A stretch of 64,000 bases of DNA from assembly GCF_000092125.1 (NCBI RefSeq), contig NC_014212.1, positions 1,570,001 to 1,634,000 on the forward strand. The letters are read 5' to 3'. The DNA is from Allomeiothermus silvanus DSM 9946 (lineage in GTDB: Bacteria > Deinococcota > Deinococci > Deinococcales > Thermaceae). The notes under the pieces are model-generated. The model did not search any database. It was not told the origin of the DNA and saw only the letters and a program-made list of their open reading frames with translations. Position 1 is the first letter of the stretch. Each line of letters opens with the position of its first letter. Shown in pieces: positions 1 through 64,000 of the stretch. Made by a program: the position numbers and the translations under genes.

Positions 1-410
1 CTGCTCCTCAGGTGGCGGCAGCGCTGGCCCTGCTCATCTCGAGCGGGCAAGCCAGCAATGGTCAAGCCGCTTGGGAACAGCTTAAGAGCCACCTCACCGA
101 CCTGGGCCCGGCCGGTAAGGACGACGCTTACGGCCTGGGGTTTCTCAACTTACCGGGGGCGCTGGGTCTAAAGCTTCCGCCGGGGCCTTATGTGCTGACC
201 CTGGAGGGGCCCACCCCCCGCATCCTCAAACCCGATGCCTCTGGGCATTTCGAGACTTACGTGATGGCCGGGGAGTATGACCTCAAGTCTTGCCGCGACG
301 ACTCCCAGAACGGTTTGTGCGACGCTGACGAACCCCACCTCACGCAGCACCTGCGGGTTCCCCCCCAAGCCGGGTTCAGCCTGGGATTGCAGTTCGTAGG
401 AACCCCCTAG
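1..410 (+). CDS. Subtilisin-like serine protease, C-terminal part (5' end outside window)
   Basis: The reading frame is open from base 3, so the gene begins before the window. Its first residues, APQVAAALALLISSG, match the stretch just after the catalytic Ser of S8 subtilases (GTSMAAPQVA...ALL); the Ser codon itself lies just outside. After the end of the protease fold (AYGLGFLNLPGAL) comes a tail of about 85 residues with paired Cys (SCRDDSQNGLCDAD), perhaps a small disulfide or Ca-binding extension of the PPC type. S8 proteases of this phylum are normally secreted. The signal peptide, Asp and His are not visible, so activity cannot be judged. The stop is 36 bp before the next gene. Confidence 0.75.
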   Translation, partial: APQVAAALALLISSGQASNGQAAWEQLKSHLTDLGPAGKDDAYGLGFLNLPGALGLKLPPGPYVLTLEGPTPRILKPDASGHFETYVMAGEYDLKSCRDDSQNGLCDADEPHLTQHLRVPPQAGFSLGLQFVGTP

Positions 411-446
411 TGCATGCAGCATAGCCAGGAGCCGGTACACTAAGCA

Positions 447-1604
447 TTGGTGCGACGGTTTGTATGGGTTTTACTGTTGGTCCCTCTGGTAGCCTTGGGT
501 TACTGGGCTTTTCCCTTCTTGCAGGCCTTCTTCCGCTACGGTGGCCTCCCGCGGAATCTCAGCCAGCCCCTCAACGTGCTGGTGCAGGGGGTGTCGCCGG
601 AGTATTCCGGCTATCACACCCGCGCTCCGGAGAATTTCCGCGGCCACGCCGATACCTTGCTCTTGGTTCGCTTCGATCCTGCGCAAAAGCGGGTGGTGGC
701 GCTCTCCATTCCCCGCGACACCTACACGGTGATTCCGGGTCGGGGCTACCGCAAGATCAACGAGGCCAACGTGCTGGGAGGCCCTGAACTAGCCAAGCAG
801 GTGGTCTCGAGGCTGGTGGGGGTTCCGGTGGATGCGTATGTTTCCATTAGCACAGAAGCCTTACGCCAAGCAGTAGACGCCTTGGGTGGGGTAACGGTGT
901 GTGTGGAGCGCCCCTTGCACTACCGCGACACCGCGGCTCAGCTCGAGATCAACCTCGAGCCCGGCTGCCAGCGGCTCGATGGGAAGAACGCCGAGGCTTA
1001 CCTCCGCTTCCGCAAGGACGCTCTGGGCGACATTGGGAGGATCCAGCGCCAACAGGCTTTTTTTCAGGCCTTGCGCGAGCAAGCGTTGAGCCCGGCGGGG
1101 GTGGTGCGGCTGCCGCAAGTGGTGGCTGCGGTAGAGGCTAACCTCCGCACTGACCTGAGCCGCGCCCAGATCGGGCAGTTGGTGGGGTTCGCCATGCAGC
1201 GGCCCGATCTGGTGAGCCTGCTGCTACCCGGCGGTTTTGGTGGGGGTTGGGAGGTGGACCCAGCGGGGCTCGAGGCGCTGGTGAACCGCTACTTCAAAGA
1301 CCAAGGAGCCGAGCAGGCCGTCTCGGTTCAGGATCTGCGGGGCCGGGTAGCTTCGGTGATCTACGCCGCTGAGCAGTGGGAGCAAGCCAAGGGAGTGCGT
1401 GATACCCTCCACCGATTGGGGATGCGGGTGATTCTGCGCGAAGTGGACGCCGCCCCCGAACGCAGCGAGGTGCTCTCCAACGGGGATTCAGGTTTGGCTC
1501 AAGCCTTGGCGGGCCAACTGGGAATCCCCTGGCGCATCTCCGGGGAGACCACTTTGGGGGCCGACCTCACCGTGCGGCTTGGCGCAAGCCGCAAGAATCC
1601 GTAA
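447..1604 (+). CDS. LCP (LytR-CpsA-Psr) family cell-envelope ligase
   Basis: A 385-residue protein with one N-terminal membrane anchor (about residues 5-23, rich in V/L/A) followed by an LCP domain. Visible family marks are RGHADTLLLVRFDP, VVALSIPRDTYTVIPG and YRKINEAN near residues 66-110, and LRFRKDALGDIGRIQRQQ near 187-204, which contains the Arg residues that bind the lipid pyrophosphate. The last 90 residues resemble the LytR_C domain. LCP enzymes transfer lipid-linked glycopolymers onto the cell wall outside the membrane. Start is TTG at 447, the only start in frame giving a full anchor; no strong Shine-Dalgarno is seen. Length is normal for the family, so function is confident but substrate is not. 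Confidence 0.9.
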   Translation: MVRRFVWVLLLVPLVALGYWAFPFLQAFFRYGGLPRNLSQPLNVLVQGVSPEYSGYHTRAPENFRGHADTLLLVRFDPAQKRVVALSIPRDTYTVIPGRGYRKINEANVLGGPELAKQVVSRLVGVPVDAYVSISTEALRQAVDALGGVTVCVERPLHYRDTAAQLEINLEPGCQRLDGKNAEAYLRFRKDALGDIGRIQRQQAFFQALREQALSPAGVVRLPQVVAAVEANLRTDLSRAQIGQLVGFAMQRPDLVSLLLPGGFGGGWEVDPAGLEALVNRYFKDQGAEQAVSVQDLRGRVASVIYAAEQWEQAKGVRDTLHRLGMRVILREVDAAPERSEVLSNGDSGLAQALAGQLGIPWRISGETTLGADLTVRLGASRKNP

Positions 1605-1627
1605 AATGCGTAACGCTGTCTATCTGT

Positions 1628-1713
1628 GCCGGGGTGGCGGAATGGTAGACGCTACGGACTTAAAATCCGTTGGGGGAAACCCCGTGTGGGTTCGAGTCCC
1701 ATCCCCGGCACCA
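1628..1713 (+). tRNA. tRNA-Leu (anticodon TAA)
   Basis: An 86-nt class II tRNA with CCA encoded. Acceptor arms GCCGGGG and CCCCGGC pair fully; the anticodon stem ACGGA/TCCGT encloses loop CTTAAAA, giving anticodon TAA. There is a long variable arm (GGGG...CCCC) and T loop TTCGAGT. A strong intrinsic terminator follows 8 nt downstream. Confidence 0.96.
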
Positions 1714-1720
1714 AGGCGTA

Positions 1721-1747
1721 AGACCCCGGTGTATGCCGGGGTCTTTT
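1721..1747 (+). terminator. Intrinsic terminator after tRNA-Leu
   Basis: Arms AGACCCCGG (1721-1729) and CCGGGGTCT (1736-1744) form a perfect 9-bp stem with a 6-nt loop, running straight into TTTT. It ends the tRNA-Leu transcript. The 150 bases from here to 1899 hold nothing I can recognise. Confidence 0.88.
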
Positions 1748-1899
1748 CCTCGCCAAGCTGGCTACGCGCCGATGGGTTTCCCAGGGCCTCGAGCGGGAAG
1801 CTTTCCAGCACCGCTGATTTTGCTCAAGCGGATGTGGTTGCGTATACGGCACCGCGCTTTCCGTGGGGGCCCTAAGATGGGGGAAACTCCACGGGAGCC

Positions 1900-2274
1900 T
1901 TAGTCCTCTGGGGTTTGCGCTGCGTTGTTCGTGGCCCGGTTGGCTATCTCCGCCGCCGATTGCCGCACGGTGGCGATGAACTGACGGGTAGCCTCGTCTA
2001 GTGGATGCTCTCGCCAACTGATCGAACCCTCAGGGTTCCACTTCACCAACAAGGTATCTAGCCAGTGGACCAGGAGTTCTGCAGTCATAGGACCGGAATG
2101 TGGATAGAGATGTTTGGCGTTTCGCGTGACGATGTGCCCCAATGCCTCATAGTGGCTCGGCGAGGTGTGCAGGATCACCAGCCGGATCGACTCTCCCGAT
2201 TCCTGCAACAGACACTCCAGCACATGGTTCTCGGGTAAGGCGTTGATGCGCTCGACTCTCAGTGTACCGACCAT
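1900..2274 (-). CDS. Hypothetical protein, 124 aa
   Basis: I do not recognise this protein. It has a plausible ATG at 2274 preceded by a purine-rich GGGGGTGAAGG. Composition is that of a soluble globular protein with no membrane segment or Cys pattern. The middle holds His-rich stretches (HTSPSHYEALGHIV, HLYPHSG), and the C-terminus is helical and Ala/Asn-rich. The phrase ESIRLVILHTSPSHYEALGHIV reads as a beta strand and helix. It lies convergent with tRNA-Leu and divergent from the tRNA-Met pair, so neighbours give no clue. Codon use fits the host, which makes it more likely real than spurious. Confidence 0.6.
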   Translation of the reverse strand: MVGTLRVERINALPENHVLECLLQESGESIRLVILHTSPSHYEALGHIVTRNAKHLYPHSGPMTAELLVHWLDTLLVKWNPEGSISWREHPLDEATRQFIATVRQSAAEIANRATNNAAQTPED

Positions 2275-2335
2275 ACCTTCACCCCCTTAGCCCCCATTAT
2301 GACTCGATTTTTCGGACTGAAGTTCCGTACCTCGC

Positions 2336-2364
2336 TTGACGTTGGCTGCGACCCCGCCTAAGAT
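2336..2364 (+). promoter_or_regulatory. Promoter of the tRNA-fMet/tRNA-Met unit
   Basis: TTGACG (2336-2341), a 17-bp spacer and TAAGAT (2359-2364) lie about 28 bp before tRNA-fMet. Both boxes are one base off the sigma-70 consensus, as expected for a strong stable-RNA promoter. Confidence 0.85.
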
Positions 2365-2392
2365 AGACTTTGCGTCTAGTTCGACGCTACAC

Positions 2393-2469
<77 letters not shown>

Positions 2470-2471
2470 AT

Positions 2472-2548
2472 GGCTATGTAGCTCAGCTGGTTAGAGCACA
2501 CGACTCATAATCGTGGTGTCGGCGGTTCAAGTCCGCCCATAGCCACCA
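2472..2548 (+). tRNA. Elongator tRNA-Met (CAT); integration site of a mobile element
   Basis: 77 nt with CCA. Acceptor GGCTATG/CATAGCC, anticodon stem CACGA/TCGTG, loop CTCATAA. Overall shape matches bacterial elongator Met rather than the lysidine-modified tRNA-Ile(CAT). From the anticodon onward (2504-2549) the sequence is repeated exactly at 9529-9574, so the 3' half present here was supplied by the integrated element and the gene was rebuilt intact. Confidence 0.94.
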
Positions 2549-2549
2549 G
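2504..2549 (+). repeat. attL (tRNA-Met 3' half)
   Basis: 46 bp identical to 9529-9574. It spans from the anticodon loop through the CCA end plus one G. The match breaks one base upstream and one base downstream, which fixes the outer limits of the crossover region. Confidence 0.92.
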
Positions 2550-2561
2550 TCCAGGACGAGA

Positions 2562-2592
2562 AAAACCGGAGTCGCTTAGGCTCCGGTTTTCC
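2562..2592 (+). terminator. Intrinsic terminator supplied by the element
   Basis: AAAACCGGAG (2562-2571) pairs with CTCCGGTTTT (2581-2590), with a 9-nt loop and flanking A and T tracts, so it could act in both directions. It now ends the tRNA-Met transcript and could also end the integrase mRNA on the minus strand. The host's original terminator was carried to 9577 by the insertion. Confidence 0.82.
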
Positions 2593-2596
2593 GTTT

Positions 2597-2618
2597 TGAC
2601 CCCACACTTTGACCCAAA
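2597..2618. repeat. Probable integrase arm-type sites next to attL
   Basis: TGACCCCA (2597-2604) and TGACCCAAA (2610-2618) lie 13 bp apart, one helical turn or slightly more, 48 bp inside attL. Four exact copies of the same 9-mer lie inside the opposite end at 9388-9430. Short direct repeats at both ends of an element are the usual arm sites of tyrosine integrases; the assignment is by position only. Confidence 0.6.
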
Positions 2619-2624
2619 TAAACT

Positions 2625-3782
2625 TCAGGCTTTAGCGCGGGGGCCTAGCAGGTCCTCGGGGTCAATGATCCAGCCTTTGCGTTCGTGCTCGAGCACATGC
2701 CGGTACACCCCCAGGGTGATATTCGCGTTAGCGTGCCCCATCCGCTCGCTCACAAGCTCGAGGGGCGCACCGTTAGCCAGCATGTGTGAGCCGTAGCTAT
2801 GGCGCAGGTCATGCACCCGCAAGGGGCCTATGCCCAGCCGCTCGGTGATGCGCTTCAAGGCCCAGTTGGGCGCATGGGGATTGAGCGGCTTGCTCGGGTC
2901 GTTGCCGGGGAATACCCAGGCTTCCGGGCGAGGGTCCCCCAGCCGCTCGGCATACCAGGCCCGGTACTGTTGCAAGCGCTCCAGCGTCGCGTGAGGGATC
3001 GGCACGGTGCGCCCACTTGTGTGGGTCTTGGGCAGGGTCAGCACCCCGCGCTTGCCGTCATCGGTCCAAGCCCGCGTGACAGTAAGGGTTCCGGCCCCAA
3101 GGTCAAGGTCTTGCCACTGCAACCCCAAAGCCTCACCCCGGCGTAGCCCACAGGCCAGCATCAGCCTGAGGGCCAGGGCGGTTCTCGGGTCTTTGTGTTG
3201 GTCGAGGGCAGATAGCAAGGCGGCGATCTCGTGGGGCTCGAGGGCTCGCCCTACCTTGGCCTTGCTCTGACCTCGGGGAGTCTTGATGCGCACCGGGTCC
3301 ACCGGGTTGCGGTAAATGAGCTCCATGTCTAAAGCGTCCCGGAATACCTGCCACAACCGTTGCCGCACCATCTTCACGGTGCGGATGGAGTAGCGCTTGC
3401 TCAGCCCATCCAGCACCTCGCGGATGTGGGCGGGCTTCACCTCCTGCAAGGGCCTCGAGCCCAGGGCGTCAGGGGCCTCGGGGTCTTGGAGTGAGGGCAG
3501 GGCATAGCTCAGTTCGAGCCGATAGAGTTCAGCGGTGCGCGGCCTGACCTCTTTGGCCTTGCGCTCCAGCCACAGCCGGGCATACCCTGCTGTGGTGCTC
3601 CGGTCGCGGGTGAACTGGCCCCGCTCGGCTCGGGTCTTCAGGTCGCGGGCCTTGCGCTCGGCTTCAGCGGCGGTCTGAGCGTAGACACTGACCTGCACCG
3701 GTACGCCGTTCTCGCGTAGGGTCAGGCGTACCTCGAAGCGCCCATCCTTGCGTTTACGGGGTTTGTTCGTCAGTCGCGGCAT
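2625..3782 (-). CDS. int: Tyrosine recombinase/integrase of the tRNA-Met element
   Basis: Site-specific recombinase that would insert and excise the element. The 385-residue form (ATG at 3782) starts MPRLTNKPRKRK; a 12-codon longer frame opens at 3818. An AP2-like arm-binding N-terminus (GRFEVRLTLRENG, residues 14-40) is followed by a SAM-like core-binding domain (about 60-165) and the catalytic domain. The full catalytic set is present: Arg214 in GLRRGEALG, Lys252 in LPKTHTSGR, His324 and Arg327 in VHDLRHSYGSH, His350 in MGHANANITLG, and nucleophile Tyr360. The gene ends 76 bp from attL, the normal place for an integrase. The upstream gene overlaps its start, so both are probably made from one mRNA. 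Confidence 0.95.
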   Translation of the reverse strand: MPRLTNKPRKRKDGRFEVRLTLRENGVPVQVSVYAQTAAEAERKARDLKTRAERGQFTRDRSTTAGYARLWLERKAKEVRPRTAELYRLELSYALPSLQDPEAPDALGSRPLQEVKPAHIREVLDGLSKRYSIRTVKMVRQRLWQVFRDALDMELIYRNPVDPVRIKTPRGQSKAKVGRALEPHEIAALLSALDQHKDPRTALALRLMLACGLRRGEALGLQWQDLDLGAGTLTVTRAWTDDGKRGVLTLPKTHTSGRTVPIPHATLERLQQYRAWYAERLGDPRPEAWVFPGNDPSKPLNPHAPNWALKRITERLGIGPLRVHDLRHSYGSHMLANGAPLELVSERMGHANANITLGVYRHVLEHERKGWIIDPEDLLGPRAKA

Positions 3783-3999
3783 CCCGCACCTCCAAGAGTC
3801 CCAGCGCTCGAAGTCCAACCCTTACCACCTCACCCCGCTCGAGCGGCTTCAGGGCCTCGAAGCGCTCGAGCAGTTCTTGTGGGGCTCGTATCCACACCAA
3901 GCGCCCCCCTTCGCCCGGTTCCAACGGCTTCACCCCGAACCGTGCGGCTAGCTGTTCCTTGCTCCCCCTAACCTGTGGCAAGTTTGAACCTCTTGGCAT
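3754..3999 (-). CDS. Small ribbon-helix-helix-like regulator of the element
   Basis: 81 residues. After a basic start, KEQLAARFGVKP, the pattern RLVWIRAPQELLERFEAL followed by ERGEVVRVGLRAL looks like the strand-helix-helix of a ribbon-helix-helix DNA-binding protein; this is a fold guess from pattern, not a family match. The ATG at 3999 has no Shine-Dalgarno and lies 9 nt after a -10 box, so the mRNA is probably leaderless. A nested GGGGAAAT palindrome stands just upstream of its promoter, suggesting autoregulation. Its 3' end overlaps the integrase start by 29 bp, so it could set integrase levels or help excision. Confidence 0.65.
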   Translation of the reverse strand: MPRGSNLPQVRGSKEQLAARFGVKPLEPGEGGRLVWIRAPQELLERFEALKPLERGEVVRVGLRALGLLEVRDAATDEQTP

Positions 4000-4008
4000 G
4001 GTCTTACT

Positions 4009-4037
4009 TTACTACAAACACGGGTGAAAGCCGTGAA
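4009..4037 (-). promoter_or_regulatory. Promoter of the regulator-integrase operon
   Basis: On the minus strand: TTCACG (4037-4032), a 17-bp spacer, TAGTAA (4014-4009), then 9 nt to the ATG at 3999. No ribosome binding site fits in that gap, so translation should start at or very near the mRNA 5' end. Confidence 0.6.
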
Positions 4038-4040
4038 GAT

Positions 4041-4074
4041 ATTTCCCCTAAGCCTTATTAGGGGAAATTTCCCC
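4041..4074. promoter_or_regulatory. Nested GGGGAAAT inverted repeats, probable operator
   Basis: ATTTCCCCTAA (4041-4051) and TTAGGGGAAAT (4058-4068) form an 11-bp inverted repeat. The right arm also forms a perfect 14-bp palindrome, GGGGAAATTTCCCC (4061-4074). Three copies of one half-site therefore sit just upstream of the -35 box at 4032-4037. This arrangement fits cooperative binding of a dimeric regulator. Confidence 0.55.
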
Positions 4075-4301
4075 AGCCATAAGCGGGTGTGGTTTTTACG
4101 CCATAGGCGAAGGGTAGAACCTGGGGCCTTTTTGACCTGTGTCGGAAATGTCGGGTTATTGACTCGAGGATGACCGCGTAAAACGAACGCTAAGGCCCCT
4201 CGAAGAGAGGGGCCAGGGGTAGACGCTCTTTCGGGATTGAACGCAGGCATACTTCCTCTATTGTTGAGAAAACCCCAGATTGGCGGGGTGTCGGCGCTTT
4301 T
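4075..4301. other. Noncoding gap inside the element
   Basis: No convincing gene. A hairpin GGCCCCTC/GAGGGGCC lies at 4194-4214 without a T tract on either strand. An A+T-rich patch precedes 4300. A 100-residue minus frame crosses the gap (to 3948), but it overlaps the regulator gene and the operator and has no coding character. Confidence 0.4.
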
Positions 4302-4421
4302 TCATTTGCTATCCCGCACCACCTCCAGCAGGTCATCTGGCAACAGGCCAGGGGTTTTTTTAGGGTCGGACGGGTCGCATCTTTTTAAGCCTGACAGATT
4401 GTCATCTACCCCAAAGGCCAC
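4302..4421 (-). CDS. Small acidic ORF overlapping the end of the preceding gene
   Basis: A 39-residue frame starting GTG at 4421, inside the last codons of the 4406-4930 gene and in its -1 frame. It encodes GVDDNLSG, then KRCDPSDPKKTPGLLPDDLLEV and ends VVRDSK. The composition looks like a genuine acidic protein tail rather than noise. It could be a separate translationally coupled peptide, or the true C-terminus of the upstream protein reached by a -1 frameshift in the CCTTTGGGG run, or the relic of a frameshift mutation. I cannot choose between these. Confidence 0.4.
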   Translation of the reverse strand: MAFGVDDNLSGLKRCDPSDPKKTPGLLPDDLLEVVRDSK

Positions 4422-4930
4422 ACGGTGGATACCTCCACCGCCCCAGGGTAAACCCGCACCTCACGGGCTTGAGGAAACTGTGCCGCCCAGCGCCCCACCA
4501 CCTGGAATAACCACCCTGTGGGGATGGTCTGGGCTATCCGGCTCGAGCCCAGGTCGAAGGCTAGCGTGACCTCCCCGCTCCCCTCGAGCCGGGGTAGGGC
4601 CTCGAGCAGGGCGAGCCAGGTGGGGAAGCTCCAAAACGCGGCGTTATCGGGCGGAATCGTTGCGCTATCCAACCCGTTAGCCGCTCGTGCCAGCCGCAAT
4701 ACCCGGCGTTCTCCGGTGTGGTGGGCTTCCACGCTCACACCGTGCGTCCCGGCGTGGTGTTTCATCCACAGCGACAGGCTCGCCGGGTTAGCGGGCCAGG
4801 GCTCCACCCGATGGGGCTCGAGGGCGGCGTATAGCTCGGTAGGGGTACCCTGCCAGGGGCCGGCCTCGAGCAGTCGGTGCAGAGTAGCGGGCAGGTGGGG
4901 AAACCTAGATGGCAAGGCAGCCCCCCTCAA
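4406..4930 (-). CDS. Accessory replication-linked protein with winged-helix-like N-terminus
   Basis: Up to 174 residues; start uncertain, with TTG at 4930 or TTG at 4915, both overlapping the end of the gene upstream. Residues 25-80 (TPTELYAALEPHRVEPWPANPASLSLWMKHHA, then GVSVEAHHTGERRVLRL) resemble the small winged-helix module often found at the end of phage and plasmid primase-helicases. The rest is not recognised. It is the third gene in the tightly packed primase operon, so a role in element replication is likely. No membrane segments. Confidence 0.6.
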   Translation of the reverse strand: MRGAALPSRFPHLPATLHRLLEAGPWQGTPTELYAALEPHRVEPWPANPASLSLWMKHHAGTHGVSVEAHHTGERRVLRLARAANGLDSATIPPDNAAFWSFPTWLALLEALPRLEGSGEVTLAFDLGSSRIAQTIPTGWLFQVVGRWAAQFPQAREVRVYPGAVEVSTVWPLG

Positions 4931-5417
4931 GCTGGATCAGCGTCACATTGCGGGTCTTCTCGGGCCAGCGACCGGGCCACTGGGCCAAGACGGACACAAT
5001 GCCTTCGGGCTTGGGGTACTCCCGCTCGAGGGTCGCGCACAGCCACCGGAGCAGCGAGCGGGTTTCCTCGAGGTTCAGAGCCTCGAGGGATTGATAGCCC
5101 ACCGCTCGCCCGTTGATATCAACCCGAACGACGGGAGCTTGCAACTCCCACAAGCGGTGGGCGAGCTGGTCGGCTACCTGCTCGAGGTAGGCCCAGGGGC
5201 TACCGCCCTGGGCCGCCTCACCCCCCAACTCCTGTGGCCCTAAAACGCCCCCTGCCGCTTCCGCCAGCCGGAGTAGGTCGGGCTTCCACAGTCGGATGCT
5301 CGCTTCAAGGCCAGCACCGACCCCCTTGGGGCGCAGGATGAGGGCCCCCTGAACACAGGCCAGGGTGGCTCCTCGAGCGCTGAGGGTGCGTAGCAGGCCT
5401 GCCAGGTCAGAAGACAT
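4905..5417 (-). CDS. TubC-N-like small protein of the primase operon
   Basis: 170 residues from the ATG at 5417, which overlaps the end of the primase gene by 11 bp, so the two are translationally coupled. Residues 1-50 (LAGLLRTLSARGATLACVQGALILRPKG, then IRLWKPDLLRLAEA) match the pattern of the TubC N-terminal docking fold, a helix-hairpin-helix module common in plasmid and phage replication neighbourhoods. The C-terminal 100 residues are not recognised. It is probably an accessory factor for the primase-helicase encoded just upstream; the function is inferred from context only. Confidence 0.6.
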   Translation of the reverse strand: MSSDLAGLLRTLSARGATLACVQGALILRPKGVGAGLEASIRLWKPDLLRLAEAAGGVLGPQELGGEAAQGGSPWAYLEQVADQLAHRLWELQAPVVRVDINGRAVGYQSLEALNLEETRSLLRWLCATLEREYPKPEGIVSVLAQWPGRWPEKTRNVTLIQLEGGCLAI

Positions 5418-8400
5418 CGGCGTCCTCCAAATCCAAATCAACGCGGCTACCCCTTATATCTGTAGAAGTGGGAACAGTGGGAACAGTGGGTTTTGTGCCG
5501 TCCTGGACGTGGTTTAGGCTGTTCCCAGTTTTTTGAGTGTTCCCACTCGCGAGTGGGAACACCTGTGAAGCCGCATCAGAAGCGGGGCTTTGTTCCCACT
5601 CCTGAGTGGGAACACCCCGTTTAGTGGGAACAGGGTTTGTGCCGTCCTGGACGGCGCTGTGCTCATTGTTCCCACTGTTCCCACTTTTTGCGATATATAC
5701 CCCCGCCAGGTGGATTGCTCGGATTAGCCCACTCCCGATTCTCACCCGGGCTTGGTACCGGGTTACCCCTGCCTCCACCCGAACGTGGATAACCCCCCGC
5801 TCTGCCAGCCGCTTCCACAACGTGCGCTCGGTGGGCAGCGGCTCGCCCGACTCGTTCGCCAGCCGCCCCAGCACGGTATAGGCGGCGGTCGGGTCCAGGT
5901 ACAGCCCGTGGACTTCGGGGTCATCGGGTAGCCAGCCGATCTGTGGCCCGAGGGGCTCCCACACGCCGCGTGCGTCGGGGTGGCCACTGGTGGTTTCGCG
6001 GTACCGCCAGCCCCAACGGGCGGGGTCGGGTAGGTGATCCTCTATGTCCCGCCCGGGTCGCCAGTTCAAAGGCACGAGGTGGCCCCGACCCATGCGTAGA
6101 GCGGAGAAAAGCAAGGGGCCGAAGCGCTCCACCGGGTCAGCCCCGCGAAGATACTCCCCCTGACCCTGAAGCACCTGCTCGAGCGCCTCGAGCACCTCGC
6201 CCTCGCCCTCGAGGTCACACCCCACGGTGGCGGTGTACTCCTGGTATAGCTCCCATAGGGCGTGCAGCCGGGCCAGGGCGTCGGTCACCCGCCCGTGGAG
6301 GGCGTTGTAGCGGGGTCGCAGGCCCTCTATCCGGCTCCGCAAGCGGTCGCGGTGGGCCTCGAGGTCTCGGGCCAGCCAGCGCACCCAGCCGCTCAGGGCA
6401 CGGGCATACGCCCCCTCACGGGCCAGGGTTTGGGCCTCGCTGAGCCGATCCAGGCGTACCTCGCCCCGCCCCAACTCGAGGAAGAGGCAGCGGGCTCGCA
6501 CGCTGTGCCCGGGCGGCACGTCCTCGCCGGTGAGGAGCAGCGAACCACGGGGGGGCTTATCCCCCGCCAAAGAGCCGTCAGCCCGCATCCGCCCCCGGCC
6601 TGTGCCGTTGCCCTGAGAGCGCAGCAACCGGGCGGCTTTGGCCTGTAACTCCTTCTGCTTCTGCTCGCTCGCTTGAGGGGCGTAATCGTCCACCAAGAGC
6701 GGCGTGTCCATACCCGTGAACGCGAGGGCCTCGAGGGCATTGGTGGTGGTCTCCCAGCTCGCGGGCGGGGTGTCGTGATGGCCCCACAAAGATTGAATGA
6801 CCAGGGCCAGGCTGGTTTTGCGGCTTCCCGTCGGCCCCGCCAAATATAGCGAGTACGGGCTATGGCCCAGCGGAGCGCCCAAGGCATAGAGCAGTAAAGG
6901 CACGGTGACCCGTGAGGGGGCCACCTCGCGCAGGCTCCACAAGGTGCGGATAGCCTCACGCTCAGCTTCGTCCTCGGGGGGGTCGGGCAGAGCAAAACCC
7001 TCGAATACCCGCCCCGGCTGGACCTCGAGGCCCTCCACGCCCCCGTTGGCTCCGATGCCCCCGCCAGCGTGGAGGTACACCCACTGCCCGTCGACCTTCG
7101 CCCAACCCAGGTGGCGGTACACGGTAGTGCGGCGTAGTCCCTCCAGGCTCAAGAACTGGATCGCGGCGCGCAGGTGGTCGCGGTTGGACTGCCCGGGCAG
7201 CACCACGGCCTCGCTTCCCCAATGGCGGGCGGTCCAGTTCATGCCGGCAAACTCGCCCGCCCTCACCCAGGCCGCAGGCAGCGGGCGCCCTGTGGAGGTG
7301 TAGCCTTTGATCTCAAACAGGGTCTCGTTCTCGAGCCCGTCGGTTGCGGCTATTTCGCGCTCGATGATGGCAGCGAAGTTGGAAAGCGGGTAGTAGCCCA
7401 CCCCCTGCCCCTCACCCTGCTTTTCCGGCTTGGCGGCCCAAATCTGCCCGCGCTCGATCTTGTAGCGGGGTTTTCCGAGCACCAGCCCACCTCCGGTGCG
7501 GCCATCCAGGGGGCAGGTGGGCGCTTTCGCAGCCTCGCCGCCGGGGTCGTAGGGGTTGCTCGCCCGGGCTTTCTCGGCGGGTGGCTCGAGCGGGGCCGCC
7601 TGTCCGTACCTGAGGCCGTCCCTCGCGGTGGCCTCAGCCTCGAGGGGGGGCAGCCCGGCCTGCACCGCAGCCGCAACCAGGGCGGCGGCGGCCTGCTCGG
7701 GGTCGAGTCCCAGGTGAAGGTATCCGCCAATCAACCGGGCGTAGCCCAACAGGGTGTTATGCCTCTGCCCCTGTGGAGCAGCCGCTACCCGCTCACAGGC
7801 CCAGCGCAAGAGGCCCTCCAGCCTTCGGGTGTGGGTACCAGCCGCGATACCCCGAAGCCGGGCGGGTTGGTACTCAGGCGGTGGCGGTGGGGGATCGGGC
7901 AACAACCGAGCTAGCAGCCCCTCGGGGGCTAGAGGCAGTTCAGCCGGGGGTAGCAAGGGTAGTTCCCAAACGTAGGCCCCATTAGGCAACGTGGTCGGGG
8001 CAGCCGCCAAATACGCCTTACCTAAGCCGCGTAAGTCCACCCCCGGCAGCTTCCGCGCGCTGCTGGTGAGGCTTCCTACCAACCCGGCGGGCAGCCGCAG
8101 GAAGACATGCACCCCGCCCCGAGGGGTTCGTTGCCGGGGGGCCTCGCCTAGCTCGGGGTACTCGGCTAGCAGCGCGCCCCAGGCTGAGGGGACGTCGCAG
8201 TCGAGCGCCAGCGTTTCAGCGGGGGGCAGGATGCCCACCCCAGCCCCGGGCGCGGCCTGCCACCAGCGGCGCAGCACCTCGGGGTCGGTGCTGGCGTCCC
8301 TCAACCCGCTAGGGACTAAACGCCCGTGCGGGCGCTTCTCGCCGGGAAGCAGTGGCAACACGGGGTAGCCCATCCCAGCGTACTCGAGGGCGGTAGCAGA

Positions 8401-8433
8401 TGTGCTATACTTTTCATAGCTACGCATAGCCAA
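5407..8433 (-). CDS. Bifunctional primase-polymerase fused to a superfamily 3-like helicase
   Basis: 1008 residues, the replication enzyme of the element. Residues 15-160 form an archaeo-eukaryotic primase-polymerase domain, with acidic pair LALDCDVP (Asp78, Asp80), TPRGGVHVF (His109) and GVDLRGLG. A helical primase-associated region follows (about 195-280). The C-terminal half is an ATPase: Walker A GPTGSRKTS at about 533-541 and Walker B LLVDDY at 579-584. It would make primers and unwind DNA for the element. Residues about 917-989 are low complexity (repeated VPT and GNS); the DNA under them carries ten copies of a 9-mer in both orientations, so this part seems shaped by a DNA function. 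ATG at 8433, 3 bp after the excisionase gene stop. Confidence 0.9.
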   Translation of the reverse strand: MAMRSYEKYSTSATALEYAGMGYPVLPLLPGEKRPHGRLVPSGLRDASTDPEVLRRWWQAAPGAGVGILPPAETLALDCDVPSAWGALLAEYPELGEAPRQRTPRGGVHVFLRLPAGLVGSLTSSARKLPGVDLRGLGKAYLAAAPTTLPNGAYVWELPLLPPAELPLAPEGLLARLLPDPPPPPPEYQPARLRGIAAGTHTRRLEGLLRWACERVAAAPQGQRHNTLLGYARLIGGYLHLGLDPEQAAAALVAAAVQAGLPPLEAEATARDGLRYGQAAPLEPPAEKARASNPYDPGGEAAKAPTCPLDGRTGGGLVLGKPRYKIERGQIWAAKPEKQGEGQGVGYYPLSNFAAIIEREIAATDGLENETLFEIKGYTSTGRPLPAAWVRAGEFAGMNWTARHWGSEAVVLPGQSNRDHLRAAIQFLSLEGLRRTTVYRHLGWAKVDGQWVYLHAGGGIGANGGVEGLEVQPGRVFEGFALPDPPEDEAEREAIRTLWSLREVAPSRVTVPLLLYALGAPLGHSPYSLYLAGPTGSRKTSLALVIQSLWGHHDTPPASWETTTNALEALAFTGMDTPLLVDDYAPQASEQKQKELQAKAARLLRSQGNGTGRGRMRADGSLAGDKPPRGSLLLTGEDVPPGHSVRARCLFLELGRGEVRLDRLSEAQTLAREGAYARALSGWVRWLARDLEAHRDRLRSRIEGLRPRYNALHGRVTDALARLHALWELYQEYTATVGCDLEGEGEVLEALEQVLQGQGEYLRGADPVERFGPLLFSALRMGRGHLVPLNWRPGRDIEDHLPDPARWGWRYRETTSGHPDARGVWEPLGPQIGWLPDDPEVHGLYLDPTAAYTVLGRLANESGEPLPTERTLWKRLAERGVIHVRVEAGVTRYQARVRIGSGLIRAIHLAGVYIAKSGNSGNNEHSAVQDGTNPVPTKRGVPTQEWEQSPASDAASQVFPLASGNTQKTGNSLNHVQDGTKPTVPTVPTSTDIRGSRVDLDLEDADVF
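5468..5684. repeat. Iteron-like cluster of TGTTCCCAC, candidate replication origin
   Basis: Nine exact and one near copy of TGTTCCCAC (or its complement GTGGGAACA) begin at 5468, 5477, 5519 (one mismatch), 5538, 5553, 5591, 5606, 5624, 5667 and 5676. Some are tandem, some face each other; 5536-5563 is a long palindrome around GCGC. An 18-bp direct repeat with core CGTCCAGGACG (minus strand) is at 5492-5509 and 5636-5653. A one-mismatch DnaA box (TTATCCACG, minus) lies at 5784-5792. Since the copies fall in different reading frames, the repeat is conserved as DNA, not protein. Confidence 0.65.
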
Positions 8434-8436
8434 CCC

Positions 8437-8643
8437 CTACTCGCCCCCGCCCTGCCCGGCGGGGTAATTCTCGTGCCCCTCGAGCCATTCGCGTAGAGCG
8501 CTCGCGGGAATCAACCAACGGGAACCGAGCTTGCGAGCGGGCAAAACGCCGAGACGTACGTACTTATCAATCGTGTTTACATGGAGTCCGAGTAGCTCTG
8601 CCACCTCTTTGCGGGAGTAGGCAAGTTTTTTGTTGTCCAACAC
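8437..8643 (-). CDS. Excisionase-family HTH protein
   Basis: 68 residues. The pattern AYSRKEVAELLGLHVNTIDKYVRLGVLPARKLGSRWLIP is a MerR-like winged helix-turn-helix of the HTH_17/excisionase type. Such proteins bend DNA at attachment sites or control replication and integrase genes. Start is GTG at 8643. Its Shine-Dalgarno (CACGGAGG, minus) is the closing arm of a hairpin and is followed by TTTT, so translation, transcription or both may be controlled there. The stop is 3 bp before the primase start, so the two genes form an operon. Confidence 0.85.
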   Translation of the reverse strand: MLDNKKLAYSRKEVAELLGLHVNTIDKYVRLGVLPARKLGSRWLIPASALREWLEGHENYPAGQGGGE

Positions 8644-8650
8644 GAGAAAA

Positions 8651-8735
8651 CCTCCGTGTTCACGGAGGCCGGGTATACCGGCCTAAAGCCTGTAGCCGTG
8701 ACGGGATAAACCCGTCGCCTACAGCTTTTTAGGCC
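8651..8735 (-). promoter_or_regulatory. Three consecutive hairpins in the excisionase-primase leader
   Basis: On the minus strand, in order: a long imperfect hairpin with outer arms 8680-8687 and 8728-8735 and inner arms CTGTAG/CTACAG and GACGGG/CCCGTC; a 6-bp stem GGCCGG/CCGGCC (8667-8683); and a perfect 8-bp stem CCTCCGTG/CACGGAGG (8651-8668) followed by TTTT. The last contains the ribosome binding site of the next gene. The first two share bases 8680-8683, and the last two share 8667-8668, so alternative folds exclude each other. The stop codon of the upstream gene lies inside the first hairpin. Confidence 0.6.
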
Positions 8736-9334
8736 GAGGGTGCGTTGGGTCGGATTGTTGGGATGAGTACTAGCGGTTCGGGTGGGGGGTAGAAAAAGCG
8801 TTCACGCGAGTGGCGGTACAGGGGGGTGGCCACCACCAAGCTGTGGATCCGGGCGGCTAGAAATGCAATTACTATCCGGCTCAGGGTTGCCACGCGGGTG
8901 GATAAAGCACACAGTTCCTCCTGGAGAAATTCCGCGCGTCCCTCGTGCATGCGCTCATAGATGGCCCTTCTTGCGCCAAACCCGAGGGGCCAAAGCACCA
9001 GCAAGAGGATTCTAGTAGCTCGAATGATCGTGTGCAGATAGCGCGGGTTGCCGGTTCGCAGAAGGCCCCGCACTGAGAATTTAAGGAGAGGCATAACGTA
9101 TCTCGCGGGGGCCAGCCACACAAAAATCAAAGACCTCAGCAAACGCCAGCGCCAGAGAAGGGGAATTTTGATGAATTCCGCAGGCGTGAAATGCGGTAGA
9201 GCTAACCGCCTCCTCAGGATGTGCCTTTCAATGATCAAATCCACACGGGCGGCACGTACCGAACAACGTGCATCCTGCACCTTGCACCAGTGCTGAAACG
9301 CCCTACCGCCCCTCATACAGACATCATACCACAT
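8729..9334 (-). CDS. Unknown basic protein with hydrophobic segments, first gene of the element
   Basis: Up to 201 residues from ATG at 9334; a second ATG at 9316 (MRGGRAF) is possible. I do not recognise it. It is Arg-rich and has hydrophobic stretches (LIFVWLAPARYVMPLL near 70, ILLLVLWPLGFGA near 112, IVIAFLAARIHSLVVA near 154), so it may be membrane-associated. It lies between the right-hand arm sites and the excisionase operon, in the position where satellites often carry accessory or defence genes. Codon use is less host-like than its neighbours. No enzyme motif is visible. Confidence 0.5.
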   Translation of the reverse strand: MWYDVCMRGGRAFQHWCKVQDARCSVRAARVDLIIERHILRRRLALPHFTPAEFIKIPLLWRWRLLRSLIFVWLAPARYVMPLLKFSVRGLLRTGNPRYLHTIIRATRILLLVLWPLGFGARRAIYERMHEGRAEFLQEELCALSTRVATLSRIVIAFLAARIHSLVVATPLYRHSRERFFYPPPEPLVLIPTIRPNAPSA

Positions 9335-9387
9335 GTTGTGTCAAAAAAAATGTACACACAATATATACCCCCTACTGACACACATCC

Positions 9388-9430
9388 TGACCCAAATCCT
9401 GACCCAAATTGACCCAAAAATTGACCCAAA
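9388..9430. repeat. Four TGACCCAAA repeats, integrase arm-type sites near attR
   Basis: Exact copies start at 9388, 9400, 9410 and 9422, i.e. spaced 12, 10 and 12 bp on one face of the helix. The same 9-mer occurs inside the left end at 2610. A complement (TGACCCAC on the minus strand) is at 9491-9498. The repeats end about 100 bp from attR. Confidence 0.65.
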
Positions 9431-9528
9431 ACCGGAAGTGTTCTATTGTGCGTGGAAGTGTGGGGAGTTGGCTTCAGCACAGCGCTTTTTGTGGGTCAGT
9501 GTGTGGCGTTGTTTAAGCCCGAAGTCAC

Positions 9529-9574
9529 CTCATAATCGTGGTGTCGGCGGTTCAAGTCCGCCCATAGCCACCAG
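9529..9574 (+). repeat. attR, displaced 3' half of tRNA-Met
   Basis: 46 bp identical to 2504-2549. It lacks the tRNA 5' half and cannot make a tRNA. It marks the right boundary of the element and retains the host's original terminator just beyond it. Confidence 0.92.
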
Positions 9575-9576
9575 CC

Positions 9577-9603
9577 CCGGAAGCCCAGCGCTTCCGGATT
9601 TTT
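9577..9603 (+). terminator. Original host terminator of the tRNA-Met unit
   Basis: CCGGAAGC (9577-9584) and GCTTCCGG (9590-9597) form an 8-bp stem followed by ATTTTTATT. Before integration this lay directly after tRNA-Met. Confidence 0.78.
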
Positions 9604-9718
9604 ATTCAAACTTCGATAGATCCACCGGCACAATATAGGCGCAATCGGTATCGGCTTCGGTCTTGATCACCACGTTGAGGGTACCTTTGGGGTCTATGCT
9701 GGAGATCAAACTGGACTT
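9602..9718 (-). pseudogene. 3' remnant of an unrecognised gene
   Basis: An open minus-strand frame ends at TAA 9602-9604 and reads SSLISSIDPKGTLNVVIKT, then EADTDCAYIVPVDLSKFE. This looks like a real protein C-terminus, but there is no start, and upstream the frame runs into unrelated sequence. It is most likely the tail of a gene broken by the events that left the transposase remnant next to it. Family unknown. Confidence 0.35.
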
Positions 9719-9795
9719 ACGCGGCCTCCACCTGCACCGATAACAAAGGGCCTAAATCCAGGCCTGGCTTGCCGGCATGGGTAGAAACCCAACCT

Positions 9796-10232
9796 CTACT
9801 CCATCAGCCCATAGGCCACCAGCCCCAAGACTTTGGCCCGCCGCCCCTTCCACCCTAGCCCCTGCTGCAATCCCCGGAAGATCTCCTCAATCCCCTGCCG
9901 CAACGCCCTCTTTCCCTCCGAGTCCACACCAAAACGGGCGTAAAACCTCCCCCATCGGCGCACCATCTGCACCGCAGTGGACCCCTCCAGCCCGAGTCTC
10001 GTCACGAATCCAGTACTTTCCTTGCCGCGCAGCAGGCGTCGAACAGCACCCCCTCTTCCTCCCGGCCCCACTCCAAAAGGGAGCCGGCTAGGCCCAGTTT
10101 GCTTTCCTCCCCAGCAGGAAGGGACCCGACGCCGACCCCTGGCGTCGGTCCAGGCCAGGACCACCAGGCTGAAGCGACCCGTCCTTGGGGCTCTTCAGGC
10201 GTTGGAGGCCGAGCTGGCCTGAGCGACAGCAA
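9796..10232 (-). pseudogene. Frameshifted DDE transposase remnant
   Basis: Two overlapping minus frames share the features of one transposase. One frame reads VLAWTDARGRRRVP near its start and QGIEEIFRGLQQGLGWKGRR near its end. Between them the matching text is in another frame (KLGLAGSLLEWGREEEGV, then LFDACC). At least two frameshifts are needed to join them, so the gene is dead. It resembles the central and C-terminal parts of IS4/IS701-type transposases, but differs from the intact element at 13900. No terminal repeats are found. Confidence 0.45.
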
Positions 10233-10449
10233 GGGGGTAGCCCCCCAGGGTACGGCAGGGCGAGAGGCAGAGGCTAAGGCTTCTAGCGCGCGGCCCCCGA
10301 AGTCCCTGCGATAGCAGTTGACGAAGTCCCTGCGACAGCAGAGGACCGGGGTTGGTATCCTAATCTGACGTGAAGGCCCATTTCGTCTGGTGATCCCTAG
10401 GGTGCGTAAGTCCAGCCCTCTGAGAAACCTGACCAGGACTACGAACTGT
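10233..10449. other. Intergenic stretch with a 24-bp tandem repeat
   Basis: No gene is visible. At 10298-10321 and 10322-10345 there are two tandem copies of a 24-bp unit beginning CGAAGTCCCTGCGAYAGCAG (four mismatches at its end). The rest shows no clear signals. Confidence 0.4.
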
Positions 10450-11061
10450 CTAAACCAGTTCGCGCAACGTCCGGATTCCTAGCTTGGCGCGCAGAACCAA
10501 AAATATCTCCGCGGTAGCGAGCGCATCGGTTAGAGCGTGGTGAGCGGTGTAAGGTGGTAGATCAAGAAAGGCCCGCGCCTTGGCCAAATTCTCAGGAGGT
10601 GTTTCGGGGTGGGGCTCGAGCAGCGCTCGCCGTTGGCCGAGCTTGTGCAGCAGTTTGACGGTATCTACTACCTGTGGCTCGGGCCAAACCAGGTCGCAAC
10701 GGGCATACGCGCGCCTCAAAAACGCTACGTCCACCAAAGCGTGATGGACCAGCAAGACCCCCTCTTTGAGCCGCTGATGAACTTCGCGCAAGACCTGGCA
10801 AAGCGGGGGGGCCTCACGCAGCTCGAAAGGGCGGATCTGGTGAGCCCGCAGCCCCTCGAGCGAGAGCGTGTCGAAACGGTGGGGGCGCACCAAGCTGTAA
10901 AAGTGCTCCCCGTAGCGGATCACCCCTTTCCGAATGGGAACCATGCCCACCGAGAGGATTTGATCTTGGGGTTTGAGCCCGCTGGTCTCAAGGTCAAGCG
11001 CCCAGTACACCACTTCCTCCCAAGGCAATGCGGGGGTGCGTCGTAGCAGGCGCTTAAGCAT
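10450..11061 (-). CDS. DnaQ-like 3'-5' exonuclease
   Basis: 203 residues from the ATG at 11061 (MLKRLLRR). It is a DEDDh exonuclease: ExoI motif WALDLETSG near residue 22, ExoII region LVHHALVDVAFLRR near 110, and ExoIII motif HHALTDALATAE near 180. It would remove nucleotides from DNA or RNA 3' ends. It is last in a run with a DUF294 regulator, acetate symporter and acyl-CoA synthetase; this exonuclease-DUF294-symporter grouping recurs in many bacteria, where the exonuclease is thought to take part in nucleotide signalling rather than replication. That role is inference. It lacks polymerase-binding features. Confidence 0.85.
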   Translation of the reverse strand: MLKRLLRRTPALPWEEVVYWALDLETSGLKPQDQILSVGMVPIRKGVIRYGEHFYSLVRPHRFDTLSLEGLRAHQIRPFELREAPPLCQVLREVHQRLKEGVLLVHHALVDVAFLRRAYARCDLVWPEPQVVDTVKLLHKLGQRRALLEPHPETPPENLAKARAFLDLPPYTAHHALTDALATAEIFLVLRAKLGIRTLRELV

Positions 11062-11139
11062 GGGTGTAAGCAAAGAAAATGCGATCAAGCGGGGTTGTCG
11101 TTGGTTGGGAGAGGATCCATGGCCAACCACAGCCTGGCT

Positions 11140-12960
11140 TCACCCGAGCTGGTCAGTGCGGAAGCTTAGGCGGGTGGCCTCTTGGGCTTCGCGGATGGCC
11201 AGAAAGGCTTCGCGTAGATGGCGGCGCTCCAGCGGGCTCAAGGTTTCTAGCCGTACTCGGTTTCCCACCGGCTGACCTTTGCGGAAGGCCTGCAGCTGTT
11301 CGCGTAGCCGCAGACGCAGCAAGAAGGCAAAGGCTTCTGCCAGAGTCAGCGCGGTCTCTTCGCTCAGTGTCCCGGCTTGGGCGGCAGCTTTCAGACGCTC
11401 GGGCGTGCTCACCGCTTCGGAACCGGCGGCTAGGGCGTAGAGGCGAGCTAGGCTGACGATGGGAGTGATGCCGCTTTTCTTGAGGTCGAGCCCGGCCTCA
11501 TCCTGGCGGATTTGCCGGAAGAGGGTGAGCGGAGGCCGGAACTCGAGCGCGGAGCGGGCCAGCTGGGCTAGAAAGCGCTGGTTCGAGCGGGCCTGTCCCA
11601 CTGCTTCGCGCAGCGCGCTGAGATCAAGCGAGCTGTGTAGCGGGCGGAAGTCAAAGAAGATGGCGCTTTCGAGCAGGGCCTCTGGGGTAGGCCGCTCGAT
11701 CCACTCCCGGAAGAGCTGGAGCCAATCGGCCAGGGGTTTGTGCCAGTTTATCGCCATGTAACCGCCCGGACAGGGAGGGAACCCAGCGCTCAGCATCCCG
11801 TTTACCACGAACTCCGCGAGCTGGGGGAAGTAATGGGCGGCTTGTGGAGAGGGCTGGGCGTAGATCAGCGCGTTATCCTGGTCGGTGAGGAGGGTCTGCT
11901 CCATCCGTCCTTCGGAGCCGAAGACAATCCAGGCATAGGGGGTAGGAGGTGGCCCCAGCTTTTGTTCGGCCAGGCGCAATAGACGGTATAGCAGTAGGTC
12001 GTTGAGGGTGCTCACCGCGCGCCCGATCTCCGCTGCACCCAGCCCACCGTTGAGCAGGTTTTCTATCACTCCGGCTAGCTCGAGCCCGTATCCCTGTAGC
12101 TGTTCTGGATCTTCGCTACGCTCGAGACGCCGGGCTAGGTACAGTGGGCTTCGCGCTTGCTGGCGCAGAAAAACTGTATCGGTGACGACTCCTATGATCC
12201 GCCCTTCCTCGGTGAGAGGCAGGTGGTGAATATCCTGGGCAATCATGAAGGATAGCGCCTCGAAGAGCGAACTCGAGGCCGCTAAGGTTTTCAGCGGGGT
12301 GCTCATCACCTGCTCTACCGGGGTGTTGGGGGGTAAGCCCTCGGCTAGCACCCGGTTTCTAAGGTCGCGGTCGGTCAGGATGCCCACCGGGTCGCCCATC
12401 ACCAGCACCGAGCTGATACGGTGCTGTCGCATGAGCTGGGCTGCTTGTTGCACCGTGTATCCGCGGGGAACAAAGACCGCAGGCCGGCTCACCACTTGCC
12501 TGATGGGCAAGCTGAAATCTACCTGCAGGTAGGTGGATTCGGGTTGCACCGCCTTATGCAGCCGCTCGGCGAGCCCCTGGGTAAAGAACTGGGCGAAGCC
12601 GGGATACTCCATCAGGGTGCGAAAGGTCTCGGCGGGCCAGCGGTAGGCCAAGAGGTCTTCCTCGGCGATAACATCGAAGGCCGGGGCGTCCTGGGAGAGC
12701 AGCGAGGGGTAACCGAATAGGTCACCCTCCTCGAGTTGCATCACCACCTTCCCCCCTCGCTCGAGTCGAACCGAGCCTTTGCGGATCAGGTATAGATGGT
12801 TACTGCTCTTACCCCCCTCCTCGAGCACCCGCATCCCGGCAGGCAGATAGGCCACCTCGAGGCTTTTTTCCAGTATCTGTAGGGCTTGTAGCGGGAGCTG
12901 GTCGAAGGGTGGGCACAACTGGACGAAATCCAGCGGATCGGAGAATTTTTGCGCGTTCAT
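11140..12960 (-). CDS. cNMP-binding/CBS/DUF294 nucleotidyltransferase-like regulator
   Basis: 606 residues, ATG at 12960. Domains in order: cyclic-nucleotide-binding fold (about 15-130, GDLFGYPSLL), a pair of CBS domains (about 150-275, with VLVMGDPVGILTDRDLRNR and HHLPLTEEGRIIGVVT), a DUF294 nucleotidyltransferase-like domain (WIVFGSEGRMEQTLLTDQDNALIY, about 345-370, with the GS...D-x-D pattern) and a DUF294_C helical end. Cytoplasmic; probably senses a nucleotide and modifies or controls a partner. Its place directly after actP fits the known pairing of this family with acetate and solute symporters. A longer in-frame opening to 13494 only overlaps actP in another frame. Confidence 0.88.
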   Translation of the reverse strand: MNAQKFSDPLDFVQLCPPFDQLPLQALQILEKSLEVAYLPAGMRVLEEGGKSSNHLYLIRKGSVRLERGGKVVMQLEEGDLFGYPSLLSQDAPAFDVIAEEDLLAYRWPAETFRTLMEYPGFAQFFTQGLAERLHKAVQPESTYLQVDFSLPIRQVVSRPAVFVPRGYTVQQAAQLMRQHRISSVLVMGDPVGILTDRDLRNRVLAEGLPPNTPVEQVMSTPLKTLAASSSLFEALSFMIAQDIHHLPLTEEGRIIGVVTDTVFLRQQARSPLYLARRLERSEDPEQLQGYGLELAGVIENLLNGGLGAAEIGRAVSTLNDLLLYRLLRLAEQKLGPPPTPYAWIVFGSEGRMEQTLLTDQDNALIYAQPSPQAAHYFPQLAEFVVNGMLSAGFPPCPGGYMAINWHKPLADWLQLFREWIERPTPEALLESAIFFDFRPLHSSLDLSALREAVGQARSNQRFLAQLARSALEFRPPLTLFRQIRQDEAGLDLKKSGITPIVSLARLYALAAGSEAVSTPERLKAAAQAGTLSEETALTLAEAFAFLLRLRLREQLQAFRKGQPVGNRVRLETLSPLERRHLREAFLAIREAQEATRLSFRTDQLG

Positions 12961-13028
12961 GGTGGATAAAAGCTCCCGCCCAGCATAGCCCGGGCGGGGA
13001 GGGCAAGATGCGAAGCCTCCGTACTGAC

Positions 13029-13899
13029 TCAGTCGCCTGCGCCCAAGTGTACCCGACGTTCGACCTCGAGGAAGCGCTCCTCGGCTTCGCGTTCGCGGGA
13101 GAGTATCGAGACCAGCCATCCGGCCAGGAAGCCCAGGGGGATGGAGATAATGCCGGGGTTCTTCAAGGGGAAAATAGGCGCTGCGTGCTTGAGGATATCT
13201 ACCTGAACCGTGGGGGAAAGGTAGATGAGCAGCACCGCGGAGAGAGTACCTACCAGAATGGCGGCCACCGCTCCCGCTGTAGTGAAACCCCGCCAGAATA
13301 TGGAATACACCAAAGCGGGAAGGTTTCCGCTGGCGGCGATGGCGAAGGCCAGACCCACGGTAAAAGCCACGTTCTGCCCCTTGAAAGCGATCCCCAGGAG
13401 GATGGCTACTATCCCCAGAACCAGGGTGGCGGTCCGGGCCACACGGAGCTGCTCCCCCTCGGAAACATGCCCTCGGCGTACCACGTTTACCCAAATGTCA
13501 TGGGAGAGCGCCGCCGCCCCGGAGAGGGTAAGGCCCGCCACCACCGCCAGGATAGTAGCAAAGGCCACCGCGGCGATGAATCCCAGGAAGGGAGTACCCC
13601 CTAACGCCTCGGCGAGCAGGGGAGCTGCCATGTTCCCCCCCTTGTCGATGGCCCGGATGGCGTCTGGCCCCACCAGGGTCATCGCGCCAAAGCCCAACAC
13701 GAAGGTCATCAGGTAGAAGAACCCAATGAAGAGGGTGGCCCAGGTAACCGAGGTCCGAGCGGCCTTGGCGTCGGGAACGGTGTAAAAACGCATCAAGATG
13801 TGGGGCAGCCCAGCCGTGCCTAGCATGAGGGCCAGTCCTAGCGAGAGGGTGTCGATGGGGTTGGCTACCAGCCCCCCGGGGGCCAGGACTTTATCCCCC
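13029..13899 (-). pseudogene. actP: Cation/acetate symporter ActP, N-terminal half deleted
   Basis: The remaining 290 residues match the C-terminal half of ActP-type sodium:solute symporters: SLGLALMLGTAGLPHILMRF, VPDAKAARTSV, AFATILAVVAGLTLSGAAA and VGLAFAIAASGNLPAL are all characteristic. About seven membrane helices remain of the usual 13. The family is about 550-600 residues, so roughly the first 250-290 are missing, replaced by the end of an insertion sequence at 13900. The open frame continues into the IS to 14147, but that part is not symporter sequence. The protein cannot work as a transporter. Confidence 0.85.
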
Positions 13900-14993
13900 T
13901 TAGGACTTACGCAGTTGGCTGAAGGATGTGGAGGGGATGGGCGAGATAACTTCGTATTGCCTCGCGAACAATGGACGCCTTGGCCTCGTACCAGCTCACC
14001 CCCCTGCGCAGCCGGTAGACCTCCAGCCGGAGGAAGGCCCGCAAAGCCAGGAGGAGGTGCCGCAGGATGGAGACCGCCTTCCTCACCTGGGCCCGCTCCA
14101 CCCCACAGCACTGCTTGAGCCCCCGATGGTACACTTCGATCCCCCATCCTTGCCGCTCTAACTCCGCCCGCTTCTCTTCGCTCATCCCCAGATGGTTCGT
14201 GGCCCAGTACTCCGCCTCCCCGTCCTTGGAGAGCGTTCGGAACACCCTCACGAACCCAAAACCCCGAAGATGAACCACCCTCCCCTCCCCAGGGATTTCC
14301 ACCTCACGGATGGGTACATTTCCCTTCCCCTCCGGGTTGACCAGGCGGTTGCCCTTCAGCCGCGTCAGAAACCGCCAGCCAAAGCTGACTATGGCCTTGA
14401 GGTTCTCCAAGCTGGCATACCAGCTGTCCATCAGGACATATTCCGGCTGAAACCCCCGCTCCTTCGCTTTCTGGAGCATGGTCTGAAAGTGGTCGTTTTT
14501 TCTCTTCCCATCCTGGGGCTTGTCGTAGACCCGAAAGTCGCAGGGGATCAGGGCCTGCCCCTCCGTCCACAGCAGGGTCATGAGGGCGATGCCCCTAACC
14601 ACCCTTTGGTGTTTGCCGCTCCAGTGGTAACTCACCAGATCCATGTCCCGAGCGTAGGGCTTATCCAGGGTGGTGTCGTCCAGGATCAGCAGCCCCTCCC
14701 TGAGCTTCACGAAGGCCTTGGCCTCCTGCCACAGCGCCGCCGTGTCGGGCGGCTGTCTTTGCAGCAGGCGGGTAAAGGCATCATGGGCGGGAGGGCTCTT
14801 CTCCTTTGGACTACAGCGAGCGGCCTCGGTACAGGTGAAGACCCGCTGAGCGGCGATGAGAAAGTGGATGTAGTCCAGGTCATCGCACTTCGGTGGGTTC
14901 ATGGGCATCACCCCCTTTGGAGAAGCTTGGCTAAGCACTCTCCTCCTAGCACACAGAAGAATGTCCAGTCAACTGCAACTGCGTAACTCCTAA
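13900..14993. mobile_element. IS701-type insertion sequence at a deletion junction
   Basis: Terminal inverted repeats TTAGGACTTACGCAGTTG (13900-13917) and CAACTGCGTAACTCCTAA (14976-14993) match at 17 of 18 positions. Length is 1094 bp with one transposase gene. The flanks (GACGC and GGGGG when read on the minus strand) show no target duplication. Both neighbouring genes are truncated exactly at its ends, so it marks a deletion, not a simple insertion. Confidence 0.88.
13907..14938 (-). CDS. IS701-family DDE transposase
   Basis: 343 residues or slightly shorter (the ATG giving MNPPKCDD may be the real start). DDE signatures: first Asp in LILDDTTLDKPYA, followed by the typical SYHWSGKHQRVV; second Asp in EYVLMDSWYASL; and a catalytic Glu region near IEVYHRGLKQCCGVERAQ. 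Full length with no frameshift, so probably active. The stop overlaps the left inverted repeat. Confidence 0.85.
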   Translation of the reverse strand: MLSQASPKGVMPMNPPKCDDLDYIHFLIAAQRVFTCTEAARCSPKEKSPPAHDAFTRLLQRQPPDTAALWQEAKAFVKLREGLLILDDTTLDKPYARDMDLVSYHWSGKHQRVVRGIALMTLLWTEGQALIPCDFRVYDKPQDGKRKNDHFQTMLQKAKERGFQPEYVLMDSWYASLENLKAIVSFGWRFLTRLKGNRLVNPEGKGNVPIREVEIPGEGRVVHLRGFGFVRVFRTLSKDGEAEYWATNHLGMSEEKRAELERQGWGIEVYHRGLKQCCGVERAQVRKAVSILRHLLLALRAFLRLEVYRLRRGVSWYEAKASIVREAIRSYLAHPLHILQPTA

Positions 14994-17497
14994 GCGTCTA
15001 CCAGGGCTTCGCTTTGGAGCTGCCCAGCCCTGAGCACTACAAAGGCTTTGATGCGCTCGCCTTTCAAGGAATCCGCCACCCCGATCACCGCGGCCTCGGC
15101 GACTGCAGGGTGGGAGACCAAGGCGCTCTCCACGTCCGCGGTTCCGATGCGGTGCCCGGCCACGTTGAGTACATCGTCGGCACGGCCTAAGACGCTGAAG
15201 TAGCCGTCTTCGTCGCAACTCGCTACATCCCCCGCAGCGTAGACTTCGCCGGGGATCTCGCGCCAGTACTGGGCGTAGCGTTCAGGGTTACCCCATACGG
15301 TGCGCATCATGTGGGGGAAGGGCCGTTTGAGCACGAGTAGCCCGCCCTGCCCCGCCGGGACCTCCTGGCCCTCAGGGCTGACGATGGCTGCTTCTACCCC
15401 CGGCAACGCCACGCCCGCCGCTCCCGGCTTGGCCGGGTGAGTGAGGGGGGTTCCCAAGGTGGGACCGCCGAGTTCGGTCTGCCACCAGTTATCCGCCACG
15501 AAAGCCCGCCGTCCCGAGTCGGCTAGGTGTTCCCAGGCCCACAGCCAGGCCTCGGGATTGAGGGGTTCTCCCGCCACGGCCAGCAGGCGTAGGCTCGAGA
15601 GGTCGGCCTTGCTCGGCCATTCCGGGCCAAACTTCATAAACATCCGCACCGCAGTGGGCGCGGTGAACATCACGTTGACCCGGTAGCGCTCGACCAACTG
15701 CCAAAAAATACCTGGATTGGGGTAGTCGGGAGCCCCCTCGCGCAGCACGCTGGTGAGACCTTCGAGCAGCGGAGCGTAGACAATATAGGAGTGCCCCACG
15801 ATCCAGCCGATGTCCGAGGTACTCCAGAACACGTCAGTATCCTTGGCGTCAAAGAAGGTGCGCAGGTGGTAGGTGGTGCCCACCATGTACCCGCCGTGGA
15901 CGTGGACGACCCCCTTGGGCTTGCCGGTGGAGCCCGAGGTGTAGAGGATAAACAGGGGGTGTTCGCTGTCCAGCGGCTCGGCGGGGGCCAAGGTGCTCTC
16001 GGCCTCGAGCACCTCCCAGAACTCGGGGTGCCGGGGCGTGTTGCCCCGGCGGTGCCATAACACCTCGACCTCGAGCCCCTGCACCGCTTCCTCGACCACC
16101 CCGCTCAGCGACACGGCCTGTCCGGCTTGGTAAGACCGGTCTGCCGCGATCAAGAGCTTAGCCCCGGTATCCTCTAAGCGCTCGCGCAAAGCAGCTGCCC
16201 CCAATCCTGCCGGGATCAGCACATGCACGGCCCCGATGCGGGCACACGCCAGCATGGCCAAAGAGGCCTCGAGCCCGGTGGGCATATACACGGCTACTCG
16301 ATCTCCCGCCACCACCCCTAGCCGCTTTAAGGCCGAGGCTAACCGAGCGGTTCGGTCCAGCAGCTCGCGGTAGGTGAGCTTGTGGGTTTTGCCCTCTCCC
16401 GAAAGCGCCACCAGCGCCAGTTGGTTACGCCGCGGGCTCGAGGCGTGGCGGTCGAGGGCGTTATAGGTCAGGTTGGTTTTCCCGCCGACGAACCAGCGAT
16501 GAAGGGGCAGGTTCAGCTCCTGGACTTTCCTCCACCGCTCAAACCAACAGAAGCGCTCAGCCCACTCCGCCCAGAACCCCTCGGGGTCCTCTAGACTGCG
16601 CTGGTAGGTGCCGCGGTAATCTTGCAGGTTTGCCGCATGACGGAGTGTGGGATCGGCCCACACCTGGGGCGATTCGGGCGTGTGGTCGGGGGTTTTCGAG
16701 GGTGAGGGCAGCGGAGCGCTCTCGAGCGATGGGGGTTCACGTCTGGGCTGGGTCGGCCCGACCTGGTGCGCGCTGGCCTGGCTCACCTCCTGTACCGCCC
16801 GGAGCAGTCGGGTAAAGGCGTAGGGGAACCGACGTGAAGGCACCACCACCCCTAGCGAGCCGATCACCTGCCCTTCTGAGCCAAAGATGGGCGCAGCCAG
16901 CCCAGAGAGGCCCAAGGCGTATTCCTCGAGTTCCACCGCGAAGCCCATCTGTCGCACCCGCGCCAGCTCCTCGCGCAAGGCTAGAGGATCGGTAAGGGTG
17001 TAGGGGGTACGTGGGCGCAACTCCCCCGCCTGCTGGGTGAGTTCGTCCTCCGGCAGATAGGCCAAGACTGCTTTTCCCAGCGCGAAGGCGTACAAGCTCC
17101 CCTGGACTTGCCTCTCCAGCCCCTCGGGCTTGGGCAGCCCCTGGCGGCCGCGGGTGGCCAGTTCAAGTCCTCCCTCCGGGGTGAGCAAAGCCAGGTAGAC
17201 CCGCTCCCGGGTGCGCAGGTAAAGCTCCTCGAGCGCATCCTGCAAGCGCTCGAAGTGCTCGGCTTTGGGGGTGGAGTGGGCGGGGGCCAAGGCGGCCTTG
17301 GAGACCCGGTAGCTAGACCCCTCCCGCTCGGCGAAGCCCTCCGCGACCAGGCTGGCCAGCAGGGCGTAGGCCGTTGAGAGACTCTTGCCCAGCATCCGGG
17401 CTACCTCCCTCGCCTCGAGTCCCTCCGGATGGGCGGCCAGATAGGCCAGTACCCGCAGGGCTGCTTCCACTGTGCTAAGCCGCTTGCTCCGTCCCAT
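14990..17497 (-). CDS. IclR regulator fused to acyl-CoA synthetase, C-terminus truncated
   Basis: 835 residues in one open frame. Residues 1-75 are an IclR winged helix (LSTVEAALRVLAYLAAHPEG, SLSTAYALLASLVAEG); 80-245 is an IclR effector domain (LAPIFGSEGQVIGSLGVVVP). A Pro-rich linker (about 245-285) joins a nearly complete acetyl/propionyl-CoA synthetase: [13 protein letters not shown]-loop, NWWQTELGGP, GRADDVLNVAGHRIG. It stops at SEALVDA, inside the IS repeat, about 60-90 residues early, and lacks the GKIMRR loop with the catalytic Lys. DNA binding and adenylate binding may survive, but full ligase activity should not. Head of the acetate operon, divergent from acs. Confidence 0.85.
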   Translation of the reverse strand: MGRSKRLSTVEAALRVLAYLAAHPEGLEAREVARMLGKSLSTAYALLASLVAEGFAEREGSSYRVSKAALAPAHSTPKAEHFERLQDALEELYLRTRERVYLALLTPEGGLELATRGRQGLPKPEGLERQVQGSLYAFALGKAVLAYLPEDELTQQAGELRPRTPYTLTDPLALREELARVRQMGFAVELEEYALGLSGLAAPIFGSEGQVIGSLGVVVPSRRFPYAFTRLLRAVQEVSQASAHQVGPTQPRREPPSLESAPLPSPSKTPDHTPESPQVWADPTLRHAANLQDYRGTYQRSLEDPEGFWAEWAERFCWFERWRKVQELNLPLHRWFVGGKTNLTYNALDRHASSPRRNQLALVALSGEGKTHKLTYRELLDRTARLASALKRLGVVAGDRVAVYMPTGLEASLAMLACARIGAVHVLIPAGLGAAALRERLEDTGAKLLIAADRSYQAGQAVSLSGVVEEAVQGLEVEVLWHRRGNTPRHPEFWEVLEAESTLAPAEPLDSEHPLFILYTSGSTGKPKGVVHVHGGYMVGTTYHLRTFFDAKDTDVFWSTSDIGWIVGHSYIVYAPLLEGLTSVLREGAPDYPNPGIFWQLVERYRVNVMFTAPTAVRMFMKFGPEWPSKADLSSLRLLAVAGEPLNPEAWLWAWEHLADSGRRAFVADNWWQTELGGPTLGTPLTHPAKPGAAGVALPGVEAAIVSPEGQEVPAGQGGLLVLKRPFPHMMRTVWGNPERYAQYWREIPGEVYAAGDVASCDEDGYFSVLGRADDVLNVAGHRIGTADVESALVSHPAVAEAAVIGVADSLKGERIKAFVVLRAGQLQSEALVDA

Positions 17498-17705
17498 TGC
17501 CTCCCTCGGATTGCTGGGAATCCCCTGGAAACCTGGCTCGTTCTGACGGAGCCATCATTACCTTAGGCCCCTCCCCGCGTCAAGAAACCGCCCTTTTTGA
17601 ACATTGTGCGAAACTCCGCCATTCTTGCAGTGGCGCGTGCGGCTTCATAAGCTGTTAGCCAGGTCCACCGTATAAGGTGCAAGTCTAACAACCGGGAGGG
17701 TGATT

Positions 17706-19661
17706 ATGGATCAAAGCGCGGATCGGATCGAAGCGGTGCTGAAAGAAGAGCGGGTGTTCTACCCTTCGGAAGACTTCAAGCGATCTGCCCTCCTCGCCAA
17801 GCCCGAGGAGTACCAAGCCCTGTACGAGGAGAGCTTGAGGGATCCGGAAGGTTTCTGGGGCCGTTTTGCGGGTGAGTTCCACTGGTTCGAGCCTTGGAAG
17901 AAAGTGCTCGAGTGGAATGTTCCCTACGCGAAGTGGTTCGTGGGCGGAAAGACCAACCTGACCTATAACGCCCTCGATCGCCACCTCGCCTCCCGCCGCA
18001 ACAAAGCGGCTATCGTCTTCGAGGGTGAGCCCGGCGATTCCCGGGTGCTCACCTACCACGACCTGCACCGCGAGGTCAGCAAGTTCGCCAACGTGCTCAA
18101 AGGGCTGGGGGTGAACAAGGGCGACCGGGTGACCATCTACCTGCCGATGATCCCGGAGGCCGCCATCGCCATGCTGGCGTGTGCCCGCATCGGGGCCATC
18201 CATAGCGTGGTTTTCGGGGGCTTCTCGGCCTCGGCCCTTGCCGAACGCATCAACGATGCCCAGTCCGCGGTGTTGGTCACTGCCGATGGCGGCTGGCGGC
18301 GGGGTTCGGTGGTTCCCCTCAAGGCCAACGCTGACGAGGCCCTAGCCAGCACCGAAAGCGTCCGGCATGTAGTGGTGGTCAGGCGCGTCGGTCAGGAGGT
18401 GCCCATGCTGCCGGGGCGCGACCACTGGTACCACGAGCTGATGGCGAGTGCCTCCGACCGCTGCGAGGCTGAGCCATTAGACAGCGAGCATCCCCTGTTT
18501 ATCCTCTACACCTCGGGCTCCACCGGCAAGCCCAAGGGGGTAATGCACACTACCGCTGGGTACATGGCCTATGTGGCCCTCACCGCCCGCTACGTCTTCG
18601 ACCTCAAAGAGACCGACACCTACTTCTGCACCGCTGACGTGGGCTGGGTTACTGGGCACAGCTACGTGGTATATGGGCTCCTGCTGAACGGGGCCACCAC
18701 GCTGATGTACGAGGGGGCCCCCAACTGGCCCGATGAAGGGCGGATCTGGAACATCATCGACAAATACGGGGTGAGCATCCTCTACACCGCTCCCACCGCC
18801 ATCCGGGCGTTCATGAAATGGGGAGAGCAGTGGCCGCTCAAATATCGGCTCTCGAGCCTGCGCCTGCTGGGCTCGGTGGGTGAACCCATCAACCCCGAGG
18901 CCTGGCTGTGGTACTACCACGTGATCGGCAAAGGTCGCTGCCCCATCGTGGATACTTGGTGGCAGACCGAGACCGGGGGGATCATGATCACCACCCTGCC
19001 GGGGGTGCATCCGATGAAACCCGGTCATGCCGGAAAGCCTTTCTTCGGGGTCGAGCCGGATATCGTGGACACCAGTGGAAAAACGATCACCGGCGCCGAC
19101 GAGGGTGGCCACCTGATTATCAAGCGCCCTTGGCCGTCCATGCTGCGCACCGTGTGGGGCGATCCCGAGCGCTACGAGCGGCAGTACTGGAGCCAGTACC
19201 CCGGCAACTACTTCACGGGTGATGGGGCCAGGCGCGATTCGGACGGTTACTACTTGATTATGGGCCGGGTAGATGACGTGCTCAACGTCTCCGGGCACCG
19301 TCTGGGCACTATGGAGGTGGAAAGCGCCCTGGTCTCGCACCCGGCAGTAGCCGAAGCCGCGGTGGTGGGCCGCCCCGACCCCATTAAGGGAGAAGGAATT
19401 GTAGCCTTTGTGACCCTAAAGGCTGGGTATACTCCCTCGGACGCGCTGAGCGCAGAACTCAAGGCCCACGTGGTCAAGGCTATTGGAGCCATCGCCCGTC
19501 CGGACGAGATTCGCTTCACCGAGGCTATGCCCAAGACCCGCTCGGGGAAGATCATGCGCCGGCTATTGCGGCAGATTGCCGCAGGAGAATCGGAGATCAA
19601 GGGCGACACCTCCACCCTCGAGGACCGTAGCGTGGTGGAGCGGCTTAAAGCCGCCCAGTAG
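17706..19661 (+). CDS. acs: Acetyl-CoA synthetase
   Basis: Activates acetate with ATP and CoA to acetyl-CoA through acetyl-AMP. 651 residues from the ATG at 17706, with GGGAGGG 6-12 nt upstream. All family marks are present: ACS_N region ([16 protein letters not shown]), P-loop [13 protein letters not shown] near 260, [11 protein letters not shown] near 418, [16 protein letters not shown] near 520, and catalytic Lys in [11 protein letters not shown] near 614, the Lys normally acetylated by Pat enzymes. Length matches bacterial Acs. It stands divergent from the IclR-synthetase fusion across a 208-bp gap that must hold both promoters and probably the IclR-type operator. With actP broken, it likely serves acetate entering by other routes. 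Confidence 0.96.
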
Positions 19662-19694
19662 GGAAACTGTGTAGATTCGTAACCGCGGTGCCTT

Positions 19695-19722
19695 TTGCCC
19701 CCCGTATTTGATAGCGTATTAT
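19695..19722 (+). promoter_or_regulatory. Promoter of the metal ABC transporter, leaderless
   Basis: TTGCCC (19695-19700), a 16-bp spacer and TATTAT (19717-19722) end 8 nt before the ATG at 19731. The start of transcription would fall on or next to the start codon. Confidence 0.5.
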
Positions 19723-19730
19723 CAGGTGGT

Positions 19731-20486
19731 ATGGTGGCCCCAGCGGTTCAGGTGCAAGACCTCAGCGTGCGCTTTGGTGATTTTCAAGCGCTCCAAGACG
19801 TAAGCTTTGTGGCCCCCCAGGGCTCCTTCGTGGCTATCGTGGGGCCTAACGGGGCCGGAAAGAGCACCCTGTTGCGGGTGCTGTTGGGCCTGGTTCAACC
19901 CGAACAAGGCAGTTTCCAGCTTTTCGGTAGGCCGCTTGCCGCCCTGCCGCCGGAGCAGGTGGGATACGTGCCCCAGGTCAAGGGCTTCGACCGCAGCTTT
20001 CCCGCTTTAGCCCTCGAGCTGGTAGTTTCGGGAATTCGCCGGGCTTGGCCGTTTCGGGTCACCGCCCCAGAGCAGAAGCGTGCCCGAGAAGCGCTCGAGC
20101 AGGTGGGAGCTTCTCGGTTGGAGAGCCGCTCGCTGGGGCGGCTCTCGGGGGGCGAACTGCAAAGGGTCTACTTGGCCCGCGCGTTGGTGCACCAACCCAG
20201 GTTACTCCTGCTGGATGAGCCCGCAACGGGCGTGGACGCGGTAGGGGAGGCCGACCTCTACCGCCACCTCGAGGCCTACCAGAAGCGCTCGGGGGCTACC
20301 ATCCTGATGATCACCCACGACTGGGAGGCCGCCAACCACCATGCTACGCACGTACTGCTGCTCAACCGCCGGGTGATTGACTTCGGCCCACCCCAGCGGG
20401 TGCTCGGCCCGGAGTGTCTGAGCCGGGCCTTCGGTCACGTGGGCCATGCCCACCTGAACGAGGCCATCCAGCCACGCATTCCCTGA
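19731..20486 (+). CDS. Metal (Mn/Zn/Fe) ABC transporter ATP-binding protein
   Basis: 251 residues. Energises import of a divalent metal together with the permease gene that starts 2 bp downstream. Motifs: Walker A GPNGAGKST near 40, Q-loop YVPQ, signature LSGGELQRV near 137, Walker B LLLLDEPATGVD near 160, and switch His in MITHD near 190. It groups with ZnuC/MntB/SitB-type ATPases. ATG 19731 is preferred over the frame opening at 19695, because the -10 box lies between the two. A His-rich tail (HVGHAHLNE) may sense metal. No substrate-binding protein gene is adjacent. Confidence 0.88.
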   Translation: MVAPAVQVQDLSVRFGDFQALQDVSFVAPQGSFVAIVGPNGAGKSTLLRVLLGLVQPEQGSFQLFGRPLAALPPEQVGYVPQVKGFDRSFPALALELVVSGIRRAWPFRVTAPEQKRAREALEQVGASRLESRSLGRLSGGELQRVYLARALVHQPRLLLLDEPATGVDAVGEADLYRHLEAYQKRSGATILMITHDWEAANHHATHVLLLNRRVIDFGPPQRVLGPECLSRAFGHVGHAHLNEAIQPRIP

Positions 20487-20487
20487 T

Positions 20488-21294
20488 ATGCTCGAGGCCC
20501 TCTCTTTCCCTTTCTTTCAGCGCGCCCTGCTGGCCGGGGTGCTGGTGGGGGCTTTTATCAGCTATTACGCCCCCTTCGTGGTGCAGCGCAAGCTCTCCTT
20601 CCTCTCGCACGGATTGGCCCACGCGGCCTTCGGGGGGGTGGCGATTGCCCTTTTCTTCAATACCGAGCCGCTATGGGTGGCGCTGCCGTTTACCGTGCTG
20701 GTAGCTTTGGGGATCACCTGGGTGCGCTCGAGGACGGGTCTCGGCGAGGACTCGGCCATCGGGATTTTTCTGGCCCTGGCTCTGGCCTTTGGCATCCTGA
20801 TCCTCTCCTTCCGGACCAGCTACGCCGCCGAGGCCCTTTCGTATCTCTTCGGCTCGCTGCTCACCGTCACCCCTACCGACCTCTGGATCTCGCTAGCGGT
20901 CCTGGTGCTGACCCTAGCCCTGCTTCCTTTGTGGGGCCGCTGGGCCTATGCCACCTTCGATCGCGACCTAGCCCTAGCCGACCGCCGCCGAGTGCTGACC
21001 CAAGACTACCTCCTCTCGGCGCTGGTCGCAGTAGCCACCGTGGTAGCGGTAAAGGTGGTGGGGGCGTTGTTGGTGGGGGCTTTTTTGGTGATCCCAGCGG
21101 CTACCGCTCGGTTGTGGAGTCGCACTTTTAGCACTATGACGCTACTCTCGGTCGTGCTGGGAATTACCACGGCGCTGGTCGGTCTGATCTTGTCCTACCA
21201 GTTTAATGTCCCTAGCGGGGCCAGCATCGTGCTCCTACAAGCCGCGATCTTTGCCTTGGCCTTCAGCACCGGGCGGCGCGAACCAGCGGGGTAG
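20488..21294 (+). CDS. Metal ABC transporter permease (ABC-3 family)
   Basis: 268 residues with about eight hydrophobic helices, e.g. ALLAGVLVGAFISYYAPFVV, VGALLVGAFLVIPAATARL and LLSVVLGITTALVGLILSY. LSHGLAHAAFGGVAIALF is typical of the ZnuB/MntB family, and the pattern RVLTQDYLLSALVAVATVVAVKVVG matches the coupling region. It starts 2 bp after the ATPase stop, so the two are coupled. The solute-binding lipoprotein must be encoded elsewhere. The metal cannot be told from the sequence. Confidence 0.9.
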   Translation: MLEALSFPFFQRALLAGVLVGAFISYYAPFVVQRKLSFLSHGLAHAAFGGVAIALFFNTEPLWVALPFTVLVALGITWVRSRTGLGEDSAIGIFLALALAFGILILSFRTSYAAEALSYLFGSLLTVTPTDLWISLAVLVLTLALLPLWGRWAYATFDRDLALADRRRVLTQDYLLSALVAVATVVAVKVVGALLVGAFLVIPAATARLWSRTFSTMTLLSVVLGITTALVGLILSYQFNVPSGASIVLLQAAIFALAFSTGRREPAG

Positions 21295-21315
21295 TCCGGC
21301 GGAGCAAATATACAA

Positions 21316-21344
21316 TTGTCAGGTGGTTTATAGGGGATTATAGT
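21316..21344 (+). promoter_or_regulatory. Promoter of iscR-iscS, leaderless
   Basis: TTGTCA (21316-21321), an exact 17-bp spacer and TATAGT (21339-21344), each one base from consensus. The ATG at 21351 follows after 6 nt, where transcription should begin, and no Shine-Dalgarno is present. Confidence 0.8.
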
Positions 21345-21350
21345 AGGGCT

Positions 21351-21806
21351 ATGTGGGTCTCTACCAAATCCCAGTATGGCCTGCGGGCGCTCGTAGAGAT
21401 TGGCCTGCGGGCCCCGGAGGCGGTTCCGCTCAAAGATGTGGCCGAGGCCCAGGGCATCAGCCAGCACTACCTCGAGCAGATCGCCGCGCAACTGCGCCGA
21501 GCGGGGTTTATCCGCAGTGTACGCGGGGCCAAGGGCGGGTACAAGCTGGGAAAGCCACCGGAGAAACTGACCGCGCTTGAGGTGGTGGAGGCGCTCGAGG
21601 GCAGCCTGGCCCCGGTCACCTGCCTTGACGATCCGGAGTCGTGCTACCATACCGGGCACTGCTCCACGGAAGCCCTTTGGAAGCGGGTGGACTTGGCCAT
21701 GCGCGGCGTGTTGGGTAGCACCTCGCTTAAGGATCTCATCGAGCAGCGGCGCATCATCGAGGCCCGCAAACTGGTACAGATCGAACCCGCGGAACGCCCG
21801 GCCTAG
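21351..21806 (+). CDS. iscR: Rrf2-family Fe-S regulator (IscR-like)
   Basis: 151 residues. An N-terminal winged helix (STKSQYGLRALVEIGLR, ISQHYLEQIAAQLRRAGFIRSVRGAKGGYKL) is followed by three Cys in VTCLDDPESCYHTGHC near residues 93-106, the arrangement that binds a [2Fe-2S] cluster in IscR. It would sense Fe-S supply and control the cysteine desulfurase gene that follows after 23 bp. The mRNA is probably leaderless. The C-terminal helix (LKDLIEQRRIIEARKLV) is normal for the family. Confidence 0.9.
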   Translation: MWVSTKSQYGLRALVEIGLRAPEAVPLKDVAEAQGISQHYLEQIAAQLRRAGFIRSVRGAKGGYKLGKPPEKLTALEVVEALEGSLAPVTCLDDPESCYHTGHCSTEALWKRVDLAMRGVLGSTSLKDLIEQRRIIEARKLVQIEPAERPA

Positions 21807-21829
21807 GCTTTGCTAGGGGAGATGAACTT

Positions 21830-22966
21830 GTGATCTACCTCGATTACGCGGCTACTACCCCCCTGGACCCCGAGGTGAAAACGGGGATGGAGCAGGCCTT
21901 TGGGGCTTGGGGGAACCCAAGTTCGGTGCACGCCGAGGGGCGCCGGGCCAAGGCTTTGCTGGAGGAGTCCCGCGAACGGGTGGCCAAAGCCATAGGAGCC
22001 CGTTCGCGTGAGATTATCTTTACCTCTGGCGGTTCCGAGGCAGATGCGCTCGCGATCTTAGGGTACGCCCTAGCTAAGGGCAAAGGCCACCTCCTCAGCA
22101 CCCGCCTCGAGCACTCGGCGGTGCTCATAGCGATGGGAGGCCTCGAGCGTTTGGGGTACGCGGTTACTTACCTCGAGCCAGAACCCCTTACCGGCATGGT
22201 GTATCCCGATCAGGTGGCCCAAGCCCTCCGCCCCGATACCCTGCTGGTCAGCGTGATGGCGGTTAACAACGAACTTGGTACCCTCTACCCGATTCGCGAG
22301 ATGGCCGAAGTCTGCAAAGCGAGAGGGGTAGTCTTCCACACTGACGCGGTACAAGCGGCAGGGACGCTTCCCCTTGATGTCCAGGAGCTGGGGGTAGATA
22401 TGCTCTCGCTGGCGGCGCACAAGTTCTATGGCCCCAAGGGAGCCGGGGCTTTGTACTTGCGCAAAGGCCTCGAGCTTTTCCCTATTGCCCCCGGCAAGCA
22501 GGAGCAAGGTTTTCGGGGTGGCACCGAGAACCTTCCCGCCGTGTACGGGATGGCCTTGGCGCTCGAGAAGGCGGTGCGGCTGATTCCCGAAGAGACCCCT
22601 CGGTTGCTGGCTTTGCGCCATCGGCTGGAGAGCGCTTTGCTTGCCCTCCCCGGCGTAGAACTCAACGGCCACCCCACCCACAGGAGCCCCAAGCACGTCA
22701 ATGTCACGGCCAAGGGCGCTGATGGGGAAGGTTTGCTGCTCAACCTCGACTTGATGGGGGTGTGCGCCTCCTCGGGCTCAGCGTGCAGTTCGGGGAGCCT
22801 CGAGCCCAGCCATGTCCTCACCGCCATAGGCCGCAGCAAGGCCGAAGCCCGGGCCTCGGTGCGGTTCAGCTTGGGGAGATATACCACCGAAGCCGAGGTG
22901 GACGAGGCAGCTCGGATCTTCGCGCAGGCGGCGGGGCGCTCGAGGCTCACGGATACAGCGCGCTGA
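21830..22966 (+). CDS. iscS: Cysteine desulfurase (IscS/NifS)
   Basis: PLP enzyme that takes sulfur from cysteine for Fe-S clusters and thio-tRNA. 378 residues from GTG 21830, with AGGGGAGA upstream. Marks: start YLDYAATTPLDP; His in EHSAV near 98; PLP Lys in LAAHKFYGPKG near 200; and the catalytic Cys in ASSGSACSSGS near 320, on a short mobile loop typical of group I NifS-like proteins. Length is slightly short of E. coli IscS because the C-terminal extension is missing. No iscU follows; the scaffold must be elsewhere (SUF in this phylum). Confidence 0.95.
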   Translation: MIYLDYAATTPLDPEVKTGMEQAFGAWGNPSSVHAEGRRAKALLEESRERVAKAIGARSREIIFTSGGSEADALAILGYALAKGKGHLLSTRLEHSAVLIAMGGLERLGYAVTYLEPEPLTGMVYPDQVAQALRPDTLLVSVMAVNNELGTLYPIREMAEVCKARGVVFHTDAVQAAGTLPLDVQELGVDMLSLAAHKFYGPKGAGALYLRKGLELFPIAPGKQEQGFRGGTENLPAVYGMALALEKAVRLIPEETPRLLALRHRLESALLALPGVELNGHPTHRSPKHVNVTAKGADGEGLLLNLDLMGVCASSGSACSSGSLEPSHVLTAIGRSKAEARASVRFSLGRYTTEAEVDEAARIFAQAAGRSRLTDTAR

Positions 22967-23029
22967 ATGTCTCTACCCCGGGCGGCTATCTTCCGGGAGT
23001 TTGCGCGGGCCGCTCATCACATCTTTGGA

Positions 23030-23060
23030 AAAGCCCCCGCCCGCAAGGAGGGGGGCAAAA
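23030..23060. terminator. Bidirectional terminator between iscS and the acyl-CoA ligase
   Basis: GCCCCC (23033-23038) pairs with GGGGGC (23051-23056) and is flanked by AAAA on the left and CAAAA on the right. On the minus strand the second arm is followed by TTTT, so it mainly ends the convergent ligase mRNA. Confidence 0.55.
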
Positions 23061-23075
23061 CGGACAGGGTGTATT

Positions 23076-24755
23076 TCAGCTCGAGACCTTTTGGGCTTGT
23101 ATCGCTTCTTCGCGCAACTGCCGCCGCAAGATCTTGCCCACCGCTGACTTGGGCAACTCCTTACGAAATTCGATGATCCGGGGAATCTTGAAGGCAGCCA
23201 GGTTTTCCCGGCAGTACTTCTCGAGTTCGGCTTCGGTGAGGTTAGCCCCCGGCTTGAGGACCACATAAGCCGCCACGGTCTCGCCACGGTAGCTGTCGGG
23301 CACACCCACCACACAGGCTTCCTGGATGGCTGGGTGGGCGTAGAGAACCTCTTCAACCTCGCGGGGGTAGATGTTGTACCCGCCTGCAATGATCACGTCT
23401 TTCTTGCGGTCTACGATGTAGAAATAGCCGTCTTCGTCCATCTTAGCCATGTCGCCGGTGAGGAGCCAATCGATGACGAGGGTTTTAGCGGTCTCCTCAG
23501 GGCGGTTCCAGTAGCCCTTCATTATGTTGGGCCCGCGCACCGCCAACTCCCCCACTTCTCCAGGGGGAAGCTCTTGCATATCAGGCCCCAGGATCTTGGC
23601 ATCCACCCCCGGAAATGGCAAACCCACGCTGCCTTTCTTGCGCAACCCAGACACCGGGTTGGAGTGGGTGACCGGCGCGGCTTCGGTTAGGCCGTATCCC
23701 TCGAGCACCTTGCCCCCGGTGAGCTGCTCAAAGCGCTCCATCACCTCGAGGGGAAGTGGGGCCGAGCCCGAGTTGCAGACGCGTATGGTGTGTATTTTGC
23801 GGTTTTGGATGCCCGGGAAGTGGTTGAACGCGGTGTACAGCGTCGGTACCCCAGGGAAGTGGGTCACCCCGTGTTTCTCAATAGCCTCAACGCAGGCGGC
23901 GACTTCGGGTCGTGGCAGGAGCACGATCTTATATCCCAAAGCGAGGCCAAAGTTCATGGCCACGGTCATCCCATAGACGTGGAAGAAGGGGATAGCCCCC
24001 AGCATCACGCCCTTGCCCTCGAGGGCCTTGCTTTCGGGGGACCAGGCGATGCTTTGGTAGGTGTTGGCCACCAGATTGCGGTGGGTGAGCATGGCACCCT
24101 TAGAGATTCCGGTGGTTCCGCCGGTGTACTGGAGCAGGGCTATGTCGTCGGGGTTGGAGTTCACTGGCTCGGCGATGGGCGAATAGGAGCGCAGCAGGGT
24201 TTTGAGGTCGTGGCGCTTAGGGTCTTTGGGTAAGTTGACCCAGCGCTTCTCCCGACGCATCTTGATCGGGTAGAGCAGGTTTTTGGGAAAGGGGAGGTAA
24301 TCCTGGATTCCGCTGGTGATCACCCGCCGCAGCGGAACCTCCCCGGCTATCTCCGCATAACGGGGCCAGAGTATGTCCAGCATAACCAGGGTCTCTGCTC
24401 CGGCATCTACTAGTTGGTGATGGAGTTCCCGGGGGGTGTAGAGCGGGTTCACATTCACCGCGATACCGCCCGCCATCAGCGTGCCGTAAAAAGCGATTAC
24501 GAAGGCCGGGGTGTTGGGCAGCATGATGGCTACCCGTTCGCCGGGCTGCACCCCCTGAGCGCGCAGGGCCTCGGCGAAGCGGCGAGTGGCCTCCCAGAGC
24601 TCTTTGTAGCTCAGGGTCTTACCTAAGAATTCCAGCGCCACCTGCTCTGGATAGCGGTTTGCGCTCTGCTCGAGCAGCCGCCACAGGGGAATCTCGGGGT
24701 ACTCGATGTCTTTAGGGACACCGGGGTCGTAGTGTTTAAACCAGGGACGCTCCAT
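23076..24755 (-). CDS. fadD: Long-chain fatty-acid-CoA ligase
   Basis: 559 residues from ATG 24755, with GGAGGAG 5 nt upstream; the longer GTG frame begins within that Shine-Dalgarno. Activates fatty acids with ATP and CoA. Adenylate-forming motifs: LQYTGGTTGISKGAML near 205, LEGYGLTEAAPVTHSNP near 345, WLLTGDMAKMDEDGYFYIVDRKKD near 425-450, GYNIYPREVEE (A8 hinge), and catalytic Lys in SAVGKILRR near 542. It resembles characterised Thermus ligase and long-chain FadD. Transcribed alone; the 185-bp gap to the divergent phosphoribosyltransferase gene must hold its promoter. Regulation by a TetR-type PaaR/FadR is possible but no site is obvious. Confidence 0.93.
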   Translation of the reverse strand: MERPWFKHYDPGVPKDIEYPEIPLWRLLEQSANRYPEQVALEFLGKTLSYKELWEATRRFAEALRAQGVQPGERVAIMLPNTPAFVIAFYGTLMAGGIAVNVNPLYTPRELHHQLVDAGAETLVMLDILWPRYAEIAGEVPLRRVITSGIQDYLPFPKNLLYPIKMRREKRWVNLPKDPKRHDLKTLLRSYSPIAEPVNSNPDDIALLQYTGGTTGISKGAMLTHRNLVANTYQSIAWSPESKALEGKGVMLGAIPFFHVYGMTVAMNFGLALGYKIVLLPRPEVAACVEAIEKHGVTHFPGVPTLYTAFNHFPGIQNRKIHTIRVCNSGSAPLPLEVMERFEQLTGGKVLEGYGLTEAAPVTHSNPVSGLRKKGSVGLPFPGVDAKILGPDMQELPPGEVGELAVRGPNIMKGYWNRPEETAKTLVIDWLLTGDMAKMDEDGYFYIVDRKKDVIIAGGYNIYPREVEEVLYAHPAIQEACVVGVPDSYRGETVAAYVVLKPGANLTEAELEKYCRENLAAFKIPRIIEFRKELPKSAVGKILRRQLREEAIQAQKVSS

Positions 24756-24940
24756 TCGCTCCTCCACTTTCCATACGACGGCTTGTACCTACCAGCTTAG
24801 GAAAAATTTATACCGAGTTCAAGAGTTGCCGGAGTTTTCGGCGTCGAGAAGCCGGATCCTCACGTGCGGGGTTGCGAGAAGCTCGAGCGGGGTGCAACAA
24901 TCTCTACCAGAGGGGCCAAAGGGACTCTAGATGAAGCCGT

Positions 24941-25594
24941 GTGGCAAGGGTCGGGTGGGAGCTAGTGCGTTTTCGTGATCGGGCACAGGCGGCACAGCTT
25001 TTGGCCCAGGCCCTGCGGCCTTTGGGCCTTGAGCGCCCGGTGATCTTGGGAATTCCTCGGGGCGGGGTAGTGCTGGCGGACATTTTAGCCCGGGCTCTAG
25101 GAGGCACCGCCGACGTGGTCTTCGCGCGTAAAATCGGCGCCCCCGGACACGAGGAATTCGCCTTGGGAGCGGTGGGGGAGGATGGTTCGATCTACCTGCA
25201 ACCCTATGCCCACCGTTACGCAAGCGAGGCCTACCTCGAGGCCGAGGCCCGGCGCCAGCAGGCGGTTATTGCCGAGCGGGCCGAGCGCTACCGTGCGGTG
25301 CGACCCAAGGTCCCGCTTACGGGCCGTGACGTGGTAATCGTCGATGACGGCATTGCCACCGGCAGCACCGTGGAAGCGGCCATTCAGGCGGTGCGGGCCG
25401 AGCATCCCCGGCGGCTAGTAGTGGCCATCCCGGTGGCCCCGCCGGAGGCCCTCGAGCGCCTCCAGCGCCAGGCTGAGGTGGTCTGTTTATACACCCCGGT
25501 TCCCTTTGGCGCGGTGGGGGCTTTTTATCAAGACTTCCCTCAAGTCTCCGACCAAGAGGTCTTGGAAACGCTTTCTGCATGGGCGGACCTTTAA
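24941..25594 (+). CDS. Phosphoribosyltransferase-fold protein
   Basis: 217 residues from GTG 24941; the start is uncertain, since an in-frame GTG nine codons later also fits the family N-terminus RFRDRAQAAQLLAQ. The PRPP-binding loop is clear: VVIVDDGIATGSTVEAAIQAVR near 125-146. The flexible hood (FARKIGAPGHEEFALGAVGEDG) is that of the COG1926 family rather than a purine salvage enzyme. Family members act on uncertain substrates and often sit beside hydrolases. Soluble and cytoplasmic. Function beyond PRPP chemistry is unknown. Confidence 0.85.
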   Translation: MARVGWELVRFRDRAQAAQLLAQALRPLGLERPVILGIPRGGVVLADILARALGGTADVVFARKIGAPGHEEFALGAVGEDGSIYLQPYAHRYASEAYLEAEARRQQAVIAERAERYRAVRPKVPLTGRDVVIVDDGIATGSTVEAAIQAVRAEHPRRLVVAIPVAPPEALERLQRQAEVVCLYTPVPFGAVGAFYQDFPQVSDQEVLETLSAWADL

Positions 25595-25617
25595 TCTTGG
25601 GTTGGTAGACTGGGAGC

Positions 25618-25989
25618 GTGAAAGGCTTTGTGCGCTCTGCCCAACAAGTCCCCTCCCGTCCCGTCGAGCGGGGGGTTCAGGCCTTTATTCAGGTATTGGT
25701 TGGCCCTGAGGACGGTGCTCCTCATTACATCACCCGTAAGTTCACCCTCTTGCCAGGCGGACGAATCCCCCGCCACAAGCACCCTGGGGTGGAGCACGAG
25801 CAGTTCTTGGTCGCCGGACGGCTGCGTATCGGCATCGGGGAGGAGGTGTTCGAGGCCAAGGCTGGGGAGGCCATCTATATCCCTGCGGATACCCCCCATT
25901 GGTACGAAAATCCCGGCCTCGAGACCGCGGAGTTCATCTGCGTGATCCCCAAGACCGCGAGCTATTCGACCGAGTGGCTCGAGGAGTAA
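25618..25989 (+). CDS. Cupin-domain protein
   Basis: 123 residues, a single conserved beta-barrel. Metal-binding motif 1 is PRHKHPGVEHEQFLVAGRLRIG (two His, Glu and a further His near residues 50-60), and motif 2 is IYIPADTPHWYENPG with His near 95. A metal, probably Fe or Mn, should be bound. Such small cupins range from isomerases to dioxygenases to sensors, and nothing nearby decides. Start is GTG 25618, 23 bp after the preceding gene. Confidence 0.85.
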   Translation: MKGFVRSAQQVPSRPVERGVQAFIQVLVGPEDGAPHYITRKFTLLPGGRIPRHKHPGVEHEQFLVAGRLRIGIGEEVFEAKAGEAIYIPADTPHWYENPGLETAEFICVIPKTASYSTEWLEE

Positions 25990-26060
25990 AACAGCCGGAT
26001 TCTTCCCTGAACACCTGGCTGGCGGTCGAATATGGTGGTATTTACCTCAGGCTTGGCCTC

Positions 26061-27212
26061 ATGAAGACCGACTACGAGTTCATCGTCATCGGGGCGGGTG
26101 GGGCCGGTTCCGCTGCGGCTTACGAGCTGGCCCGGCGCGGGTGTGAGGTGCTGCTGATTGAGCAGTTCCAAGTGGGGCATGACCGGGGTTCCTCGCATGG
26201 GCATTCGCGCATCTTCCGCTTCGCCTACGCCGAGCCTGACTACGTGCGGCTGGCCCAGGCGGCCTTGTTGGCCTGGCGCGAACTCGAGGCCGACGCCGGG
26301 ATGCCCCTCCTGACCCTGACCGGTGGCCTCGACCTTGGCCCGGCGGGAAGCTCGAGCCTGGAGCAGACCGAGCACGCCCTGCGAGCTATGGGAGCGGTAT
26401 TCGATAAGCTCGATGCCCAAAGCCTGATGCGGCGCTTCCCGCAGTGGCGGGTTCCCGGCGACTGGATCGGGATCTACTCTCCTGATGCAGGCATCGTGAA
26501 CCCCACCCAGAGCGTGGAGGTGCTGGCGGTGTTGGCCCAGGGCTATGGAGCCCGGCTGCTGGAGCGCACCCCGGTGCGAGGCCTCGAGTTGAGTGGGCAG
26601 GGGAGTCCTCGAGTCCTCACCGACCAAGGGAAGTTCTCTTGCCGCCGCCTGATCGTGGCCGCCGGGGCTTGGCTGCCCCAACTGGTGCCCCAACTGGCGA
26701 CCCGGCTCCGGGTGACCCAGGAAGCCACGGTATTCTTCAAGCCCCAGGTGCTCGAGCCCTTCTCCCCCCGGCGCTTCCCCATCTTCATCAACCACCTCTC
26801 CGCTAGCGGTCTCCCCGACGTGTATGGTTTTCCGGTGTTCGGTTTGCCCGGGGTAAAGGTCGCCCTCCACCACGGCGGACCGGCGACCACCGCCGAGGCT
26901 CGAGGTTTCAAGGTGGCCCAGGAGTATATCGAGACCCTATCCGGGTGGCTGCTGCGCTACCTCCCCGCAGCCGCCGGGCCAGTGATCCAGGCCAAGACCT
27001 GCCTCTACACCAACACCGCCACCCACGACTTCTTGATCGACCTTCACCCCGAGTCTTCCTCGGTGCTGCTGGCCTCCCCGTGCTCCGGGCACGGGTTCAA
27101 GTTCGCCCCGGCGATCGGAAAAATCTTGGCTGATTGGGCACTGGATGTGCCCAACCCCTGGCACTTCGAGCGCTTCCGGCTCGAGCGGGCTTTGGGCTCA
27201 GCTTCTAGCTGA
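26061..27212 (+). CDS. FAD-dependent sarcosine oxidase-type amine oxidase
   Basis: 383 residues from ATG 26061 (MKTDYEFIVIG); the upstream part of the open frame overlaps the cupin gene and is not coding. Rossmann FAD motif GAGGAGSAAAYELARRG near 10-26, then SSHGHSRIFRFAYAEPDYVRLA, diagnostic of monomeric sarcosine and N-methyl-tryptophan oxidases. The Cys in KTCLYTNTATHDFLID near 317 is the one that bonds FAD covalently in this family, and SPCSGHGFKFAPAIGK closes the fold. It oxidises a secondary amine to an aldehyde, releasing H2O2. Substrate could be sarcosine or another N-methyl amino acid. The M20 hydrolase downstream may supply its substrate. Confidence 0.9.
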   Translation: MKTDYEFIVIGAGGAGSAAAYELARRGCEVLLIEQFQVGHDRGSSHGHSRIFRFAYAEPDYVRLAQAALLAWRELEADAGMPLLTLTGGLDLGPAGSSSLEQTEHALRAMGAVFDKLDAQSLMRRFPQWRVPGDWIGIYSPDAGIVNPTQSVEVLAVLAQGYGARLLERTPVRGLELSGQGSPRVLTDQGKFSCRRLIVAAGAWLPQLVPQLATRLRVTQEATVFFKPQVLEPFSPRRFPIFINHLSASGLPDVYGFPVFGLPGVKVALHHGGPATTAEARGFKVAQEYIETLSGWLLRYLPAAAGPVIQAKTCLYTNTATHDFLIDLHPESSSVLLASPCSGHGFKFAPAIGKILADWALDVPNPWHFERFRLERALGSASS

Positions 27213-27304
27213 GTTGCTCGAGCGTACACACCGAGCTTTTTCAGCCGCGGACTGCCCAAGACGTGGGAGTGGCGAGGAAGTCTTTTCACGGTATGCTGGG
27301 TGAC

Positions 27305-28492
27305 ATGCAAGTTCAAGAACTGAGAATCCGGGACCGCATCGCTGCCCTCACGCCTTCACTCGTTGCCATGCGGCGCGACTTCCACCGCCACCCCGAACTG
27401 GCCTTCCAGGAATTCCGCACCGCCGAGAAGCTAGCTATGCATCTGCGCAATTTGGGGCTCGAGGTTCAGACCGGCATCGCTACCACCGGCGTGGTAGCGC
27501 GCTTGAAAGGGGCCAAGCCGGGCAAGACGGTGATGGTCCGTGCCGACATCGACGCCCTGCCCATCCACGAGGCCACCGGAGCCCCCTACGCCTCGGAGAA
27601 CCCCGGGGTGATGCACGCCTGCGGGCACGATGGACACGCGGCCGTAGCCGCCCATGTGGCCACCCTCCTCAGCGAGATGAAAGACCAGCTCGAGGGCAAC
27701 GTGGTCTTTGTTTTCCAGCCTGCCGAGGAGATCGTGGCGGGTGCCCGCCCGATGATCGAGGCGGGGGTGATGGAAGGCGTGGACCGGGTGGTTGGGCTGC
27801 ACCTCTATAGCCTCCTGCCCGCCGGGACCGTGGGGGTACGGCCCGGCCCCAGCATGGCCGCCGCCGATGCCTTCACCCTCACCGTGCGCGGCAAGGGAAC
27901 CCACGCCGCCATGCCCCACGAGGGGGTGGACACGGTGCTGATCTCCGCGCACATCATCACCGCTTTGCAAAGCCTGGTGAGCCGTGAGACCGACCCGGTA
28001 GGTACCTCGGTGATCACCATCGCTACCCTTACCGCCGGGGAAGGAGCCCACAACATCATCCCCGAGACCGCCACCCTCAAGGGGACCTTGCGTACTTTTG
28101 ACGCCTCGCTGCGGGCCAAGCTGGTGCGCCGGATCGAGGAAGTGGCTACAGGCATTGCCAGGGCGATGGGTGGGAGTGCTGAGATCGCCTGGCGAGACGG
28201 CTCGCCGGCAGTGGTCAACGACCCCGAGCTGACCCAGCGTTTCCGTGCCCTGGCAAATGAAGTGGTAGGGCCAGCAAAGGTACTCGAGACCCCCCCGGTG
28301 ATGGGCGGCGACGACATGGCCGAATTCCTGAACCGGGCTCCGGGGGTGTATTTCTGGGTCGGGGCGGGAGACCCCGCCACGGGGAAGAACCAACCCCACC
28401 ATCACCCCCGCTTCGACATCGATGACGAGCGGGCCTTGCCGGTAGCGGTGGAACTCTTAGCTAGGGCCACCCTAGAGTTTCTCAAGCCGTAA
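27305..28492 (+). CDS. M20 family N-acyl-amino-acid/hippurate amidohydrolase
   Basis: 395 residues from ATG 27305. Removes an acyl group from an amino acid or dipeptide with a two-metal centre. Metal ligands are visible: VMRADIDALPIHEATG and VMHACGHDGHAA near 95-105 (His, Cys and Asp typical of the hippuricase branch), the catalytic Glu pair in FQPAEEIVAGAR near 137, and HHHPRFDIDDERALPVAVE near the end. A dimerisation domain with KGTHAAMPHEGVD lies between. It follows the amine oxidase by 92 bp in the same direction, so they may act in one amino-acid catabolic route. Confidence 0.92.
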   Translation: MQVQELRIRDRIAALTPSLVAMRRDFHRHPELAFQEFRTAEKLAMHLRNLGLEVQTGIATTGVVARLKGAKPGKTVMVRADIDALPIHEATGAPYASENPGVMHACGHDGHAAVAAHVATLLSEMKDQLEGNVVFVFQPAEEIVAGARPMIEAGVMEGVDRVVGLHLYSLLPAGTVGVRPGPSMAAADAFTLTVRGKGTHAAMPHEGVDTVLISAHIITALQSLVSRETDPVGTSVITIATLTAGEGAHNIIPETATLKGTLRTFDASLRAKLVRRIEEVATGIARAMGGSAEIAWRDGSPAVVNDPELTQRFRALANEVVGPAKVLETPPVMGGDDMAEFLNRAPGVYFWVGAGDPATGKNQPHHHPRFDIDDERALPVAVELLARATLEFLKP

Positions 28493-28542
28493 ACCGTGGG
28501 GTAGGCGACACATCAAACCGCCGTTGGTCGGCATCTTGAGGT

Positions 28543-28983
28543 ATGTCTGCGCGAATTGGGGTGGCGGTGGGGCTTTTGCTGGCGGCTGTAGCCCTTTCTC
28601 AGCGGCTTACCGACATACCGCTGCAACAACAGGCTGAGATCCGTGCGGTGATAGAGGCACAACTGGCGGCTTTTCAACAGGACGATGCGGTGCGGGCCTT
28701 CTCCTTTGCCGCTCCGGGGATCCGCCAAACTTTTCAGACACCCGAGCGCTTTCTCCAGATGGTCCAACAGGGGTACCTGCCCCTCTATCGCCCGACCCGG
28801 GTGGAGTTCGCAGCCATCGGTTTATACCAAGGCATACCCACTCAGGTGCTCATCGTCACCGATGGAGAAGGGGTGCGCTACCGGGCCTACTACCTGATGG
28901 AGCGCCAGCCAGATCGCAGCTGGAAGATCGCCGGAGTGTACCTCGAGCCCCTTCCAGATGAGGCCCCGCCTAAGTCTGCCTGA
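28543..28983 (+). CDS. DUF4864 protein with signal peptide or anchor
   Basis: 146 residues. A hydrophobic N-terminus (IGVAVGLLLAAVALS) acts as a signal peptide or anchor, followed by a domain with AVIEAQLAAFQQDDAVRAFSFAAPGIRQTF, a pattern I associate with DUF4864, in the NTF2-like superfamily, then a sheet-rich end (YRAYYLMERQPDRSWKIAGVYL). Likely a small periplasmic or membrane-attached protein; no function is established. It lies 50 bp after the M20 gene and is probably in the same transcript. Confidence 0.75.
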   Translation: MSARIGVAVGLLLAAVALSQRLTDIPLQQQAEIRAVIEAQLAAFQQDDAVRAFSFAAPGIRQTFQTPERFLQMVQQGYLPLYRPTRVEFAAIGLYQGIPTQVLIVTDGEGVRYRAYYLMERQPDRSWKIAGVYLEPLPDEAPPKSA

Positions 28984-29040
28984 TTGAGCCTTTGGAGCGA
29001 ATTGGGCATGGGCCTCGCGCAAGGAGAGGTTCGGTGGGTT

Positions 29041-29085
29041 TACTAAACGGTAATGAGTCAACCGAATCTGGTATTACTCGGCTTG
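29041..29085. repeat. Intergenic repeat related to 43034-43163
   Basis: GGTAATGAGTCAACCGAATC followed by TGGTATTA closely matches GGTAACGAATCAACCAAATC plus TGGTATAA at 43137-43163. Only one side of the inverted repeat is recognisable here. It overlaps the ilvD stop codon. Confidence 0.45.
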
Positions 29086-30738
29086 CTCGAGCACTGCCCC
29101 ATACTTCGCACTGCTCACCAGTTTGGCGTACCGGGCAAACAGCCCGCTCTTGTAATGCGGCTCAGGGGCCTTCCACTTAGCCCTGCGCGCTTCCAACACC
29201 TCGGGGGAGACCTCCAGCTCGAGCCTCCCCGCGTCGCAGTCAATCGAGATGAGGTCCCCCTCTTCGACGAGCGCAATCGGACCGCCAACCTGGGCTTCCG
29301 GCGCGACGTGCCCGATCATCAGGCCCTTGGTTCCGCCGCTAAAGCGTCCGTCGGTTACCAACGCTACGTCCGGGCCGAGCCCCTCGCCCACTAAAGCACT
29401 CGTCACCGAGAGCATTTCGGGCATTCCGGGGGCTCCCTTGGGGCCCTCGTAGCGGATCACCACCACATCCCCGGGCTGGATCTCTTTGGCCAGCACCGCT
29501 TTCATGGCCTTTTGCTCGCCGTCGAAGACCCGGGCCGGGCCGCGGAACTGCTTGCGCTCGGTTCCGGCGAGCTTCAAGACCGCCCCTTCGGGGGCCAATG
29601 AGCCCTTCAGAATGCGTAGCCCTCCCTCGGGCTTGAAGGCTTTCTCCCGCGGGACCACCACCTGCTGTCCCGGGGTCTCGGCGGCGTCCTTGACCTCTTC
29701 CCAAAGGGTCTTGCCGGTTATGGTCATCTGGCTGCCGTCGATCATCTCCCCTTCGATCAGGCGGCGGATGATGAGCGGGATGCCCCCGGCTTCCCACAGC
29801 TCCCAGGCGGTGTAGGTGCCCCAGGGGCGCATGTCGGCGATCACCGGGGTCTTGCGGGAGATGGTGTCGAAGTCGTCCAGCTCGAGCTTGACCCCCGCCT
29901 CGCGGGCGATCGCCAGGAGGTGCAAGACCGCGTTGGTCGAGCCGCCCGTGGCGGCTACTGCGGCGATCGCGTTGACGAAGGACTGCCGGGTGAGGAAGCT
30001 CTTGGGCGTGCGGTTCTCCCGGATGGCCTCGGCCAGGATGTGCATCGCCTTTCGTCCGGCGGCTTTCTTGTGGGGGGCAATGGCAGGGATAGCGTTGTAG
30101 CCGATAGGGGAGAAGCCCATCACCTCCAGCACCATGGCCATGGTATTTGCCGTGTACTGCCCCCCGCAGGCCCCAGGGCCGGGGATGGCGGTGCGTTCGA
30201 CCTCGGCCAGCTCTTGTTCAGTAATTTTGCCTGCTGCGTACTGCCCCACTGCCTCGAAAACCGAGACCACGGTCTGCTTTTTGTCGCGCAGGATACCGGG
30301 GGCAATGGAGCCACCATAGAGCACTAGGCTCGGTACGTCGGCGCGAATCACCCCCATCATCCCGCCGGGGTTGGTCTTGTCGCAGGCTACTAGCGCTACC
30401 ATTCCGTCGTAGAGGTAGCCCCGGGCGATGAGTTCGATGGAGTCGGCGATTACCTCGCGGCTGATGAGCGAAGCCCGCATCCCTATGGTGCCCATGCTGA
30501 TCCCGTCGGAAATGGCCGGGGCGCCGAACTCGAAGGCATGCAGCCCAGCCTCTTTAGCCCCTACCTTGAGGTCGGCGGCTAACTCGCGTAGGTGGAAATT
30601 GCAGGGCATCCCTTCGGTCCAGGTGTTGACGATGCCTATCCAAGGAATCTTGAAGTCGTCGTCCGTTACCCCCACCGCACGCAACATCGCACGCGCAGGA
30701 GCTTGCTGCGGGCCTTGTTTGATCACATCCGAGCGCAT
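29074..30738 (-). CDS. ilvD: Dihydroxy-acid dehydratase
   Basis: Converts 2,3-dihydroxy-3-methylbutanoate (and the methylpentanoate) to the 2-keto acids in valine, leucine and isoleucine synthesis. 554 residues, a normal length. Fe-S ligands: Cys in VACDKTNPGGMMG near 120 and in GPGACGGQYTANTM near 190; a third is in the N-terminal PCNFHLRELA region near 49. The C-terminal VTDGRFSGGTKGLMIGHVAPEA is typical. ATG 30738 sits after a purine-rich ACCTCCGG (minus AGGTGC) leader. It heads a minus run separate from the leu genes by an SDR gene. Confidence 0.96.
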   Translation of the reverse strand: MRSDVIKQGPQQAPARAMLRAVGVTDDDFKIPWIGIVNTWTEGMPCNFHLRELAADLKVGAKEAGLHAFEFGAPAISDGISMGTIGMRASLISREVIADSIELIARGYLYDGMVALVACDKTNPGGMMGVIRADVPSLVLYGGSIAPGILRDKKQTVVSVFEAVGQYAAGKITEQELAEVERTAIPGPGACGGQYTANTMAMVLEVMGFSPIGYNAIPAIAPHKKAAGRKAMHILAEAIRENRTPKSFLTRQSFVNAIAAVAATGGSTNAVLHLLAIAREAGVKLELDDFDTISRKTPVIADMRPWGTYTAWELWEAGGIPLIIRRLIEGEMIDGSQMTITGKTLWEEVKDAAETPGQQVVVPREKAFKPEGGLRILKGSLAPEGAVLKLAGTERKQFRGPARVFDGEQKAMKAVLAKEIQPGDVVVIRYEGPKGAPGMPEMLSVTSALVGEGLGPDVALVTDGRFSGGTKGLMIGHVAPEAQVGGPIALVEEGDLISIDCDAGRLELEVSPEVLEARRAKWKAPEPHYKSGLFARYAKLVSSAKYGAVLEQAE

Positions 30739-30752
30739 CGTTGCACCTCCGG

Positions 30753-30785
30753 TGCATCGTACGTCCTACGCTTTACGTCTTGTTT
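30753..30785. repeat. Short intergenic repeat with GTCCTACG
   Basis: CGTACGTCCTACGCTTTACG lies between ilvD and the SDR gene. A longer relative with two GTCCTACG units lies at 32684-32730 before leuD, and a looser one (CTACGGCGTAGGGCGCAAGA) near 36549. This may be a family of small dispersed repeats. Confidence 0.35.
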
Positions 30786-30812
30786 CCGCGCACAGCGTAT
30801 GACCTTCGACGC

Positions 30813-31559
30813 TTAAGCATCGCTATACGTGGCTATCTTACCGTGGAATTTGCGAGGTTCGCCCCCCAGGATACGCACCAGAGCGCGGGCGGATTGCTCG
30901 GGGGAGAGGACCCGGCCTTGGGCTTTGTAGCCTTGGAAGAGCGGGCGCAATGCAGTGGCCCCGCCCCCTTCCGCTTCGCGCAGCTGGCGCTGCATGTCCG
31001 TCTCCACGATGCCGGGGCGGTAGATGAAACAAGTCACTTCCGGGACCTCGAGCGCTAGCTGCCGTGCCAGATACTCCTCGGCGGCCTTGGCCACGCCGTA
31101 TATTCCCATGCCGGGAATATGGTGCTCGGCGGCCCCAGAGCCCAGAAATACCGCCACTCCCCCCTGCTGCCGCCGCAGGTTGGGGTAGCTGTAGCGGGCC
31201 AGCTGGTAGCCGCCTTTAAGGTTGGACTCGAGGATCTCGTCGTACTGGGCCTCGGGGAGTTCCACCACCAAGGGACCCGCATTGAGGATCCCTGCATTGT
31301 GGACGAACCCCGCGAAGTTCCCGATGACCTTGGCCGCCTTGACCAGTTGCTGGGCCACCCCGTCGTCTGCGGCGCTTCCTGCCACCGCTACCGCCTCAAC
31401 TCCAAGCCCTTTTGCCGCCTCACGCACCCTCTCGAGCGCCCCTTTGTTCCGCGCCCCCAGGACCACGTTGGCCCCGGCTTTGGCGAACTCCATGGTCAGT
31501 GCTGCACCAATGCCGCGGCTGGCTCCGGTGATGATAAAGGTTTGCCCTTTGAGCTTCAT
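30813..31559 (-). CDS. Short-chain dehydrogenase/reductase
   Basis: 248 residues. Classical SDR: cofactor motif IITGASRGIGAALTMEFAKAG near 9-29, NAG in GFVHNAGILNAGP near 88, and catalytic Tyr-x-x-x-Lys in MGIYGVAKAAEEYLARQ near 150-155; the active Ser is in VAVFLGSGAAEHH. Preference for NADP is suggested by VVLGARNK. Oxidises or reduces an unknown alcohol/ketone. It lies between ilvD and leuB on the same strand, but leucine synthesis needs no SDR, so it is probably a passenger. Confidence 0.88.
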   Translation of the reverse strand: MKLKGQTFIITGASRGIGAALTMEFAKAGANVVLGARNKGALERVREAAKGLGVEAVAVAGSAADDGVAQQLVKAAKVIGNFAGFVHNAGILNAGPLVVELPEAQYDEILESNLKGGYQLARYSYPNLRRQQGGVAVFLGSGAAEHHIPGMGIYGVAKAAEEYLARQLALEVPEVTCFIYRPGIVETDMQRQLREAEGGGATALRPLFQGYKAQGRVLSPEQSARALVRILGGEPRKFHGKIATYSDA

Positions 31560-31607
31560 AGTTTAGGGTATACGCTAATTCGGCGGAGGAAGTCCAGGGT
31601 CAACCAA

Positions 31608-33336
<1,729 letters not shown>

Positions 33337-33344
33337 TTTTCCTC

Positions 33345-33551
33345 CTACTCTTTGAACACGCTCAGCAAAACCACGATTCCTGCTGTAACCATCAGGCCTG
33401 AAAGGGCTAAGCCTGCAGCTAGGATCACATAACCCTGGGGAGATACGGCTTTCCCAGCGAATCCCGAAAGGGCGATTCCAAGACCGGCAACCACCACGCC
33501 CAAGAGCACCAGGCCAACCCCCCCAACGATGCGTAAGGCGGAAGACCTCAT
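33345..33551 (-). CDS. Small two-helix membrane protein between leuC and leuD
   Basis: 68 residues from ATG 33551 (MRSSALRIVGG); the longer frame to 33686 looks noncoding. Two membrane helices: VGLVLLGVVVAGLGIAL and VILAAGLALSGLMVTAGIVVLL, joined by a short polar turn. It begins about 170 bp after leuC and ends 8 bp before leuD, so it is cotranscribed with the leucine genes. I do not recognise the family. A role tied to leucine synthesis is not evident; it may be a chance insertion into the operon. Confidence 0.6.
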   Translation of the reverse strand: MRSSALRIVGGVGLVLLGVVVAGLGIALSGFAGKAVSPQGYVILAAGLALSGLMVTAGIVVLLSVFKE

Positions 33552-33723
33552 CCCAATACCCCGTCTGCGCTTTCCAGCTTTGAGGAAATCATAGCCGGGC
33601 TGAAAAGTTTCTGCCCACCCAGGCCAAGGTACGGGTTCAGAACCTGCTCGGAAGTGCATTTCCTGCTCACGGCCTAAAAATACCACTTGCGTCCTTTCGG
33701 GCAGCTAAGTCTCTCTAAGGAGC

Positions 33724-35148
33724 TCAGGCGCTTACCAGATCGCTCACTCCGAACACCTCGCGCGCGTCGCTGATCACGCCCGTCACCGCCGCTGCGGCTA
33801 CCATCACCGGGCTCATCAGCACCGTGCGACCGGTGGCTGATCCCTGCCGGCCCTTGAAGTTGCGGTTGGAGGAGGAGGCGCATAGCTCGTCGCCTACAAG
33901 TTTGTCCGGATTCATCGCCAGGCACATGGAGCAGCCTGCGCCGCGCCACTCGAAGCCCGCCTCACGGAAAATATCGGCGATGCCTTCCTCTTCGCACTGT
34001 TTGGCCACCACCTGCGAACCCGGCACCGCGATGGCCCGCACGCCTTTGGCCACCTTGCGCCCCTTGAGGTACTTCGCTACCTCGCGGAAGTCAGAGATAC
34101 GGCCGTTAGTGCAGCTTCCCAGGAAGGCTACATCTACCTTCACGCCCTGGATGGGTTGGCCGGGCCGGAGCTTCATGTGCCGCAGCGCTTCCTCGAGCCC
34201 TGCCCGCTCGGACTCGGGGTACAGGGCGGGGTCGGGTACGCGGTCGGTGATGGCGCAGCCCTGCCCCGGGTTGATACCCCAGGTCACGGTGGGGGCGATA
34301 TCCTCGGCGCGGATGTGTACTACGTCGTCGTAGTGGGCATCGGGGTCAGAGGCCAAAGCCCGCCAGCGCTCCACTGCTTTGTCCCACTCGGCCCCCTGGG
34401 GGGCGTAGGGGCGACCTTTAAGGTAATCGAAGGTAGTCTGGTCGGGGTTGACGTAGCCGCAGCGCGCACCACCTTCGATGCTCATGTTGCAAACGGTCAT
34501 GCGCTCTTCCATGCTGAAGTTATCGAAGACGCTGCCGCCGTACTCGTAGGCGTAGCCCAAGCCCCCGTTGACGCCCAACACCTTGATGATGTGCAGAATC
34601 ACGTCTTTGGCGTATACCCCAGGCTGCAGCTTCCCCTCGACGTTGATGCGCCGCACCTTGAGCTTGCCCATGGCCAGGGTCTGCGTCGCCAAGACGTCCC
34701 TCACCTGGGTTGTCCCGATCCCGAAGGCGATGGCCCCGAAGGCCCCGTGGGTCGAGGTGTGGGAGTCACCGCAGGCGATGGTCATGCCCGGCTGGGTGAT
34801 GCCCTGCTCCGGCCCGATCACGTGCACGATGCCCTGCTGGCCGCTGGTGACGTCGAAGAAGGTGATGCCGTACTCTTGCACGTTCTCCCGCAGTTTCCGG
34901 ATCATCTCGTCGGCCTGGGGATCGGCGAAGGGCTCTGCCAGGCTGTGAGTAGGCACGATGTGGTCCACGGTGGCGAAGGTGCGCTTGGGAAAGCGCACCC
35001 GAAGCCCCAGGTCTTTAAGCATACCGAAGGCCTGGGGCGAGGTCACCTCGTGGATCAGGTGGGTGTCGATGAAGAGCTGGGTCTGCCCGTTGGGCAGGGT
35101 TCTCACCGTGTGGGCTTCCCAAACCTTTTCGTACAAGCTTTTTCCCAT
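33724..35148 (-). CDS. leuC: 3-isopropylmalate dehydratase large subunit
   Basis: 474 residues from ATG 35148, with AAAGGGGGACC just upstream. [4Fe-4S] aconitase-family enzyme; cluster Cys are seen in [17 protein letters not shown] near 350 and in [13 protein letters not shown] near 410-413. [35 protein letters not shown] near 130-165 is also diagnostic. First structural gene after the leader peptide and attenuator, so its expression should follow branched-chain aminoacyl-tRNA levels. Slightly longer than some archaeal-type LeuC, equal to bacterial LeuC. Confidence 0.97.
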
Positions 35149-35180
35149 TGGTCCCCCTTTATTGGGTATGTCTTCGCGGC

Positions 35181-35209
35181 AAAAACCCCGGAGGGAAGGT
35201 ACTCCGGGG
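35181..35209 (-). terminator. Attenuator terminator in the leu leader
   Basis: On the minus strand CCCCGGAG (35209-35202), loop TACCTTCC, CTCCGGGG (35193-35186), then TTTTT. It stands 33 bp before leuC and after the leader peptide, so it would stop transcription when the peptide is translated fast. An upstream segment can pair with its first arm (see findings). Confidence 0.85.
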
Positions 35210-35227
35210 CTTGGGGTCATAAGACGA

Positions 35228-35275
35228 TCAGGCCCACGGAGTTCGGGGGCTTAGGATGTGCAAAACGCCGCGCAT
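35228..35275 (-). CDS. leuL: Leucine operon leader peptide, 15 aa
   Basis: ATG at 35275 begins [15 protein letters not shown] then TGA. Four of residues 4-8 are branched-chain (Val GTT, Leu TTG, Ile ATC, Leu CTA), with rare CTA among them, as in attenuation peptides for branched-chain operons. The ATG lies 7 nt after the -10 box, so the mRNA is leaderless. It is followed by an intrinsic terminator and then leuC. Too short for ordinary gene calling. Confidence 0.75.
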
Positions 35276-35282
35276 TAGGGAA

Positions 35283-35311
35283 AGTATAAACTTTGGTATA
35301 CCAAGCGTCAA
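35283..35311 (-). promoter_or_regulatory. leu operon promoter with palindromic spacer
   Basis: On the minus strand TTGACG (35311-35306), a 17-bp spacer and TATACT (35288-35283). The spacer holds the perfect palindrome TTGGTATACCAA, a possible operator. An ISAs1-type element is inserted only a few bases upstream of the -35 box, so any upstream activator site is separated from it. Confidence 0.85.
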
Positions 35312-35321
35312 GGATGGGGTC

Positions 35322-36465
35322 CAGACTTGACCGATATACAGCCCTTGGGGTAGAGAAAGATCATGACTCTGCGCCAGGCGCTATCTCAGGTCCCGGACCC
35401 CCGGGCCCACAACCGGCGGTACCCCCTGTGGGGCCTTCTGGCCCTCATCCTGGTGGCCTTCCTGAGCCGCGTGGACTCCCTGCGCGGCGTGGAACGCTTT
35501 GCCCGCGCCAACCCCCACCTCTTGCCCCACCTGGGCCTGCGCAAGGCCCCAGGCCACACCGCCATCACCCTTCTCCTTCACCGCCTGGATCCTGAGAAGC
35601 TCCAGGCGGCCCTTGGCCAGGTCTTCCCCGAAGCCGACCTTGGGGAGGTCCTGGTGGTGGACGGGAAGCACCTGCGGGGAAGCGGCAAGGGGAAAAGCCC
35701 CCAGGTCAAGCTGGTGGAGGTCCTGGCCCTGCACCTCCATACCACCCTGGCCCAGGCCCGGGCGGAAGGGAGGGAGGAGAAGGCCTTCCTGGAGCTTCTG
35801 GACCGTTTGGAGGCGAGGGAGCTGGAGGGCAAGGTGGTGGTGGGGGACGCGGGGTACCTGTACCCTGAGGTGGCGGCCCGGGTGCGGAAAAAAGGGGGGA
35901 CTATCTCTTGGTCCTGAAGGGGAACCAGGAGGAGCTTTTGTCCTGGGCCCTGGAGGTGTTCAAGGGGATGGCGGGAAGGCGTCTTCCCGGGGAGACGGAG
36001 GCGACCTGGAGTGGGGTGCGGGACGGGGAGGTGTGGACCTACCGGGTTTGGGCTTCCCCCTACCTGCCGGAAGAGGTGCGGGCCTTCCCTGGGGCCAGGC
36101 AGGTGGTGCGGCTTTGGCGGGAGGTGAGGCACAAGGGGACGGGGGAGGTGCGGCGGACGGTGAGCTACGCCCTCACCAGCCTGGGGCCGGAGGTAGCGGA
36201 CGCAAAGCGGCTGGGGAGCCTGTTGCTTTCCCGATGGGAGGTGGAGAACCGATCGTTTTGGGTGCGGGACGTGTGCTTTGGGGAGGATGCCTGTCAGGTG
36301 CGGGGGGTGGGGGCGTGGGTGCTAGCGGTGCTGCGGGCCTTCCTGGTCTCCATGCTTCACCGAGAGGGGGTGAGGGAGAAGAAGGCAGCCCTAGAAATCT
36401 TCTCCTTCAACCCCCTCTCCGCCCTGCGCTTCCTGGGGCTCTATGCGGCATAGCGGTCAAGTCTG
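35322..36465. mobile_element. ISAs1-type insertion sequence, copy 1
   Basis: 1144 bp. Inverted repeats CAGACTTGACCG (35322-35333) and CGGTCAAGTCTG (36454-36465). Target duplication GATGGGGTC (35313-35321 and 36466-36474), 9 bp, within the range for the family. A second copy of the same length lies inverted at 62842-63985. Confidence 0.95.
35363..36453 (+). CDS. ISAs1-family transposase, read through a -1 frameshift
   Basis: Two frames, 35363-35917 and 35908-36453, make one protein of about 363 residues when read through AAAAAAGGGGGG (35888-35899) with a -1 shift; the joined text is RKKGGDYLLVLKGNQEELL, the standard ISAs1 motif. N-terminal LSQVPDPRAHNRRYPLWGLLAL is the DDE_Tnp_1-associated domain. 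Catalytic Asp residues are in VLVVDGKHLRGS and VVVGDAGYLY; Glu is in SRWEVENRSFWVRDVCFGEDAC. The other copy has the same run, so the shift is likely programmed (ribosomal, or slippage of RNA polymerase on the homopolymers). Confidence 0.88.
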
Positions 36466-36587
36466 GATGGGGTCTTGCGCCCGAGAAAGGCTTGGGGTGT
36501 GGCAAGTGAAAGAGTTGTTGATCACCAGCGGTTGGTCCGTTTTTGACCTACGGCGTAGGGCGCAAGACGTATGACACTGATTGTCTC

Positions 36588-37727
36588 TGAACCCGGACAA
36601 ACACATGTGAGACTCTAAGCTGGGATAAAAAGAGGGGAACCGACCAGGAAAGGAGGTTCCCCAGGTGCAGTTTACCACCGTTGGCCGAGAGATATGGAGA
36701 GGCGCTAGACAAGCACAGAGGCTGGCCGAGGCCAACGCAAGCGACCCAGAGGTCCAGGAACGTCTGCGCAAGCTCCGACTGGTCAAAGCCCTGCGTGAAA
36801 GTAAAAAGAGCTGGAAGGAGATCCAGGACCTGGTCGGGATCAGCCGGGCCACCTACCACCGCTGGCAAAAAGCCCTAAAAGAAAAGGGCCTGGCTGGACT
36901 CAAACCCCGCTCCCGCCGCCCTAAGCACCTGCGCACAAAGGTCCACTGGACCCCAGGGCTGCTCATTAGAATAGAAACTCTCCGCAAGGAAAACCCCACC
37001 TGGGGACGCTGGTCCATCTGGCTTACCCTCCGCAAGGAGGGTTTCCAGATGAGCGAACGCACGGTGGGGCGCATCCTGGCCTACCTGGAGAAGCACCGAC
37101 GTATCGAGAGCGTGGCCGGCTACCTGGCCCGGACTCAAAGAGGGAAGCTAAAGCGAAGGGTAAACCGGCCCTACGCCAAAAGGAAGCCCCGAGGATACGA
37201 GGCCAGGGCTCCTGGGGACCTGGTCCAGGTGGACACCCTCACCCTGACCTTAGGACCGGGAAGCATGGTCAAGCACTTCTCGGCGATTGACCTCCATAGC
37301 CGGTTTGTCCTGGCGGAGGTGCACAGCCGGGCCACGGCTAAGCTTTCTGAGGGGTTCTTGTCCTTGCTTCTGGCCAGGGCCCCTTTTCCCATCCGGGCCA
37401 TCCAGGTGGATGGGGGCAGCGAGTTCATGGCCGAGTTTGAGGAGGCCTGCTGTGCTCTGGGGATTGCCTTGTTTGTGCTACCGCCGAGGAGTCCTAAACT
37501 CAATGGTCACGTGGAGCGGATGCAGCGGACCTTCAAGGAGGAGTTCTACACCCGGCCTTTGCCCACCCCGCTCAGCGAGCTGCAGGCAGAGCTGGATACC
37601 TACCTGGACTACTACAACCGCCGAAGGCCTCACATGGCCCTGGGGGGTCTTGCTCCGCTGGAGTTTTTGGCTAAGATGCAAGAGGAGTCGGTTCCTCAAA
37701 GAGTCTCAAATGTGTTGACCGATTACA
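36588..37727. mobile_element. IS481-like insertion sequence
   Basis: 1140 bp. Left end TGAACCCGGACAAACACATG and right end (complement) TGTAATCGGTCAACACATTT are imperfect inverted repeats followed on both sides by TGAGACTCT. Target duplication GTCTC at 36583-36587 and 37728-37732. It sits 122 bp from the ISAs1 copy and right before the tRNA-Leu promoter. Confidence 0.82.
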
Positions 37728-37969
37728 GTCTCTTGACGTACCTGCTTCATCTCGCTAGTATTTTCTTTGCGTCTGCACCTGCCGGGATGGCGGAATTGGT
37801 AGACGCGCACGATTCAGGGTCGTGTGCCCGCGAGGGTGTGCAGGTTCAAGTCCTGTTCCCGGCACCAAACGCTCCCCCACGCGGGGGAGTTGCTTTTTGG
37901 CTCTTTATTGGTTGGCCTGGCTCGGGTTGGGGCCCAGGACGATGGGGATTTGCTCGACTTTGCCGCTAG
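36665..37969 (+). CDS. IS481-like transposase lacking its own stop codon
   Basis: GTG 36665 follows AGGAGGT by 8 nt. A helix-turn-helix (KSWKEIQDLVGISRATYHRWQKALKEKG, about 40-68) precedes an rve integrase core with Asp in DLVQVDTLTL near 184 and IQVDGGSEF near 240, and Glu in VERMQRTFKEEFY near 283. True family end is near residue 350 (LEFLAKMQEE). The element carries no in-frame stop, so translation runs out at 37727, on through the tRNA-Leu(CAG) gene, and ends at 37969 inside the htrA 3' end, adding about 80 foreign residues. Otherwise complete. Confidence 0.85.
   Translation: MQFTTVGREIWRGARQAQRLAEANASDPEVQERLRKLRLVKALRESKKSWKEIQDLVGISRATYHRWQKALKEKGLAGLKPRSRRPKHLRTKVHWTPGLLIRIETLRKENPTWGRWSIWLTLRKEGFQMSERTVGRILAYLEKHRRIESVAGYLARTQRGKLKRRVNRPYAKRKPRGYEARAPGDLVQVDTLTLTLGPGSMVKHFSAIDLHSRFVLAEVHSRATAKLSEGFLSLLLARAPFPIRAIQVDGGSEFMAEFEEACCALGIALFVLPPRSPKLNGHVERMQRTFKEEFYTRPLPTPLSELQAELDTYLDYYNRRRPHMALGGLAPLEFLAKMQEESVPQRVSNVLTDYSLLTYLLHLASIFFASAPAGMAELVDAHDSGSCAREGVQVQVLFPAPNAPPRGGVAFWLFIGWPGSGWGPGRWGFARLCR
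37733..37761 (+). promoter_or_regulatory. Promoter of tRNA-Leu(CAG)
   Basis: TTGACG (37733-37738), 17-bp spacer, TAGTAT (37756-37761), 19 bp before the tRNA. It begins one base after the IS481-like target duplication, so the insertion spared it narrowly. Confidence 0.8.
37781..37867 (+). tRNA. tRNA-Leu (anticodon CAG)
   Basis: 87 nt with CCA. Acceptor arms GCCGGGA/TCCCGGC, anticodon stem ACGA/TCGT around TTCAGGG, giving anticodon CAG; long variable arm and T loop TTCAAGT. Class II shape as expected for Leu. The IS481-like transposase frame runs through it. Confidence 0.95.
37872..37898 (+). terminator. Terminator after tRNA-Leu(CAG)
   Basis: CTCCCCC (37872-37878) and GGGGGAG (37883-37889) with a 4-nt loop, then TTGCTTTTT. 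It ends the tRNA transcript 7 bp before the convergent htrA stop codon. Confidence 0.83.
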
Positions 37970-38954
37970 GCCGCCGAACGGTGAGCGTGATTTTGTCCCC
38001 GACCTCTTTCGCCCGTACCAGGGCAGCGAACTCGTTAGCGGTAAGCACCCTGTGCCCGTCGATCTCGAGGATAATATCTCCCACCTGGCCTACTACTTGC
38101 CCCCCTCGCGTGATGGCTAGCGTGGTGGGCTCGAGCCCAGCCCGCTCGGCGGCGCTACCCGGGAGTACTCGTGAGAAGATCACCCCCGGCGGCGCGTCGA
38201 GGCCTAGCTCCTGGATATCCTGGGCGCTCAGCTCGGCCAGGTTCAAGCCCACATAAGGCCAGCTGCGCTTCGCTCCCGCCTTGAGTTCCCCGATGCGTCC
38301 CTCAAGCCCCACGATCGGGGCTCCGTAGCTCGAGAAGCCGTTCTCGTCGCGGCCAATTGCCACTGCGATGGCCACCACCTTCCCCCGGTCGTTGAGGATC
38401 GGTCCGCCCGAATCCCCCGGGGCCAGCTGCATGGTCGAAGCTACCAACCCGGCGGGGAAGAAGGGGGAGAGGGTGCGGTCTAGTTGGGTTACTATGCCGG
38501 GTCGGGGGGCGATGAAATCCCCGCGGGAGTTTCCGATGCTAAGCACCAGGTCCCGGGGTTGCAAGGCTCGCTGGGTCTCCAACTCGAGGAAAGGTACGGC
38601 CCGGCTCGGCCTGACCCTGAGGATGGCCAGGTCTCGGGGCTCGTCGTAGCCGACCACCTCGGCCCGCAGCACCTCGTCGCGAGCGGTACGTACGTTGAGC
38701 ACCTTGGCCCCCTCGATTACGTGATAGGCGGTCATCACGTAGCCGTCGCTGCTGATGAAAAACCCTGAGCCGATTCCCTCGGGGATGGTCTCAATGCGCA
38801 CCGAGGCGGCGCGGGACTGTTCGTACACCTTGTCGAGGCTGGCCTGGATCTGCTGTGCGCTTAGCGGTATCTGCGCGTGCCGCTGTACCTCGATGCCCAC
38901 CACCCACAACGCCAGGTAAACGGCCACCAGACCCCACACCAGCCCACGTCGCAT
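37905..38954 (-). CDS. HtrA/Deg-type trypsin-like serine protease
   Basis: 349 residues from ATG 38954, with GGAGGA upstream. An N-terminal hydrophobic helix (LVWGLVAVYLALWVVGIEV) anchors it outside the membrane. Protease domain: IGSGFFISSDGYVMTAYHVIEGA (His near 84), DEPRDLAILRV (Asp near 113), APGDSGGPI (Ser near 190). One PDZ domain follows (about 245-330, GVIFSRVLPGSAAERAGL). It degrades damaged envelope proteins. Divergent from trpS; an inverted TTAGC-N9-GCTAA lies between them but is too weak to call a CIRCE site. Confidence 0.93.
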   Translation of the reverse strand: MRRGLVWGLVAVYLALWVVGIEVQRHAQIPLSAQQIQASLDKVYEQSRAASVRIETIPEGIGSGFFISSDGYVMTAYHVIEGAKVLNVRTARDEVLRAEVVGYDEPRDLAILRVRPSRAVPFLELETQRALQPRDLVLSIGNSRGDFIAPRPGIVTQLDRTLSPFFPAGLVASTMQLAPGDSGGPILNDRGKVVAIAVAIGRDENGFSSYGAPIVGLEGRIGELKAGAKRSWPYVGLNLAELSAQDIQELGLDAPPGVIFSRVLPGSAAERAGLEPTTLAITRGGQVVGQVGDIILEIDGHRVLTANEFAALVRAKEVGDKITLTVRRPSGKVEQIPIVLGPNPSQANQ

Positions 38955-39042
38955 AGATATTCCTCCTGTGAACACTTTAGCGAATGAAGTGCTAAGGGGT
39001 CGGAGTCCACCGCACACTTTGTCTTTTTGGTATGTTGATCCA

Positions 39043-40062
39043 GTGAAACGCGTGCTTTCAGGCATTCAACCCACGGGCGAAATCCACATCGGTAATTGGC
39101 TGGGAGCCATTGTCAATTATGTGGAATTGGGAAGGAAGTTAGGTCGCGAGGCTCTTTACTGCATCGTCGACTACCACGCCATGACCAACCCGCTGGCCTA
39201 CGAAAAAGAACTCCTGGCTCAGCGCACGTTCGAAGCCGCTTTGGTCAACATCGCCGCTGGGCTGGACCCTGAGAAGGTCACCCTATTCGTTCAGTCCCAT
39301 GTTCCCGAGCATACCGAACTCTCCTGGGTCTTCACCAACATCACGCCGGTGGGGGACCTCCAGCGTATGACGCAGTACAAGGACAAGGCGGCTAAGCTCG
39401 AGTCCGTGGGAGCCGGACTCCTCATGTACCCGGTGCTGCAGGCTGCGGACATCCTGATCTACAAAGCCGACACCGTCCCCGTAGGCGAGGACCAGATCCA
39501 ACACCTCGAGCTTTCGCGCGAGATCGCCCGCCGCTTTAACACCCTCTTTGGGGAAACATTCCCAGAACCTACCGCTTATCTGAATCCCGACGCTCCCCGA
39601 GTCCCCGGAATCGACGGGAAAGCCAAGATGAGCAAATCGACAGGGAATACCATCGGCCTTTTGGAAGATCCCCAGTCGGTGTGGGAGAAGATCCGCCTGC
39701 TGCCCGACGATCCAGCCCGCATCCGCCTGGCTGACCCTGGTGACCCCGAGCGCAGCGTGGTGTTCAAGTTCTTGCCCTACTTCGCCCCTAAAGAGATGGT
39801 TGAGGTGCTCAAAGAAGAACACCGCCGAGCGGGAATCGGCACGCTGGCCATCAAGCAAATCCTCTTCGACCAGTACATGAAAGCCACCCGGCCCATCCGC
39901 GAAAGGGCTGAGTGGCTGCGGCAAAACCCGGAGTATGTGCTAGACGGGCTCGAGGACGGAGCCCGGCGGGCTCGCCAGATCGCTCAGGCTACCATGCAAG
40001 AGGTACGGGAGAAGATCGGGCTGTTGCGGCTCGAGGCCAAACGGCAGAGGGATAGGGTCTGA
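39043..40062 (+). CDS. trpS: Tryptophanyl-tRNA synthetase
   Basis: Charges tRNA-Trp. 339 residues from GTG 39043, which begins VKRVLSGIQPTGEIHIGNWLG; a -10-like TATGTT ends 6 nt before it, so the mRNA may be leaderless. Class I signatures HIGN near 16 and AKMSKSTGNT near 196 are intact, with GEDQIQHLELSREIARRFN between them as in all TrpRS. Normal length. The longer frame from 38968 is upstream of the -10-like box and not used. Confidence 0.96.
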   Translation: MKRVLSGIQPTGEIHIGNWLGAIVNYVELGRKLGREALYCIVDYHAMTNPLAYEKELLAQRTFEAALVNIAAGLDPEKVTLFVQSHVPEHTELSWVFTNITPVGDLQRMTQYKDKAAKLESVGAGLLMYPVLQAADILIYKADTVPVGEDQIQHLELSREIARRFNTLFGETFPEPTAYLNPDAPRVPGIDGKAKMSKSTGNTIGLLEDPQSVWEKIRLLPDDPARIRLADPGDPERSVVFKFLPYFAPKEMVEVLKEEHRRAGIGTLAIKQILFDQYMKATRPIRERAEWLRQNPEYVLDGLEDGARRARQIAQATMQEVREKIGLLRLEAKRQRDRV

Positions 40063-40068
40063 GGCAGA

Positions 40069-40308
40069 CTAGTCAGGATAGGCTTCCCCGAGCTTCACGC
40101 CCAGGTTGCAGGCCAGCGCTTCGACCTCGCCGCGGGTTATCCGCTTAGGACAGTAGGCCAGATAGATCATGTCGGTGTCGGGGTAGTAGCGGGCCAGGCT
40201 AACGCCCTCCAGGCTGTCCAGGGTCTCCACAAAGGCTTGGATGGTCCCTTGGGATATAGGGTCCACCGAGAACACCGCCCAATGCAACGGCTGGCTTGGC
40301 TTCACCAT
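40069..40308 (-). CDS. Hypothetical protein, 79 aa
   Basis: From ATG 40308 (MVKPSQPLHWAVFSVDP). I do not recognise it. It alternates strands and helices (LHWAVFSVD, TIQAFVETLDSL, MIYLAYCPKR, GEVEALACNLGV), suggesting a small ferredoxin-like fold with two Cys near the C-terminus. It is convergent with trpS, 6 bp between stops, and divergent from scpA. The frame extends to 40455, but the extra N-terminus is noncoding in style. Confidence 0.55.
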   Translation of the reverse strand: MVKPSQPLHWAVFSVDPISQGTIQAFVETLDSLEGVSLARYYPDTDMIYLAYCPKRITRGEVEALACNLGVKLGEAYPD

Positions 40309-40413
40309 CAGGCTCAGCCTAAGCGGCAAATGTAAATGTGAAGTTAACGGGCTTCTCACCTGGGTAGCACTGGCGGGTGCTCCAGTGCGGATAATTTCGG
40401 TTATTGTTTGGGC

Positions 40414-41145
40414 GTGAGCGCAGTTCCCGGCTCTTTCCCCCCGGCGTTCATCCACCTGGAGTTTCCTGGTTTTGCTGGGAGCGCCCTCGAGCTCGTCCAG
40501 GCGGTCAAGAACGGGCGCGTGTCAGCCTCGGAGTTGCCGGTGCTGCTTTTGGTCGAGCAGGCTATCGCCCAGGTTGAGGCTAGGGCTTTGCAGGAGCGCA
40601 GCGAGTTGCTCCCGATTCTGGCTGAGTTACTGCTCTTCAAGCTACGCTCGCGCACCCGCCGCCCCGACCCCACCTCCGAGGAGGTCTGGGAGGATGTCGA
40701 GGAACAAGCCGGATTCCTGGCGGCTTTGGCGGCGCTGGAAGAAGCGGTGGCCTTCCTCGAGCAAAGAGCCCGCGAGCGCGCGCGTATCCTGCCGGTCTCG
40801 CCGCCGCCGCTGCCCAGGGACCGGCGAGTGCGCAAACTGCCGCTCGAGCGCCTGTTGGAGGCCGCCCGTCCTTTTACCCGCCGGGTTGAGCTGGTCCTGG
40901 AACGAGAGGCGTTTGGGCTACGAGAAGCCTGGAAAAGGATGCAGGGCTTTTTACAGCAAGTACGCCGTGCGTTGTTCCGTCAACTTCCCTTTACTACCTG
41001 GGCCGAGCAGACCGTGGGCTTTGCGGCCCTGCTGGAGGCCAAGAAGCAGGGCCAAGTGGAGCTATACCAGGAGCAGAACTTCGGCGACTTGGAAATCATC
41101 CTGCGCGAAGCCAAAGGACAGTCCACCGAGCAGGCCGCCGACTGA
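40414..41145 (+). CDS. scpA: Segregation and condensation protein A
   Basis: Kleisin subunit that links SMC heads with ScpB in chromosome condensation. 243 residues from GTG 40414 (a TTG lies two codons earlier). N-terminal AFIHLEFPGFAGSALELVQAVKNGRVSASELPVLLLVEQ is a diverged form of the family's PLDLLL-start. The middle is helical (LLPILAELLLFKLRSRTRR). The C-terminal winged helix ends TVGFAALLEAKKQGQVELYQEQNFGDLEI, a clear ScpA signature. Shorter than E. coli-type kleisins but usual for this phylum. scpB is not adjacent. Confidence 0.85.
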   Translation: MSAVPGSFPPAFIHLEFPGFAGSALELVQAVKNGRVSASELPVLLLVEQAIAQVEARALQERSELLPILAELLLFKLRSRTRRPDPTSEEVWEDVEEQAGFLAALAALEEAVAFLEQRARERARILPVSPPPLPRDRRVRKLPLERLLEAARPFTRRVELVLEREAFGLREAWKRMQGFLQQVRRALFRQLPFTTWAEQTVGFAALLEAKKQGQVELYQEQNFGDLEIILREAKGQSTEQAAD

Positions 41146-41226
41146 GCGCAACTGGGCATTACGTTTCTTCCGCATGGCCCCCAAATCCCGTAGCATAGCG
41201 GTGAGGGAATTCTCCAGGAGGAAACC

Positions 41227-42420
41227 ATGCGTGAAGTGTTCGTGATTTCCGCGGTTCGCACACCGATCGGCAAGTTCGGCGGGGCACTCAAAGACTTCTC
41301 CCCAGTTGACCTGGGGGCGCACGCCATGAAGGCGGCTTTGGAAAGAGGCCATGTGCAGGGATCCGACCTCGACCTGTACGTGTTCGGCCAAGTCCTGAGA
41401 GCCGGGCACGGGCAACTCCCGCCCCGCCAGGCCGCCTTCAAAGCGGGAATTCCGGCCAGCGTAGACGGTTACGCGGTGGACATGGTCTGCGCCTCGGGTA
41501 TGCAGGCTACGGCCAACGGGGCGCTCGCCATCAAAAACGGGGATGCCGAGCTGGTGCTGGTGGGTGGTATGGAGAGTATGACCCAGACCGGGTTTTACCT
41601 CTCCCACCGGGCTCGCTGGGGCTACAAGTACCTGGCCGGGGCCCCCGAGCAACTCCAGGACATTCTCCAACGGGATGGCCTCTCCGACCCTTTCACCGGG
41701 GAGGCCATGGGTGAGCAGACCGAGCGGCTGGCAGCGGAGTTTGGGGTGCGCCGAGCTGAGCTCGATGAGGTGGCCTGGCACTCCCATCTGCGCGCAGCAA
41801 GAGCCCAGGAGGCTGGGTATTTCCGCGCGGAGATGGTGCCCATCGAGGTCAAGACCCGCAAGGGCGTAGAGGCCTTCGACAAGGACGAAGGGGTGCGCCC
41901 GGAGACCACGCTTGAGTCGTTGAGTGCGCTGCGCCCGGCCTTTAAGAAAGAGGGGGTACTCACCGCTGGGAACGCCTCGCAGATCTCCGACGGGGCGGCG
42001 GCCCTGTTGCTGGCCAGCGGCGAAGCCGTGGAGCGGCACGGCCTCAAACCGATCGCCCGCATTCTGGGATCCGCTTGGGCAGCGGGTGAGCCCTGGCGTT
42101 TCCCCGAGGCCCCCATCCCGGCGGTGAAGAAACTCTTGAGCAGGCTCAAGCTGGAGATCTCCGACTTCGATCTCTTTGAGAACAACGAAGCCTTCGCGCT
42201 TAACAATATCTTATTCCACCGCCTGCTGGGCGTGCCGATGGACCAGCTCAACATCCACGGCGGAGCTATCGCTATCGGTCACCCTATCGGGGCCAGCGGG
42301 GCGCGTATCCTCACCACCTTGATCCACGCCCTACATACCCATCACAAACGTCGGGGCCTAGCCGCGATCTGCCACGGCACGGGGGGCTCGGCAGTGCTGG
42401 CGGTCGAGGCGATTCCCTAG
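41227..42420 (+). CDS. Acetyl-CoA C-acetyltransferase (thiolase)
   Basis: 397 residues with a textbook AGGAGG 5 nt before ATG 41227. Condenses or cleaves acetyl-CoA/acetoacetyl-CoA or longer beta-ketoacyl-CoA. Nucleophile Cys in VCASGMQAT near 91, catalytic His in GGAIAIGHPIGASGARI near 350, and second Cys in AICHGTGGSAVLA near 380 (the usual CxGGG loop reads C-H-G-T-G-G). ENNEAFALN near 318 is typical. Stands alone; it could serve beta-oxidation with the fadD gene or polyhydroxyalkanoate synthesis. Confidence 0.93.
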   Translation: MREVFVISAVRTPIGKFGGALKDFSPVDLGAHAMKAALERGHVQGSDLDLYVFGQVLRAGHGQLPPRQAAFKAGIPASVDGYAVDMVCASGMQATANGALAIKNGDAELVLVGGMESMTQTGFYLSHRARWGYKYLAGAPEQLQDILQRDGLSDPFTGEAMGEQTERLAAEFGVRRAELDEVAWHSHLRAARAQEAGYFRAEMVPIEVKTRKGVEAFDKDEGVRPETTLESLSALRPAFKKEGVLTAGNASQISDGAAALLLASGEAVERHGLKPIARILGSAWAAGEPWRFPEAPIPAVKKLLSRLKLEISDFDLFENNEAFALNNILFHRLLGVPMDQLNIHGGAIAIGHPIGASGARILTTLIHALHTHHKRRGLAAICHGTGGSAVLAVEAIP

Positions 42421-42527
42421 AACCTAGCTAAAATAAATAGGACATCCCAGTGGGGGCATACACCTGAGGCCTGGTGCAGTTCCAGATTATCTCGACGGGC
42501 TCGAGCCTAGCTCAGTACCCTGGATGT

Positions 42528-43028
42528 ATGGCCCGGCTGCTCTGGGGTATCACCAGCCTGCTGCTGATCGGTTTGTGGGTGTTCAGCGCTATAGTATACC
42601 CTCAGCTTCCCGAGCGGATTCCCGCTCATTTTGGAGGCTATGGTCAGGTGATCCGGATGGATAGCCGGGAGAGCTTCTGGTTCCTCCCGGCGCTCGTCAC
42701 TTTCCTGGTGGCGGTAGGGTTCGGATTGTCCCGGTTAGTGTTTGCGCATCCGAAGCTGCTTAACTTGCCGCAAAAGGAGAAATTCCTCGAGCTGTCTCCA
42801 CCCAAGCAGCGACGGGTACTGGCCCGGTTGGACGCTTGGATAGCCCTCCTTTTCGGGTTGCTGGTTTTGGGCTTCGGGTATCTTCAGTGGACGAGCTACC
42901 GGGTGGCGACCGGAGGGCAAGCGGGCCTACCGGTTGGGTTTTGGATTTTCCCGCTTGCCGTGTTGACATGGGTCAGCTGGATGGTCTGGGACACGGCTCG
43001 CACGGCGCGATTAGAAACACCGCGCTAG
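42528..43028 (+). CDS. DUF1648 membrane protein
   Basis: 167 residues from ATG 42528. Four membrane helices: LLWGITSLLLIGLWVFSAIVY, FLPALVTFLVAVGFGLSRLV, WIALLFGLLVLGFGYLQW and GFWIFPLAVLTWVSWMVW. Between the first two is PERIPAHFGGYGQVIRMDSRE, the hallmark DUF1648 motif (PxHF..G.pD). Related proteins include immunity or SdpI-like factors. Function here is unknown. A repeat element with strong hairpins follows. Confidence 0.82.
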   Translation: MARLLWGITSLLLIGLWVFSAIVYPQLPERIPAHFGGYGQVIRMDSRESFWFLPALVTFLVAVGFGLSRLVFAHPKLLNLPQKEKFLELSPPKQRRVLARLDAWIALLFGLLVLGFGYLQWTSYRVATGGQAGLPVGFWIFPLAVLTWVSWMVWDTARTARLETPR

Positions 43029-43033
43029 CCCAG

Positions 43034-43163
43034 CAATACCGGATTCAAAAAGATAGTTATCAAAACCAAAAACTCAAGAGGCTATCTTTTTGAATCCTAG
43101 AGCACTCCCTTTGGTCGGGTTGATTCGTTACCGAATGGTAACGAATCAACCAAATCTGGTATA
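43034..43163. repeat. MITE-like element of nested inverted repeats
   Basis: Outer arms ATACCGGATT (43037-43046) and AATCTGGTAT (43153-43162) face each other. Inside lie two perfect inverted repeats: GGATTCAAAAAGATAG/CTATCTTTTTGAATCC (43041-43056, 43082-43097) and GGTTGATTCGTTACC/GGTAACGAATCAACC (43118-43132, 43137-43151). The whole gap between the DUF1648 gene and tyrA is built of it. A relative lies at 29041. Confidence 0.6.
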
Positions 43164-43165
43164 AA

Positions 43166-44248
43166 TCAGCGCACCTTGTATCCGATTCCTTCGAGTACTT
43201 TTTTGGCAGCCTCGCGCTCTTCCAGGCTGCCGAATCCCATCCGAATGGCTCCGCCTTCGTCGCGGATGGCCAGCACCTCGAAGTTCTTGATATTGATCCC
43301 CGCTTCGCCCAAGGCGGTCGAAACACGGGCGATCTGGCCGGGTTTATCGGGTACCTGTACCACCAGTTCGTTCATCACCGGAAGCAGGCTCCGCTTGACG
43401 ATAGGCAAGGCGTCGCGGGTGCGCTTGGCTTCCTCGGCGGTAGCGAGCAAGGTTTCGGGGTCCTCGAGCTGGTTTTCCAACTCGAGCAAGATGGCCCGCA
43501 AATCCTCGATGGCACCCTGCAGCGCTGCCCGATTGGCCACTACCATGTCCCGGCTCATGCGCGGGGAGCCCGAGGCCACCCGGGTAAGGTCGCGGAAGCC
43601 CCCCGCCGCCAGAAACATCAAGAGGTCCCGGTGCTCATCCTGAGCGACCATCCGGTTGAGCCCCACCGCCAGCAGGTAAGGAAGGTGCGAAACCCGGGCC
43701 ACCAATCGGTCGTGCAGCTCGGGGGCCAGATCCATCGGATAGGCCCCTAGGTTGCGCACCAGGGCGCGCAGGCGCTCGAGGGCTTCGGGTCTGGTCTCGG
43801 CGGTGGGGGTTAGTACCCATACTGCGTTCTCCAGGAGCCCAGCGTGGGCCGCCTCCACCCCCGCCTTCTCGCTTCCGGCCATGGGGTGAGAGCCCACAAA
43901 GTTAGGTAGCGCCGGGCCCAGCGCGGCTACGATGGGGGCCTTGACGCTGCCCACATCGGTCCACAGGCTATCGGGCCGGGTGAAGCGGGCCACTTGCTGG
44001 CCGAGTTCCGCCAAGGCCCGCACTGGGGCCGCCAGAACGCCCATGTCGAGTTCCTCGATCCAGGAACCGAGCCCGGTATGGGTGCGGTCCACTACCCCCA
44101 GGGCCAAGGCATCCTCGAGGGCGCTGGGGTCGGCGTCGTAAGCGTGTACCTCCTCAGCCAGAAAGCGCTCGCGTAGGCCCAGCGCCACCGAGCCCCCCAG
44201 TAGCCCGATGCCGAAGATGCCGACTTTAGCGAAGACCGGTTTCATCAT
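43166..44248 (-). CDS. tyrA: Prephenate dehydrogenase with ACT domain
   Basis: 360 residues. Oxidises prephenate to 4-hydroxyphenylpyruvate in tyrosine synthesis. NAD motif GIFGIGLLGGSVALGLR near 10-26; catalytic region VGSVKAPIV and FVGSHPMAGSEKAGVEAA near 115-135 (His in SHPMAG); HLPYLLAVGLNRM near 195, with substrate His. The C-terminal 75 residues (VQVPDKPGQIARVSTALGEAGINIKNFEVLA) are an ACT domain, expected to bind tyrosine or phenylalanine for feedback control. Single gene; ATG 44248 or the Met next to it. Confidence 0.94.
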   Translation of the reverse strand: MMKPVFAKVGIFGIGLLGGSVALGLRERFLAEEVHAYDADPSALEDALALGVVDRTHTGLGSWIEELDMGVLAAPVRALAELGQQVARFTRPDSLWTDVGSVKAPIVAALGPALPNFVGSHPMAGSEKAGVEAAHAGLLENAVWVLTPTAETRPEALERLRALVRNLGAYPMDLAPELHDRLVARVSHLPYLLAVGLNRMVAQDEHRDLLMFLAAGGFRDLTRVASGSPRMSRDMVVANRAALQGAIEDLRAILLELENQLEDPETLLATAEEAKRTRDALPIVKRSLLPVMNELVVQVPDKPGQIARVSTALGEAGINIKNFEVLAIRDEGGAIRMGFGSLEEREAAKKVLEGIGYKVR

Positions 44249-44385
44249 AGGAAGGCCGCCGAAGGTTAGTGGAACTATCAGGCTTAGGGATAGAGGTAGG
44301 GGGGTTTAGACGTTCAATTGGTCTTTTATACACGGCGAACCTCAGTCGGGGCGCGATCGCCAGGTTCGCTCCATCGCGCCTGAGT

Positions 44386-44805
44386 CTAGGAATTGCTGCC
44401 TTGCCGGTCCATGGGGACAATGGCCAGCGTACAGCGGGAAACGCAGATCAGCCGGCCCTGCTCGTCGCGAATCTCGATGTTCCAGACCTGGGTGGTGCGG
44501 CCCTTGTGGAACGGGGTAGCGACGGCTTGCACCTTGCCGGACTGCATCGAACGGAGGTGGTTGGCATTGATCTCGAGCCCGAACGAGGTGTGCCCCTCGG
44601 GGGCGGCCAGATAGGCCCCGATGCTGGCTACGGTCTCGGCTAAGGCTACGCTAGCCCCGCCGTGCAAAAAGCCAAAGGGCTGGTGCACCTTGGGGGTCAC
44701 CTCCATCTCGGCCACCACCCGGTCGGGGCTGGCTTCGGTTACACGGATCCCCAGGGTCTCGATCAGGGTTTCTTTGGGAAGGTTGTGGAAGTTCATCTGC
44801 GGCAC
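44386..44805 (-). CDS. PaaI-type hotdog thioesterase
   Basis: 139 residues; ATG 44805 or 44796. Hydrolyses an acyl-CoA thioester. FGFLHGGASVALAETVASIGAYLA near 45-68 has the catalytic HGG...E pattern of the 4HBT/PaaI group, and ANHLRSMQSGKVQAVATPFHKGRT follows as in 1,4-dihydroxy-2-naphthoyl-CoA hydrolase and related enzymes. Likely homotetramer in the cytoplasm. No pathway genes adjacent. The 200 bp upstream hold no recognisable feature. Confidence 0.88.
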   Translation of the reverse strand: MPQMNFHNLPKETLIETLGIRVTEASPDRVVAEMEVTPKVHQPFGFLHGGASVALAETVASIGAYLAAPEGHTSFGLEINANHLRSMQSGKVQAVATPFHKGRTTQVWNIEIRDEQGRLICVSRCTLAIVPMDRQGSNS

Positions 44806-45004
44806 ATGACGAGTTTACCGGAGGCTCTGACTTCATGAAAGCCGATCTTCCTCTCCCACGTTCCCCGCGAAGTCGGGCTCTCGGGCTGGGCAGCAAGGGC
44901 GGTTCGGCCACGGGGGTGATAGGTAGCTGCGGGGTTGACCGGCCAAACGAACTTCTGCGGGCTAAATCGCTGTTTGCTTCGCCAAAACATGAAATCCTGT
45001 TCGG

Positions 45005-45739
45005 GTGGAGCAGGTCGTCCTGATGCCCGGTTATCTGGCCCCACCCGCAGGCTTTCGTGTGCTAGCTAAGGCGCTTTCGGGATTTGACGTCAGCGAACTG
45101 GAGCGTTTCCCTACCGCTCCCCAGGCCTACCAGGAGTGGCGGACTCGAGTCCCACGCAACGCCCATTTGGTTGCTTTTGCCGAGGCCTCTTGGGCTGCGA
45201 TTCACCTCGCCGCCGAGAGCGAGGCCCACAGCCTGAGTGTGTTCGGCCCCATCGTGCGGGTAGATGCCGCGCTCGAGGCCCGGCTACGGGCGCTAAAAAC
45301 TGCTCACGCGACGGGTTTCGCTGCCTTCGTGGAAGCGGCCAAACCCTGGTTTTTCGGGGCGTATTTTCTCGAGCACGGCCAAGAACCCATCGCCGCTTGG
45401 GCCGAGGGCCTAGCCGACCTGGACCTGGGCCAGTGGATCGGAGGGATGCTCGAGCTTCCCGATGGGCGAAAAGCTTTGCGGCGGCTGCGATGCCCGGTGT
45501 TGGTAGGGATTGGGGCCGAGGATGTGTTCACTCCCTCGCGCTGCGCTCAGGAAGTGGTGGACTGGGTTCCCGCCAACGAGCGGGGCCTGGGTGCGGTGCG
45601 GGTGAGCCTGGAGGGCTGTGGCCACCTAGCCCCCTGGGAGAACCCGGCGGAGGCCGCCTCACTGGTGGAGGGTTTCATCCGGGGCGCGGGCAGCTTGGGC
45701 GGGGAAGCCCCGGTTTGGGACGACCCCCGGTGGGGCTAA
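45005..45739 (+). CDS. Alpha/beta-hydrolase-fold protein
   Basis: 244 residues from GTG 45005. The fold is suggested by VVLMPGYLAPPAGF at the start (strand with oxyanion turn), AFAEASWAAIHLA near 58 where the nucleophile elbow GxSxG should be (here A-E-A-S-W-A, Ser kept but glycines lost), CPVLVGIGAEDVFTP near 170 (acid strand) and SLEGCGHLAPWENPAEA near 205 (catalytic His context). It may be a weak or inactive hydrolase. A second, shorter hydrolase-like gene follows after 2 bp, so they form an operon. Confidence 0.7.
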   Translation: MEQVVLMPGYLAPPAGFRVLAKALSGFDVSELERFPTAPQAYQEWRTRVPRNAHLVAFAEASWAAIHLAAESEAHSLSVFGPIVRVDAALEARLRALKTAHATGFAAFVEAAKPWFFGAYFLEHGQEPIAAWAEGLADLDLGQWIGGMLELPDGRKALRRLRCPVLVGIGAEDVFTPSRCAQEVVDWVPANERGLGAVRVSLEGCGHLAPWENPAEAASLVEGFIRGAGSLGGEAPVWDDPRWG

Positions 45740-45741
45740 GC

Positions 45742-46101
45742 ATGTATCTGAACCTGTACGGCCTCAACCTGGTCTACGACGTGCACGGCAAGGGAGAGCC
45801 AGTGCTCTTGGTGGCTGAGACCGCCCAAGCTTGGGCCGACGCGTTTCCCATACCTCCGGGCTACCGTTTCCTGCTGCCTGACCTGCCGGGGTTTGGCCGC
45901 AGCGAAGGCCCGCCGATGACCCCGGAAGAACTGGCCGAATACCCGCTGGCGCTGGTAACGATGCTCAACCTGGGAAGGCCAAAGATCGGGGCTCGAGGGC
46001 GGGGGGAGAGGGTAGGCAAGCTCGTGGCCGACCGGCTAGGAACCGATTTTCGGGTGATCCAAGATCGGGGAGACCTCGAGCGCTGGTTGGCGGCGAGGTG
46101 A
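45742..46101 (+). CDS. Short alpha/beta-hydrolase-like protein, 119 aa
   Basis: Begins LNLYGLNLVYDVHGKGEPVLLVAET, the first strands of an alpha/beta-hydrolase, and continues FLLPDLPGFGRSEGPPMTPEELAEYPLA, the standard strand just before the nucleophile. Where the GxSxG elbow would come, the chain passes to unrelated RPKIGARGRGERVGKLVA and ends. No catalytic residues remain. It is either a truncated relic or a half-fold acting with the protein encoded 2 bp upstream. It ends exactly where the convergent truD ends. Confidence 0.6.
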   Translation: MYLNLYGLNLVYDVHGKGEPVLLVAETAQAWADAFPIPPGYRFLLPDLPGFGRSEGPPMTPEELAEYPLALVTMLNLGRPKIGARGRGERVGKLVADRLGTDFRVIQDRGDLERWLAAR

Positions 46102-47175
46102 TTATGCTTCGCCCTCGTCTGCCTCGATCTCGCCTGCTTCCGGGTTGGTTTTCATGACCTCGCGTAGCACCGCGGTCGCGTAGGCTCCCTTGGGGAGAAA
46201 AAAGCTGATCCAGATGCCCTGGGGGTCTTCGTTCACGGACCACTCGGTTAGAGGAAAGCGGATCACCCGCCGGGCTCCCTTGCGGGCCGCGAACTGCTCG
46301 CGGCGTAGGGCGTAGCGGGCCAGGATTTCGTCCTCGAGCGCCCGCGCTTCGGCTTCGGCCTCGAAGTATTTCTTCCCGTACAGTGGCCCCATCGCGCTGA
46401 TCTCGAGCCGAGCGGCCCGGGGGTTCTCGAGTTCGGGGTCTACGACCACAAACTCCCCGCCGGAGTCGTGCTTCTTGGCGACGTCGCCGCGTACTACCCG
46501 GTCGTAGAGGCCGCGCTTCAGCCGGAGCGCCAGCCAGTCGTTGAAGAGCAGGCTTTGCAGGCTGGCGATGAGAAATTTCTTGAGCCAAGGGTTACCCCGG
46601 CCTTTGCCCCGACTCACCAGCTCATAGCCTTTTTGCGGGTTCAGCCCGCCGATCCCGAAGCGTTGGGGACCGAAGTAGTTAGGGACGCCCTGGGCCTCGA
46701 GCCGCCGCAGGACCGCTTCCGCCAGGAATTTGGCGTCTTGGACGGCTACATCTCGGATCAGGATGCGAAAGCGGTTTCCCCGGAGGTGCCCGATGCGCAG
46801 CTTGTTAGTGTGGAGACCCTGCTCGAGGACGCGCACTCCGGGAAGCCCCTCGAGGCCCTTTACCCGCCCCCCGTACTTGGCCGGGATGCTGATCCACTGC
46901 CGCGTTAGGGCGCGTTTGTCCTTGAGCCCGGCCACGCCAATCCCCGCTTCGGGGATGGCCAGGGCGTCCCGGATAAACTCGAAGACGGCCCGGGTAGTAA
47001 GCCCCTCCTTCTCCACGAACAAGTAGAGGTGCTCGCCTTCCCCCGAGGGCGTGTAGGCGGGGACTTCTTCTACTTGGAAGTCTCGGTTTTCCCCGCGGAT
47101 ACGCCCCCCCGTCCCCGTTAGGTCGGCGCAGAGATAGGGGTAGCGGTCAAAGTCGAAGGTCAGGTCGGGAATCAC
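46102..47175 (-). CDS. truD: tRNA pseudouridine(13) synthase
   Basis: 357 residues. Makes pseudouridine at position 13 in some tRNAs. N-terminal RIRGENRDFQVEEVPAYTPSGEGEHLYLFVEKEGLTT and then GVAGLKDKRALTRQWISIP near 85-100, with the catalytic Asp in KDKRAxT, are diagnostic of TruD. NRFRILIRDV follows, and NYFGPQRFG near 166 is the second conserved block. The usual inserted TRUD domain is present. Divergent, only tens of bases from the tilS-tadA start, so both genes act on tRNA and share a control region. Confidence 0.93.
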   Translation of the reverse strand: MIPDLTFDFDRYPYLCADLTGTGGRIRGENRDFQVEEVPAYTPSGEGEHLYLFVEKEGLTTRAVFEFIRDALAIPEAGIGVAGLKDKRALTRQWISIPAKYGGRVKGLEGLPGVRVLEQGLHTNKLRIGHLRGNRFRILIRDVAVQDAKFLAEAVLRRLEAQGVPNYFGPQRFGIGGLNPQKGYELVSRGKGRGNPWLKKFLIASLQSLLFNDWLALRLKRGLYDRVVRGDVAKKHDSGGEFVVVDPELENPRAARLEISAMGPLYGKKYFEAEAEARALEDEILARYALRREQFAARKGARRVIRFPLTEWSVNEDPQGIWISFFLPKGAYATAVLREVMKTNPEAGEIEADEGEA

Positions 47176-47241
47176 CGCCTTATGCTACTCAAGCCCTGGG
47201 GACGGTTGCTACCTGGCCCTCGAGGGCTCAGGATAGGGGGG

Positions 47242-48816
47242 ATGTTTCGGTCTGAGGCTACACCTCACCTTATCGAGGCCCGCTTTTCCCAATCCCTGGC
47301 CGAACTTGAGGTGCGGGGATCGGTAGTGGCGGCGGTCTCGGGTGGGGGTGACTCGGTGGCGCTGCTTTATCTCTTAAAGGCACTCGGGTTCGAGGCTATC
47401 GTGGCCCACTTCGACCATGCCCTACGGCCCAGCTCGGCTGAAGAGGCGGTTTGGGTGCAGCACCTGGCTGAGGCGTTGGGTTATCCTTGCGAGGTCACAC
47501 GGGTAGAGGTGCAGCGGGTGGCCCAGAGAAAAAAACGCAACCTCGAGGCCACCGCCCGCGAACTGCGCTACGCCTTCTTGAGCCGGGTGGCCAAAAAGTA
47601 CCGCACCGAGGCCATCCTCACCGCCCACACCCAAGACGACCAGGCCGAGACGGTGCTGCTGCAGCTGGTGCGGGGGACGGGCCGGGCCACGGGTATTCGC
47701 AAACGGCAGGGGAGGGTGGTGCGGCCCCTCTTGGGGTTTACCCGCGCCGAACTCCGCGGCTACCTGCGGGCCAAGGGGGCAAGCTGGCTCGAGGACCCAA
47801 CCAACCAAGACCCTGCCCTGGACCGGAACTATCTCCGTCACGAAGTTCTGCCCCGGCTGGAGGTCCGTTTTAGGGGGGCTGTGGGGTCGTTGGCGCGTTT
47901 CGCCGAGGTGCGGCAGGCCGAGGATCCGCTGCTCGAAGAGGGAGCCGCCCAGAGGCTCCTCCCGGATCGGCGCTGGCCGGTCCCGGCCTACCGGGCGATA
48001 CCGCTCGAGCGCGCAGCGCCGGGGTTGCGCCGCCGGGCCATCCGGCAGATCCTCGAGCGCCTCGGCATCCACCCCGAGTACCGACTTATCGCCGACGTGG
48101 AGACGGCGCTTGAAGGTCAGCCTCGAACCCTTCCCGGTGGGGTCGTGGTGCGTCGGAAGGGGGGCACATTATTTTTCCTGACCGCAGAAGCCCCCCCGCT
48201 CGAGCCCGGTTGGCGCACCCCAGAGCCGGGGGATTACCTGGAGATTCCCCTCGGACGCAAGCGGCTGGTGGAGTTTTTGGCCGAGCGGGGTCTTCCCGCC
48301 GAACTCAAGCGGGTCTGGCCAATTCGGGCGGTTGCTTCGCGGGTGCTCGAGATCAAGGACCTCTACCCCGAGTCTCTTGATGAGCGTTTTATGCGCCTGG
48401 CCTTAGCCGAAGCCCACTCGGCGGGTGGGCGCGGTGAAGTCCCCATCGGGGCGGTGTTGGTTAGGGGGGAGAAGGTGATCGCGAAGGCAGGGAACCAAGT
48501 CGAGGAGTTCCAAGACGCGACGGCCCACGCCGAACTGCTGGCAATTCGCGCTGCCCTAGAAGCCCTGGGCGAGAAAGTGCTGCCGGGCTCCACCCTCTAC
48601 GTGACCCTCGAGCCATGCCCGATGTGCTATGGGGCCATGCTCGAGGCGCAGGTCTCGCGGCTCGTCTACGGGATGGAAAACCTCAAGGCCGGAGCCTTTA
48701 CCGTCTACGGATTGCAGCCGCGAATCGGGGTGGATGCTGGACGTTTGGAAGGTCCATGTGCTAAACTCCTAAAGGCTTTTTTTGTGCGTATGCGCGCAGA
48801 AAGCGCCGAACGCTAA
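47242..48816 (+). CDS. tilS: TilS-TadA fusion: tRNA-Ile lysidine synthetase plus tRNA adenosine deaminase
   Basis: 524 residues from ATG 47242. Residues 25-330 are TilS: PP-loop VVAAVSGGGDSVALLYLL near 25-42, AHFDHALRPSSAEE, LTAHTQDDQAETVLLQLVRGTG near 127, and DNYLRHEVLP-like DRNYLRHEVLPRL, followed by the substrate-binding region. Residues 375-524 are TadA: Zn site AHAELLAIRAAL near 429 with catalytic Glu, and TLEPCPMCYGAML near 456-463. TilS makes lysidine at C34 of tRNA-Ile(CAT); TadA makes inosine at A34 of tRNA-Arg(ACG). Both modify wobble base 34. A longer frame from 47182 would leave only 6 bp to truD and is less likely. Confidence 0.92.
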   Translation: MFRSEATPHLIEARFSQSLAELEVRGSVVAAVSGGGDSVALLYLLKALGFEAIVAHFDHALRPSSAEEAVWVQHLAEALGYPCEVTRVEVQRVAQRKKRNLEATARELRYAFLSRVAKKYRTEAILTAHTQDDQAETVLLQLVRGTGRATGIRKRQGRVVRPLLGFTRAELRGYLRAKGASWLEDPTNQDPALDRNYLRHEVLPRLEVRFRGAVGSLARFAEVRQAEDPLLEEGAAQRLLPDRRWPVPAYRAIPLERAAPGLRRRAIRQILERLGIHPEYRLIADVETALEGQPRTLPGGVVVRRKGGTLFFLTAEAPPLEPGWRTPEPGDYLEIPLGRKRLVEFLAERGLPAELKRVWPIRAVASRVLEIKDLYPESLDERFMRLALAEAHSAGGRGEVPIGAVLVRGEKVIAKAGNQVEEFQDATAHAELLAIRAALEALGEKVLPGSTLYVTLEPCPMCYGAMLEAQVSRLVYGMENLKAGAFTVYGLQPRIGVDAGRLEGPCAKLLKAFFVRMRAESAER

Positions 48817-48845
48817 ACGCTACATGCCCTGCTGCTAGCGTTCGG
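48806..48845 (+). repeat. Inverted repeat after tilS-tadA
   Basis: CCGAACGCTA (48806-48815) and TAGCGTTCGG (48836-48845) are exact 10-bp arms around a 20-nt loop. It overlaps the stop codon. No T tract follows, so it may stabilise the mRNA end rather than terminate. Confidence 0.45.
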
Positions 48846-48868
48846 TAAAGCCGTACAAGCGGCGAAAA

Positions 48869-48960
48869 GGAGGGGTGCCAGAGCGGTTGAATGGGCCGGT
48901 CTCGAAAACCGGTATATCCCTTACGGGGTATCGCGGGTTCGAATCCCGCCCCCTCCGCCA
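48869..48960 (+). tRNA. tRNA-Ser (anticodon CGA)
   Basis: 92 nt with GCCA end. Acceptor GGAGGGG/CCCCTCC, anticodon stem CCGGT/ACCGG around CTCGAAA, giving anticodon CGA; long variable arm (TATCCCTTACGGGGTA) typical of class II Ser tRNA. Confidence 0.95.
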
Positions 48961-48968
48961 GCAACGCA

Positions 48969-49001
48969 AAAACCCGCCCTTGAATGGCAAGGGCGGGTTT
49001 T
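48969..49001. terminator. Terminator after tRNA-Ser
   Basis: CCCGCCCTTG (48973-48982) and CAAGGGCGGG (48988-48997), a 10-bp stem with 5-nt loop, flanked by AAAA and TTTT, so it works on both strands. The next 196 bp contain nothing I can identify beyond the promoter region of the YbjN gene. Confidence 0.88.
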
Positions 49002-49197
49002 CCTTTGACCCCTACGGGCCATCCGGGTCGGGTATCCCCTCGCGTGGATCCTTTGCTGGTCGCGTTTCCCACCATTACACCTCACGTAATGTACTCGGCC
49101 CAGCAAACCCCGCTGTATCGAGTATTCGTGGGAACCGCTCTGAGTTCTCGCTTTTGTCCCGAGCAGCGTTAGGCGGTTTTGCGGTAACGTAGAGAAG

Positions 49198-49608
49198 ATG
49201 TACACCGACGCCAGCCCCCTTACTGCAGACGAACTGCGGGTCGTGCTCGATCAGCTCCATTACCAGGTCGAGCGCCTCGAAGAAGACCGCTTTTCCATCG
49301 TTTACACTACCGGCCTCAAGGCCAGCCTGGTGACTTACGGTGAACCCAGCAAGTTGCGCAGTTTGCAACTGCGGGCGGGCTTTACCGGATTCAACCGCAT
49401 CGAGCTACGCCACATCAATACCTGGAACCGCCGCTACCGCTTTTCTAAGGCTTATCTGGATGGCGATAACGACCCGGTACTGGAGTTCGATTTATGGCTC
49501 GAGGGGGCCAGCCCTGAGCTGATCATGACTTTCGTGCGCGAGTTTGAGGACTCCTGCAACCTATTTTTTTCCTATATTCGCATGATCGACGCTGAGTTGG
49601 TCGAGTAG
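49198..49608 (+). CDS. YbjN-domain protein
   Basis: 136 residues. The pattern LTADELRVVLDQLHYQVERLEEDRFSIVY then LRAGFTGF, NRIELRHINTWNRRYRFSKAYLDGDNDPVLEFDLWL and FVREFEDSCNLFFSYI matches the YbjN domain, a fold related to type III secretion chaperones. In bacteria without such a system, these are general stress or surface-trait proteins of unknown mechanism. Cytoplasmic, no membrane segment. Monocistronic; ATG 49198. Confidence 0.8.
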   Translation: MYTDASPLTADELRVVLDQLHYQVERLEEDRFSIVYTTGLKASLVTYGEPSKLRSLQLRAGFTGFNRIELRHINTWNRRYRFSKAYLDGDNDPVLEFDLWLEGASPELIMTFVREFEDSCNLFFSYIRMIDAELVE

Positions 49609-49679
49609 GGGAAGGCTCAACCGCACACCGCCGACGACCCATAGCCCGAGAAGGCCGTTCGCCGTTAGCACGAATACTT

Positions 49680-50480
49680 ATGTGGAGCCGCGAAGAACTG
49701 GATCGCTACGCCCGGCACATCATCCTGCCAGGGGTTGGGGCGGCGGGCCAGGCCCGGCTCAAGCGAGGTTCGGTATTGGTGGTAGGAGCCGGGGGTTTGG
49801 GAGTGCCGGTGCTGCAATACTTAGTCGCGGCAGGGGTAGGGCGGATCGGTATTGTAGAGATGGACAAAGTAGATCCCTCTAATCTCCAGCGGCAAGTCTT
49901 GTATGGGATACAGGACATCGGACGATCTAAGGCTGAAGTTGCCAAAGAGCGGCTCGAGGCCCTAAACCCCCACATCCAGATGGATCTGTACCCGATCCGC
50001 CTGGACTCGACCAACGCGCTCGAGGTGCTCGGCCCCTACGACCTGGTTCTGGACTGCACGGATAACTTCCCCAGCCGCTATCTGGTGAACGATGCTTGCG
50101 TACTGTTGGATAAACCTCTGGTCTACGGGGCCATCCACCAATTCGAGGGGCAGATCTCGGTGTTCCATTATCGGGGTGGCCCCTGCTACCGTTGCCTCTA
50201 TCCCACCCCGCCAAAGCCGGGAACTGTTCCCAACTGCGCCGAAGCCGGAGTATTCGGGGTGCTGCCGGGGGTCATAGGGAGCTTGATGGCTTCTGAAGCC
50301 CTTAAGGTCTTGCTCGAGCTAGGTGAGGTGCTTTCCGGCAAGCTGCTTCTCTACGACGGTCTTGAGCCAGCTTTCCGCACCCTGCACCTAACCCGTAACC
50401 CGGCTTGCCCGGTCTGCGGGGATAAGCCTACCGTGCTCGAACTGCAAGATTATGAGGTGTTCTGCGGTGTTGAGGGTTGA
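49680..50480 (+). CDS. ThiF/MoeB/TtuC-type ubiquitin-like-protein activating enzyme
   Basis: 266 residues. Adenylates the C-terminus of a small sulfur carrier (ThiS, MoaD or TtuB). Marks: YARHIILPGVGAAGQARLKRGSVLVVGAGGLGVPVLQYLVAAGVG near 8-52 with the ATP loop GAGGLG, Arg finger in NLQRQ near 64, VLDCTDNFPSRYLVNDACV near 125, and two CxxC Zn pairs CYRC and CPVC near 178 and 245. It lacks a rhodanese domain. In Thermus a single such enzyme (TtuC) serves tRNA thiolation, thiamine and molybdopterin; the same is likely here. Cysteine desulfurase iscS elsewhere in the window would supply sulfur. Confidence 0.92.
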   Translation: MWSREELDRYARHIILPGVGAAGQARLKRGSVLVVGAGGLGVPVLQYLVAAGVGRIGIVEMDKVDPSNLQRQVLYGIQDIGRSKAEVAKERLEALNPHIQMDLYPIRLDSTNALEVLGPYDLVLDCTDNFPSRYLVNDACVLLDKPLVYGAIHQFEGQISVFHYRGGPCYRCLYPTPPKPGTVPNCAEAGVFGVLPGVIGSLMASEALKVLLELGEVLSGKLLLYDGLEPAFRTLHLTRNPACPVCGDKPTVLELQDYEVFCGVEG

Positions 50481-50548
50481 AGGGTGTTAGAATGCGCAAG
50501 CTTAAGCCGGTATAGCTGAGACCGGCCACAACCGAAGGAGAGAAGCTG

Positions 50549-51688
50549 ATGAGCACTGCAACCATCGCCCGCGGACTCGAGGGAGTCCTTTTCACCGAAA
50601 GCGCCCTGTGTTTTATTGACGGACAGGCCGGTCGGCTGTATTACGGCGGTTATGCAATCCAGGAACTAGCTGAGAAGAGCACCTTCGAGGAAGTCTCCTT
50701 CCTATTGCTGCATAACCGCTTACCCAAGGCTGACGAACTCAAAGCCTTCAGCGATGAGTTGGTCGCCTTGCGGGCTTTGCCGGAGGAACTCATCCAGCAG
50801 ATCCGGCAGTTCCCTAAAGGCGCCCACCCCATGTCCATGCTCCGCACCGCGGTGAGCGAACTGGGGATGCTCGATCCGCGCGAGGATGACCTCACCCCCG
50901 AAGGGCTCTATCAGAAAAGCCTCTCGCTCATTGCCAAGTTTGCTAGCATCGTGGCCGCCCTCAAGCGGGTGCGCGAGGGTAAGGAGCCCCTGGCCCCTCG
51001 CCCTGATCTTTCCCACGCGGCCAATTTCCTCTACATGGCGAGCGGTACCGAGCCGACCCCCGAGCAGGCTCGGCTGATGGACGTGGCCTTGATCCTCCAC
51101 GCCGAACACGGCTTTAACGCCTCCACTTTCACCGCCATTGCGGCTTACTCCACTCAGACCGACATTTACTCGGCCATCACCGCGGCGGTGGCCTCCCTGA
51201 AGGGGCCGCGTCACGGCGGGGCCAACGAAGCAGTGATGAAGATGATCGAGGAGATTGGCCCGGTGGAAAATGCCCTGCCCTGGGTGCAGAACATCCTCGC
51301 CAACAAGGGCCGCATCATGGGTATGGGACACCGGGTCTACAAGGTCTTCGATCCCCGCGCCGGGGTGCTGGAGAAATATGCCCGCTTGGTCGCGGAGAAG
51401 CACGGTAAATCCAAGGAGTACCAGATTCTCAAAACCATAGAGGAAGAGGCCGGGAAGGTGTTGGGGCCGCGCGGCATCTACCCTAACGTGGACTTCTACT
51501 CCGGGGTGGTTTACAGCGACTTGGGCTTCAGCCTCGAGTTCTTCACCCCCATTTTCGCGGTAGCCCGCATCTCCGGCTGGGCTGGGCATATCCTCGAGTA
51601 CACCCGGGTGGATAACCGCTTGCTGCGCCCGGATGCCCAGTACACCGGCCCGCTCGACCTGCCCTACGTGCCCATCGACCAGCGGTAA
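50549..51688 (+). CDS. gltA: Citrate synthase
   Basis: 379 residues with AAGGAGAG before ATG 50549. Condenses acetyl-CoA and oxaloacetate. Catalytic residues in the usual places: His in [16 protein letters not shown] near 190, His in [15 protein letters not shown] near 262, and Asp in [12 protein letters not shown] near 315. Short hexamer-independent (Gram-positive/archaeal type) form by length. The enzyme links the acetate module in this window to the TCA cycle. It may be cotranscribed with queA, 58 bp downstream, across a GGGGCGGC/GCCGCCCC hairpin without a T tract. Confidence 0.96.
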
Positions 51689-51746
51689 ATGGCCTGCCAG
51701 GCCCTCTCGTGCGGGGCGGCTTGAGCCGCCCCCATCGGCAGCGGAT

Positions 51747-52763
51747 ATGCCTCTGGAAGACTACGATTACTCGCTCCCCCCAGCGCTGATTGCCCAGTCT
51801 GGGGCCGAGCCGCGAGATTCCTCCCGCTTGATGGTAGTTCACCGCGGCACGGGTCAACTCGAGCATCGCATCTTCCGGGATATCACCGAGTACTTGCGGC
51901 CTGGTGATTTGCTGGTGTTGAACCAGAGCAAAGTCATCCCGGCCCGTACTTTCGCCACCAACGCCCACGGCACGCGCATCGAGGTGTTGCTGGTACGGGA
52001 ACTCAAACCGGACCTGTGGGAGGCCATGCTCAAACCGGCTAAGCGGGCTAAGGGGTGGTTGCGCTTCGCGGATGGGCTTATGGCGGAAGTGGTGAAGGTC
52101 GAGGACGATGGAACCCGAGTGCTGCATTTTACCGGTGGTGTCTGGGAGCATTTAGAACGTATCGGAAAGACCCCACTGCCACCTTATATCCATGCCTCCA
52201 TAGACCCCCAGCGCTACCAGACCGTCTACGCTAAGACTCCCGGCTCGGTAGCGGCCCCCACGGCGGGACTCCACTTTACACCGCAACTCCTCCAGCGGAT
52301 TTACGAGATGGGTGTGGAGCTACACTTTGTCACCCTGCACGTCGGCCCCGGAACCTTCAAGCCGGTGCAGGAAGATCCCGACCGGCACCTGATGCACCTC
52401 GAGCCTTACGAGATTCCCCCCGAAACTGCCCAAGCTGTCAACCAGGCCAAGGCGGAAGGACGTCGGATCATCGCAGTGGGGACGACAGTGGTGCGTACCC
52501 TCGAGAGCGCTTGGGAGAATTCCCTATCCTCTGCCAGCGGACGGGTAAGAGCGGGAGTGGGGGAGACCCGGCTTTTCATCCGCCCCGGCTTCAAGTTCAA
52601 GGTGATAGACGCGCTCATCACCAACTTTCACCTGCCCAAGTCCACCCTGCTTATGCTGGTCTCGGCCTTCACCGGCTACGACCTGACCATGAGGGCGTAC
52701 CGCATGGCGGTCGAGGAGCGCTATCGCTTCTACAGTTTGGGAGATGCGATGCTGATCCTGTGA
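51747..52763 (+). CDS. queA: S-adenosylmethionine:tRNA ribosyltransferase-isomerase
   Basis: 338 residues from ATG 51747 (MPLEDYDYSLPPALIAQ), the canonical start of the family. Adds the epoxycyclopentanediol part in queuosine synthesis at tRNA position 34. Marks: PRDSSRLMVV near 22, FRDITEYLRPGDLLVLNQSKVIPAR near 38-62, KPAKRAKGW, QTVYAKTPGSVAAPTAGLHFT near 158-175, LHVGPGTFKPV near 195, and NFHLPKSTLLMLVSAFTG near 295. Length is normal. The frame upstream to 51633 overlaps gltA and is not used. Confidence 0.96.
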   Translation: MPLEDYDYSLPPALIAQSGAEPRDSSRLMVVHRGTGQLEHRIFRDITEYLRPGDLLVLNQSKVIPARTFATNAHGTRIEVLLVRELKPDLWEAMLKPAKRAKGWLRFADGLMAEVVKVEDDGTRVLHFTGGVWEHLERIGKTPLPPYIHASIDPQRYQTVYAKTPGSVAAPTAGLHFTPQLLQRIYEMGVELHFVTLHVGPGTFKPVQEDPDRHLMHLEPYEIPPETAQAVNQAKAEGRRIIAVGTTVVRTLESAWENSLSSASGRVRAGVGETRLFIRPGFKFKVIDALITNFHLPKSTLLMLVSAFTGYDLTMRAYRMAVEERYRFYSLGDAMLIL

Positions 52764-52897
52764 AGCTTGCGTAATGGCATCATGGCGTTCATAAAACTTT
52801 AGCTAACCTTTATCAAGATTACTGCCTGCTTTCATTCAGATTTCATTTTTGTACCCTAGCTTGTTATTGGAAAAACAGTTTTTTGGAGGTGCGAAAA

Positions 52898-54040
52898 GTG
52901 CTGCGTATCCTCGCTGCGTTGGTGCTTTGTGTGGGTATGCTGGCCTCTGCCCAAAACTATCGGGGGTTGGCGCTATATACTCCCTATCCGGCCCAAAGTG
53001 TGGCTACGGGGGAAACGGTTACTTTGCCCATCACTATCAAAGGTTTTGGCTTGAATCCCCAGGTGGTGCAGGTGCGGGTAGCCGAAGCGGCCTCGGGTTG
53101 GAAAGCCAGCCTGCTAGGATCGGGGCGGGTGGTGAGCGCGGTGTATGTACTGCCGGAGGGGGAACAAAGCCTCACGCTGCGCCTAGAGCCCCCTTCTGGG
53201 GTGAAATCCGGTACCTACCGCTTCCGCTTGGTGGCCGAAGGGCAAAACACCCGGGCCGAACTCCCCATCTCGCTTACGGTGGGACAGGTGTTGCCCCGCA
53301 GGCTTAGCCTCGAGACCGACTTGCCCGTACTCAAGGGGCCCCCTTCGGCCAGCTTCCGCTACCGGGTAACCCTCAAAAACGAGAGCGATCAGGATTTGCT
53401 GGTCAACCTCGAGGCGGACGCCCCCAAGGGTTTTCAGGTAAGCTTCACCCCTTCCATTGGTAGCCAGGAGGTGACCAGCCTACCGGTAAAAGCCGGGGAA
53501 TCCAAAGACCTGGATGTAGCGGTGTCCCTACCTCAGGACGTAGAGGCCAAACCCTATGCGGTCACCTTGCGGGCTTTGGCTGGAGAGACCAAGGCCGAGC
53601 TAGTGGTGAACCTCGACGTGACCGGCACGCCGCAGCTCAGTCTTAGCACCCCGGAGGGAAGGCTTTCCGGGCGGGCCTACGCTGGGCAGGAAAACCCCGT
53701 CAAACTGGTGGTGAAAAACACCGGTAGCGCTCCGGCGGAGGGGGTGAGCCTCTCCTCCAGTGAGCCCTCAGGCTGGGAGGTCAAGTTCGATCCTGAGAAG
53801 ATCGACAAGATTGCTCCGGGGCAGGAGTCCCAAGTTACCGCCCGGATCAAGCCTTCGCCCCGTGCCGTCGCAGGGGACTACATGGTTACCCTGCGGGCTT
53901 CGGCGGGCAGTGCATCGGCCTCTGCTGACTACCGCGTCACTGTGCAGACTTCGACGTTGTGGGGCCTGGTGGGCATAGTCTTGGTGGCCCTAGCGGTGGT
54001 GGTGGTAGGGTTTGCGGTGTCTCGCTATGGCCGGCGGTGA
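52898..54040 (+). CDS. Secreted/membrane-anchored NEW3-domain protein
   Basis: 380 residues from GTG 52898; TTGGAGGTG just before it is the Shine-Dalgarno, not a start. A signal peptide ([18 protein letters not shown]) leads to three or more Ig-like repeats, each with [26 protein letters not shown] or [15 protein letters not shown] and ending ..[14 protein letters not shown] or [10 protein letters not shown], the NPCBM-associated NEW3 pattern. The C-terminus has one membrane helix ([21 protein letters not shown]) and a short RYGRR tail. It faces outside. An ABC ATPase and permease follow directly, so it is probably their extracytoplasmic partner. Confidence 0.82.
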
Positions 54041-54054
54041 GGCGGAGTTGGGGT

Positions 54055-54984
54055 ATGGTCATTCAGACGCACGAGCTAAGCAAGCGCTACGGTCGGGTGG
54101 TAGCCGTACAGGACCTCAACCTCCACATCGAGGCCGGCGAGGTATTCGGCTTGCTAGGCCCTAACGGCTCGGGCAAGACCACTACCATCTTGATGTTGTT
54201 AGGCCTGACCGAGCCTAGTGGGGGCTGGGCGCGGGTGTTGGGCTTCGACCCGGTCCGCGAGCCGCTCTCGCTAAAACGGCGGGTGGGGTATCTGCCCGAC
54301 TCGGTGGGGTTCTATGGAGAACTCACCGCGTGGGAGAACCTGGCCTATACCGCCCGCCTCAATGGCATCCCCCCGCGTGAAGCTGAGGGACGAATCGGAG
54401 CGGTATTGGAGCGCATGGGCCTCAGCGAGGCGGCGCACCGCCCGGTGGCTACCTTCTCGCGGGGAATGCGCCAGCGCTTAGGGTTGGCCGAGGTGCTGCT
54501 CAAACAGCCTCAGGTGGTGATTCTCGATGAGCCTACCCTGGGTCTTGACCCTGAAGCGGCCCAGGCTTTTTTAGGCATGATCCGCCAGCTCAAGGAGGAG
54601 GGCATTACCGTGTTGCTCTCCTCCCATCTCTTGCAGCAAGTGCAGGCGGTGTGCGACCGGGTGGGGTTGTTCCATCGGGGGAAGCTGGTGCTGGAGGGGA
54701 AGGTGAACGAACTTGCCCAGCGGGTGTTGGGCGGAGCTTACCGCATCCGCCTCGAGGCCGGGGCTGTAGAGGGCTTAGCCGAGCGGTTGCGGGTGCTGCC
54801 CGGGGTGAACCGGGTGGAGCCAGACGGAGCGGGGATGCGCCTGGAGGCTGCCCAAGACATACGCCCTCTGGTGGCCCGCACCGTGCTCGAGGCTGGAGGA
54901 GAACTGCGCTCGCTGAGCCTGGAGATCCCCAGTTTGGATGAGGTATATGCCCGCTACTTCCAGGAGGTGCGCCATGCTGCCTAA
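54055..54984 (+). CDS. ABC transporter ATP-binding protein
   Basis: 309 residues from ATG 54055, 14 bp after the NEW3 gene. Walker [10 protein letters not shown] near 37, signature in [16 protein letters not shown] near 138 (LSGGQ replaced by FSRGM), Walker [16 protein letters not shown] near 160, switch His in LLSSHLL near 190. The C-terminal 90 residues are the DUF4162-type extension of exporter ATPases (NatA/CcmA-like). It would drive export by the permease encoded next, with which it overlaps by 11 bp. Confidence 0.9.
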
Positions 54985-55954
54985 TCTCGAGCAATCGCGC
55001 CGCTTCCGTGAAGGCTCGCCCTGGGCCGGGATGTGGGCAGTGTTTTTCAAAGAGATGGCTGACCACCTCTCGAGCGTGCGCATGCGGCTGCTTGAGGTGT
55101 TGATCTTCCTTTCGGCCATCGGCGCGGTGTACGCCAGTACCCAAACCCTGCGCCAGACGGTGGGCGAAGATCCCTTCTTGCTCCTCAAAGTATTCACCGC
55201 CGCGCAGGATCCACTACCTTCGTTCGTAACCTTCCTGAGCTTTTTCTTGCCGCTGGCGGCTATTGCGCTGGCTTTCGACGCAATCAACGGCGAATATAAC
55301 CGCAACACCCTTTCGCGGGTGCTAGCCCAACCGATCTACCGCGATGCCTTGCTCTCGGGGAAGTTTTTGGCTGGCCTGGCTACCTTGGGGCTGGTGCTGT
55401 TGGCGCTGTTTTTGCTAGTGGTGGGGCTTAGCCTGTTGTTTCTGGGGGTGCCTCCGGGAGGGGAGGAGGTAGGGCGGGCGCTGCTGTTTTTGTTGGCTAC
55501 GCTGGCCTACACCGGAGTCTGGCTAGGGGTGGCCTTGGTGTTTTCGGTGTTGTTTCGTAGCCCCGCCACCTCGGCTTTAGCGGCTATCGCGGTGTGGCTG
55601 TTCTTTGCTTTGTTTTGGGGGATCATCGCCCAGCTTCTGGCCCAGGCGATATCCCCTAGCGATGCTTTGGATCCGGAAAGCGCGCTGCGTCAGGCCCAGA
55701 CCTTGGTGGCGGTCTCGCGCCTCTCGCCTAACACCCTCTATGCCGAAGCCTTACAAGCTTTGCTCAACCCCGGGGTGCGCAGCCTGGGGCCGGTGCTCTT
55801 TAGCCAGCTCGAGGGGGCGGTGCTGGGCACTCCGCTCCCGCTAGGACAGAGCTTGCTGCTAGCCTGGCCGCAGCTTACCGGCCTGATCGCTCTGACGCTA
55901 CTGCTGTTCGCTTTGGCTTACGTATTGTTCCAACGGCGGGAAGTTCGCGCCTAA
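54974..55954 (+). CDS. ABC-2 type exporter permease
   Basis: 326 residues from ATG 54974, overlapping the ATPase stop. Helices near 20-45, 75-105, 125-160 ([27 protein letters not shown]), 170-200, 205-230 and 290-320 make six. A large outside loop (about 225-285) carries [25 protein letters not shown], typical of ABC-2 permeases of the YhaP/NosY type. Substrate unknown. The NEW3 partner suggests cell-surface or copper/lipid-linked export, but this is only inference. Confidence 0.88.
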
Positions 55955-55973
55955 TTCCCCCTAAAAACGCCTA

Positions 55974-56000
55974 ACCAGCGAGGAGGCCCTCGCTGGTTTT
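55974..56000 (+). terminator. Terminator of the NEW3-ABC operon
   Basis: CCAGCGAGG (55975-55983) and CCTCGCTGG (55988-55996) form a 9-bp stem followed by TTTTCGCTTT. Confidence 0.85.
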
Positions 56001-56014
56001 CGCTTTGCAAAACG

Positions 56015-56368
56015 TTAGGCTTTCGCGGGTTCCCGCACCATGAAACCCACGTAGCCCAACACTACTCCTAGCACCAGGTGCAGGAAGTGGTCTGCCATGT
56101 TGGTGTTGAGCAGGCTGTTCATGAAGCCGGAAGCGATGAAACCCAGCACTGTCACCACCAGGTAGACGATGCCGAAGATCTGGTTGTAGCTCCTGGACCA
56201 GCCGCTGTAGCTGGCCCAAAGACCGAGCAACCCGCTCACCAGATGCACGATGTTGTGCAAAGCGTTGATCCCAAAGCCAAGGAGGCTGGAGCCGCTGAAG
56301 AAGCCTACCAGCCCTATCGCTGTCAGCACTGCACCGATGACGCGTGCTACTAGGGTTTGCGTGCCCAT
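56015..56368 (-). CDS. DUF4383 membrane protein
   Basis: 117 residues with four hydrophobic helices (VIGAVLTAIGLVGFFSG, IVHLVSGLLGLWASYSG, IFGIVYLVVTVLGFIASGF, FLHLVLGVVLGYVGFMV). The motifs GINALHNIVHLVSGLLGL and NMADHFLHLVLG are characteristic of DUF4383. Small integral membrane proteins of this kind are common in Deinococcus and Thermus; function unknown. AGGAGGTGC precedes ATG 56368. Confidence 0.85.
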   Translation of the reverse strand: MGTQTLVARVIGAVLTAIGLVGFFSGSSLLGFGINALHNIVHLVSGLLGLWASYSGWSRSYNQIFGIVYLVVTVLGFIASGFMNSLLNTNMADHFLHLVLGVVLGYVGFMVREPAKA

Positions 56369-56476
56369 GATGCACCTCCTTTCTCCTGTTTTACTTCCAT
56401 TCTTTACATTAGGCTACAAAATGACAAGCTCCTAGTACACAATTGCGCTTTGCTCCTCGAGGGTAGCGAAAAATAT

Positions 56477-56539
56477 TTGACCAAACGCTCATATATTGCT
56501 ACGCTCTACTTATAGATGAGTGGATGCTCATATATTGAG
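56477..56539 (+). promoter_or_regulatory. Promoter/operator region of the metal ATPase
   Basis: A likely -35 TTGACC (56477-56482) is followed 17 bp later by TACGCT. The 12-mer GCTCATATATTG is repeated exactly at 56487-56498 and 56526-56537. The second copy extends to the near-palindrome CTCATATATTGAG (56527-56539), and ATGAG-N6-CTCAT lies at 56516-56531. Such paired AT-rich palindromes resemble ArsR/SmtB operators, and a regulator of that family is encoded just downstream of the ATPase. Confidence 0.6.
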
Positions 56540-56564
56540 TCTCCACTCTCAATAAAGGAGAGTT

Positions 56565-58721
<2,157 letters not shown>

Positions 58722-58907
58722 GTGATATGAACCCCACCCCAAGCGTTCCGCTAAGGGCAAGCCAAAGCCCCTCTGCTACACCTGCTCCCCTGGACTCGCT
58801 ACCCGGCTATCGCCGCAAACATACGCCGGGGGTGGGGGACCCCATAAGAACACATCAAGTGGACTTCTTATCACTGTGTGGCATACTCGAGCGTAGAGGT
58901 AATAGCG

Positions 58908-59276
58908 ATGCCTGTTTCCTTAGATCGGGGTAACTGTGAGGAACGGGGCATCCATCCTGAAGCCCTGGAGAAGGCCCGCCAGGCGATGCCAGACGGGGTG
59001 CAGATGGCTCGAGCTAGCCGGCTACTTAAAGCGGTGAGCGACCCTAGCCGCTTGCGTATACTGGCCGCCCTAGCTGCTACCGAGTTGTGCGTGTGCGATT
59101 TGGCGGCTCTCATAGGCATCAGCGAGTCGGCCGTAAGCCATCAGCTTCGGCTGTTACGAGAGGAGCGCTTGGTGACTTTTCGCAAGGAGGGGCGTATGGC
59201 CTACTATCGCCTAATGGACCACCATGTCACCGAACTCATTCGCAGCGCCCTCAACCATGCGCAAGAACTTGATTGA
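58908..59276 (+). CDS. ArsR/SmtB-type metal-sensing repressor
   Basis: 122 residues from ATG 58908, with AGAGGT upstream. Winged helix ASRLLKAVSDPSRLRILAALAATELCVCDLAALIGISESAVSHQLRLLREERLVTFRKEGRMAYY is complete. ELCVCD places two Cys at the start of the DNA-binding helix (alpha3/3N-type site as in CadC), and HHVTELIRSALNHAQELD at the end offers the alpha5 His/Asp/Glu zinc site as in SmtB. N-terminal CEERGIHPEA adds another Cys. It should release the cadA operator when Zn, Cd or Pb binds. 186 bp after cadA, probably its own promoter. Confidence 0.9.
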   Translation: MPVSLDRGNCEERGIHPEALEKARQAMPDGVQMARASRLLKAVSDPSRLRILAALAATELCVCDLAALIGISESAVSHQLRLLREERLVTFRKEGRMAYYRLMDHHVTELIRSALNHAQELD

Positions 59277-59291
59277 GATGCTGTTGTGCGT

Positions 59292-59493
59292 TTAGTACTC
59301 CTCTAGCAAGTGCTCGAACTCATGCTGGCCGCTCTGGATAGCTAGAAGCCCTTCGCGGTAGAGCATACATAGCAAGCTTGCCGTTTCTTCAGCGCTGGCT
59401 TTCACTTCTTGCCCAACCTGCTCGGCTGTGCGTTCCCCGTCACAGGCTTTCAGGAAAAGGTTGGCTTTGATGGAAGCAGGCGGATGGTAGTTA
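59292..59493 (-). pseudogene. 3' fragment of a gene cut by the IS5-type element
   Basis: Minus frame ending TAA 59292-59294 reads NYHPPASIKANLFLKACDGE, RTAEQVGQEVKASAEETASL and LCMLYREGLLAIQSGQHEFE, with end HLLEEY. It looks like a winged-helix or DUF4388-type C-terminus (...GERTAEQVGQ.. pattern). It begins at the element end at 59494, with no start. The piece at 60001-60123 may be its 5' part, but the two are in different frames after removing the TA duplication, so I cannot prove that. Confidence 0.5.
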
Positions 59494-60000
59494 GAGGCTG
59501 TCGTAAAAGTCTACTATGCTTGAAGGGTGGCTTCTACACGTAGATTTTACCCCAGCGACCTCTCGGATCAGGCTCGCTTTAGCGACCGCCAGGCGGAGTG
59601 GGTTCTCCTGGAACCCCTCATCCCCGCCCCCAAGCCGGGAGGCCGCCCTGCAAAAGTGCCTAGAAGGGAGATCGTCAACGCCATACTCTACGTCCTGAAA
59701 AACGGCATCCAGTGGCTGGAGGTGGTTGCCCATCCCCATGCGGGGGTGCGGGGGGTATGGGTGAGGGAGGGGGAGCCACTTCCGGAGGTAGAGCGTGTGA
59801 AGGGGTTTAGGCCGTTGCCCAAGCGGTGGGTGGTGGAACGGACCATTGCCTGGCTGGGGCGAAACCGACGGCTGGGAAAAGATTACGAGTACTATCCTGA
59901 GGTAACGGAAGCCTGGATGTATTTAGGCATGATACGCTTGTTGGTGAAGCGGCTGGCCAGGGCCGCGTAGCCTCCTGTGGAGGACTTTTACAACAGTTTC
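59494..60000. mobile_element. Internally deleted IS5/IS427-type element
   Basis: 507 bp with inverted repeats GAGGCTGTCGTAAAAGTC (59494-59511) and GACTTTTACAACAGTTTC (59983-60000), 15 of 18 matching. Flanks repeat TA. Full-length relatives are about 0.8-0.9 kb; the middle of the transposase gene has been lost, so it can move only if a complete copy acts on it. Confidence 0.8.
59527..59970 (+). pseudogene. Defective IS5-family transposase
   Basis: 147 residues in one frame. The N-terminus (LSDQARFSDRQAEWVLLEPLIPAPKPGGRPAKVPRREIVNAILYVLKNGIQW) and C-terminus (VERVKGFRPLPKRWVVERTIAWLGRNRRLGKDYEYYPE..AWMYLGMIRLL) are typical of IS427-group transposases. They are joined at QW-LEVVAHPHAG, removing roughly 110-130 residues that hold the first two catalytic Asp; only the final Glu in VVERT remains. 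Not functional. Confidence 0.82.
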
Positions 60001-60123
60001 TAATTGGGCAGCTAGGGTTCGGCTTAGCTCGAGCAGCAGCGCTAATTCCGCCCCCGGCCCATCCCGCTGTGTAGCCGCGCTGGAGGAGGCCGGGTTATCC
60101 GGAGTGGCGTTGGAAAGGTTCAT
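60001..60123 (-). pseudogene. 5' fragment of a gene cut by the IS5-type element
   Basis: ATG 60123 reads MNLSNATPDNPASSSAATQR, then ELALLLELSRTLAAQL, and runs into the element at 60000. A low-complexity start is followed by an amphipathic helix. It may be the N-terminus of the gene whose 3' part lies at 59292-59493. Confidence 0.4.
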
Positions 60124-60198
60124 CCGTGCTCAGCTTTAAGCCTAGCTGGGTAGAATCGCCTGGCCTGTGAGCAATGCACGGAAACGTACCCAACAAAA

Positions 60199-62406
60199 TC
60201 AGGCTTTCAATACCGAGACCCCACAACGCTTGGCTCGGTACATTCGCTCATCGGCTTGCCGCAATAACATATCAGAGTCGTCAGCATCACCAGGATAGGC
60301 AGCCACCCCGATATTCACCCCCAGCTCGAGGTCCTCAATCCGAATCTTCTCGATAGCCTCGGCATAGCGCTGGGCTGCCGCGACGGCACCAGCCAGATCG
60401 GTGTGGGGCAACAGGGCCGCAAACTCGTCCCCGCCCCAACGGAACAGCGTATCACCGTCGCGCTTGCTGGCTCTTAGGACCTGAGCTACCTGTACTAGCG
60501 CTTCGTCACCCTTAGCGTGCCCTAGACGGTCGTTGATCTGCTTGAAGCCCGAGAGGTCCATCACCAGCAAGGAGACCGGCTGACCATAGCGCTGGGCGCG
60601 TTTCAACTCTTCTTCCAGCCGCTGGTCGAAAGCCCGCCGGTTGGACAATCCCGTGAGAGGGTCTGTAGCAGCGGCCTGCTCCAAAAGCCCCCGGTAACGC
60701 ACCTCATGGAGTAAAGCTGCAATAGGCGCAGCAAAAAACCGCGCCACATGGAGGGAATCCTCGGCGAAAGCGGCGGGATCGTGCAGGTTATCAAGGTACA
60801 AGATCGCCAATACTTCTCCGCGGTAGACCACGGGTAGGGCTAGATTAGCGGCGATCTCCTTGACTCGCCCGGCCTCCCCCAGCCCCTCGCCGCTGAGTTG
60901 TTTTAGGTCGGTGTGGTTAGTGGAGAGAATACGGGGCTCTCCGCGCTGCCAGTCTTGCAACGCACCGGAGTACCAGCGAAGCTGTTCGGTCTCGCTGAAA
61001 GACAAAGCTTTCAAGCTCGCATCGTAGCCTAACAGGGCCTTAAAACGAAACCTCGATCCCTCACGCGCAAGCAAGCTCCCAGCCTCGGCCCCCGGCACCA
61101 TTCGCACTGCAGCTTGCAGCAGATTCTCATAGACAGTCTCTGCCTGGGCCTCTGCAGCTTCGCGCAAAAGGGCGATCAGCACATCGCGCTGTTGGGCGGC
61201 CAGAACTCCTTCCAATGCCAAACCTAGGGTGCGGCAGGCCGCCGCCAGTAAGTCCTGCTCGCTCTCACGCCACCGCCGAGGAGAGTCCTGGTACAGCGAA
61301 AGTACAATCCGTGGGCGCTCTTGATTAGGCAGCGGCACTGGATGCACTACCACCCCTCCGATAGCCCCGCGAAAGCGGGATAGCGCCTGGGGGATGTCGC
61401 GGTAGTTTTGCGCATAGATAGGCCGACCGGTGGCGTAGACCTGCCACACCAACCCCTGGCCGTAAGGGATCTCCTCCACCTCATCCATCCCGCCAAACCC
61501 CGCTACCGCCACCATTCGGCTACCTTGCTGCATCCACAACCAGCCCTGATCCATTCCTAACGCCTGGACCAACAGGGCCAAAGCCCGCTCGGCTACTCCA
61601 GAGAGGGTACTGGCCGAGTCTAACGAAGCCGAAAGCTGGTTCAGAAACTGCAACTCGGCCCGCTCGGAGAGCTGGCTAAGTTGCAGACTTACCGCACGGG
61701 CGAAGCGCTCGAGCCCCTCGAGTTCACGTTTGTTGAAGGGATGGCTACGCTCGAGGTTGAGCACCGCCACCACCTGACCGCGTTCCTTGAGGGGCAGAGC
61801 CAACTCGCTTCGAATACCGCTCTGGGGGGCAGCGATATAAGTGGGATCCTGGCGCACATCAGGCAAGTAGCAAAGTCGACCCTCGAGAGCACAACGCCCC
61901 ACCACCCCGCTATCGGGCAACAAGGTAGGTGTGCGCGCATCAAGCCCGACTGCCGAAAGCAGCTTGAGGCCTTCTGGTTGTGGTTGCCAGACTGAGACAT
62001 GGCCTTCGCCATAGCGGCCTAATAGCTCCGGTAGCACTCGTAGGATAGCTTCTCGGCCATGGAAACTGGATAGTTCCTCCAGCGCCGCCACCAGGAGCGC
62101 TAGTTGGGTGGTAACTTCTTGTTGGCGTCGGTAAGTACGGCGTAAATCCTTACCGATGAGGTCAGCAATCAGTACTGAAATCAGTAAGATCGCCGCGGCA
62201 AAACCTAAATGTCCGTTCGGGTTAAGCAGCCAATCCAAGCCCCAGGCTGCAGCTGCACTAAGCAACCCCCAGCCCAGTCCATAAAGTGAGGCTAAGGTAG
62301 CCACCGCGATCATCAGCCAGGGCAGGCCGTACCTGTCACCCAGGTGAACGAGATAAGTTCCGGCGAGCCCAACAAGCGCACCCAACAGGATGAAGAGCGT
62401 CCGCAT
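60199..62406 (-). CDS. Membrane GAF-GAF-GAF-GGDEF diguanylate cyclase
   Basis: 735 residues from ATG 62406. Makes cyclic di-GMP from GTP. N-terminal helices (LFILLGALVGLAGTYLVHL, LMIAVATLASLYGLGWGLL, LGFAAAILLISVLIADLIG) sit in the membrane. Three GAF-like sensor domains follow (about 95-235, 240-400, 410-570). The GGDEF domain covers about 580-735: DPLTGLSNRRAFDQRL, then RDGDTLFRWGGDEFAALLP near 655-673. RxxD five residues before GGDEF is an intact inhibitory I-site, so product feedback is expected. DERMYRAKRCG closes the domain. Promoter TTGGAA-17-TACACT lies 14 bp upstream. Confidence 0.93.
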   Translation of the reverse strand: MRTLFILLGALVGLAGTYLVHLGDRYGLPWLMIAVATLASLYGLGWGLLSAAAAWGLDWLLNPNGHLGFAAAILLISVLIADLIGKDLRRTYRRQQEVTTQLALLVAALEELSSFHGREAILRVLPELLGRYGEGHVSVWQPQPEGLKLLSAVGLDARTPTLLPDSGVVGRCALEGRLCYLPDVRQDPTYIAAPQSGIRSELALPLKERGQVVAVLNLERSHPFNKRELEGLERFARAVSLQLSQLSERAELQFLNQLSASLDSASTLSGVAERALALLVQALGMDQGWLWMQQGSRMVAVAGFGGMDEVEEIPYGQGLVWQVYATGRPIYAQNYRDIPQALSRFRGAIGGVVVHPVPLPNQERPRIVLSLYQDSPRRWRESEQDLLAAACRTLGLALEGVLAAQQRDVLIALLREAAEAQAETVYENLLQAAVRMVPGAEAGSLLAREGSRFRFKALLGYDASLKALSFSETEQLRWYSGALQDWQRGEPRILSTNHTDLKQLSGEGLGEAGRVKEIAANLALPVVYRGEVLAILYLDNLHDPAAFAEDSLHVARFFAAPIAALLHEVRYRGLLEQAAATDPLTGLSNRRAFDQRLEEELKRAQRYGQPVSLLVMDLSGFKQINDRLGHAKGDEALVQVAQVLRASKRDGDTLFRWGGDEFAALLPHTDLAGAVAAAQRYAEAIEKIRIEDLELGVNIGVAAYPGDADDSDMLLRQADERMYRAKRCGVSVLKA

Positions 62407-62419
62407 GGTGTTTCGCATC

Positions 62420-62448
62420 AGTGTACAGCCAATCGCCCGGCTTTCCAA
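62420..62448 (-). promoter_or_regulatory. Promoter of the diguanylate cyclase gene
   Basis: On the minus strand TTGGAA (62448-62443), 17-bp spacer, TACACT (62425-62420), then 13 nt to ATG 62406. It decides the start: in-frame starts at 62418 and 62448 would lie within or ahead of the promoter. Confidence 0.65.
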
Positions 62449-62557
62449 GCCGGTAAAGCAGGCAGCCCTATCGGCGAAAGCGAATGCGACTTAGAGCATA
62501 TCCTTAGCGCTTTTGAGGTTTACTGGTCCAAATAGGCCCCCGCTACCTGTTGCCTGC

Positions 62558-62841
62558 TCAACGCCTTTGCTTAAGCCGCCTTCCGGTACCCCGGGCATCT
62601 GCCGGACGGCCCAACAAGTATCCCTGACCAAAGCGGAAGCCCTGCGCTAACAAATAGCGATGCTGGGCTTTGGTCTCGATCCCCTCCACGATCACCCCTA
62701 AGCCTAGCCCCTCCCCCATGCTCTTCACCGCAGTCAGCACCCGAGCAGTAGGAGACTCCGGCAGGGGATCTTCCCCTAGGCTACTCAAAAAACCCTGGCC
62801 TAGCTTAATTGCCCGGATGGGCAACCGAGTAGTTTGTTCTA
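62558..62841 (-). pseudogene. EAL-domain phosphodiesterase, C-terminal fragment cut by ISAs1
   Basis: The sense remaining is LPIRAIKLGQGFLSSLGEDP, then ARVLTAVKSMGEGLGLGVIVEGIETKAQHRYLLAQGFRFGQGYLLGRP: the last three EAL blocks, including the VIVEGIET (Glu of motif near active site) and GFRFGQGYLLGRP. The element at 62842 interrupts it just before TTRLPIRAIK. Removing the element and one TTTGTTCTA restores the frame to sequence at 63995 and beyond, so the gene was whole until this insertion. c-di-GMP hydrolysis by this protein is lost. Confidence 0.85.
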
Positions 62842-63985
62842 CAGACTTGACCGCTATGCCGCATAGAGCCCCAGGAAGCGCAGGGCGGAGAGGGGGTTGA
62901 AGGAGAAGATTTCTAGGGCTGCCTTCTTCTCCCTCACCCCCTCTCGGTGAAGCATGGAGACCAGGAAGGCCCGCAGCACCGCTAGCACCCACGCCCCCAC
63001 CCCCCGCACCTGACAGGCATCCTCCCCAAAGCACACGTCCCGCACCCAAAACGATCGGTTCTCCACCTCCCATCGGGAAAGCAACAGGCTCCCCAGCCGC
63101 TTTGCGTCCGCTACCTCCGGCCCCAGGCTGGTGAGGGCGTAGCTCACCGTCCGCCGCACCTCCCCCGTCCCCTTGTGCCTCACCTCCCGCCAAAGCCGCA
63201 CCACCTGCCTGGCCCCAGGGAAGGCCCGCACCTCTTCCGGCAGGTAGGGGGAAGCCCAAACCCGGTAGGTCCACACCTCCCCGTCCCGCACCCCACTCCA
63301 GGTCGCCTCCGTCTCCCCGGGAAGACGCCTTCCCGCCATCCCCTTGAACACCTCCAGGGCCCAGGACAAAAGCTCCTCCTGGTTCCCCTTCAGGACCAAG
63401 AGATAGTCCCCCCTTTTTTCCGCACCCGGGCCGCCACCTCAGGGTACAGGTACCCCGCGTCCCCCACCACCACCTTGCCCTCCAGCTCCCTCGCCTCCAA
63501 ACGGTCCAGAAGCTCCAGGAAGGCCTTCTCCTCCCTCCCTTCCGCCCGGGCCTGGGCCAGGGTGGTATGGAGGTGCAGGGCCAGGACCTCCACCAGCTTG
63601 ACCTGGGGGCTTTTCCCCTTGCCGCTTCCCCGCAGGTGCTTCCCGTCCACCACCAGGACCTCCCCAAGGTCGGCTTCGGGGAAGACCTGGCCAAGGGCCG
63701 CCTGGAGCTTCTCAGGATCCAGGCGGTGAAGGAGAAGGGTGATGGCGGTGTGGCCTGGGGCCTTGCGCAGGCCCAGGTGGGGCAAGAGGTGGGGGTTGGC
63801 GCGGGCAAAGCGTTCCACGCCGCGCAGGGAGTCCACGCGGCTCAGGAAGGCCACCAGGATGAGGGCCAGAAGGCCCCACAGGGGGTACCGCCGGTTGTGG
63901 GCCCGGGGGTCCGGGACCTGAGATAGCGCCTGGCGCAGAGTCATGATCTTTCTCTACCCCAAGGGCTGTATATCGGTCAAGTCTG
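62842..63985. mobile_element. ISAs1-type insertion sequence, copy 2 (inverted)
   Basis: 1144 bp, inverted relative to 35322-36465. Inverted repeats CAGACTTGACCG (62842-62853) and CGGTCAAGTCTG (63974-63985). Target duplication TTTGTTCTA (62833-62841, 63986-63994), 9 bp. Both copies appear identical over the coding region, so transposition is recent. The last 6 bases of the window are the interrupted EAL gene. Confidence 0.95.
62854..63944 (-). CDS. ISAs1-family transposase, copy 2, -1 frameshift
   Basis: Frames 63944-63390 and 63399-62854 join through the same CCCCCCTTTTTT run (AAAAAAGGGGGG on the coding strand, 63408-63419). The translated parts are the same as the copy at 35363-36453, residue for residue. 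An intact frameshift site in two separate copies argues against simple mutation. Confidence 0.87.
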
Positions 63986-64000
63986 TTTGTTCTAATCTGA

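Follow-up and report, generated by a model that had tools for sequence, protein, structure and literature searches.

Can the gene of a replication protein also carry the origin on which that protein acts? The question is raised by a cluster of 9-bp repeats in the 3' end of a primase gene of Allomeiothermus silvanus DSM 9946, proposed as a candidate origin in an initial annotation of the window (the whole 64,000-nucleotide stretch of DNA analysed). The gene lies in a 7.0-kb element integrated at tRNA-Met in the 3.72-Mb genome. Its product combines a PrimPol domain with a DUF927 ATPase domain (PF06048, E = 3.4e-7), the latter present in 12 of 12 homologues, and a C-terminal winged helix followed by the iteron-encoded tail (Table 1). 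Sequence comparison supports the proposal: the array very probably represents an iteron replication origin of the integrated element, bound by the element's own PrimPol-helicase. The next operon gene appears to start within the 3' end of the primase gene, leaving no intergenic space, which could explain why the array is located inside the gene. The element further encodes an 81-amino acid protein without a Pfam or PHROG match above curated cut-offs, which is common to integrated elements and the circular plasmid L005 described below.

Table 1. Features of the element and of the repeat array (window coordinates unless a locus is named).
Feature	Position	Strand	Remarks
Candidate origin	5467..5685		Dyad-symmetric 10-iteron array (consensus AGTGGGAACA) with two palindromic S sites, in 3' end of primase-helicase gene
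Iteron 1	5676..5684	+	Outer pair, forward (F) on coding strand
Iteron 2	5667..5675	+	Outer pair, F
S site 1	5643..5653		CGTCCAGGACG palindromic core, in 18-bp direct repeat 5636-5653
Iteron 3	5624..5632	-	Reverse (R)
Iteron 4	5606..5614	-	R
Iteron 5	5591..5599	+	F
Iteron 6	5553..5561	-	R
Iteron 7	5538..5546	+	F
Iteron 8	5519..5527	+	F, one mismatch (TGTTCCCAG)
S site 2	5499..5509		CGTCCAGGACG core, in 18-bp direct repeat 5492-5509
Iteron 9	5477..5485	-	Outer pair, R
Iteron 10	5468..5476	-	Outer pair, R
Primase-helicase gene	5407..8433	-	PrimPol, DUF927/Cch-like helicase, C-terminal winged helix, iteron-encoded tail
PrimPol domain	7933..8391	-	Residues 15-167; PF09250, E = 7.7e-31
C-terminal winged helix	5707..5892	-	About residues 848-909; proposed iteron reader; modelled fragment
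Arg896 codon	5746..5748	-	Wing
HTH_17/excisionase-like protein	8437..8643	-	
Next operon gene	4905..5417	-	Start read as ATG at 5417
81-amino acid protein	3754..3999	-	Also on circular plasmid L005 (4998-5240)
Tyrosine integrase	2625..3818	-	PF00589, E = 2.4e-30
att repeat	2504..2556		3' end of tRNA-Met (2472-2548)
Other att repeat	9529..9581		53 bp, 96%, 7,025 bp away
S-like GTCCAGGAC sites after CCA ends	2543-2575; L070 5253 and 5839; L071 5795; L153		

The repeat cluster is compact, balanced between strands and confined to a single site. The ten copies initially reported at 5468-5684 form a real cluster, but only nine are exact copies of TGTTCCCAC while the tenth (iteron 8) differs at one position. 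Dinucleotide shuffles of the window contain 0.44 +/- 0.67 exact copies with a maximum of 3, and no further copy is found in the 64-kb window outside the cluster. Five iterons lie on each strand and begin in two of the three codon phases across residues 917-989, encoding SGN/TGN/EWE and VPT/FPL peptides, so the description of repeats in both orientations and different reading frames was correct. Neither the doubled word TGTTCCCACTGTTCCCAC nor the hairpin pair TGTTCCCACT-N(1-13)-AGTGGGAACA recurs elsewhere in the 3.72-Mb genome, which rules out a host-wide dispersed repeat for both. As is general for iteron replicons, the repeats of the array are unique to the replicon.

The array is organized as a mirror-symmetric dyad, a feature missed in the initial annotation. 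On the coding strand, iterons and S sites follow the order F F S R R F R F F S R R and the spacings between iteron starts are exactly mirrored (9|44|18|14|39|14|18|44|9), an arrangement that arose once when sites were placed at random 200,000 times with the ends fixed and a minimum spacing imposed. Identical spacing is present in the homologous loci L070, L069 and L071 and nearly identical spacing in L068, L005 and L073. The two 18-bp direct repeats with a palindromic core are real as well, but rather than flanking the cluster as first described, the two CGTCCAGGACG S sites sit inside it, each separating an outer repeat pair from the six inner repeats. The S site and the A-rich stretch following it are kept in most Thermaceae arrays. 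AT content is 37-40% at the array centre, where no AT-rich core of the kind known from PICI origins was found, and reaches maxima of 0.53-0.57 at both edges.

S-like sequences also occur apart from arrays. Immediately 3' of the CCA end, some structural RNA genes, the element's att tRNA among them, have a GTCCAGGACGAGAAAAACC stretch resembling the S site. At some tRNA or tRNA-like genes of Thermaceae, GTCCAGGAC comes right after the CCA and is succeeded by an A-rich stretch and a terminator-like hairpin. Control counts rule out the S site as a genome-wide enriched motif, with 36 occurrences of GTCCAGGAC against 128 for the reversed control and a genome-wide CGTCCWGGACG count equal to its control.

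Homologous Thermaceae loci preserve the architecture of the array while its word changes. All eight DUF927-type loci with full arrays, the window included, possess 10 iterons in a 5+5 arrangement over ca. 210 bp at the same place. Words differ among loci and are uniform within a locus, with all ten repeats changing in concert (GTGGGAACA, CCGGGAACA, CCGGTAAC). AGTGGGAACA is shared by the window and genome G031, ACCGGGAACA by G001, G025 and G034 and ACCGGTAAC by G009, G003 and G015. Iteron identity is 0.967 within a locus and 0.785 at the same array position between loci. The mirrored order and the concerted word changes rule out a simple tandem or REP-type repeat. Arrays with other words are found at the same position in Thermaceae elements whose helicase is of another type, including those of the Ppol/Hel type, and where several such elements were found in one genome their words differ.

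Several of these loci merit separate description. In L007/L070 (G031:C1:209341-212326), which has the window's word, PrimPol and helicase are encoded in two frames and the array is near-perfect. The genome of the window harbours another PrimPol element (L130, G000:C1:1323000-1336000), which carries the word AACCACCGCA in an array at 9812-10066, in the 3' end of a 792-codon frame without a Pfam match, and its S sites are likewise 144 bp apart. At about 560 kb on the same contig (L144, 1440-1551; G000:C1), six TGTTGGGA-type copies and an S site are present with no helicase gene recognised beside them, possibly an orphan remnant of a TGTTGGGA-type array.

An array of this kind could serve control instead of initiation. 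Iteron arrays in plasmids often have both roles and inverted pairs look like dimer operators, so the array might be an operator or a copy-control handcuffing locus at which Rep or another factor represses the operon or limits copy number. Yet no iteron is located near the upstream end of the operon or elsewhere in the 64-kb window, and ten mirrored sites over 219 bp, conserved across phyla, go far beyond what an operator needs. We consider this reading improbable; an operator near the promoter and integrase arm sites are ruled out as no copies are present there.

Co-variation with the word points to the helicase itself as the reader of the iterons. Among the 570 columns of an alignment of 13 sequences, that of wing residue 896 alone corresponds one-to-one with the word: arginine accompanies GGGAAC (6 sequences), valine GGTAAC (3), glycine CCCAAC (3) and alanine CCCTAC (1). 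The runner-up column also lies in the wing. On a tree built without the winged helix and the tail, the GGT word appears separately at least three times, each time with a change from arginine to valine. An AlphaFold model of a fragment of the protein (pLDDT 89.8) contains helices 527-541 and 548-557 and wing strands 574-578 and 581-588, and places residue 896 in the first wing strand after the recognition helix. The most likely iteron binder is the helicase's own C-terminal winged helix. Joint exchange of wing and array as a single cassette would produce the same pattern as stepwise co-evolution, and in both cases the reader remains linked to its site.

The HTH protein encoded upstream, suggested as binder in the initial annotation, does not track the word. 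HTH_17 proteins of L079 and L083 are 73-75% identical and accompany quite different words (GCGGTAGATG and AAATGTCAC), which rules them out as iteron readers, and no HTH_17 homologue was detected in L070, which shares the window's word. The same observation bears on the proposal that the array serves in partition (as a centromere-like site) or in DNA packaging and is read by a different element protein, for which the HTH_17 protein and the conserved 81-amino acid protein, the latter also found on a circular plasmid, would be available. The word tracks the helicase wing and neither of these two proteins, and no ParA-like or terminase gene was identified among the scanned element proteins, some small ORFs of which lack annotation. 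A partition or packaging site therefore seems highly improbable.

Conservation resides in the DNA sites and not in the encoded tail. Alignment of homologues, the check suggested initially, shows a variable protein tail. The array is retained with its 5+5 composition, spacing and dyad, and its word changes in all copies together. Between the window and the G031 locus with the same word, identity is 0.98 for iterons and 1.00 for S sites but 0.52 for spacers, which are thus less conserved than the rest of the gene (0.685 for the helicase body), indicating constraint on DNA sites rather than on the tail. In a more degenerate group with the word TCCCAACA or TCCCTACA, a stop codon cuts the tail and the repeats run on beyond it in most members; such truncation with continuing repeats is present in L012, L013, L026 and L027. 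The TCCCAACA-type loci L074-L078 have more degenerate arrays, several with two in tandem, the second beyond the stop codon.

Relatives beyond Thermaceae extend this pattern. Collection scans with a single protein as query returned no matches, while an alignment-based search of one-per-species genomes identified 18 loci, several in other phyla. Intragenic arrays are present in bins assigned to Methylothermaceae (L096), Armatimonadota (L098) and Bacillota (L100). In Thiocapsa (L107) and in bins assigned to Deltaproteobacteria (L109) and Methylococcaceae (L106), the array lies shortly past the 3' end of the gene. Taxon names of metagenome bins are possibly wrong for mobile contigs. L107 and L109 possess ten dyad-ordered iterons outside the helicase gene, and in L106 no stop-to-stop frame of at least 60 codons covers the array. 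No comparable array was found in L108 and two human-gut phage fragments with related helicases, or at the helicase 3' end of the actinobacterial plasmid relatives L089-L091 and the gut phage fragments L088 and L092. Since the tail is variable or truncated while the array persists, even outside the gene in distant relatives, it is the DNA and not the peptide that is kept. The iteron-encoded tail is probably a tolerated by-product, as suggested initially.

These comparisons also bear on selection at the protein level, in which a low-complexity SGN/VPT tail would have arisen from duplicated codons. The repeats do form part of an open gene, and tails of the same length are in some cases alike in protein, but the two orientations and two codon phases, the truncated tails, the arrays outside the gene and the poorly conserved spacers make this account scarcely credible. 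RNA or DNA hairpins (an attenuator or a pRN1-like stem-loop origin) instead of protein-read iterons have next to no probability: there are two perfect or near-perfect hairpins (5538-5561 and 5591-5614) and a stem-loop 3' of rep serves the PrimPol replicon pRN1 (PMC4234260), yet the outer copies are direct pairs unable to pair with a neighbour and loop lengths vary among lineages while the dyad order of sites stays constant.

A circular relative provides the strongest indirect support for gene and array sufficing for replication. Contig L005 (G003:C26) has an exact 127-bp end overlap, which is what assemblers leave on circles, and appears to be a 5,150-bp circular plasmid. The PrimPol-helicase is its only large gene, the array is in place, an HTH_17 ORF and the 81-amino acid protein are present and no integrase homologue was found in it. 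The initial proposal of a candidate origin inside its own primase gene is supported by this plasmid and by the array being kept across homologues.

With the array as an iteron origin, replication of the element could proceed as follows. The integrase would excise the element and the PrimPol-helicase would bind the ten iterons via its C-terminal winged helix, with wing residue 896 likely helping to read the middle bases of the iteron. On the mirrored array, two hexameric helicases would come to lie head to head and may then melt the origin and unwind it both ways, leading to bidirectional replication with synthesis primed by the fused PrimPol or by host enzymes. The PrimPol step is the least certain part of this mechanism. 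In ICETh2, deletion of Ppol did not stop the suggested replication (PMC7693054), so the PrimPol half may be dispensable.

The array is a well-supported candidate origin. Mobile elements of Thermaceae with PrimPol, among them the ICETh2 type, over whose replication there has been debate, are thereby provided with a concrete origin candidate and, in residue 896, with a candidate for the position that reads it. The loci amount to naturally matched initiator-origin pairs whose specificity appears to have changed repeatedly through a single position, so that the evolution of plasmid compatibility and of origin recognition becomes open to direct tests. As the coding sequence appears to be subordinate to the 219-bp candidate origin, comparative annotation of the protein tail would be misleading. 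Chances are about even that PrimPol/DUF927 replicons constitute a widespread, unnoticed origin class with a mirrored ten-iteron dyad in or outside the rep 3' end across phyla and specificity largely set by residue 896 (R, V, G, A). If specificity is indeed largely set by the wing residue, origin sequence and plasmid compatibility would be predictable from the protein. No description of this array in Thermaceae elements was found in the literature searched, coverage of which is partial, and novelty is accordingly provisional.

Phage P4 possesses a second, in-gene origin. Its alpha protein, a primase-helicase, is described in PMC4234260 as binding origin repeats through a winged-helix domain, but alpha has a DnaG-type primase and belongs to a different helicase family. 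The pRN1 protein ORF904 also combines PrimPol, helicase and C-terminal winged helix in one protein with an origin at the 3' end, although that origin consists of one long stem-loop 3' of the gene instead of iterons (PMC4234260). In lambda, ori iterons lie inside gene O and bind its own initiator (PMC5043065). The lambda origin has a 40-bp A+T-rich neighbour and 19-bp sites for O dimers, in contrast to ten 9-10-bp sites in the 3' end of a primase-helicase gene, and its initiator is unrelated: no O-type match is present in the window protein, for which Pfam gives only Prim-Pol and DUF927.

Within Thermaceae, ICETh2 of Thermus thermophilus HB27 is likewise a tRNA-integrated element with PrimPol and helicase, and the window's element shares with the ICETh2 type a tyrosine integrase at a tRNA with att repeats. 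In ICETh2, Hel is encoded separately and belongs to another helicase type; Meiothermus proteins in which PrimPol and DUF927 are fused were noted in the same paper, whose text contains neither 'iteron' nor 'repeats' (PMC7693054). The Thermus Ppol/Hel-type loci L119, L120 and L122, which have the ICETh2 architecture, carry iteron-like arrays in the 3' end of the helicase frame that represent candidate origins for ICETh2-type elements.

Close similarity also exists to the DUF927 initiator helicases of SaPIbov1 and SCCmec. The best Foldseek matches in the PDB are SCCmec Cch (5dgk, 1.2e-13) and SaPIbov1 Rep (8tch, 1.7e-13), with probability 1.00 and TM-scores of 0.56-0.66, and these proteins have in common with the window protein the DUF927 helicase fold and a C-terminal, presumably DNA-binding domain; their iterons, too, are found around the 3' end of rep. 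The C-terminal domain of SaPI Reps recognises the iterons that directly follow their own gene, and the proteins appear to bind as two hexamers, and the C-terminal domain of Cch2 binds its putative origin (PMC7581432). From this fold match and iteron binding we infer attachment via the winged helix and two hexamers on the dyad. PICI origins contain two iteron sets around an AT-rich region (PMC6092414), an arrangement replaced here by one mirrored ten-site dyad with S sites. PrimPol and helicase form one protein in the present system, and its array lies inside the gene, not 3' of it as in PICIs and SaPIs; in L106, L107 and L109 the array is directly downstream. The array probably represents a variant of the SaPIbov1 Rep/Cch-type system.
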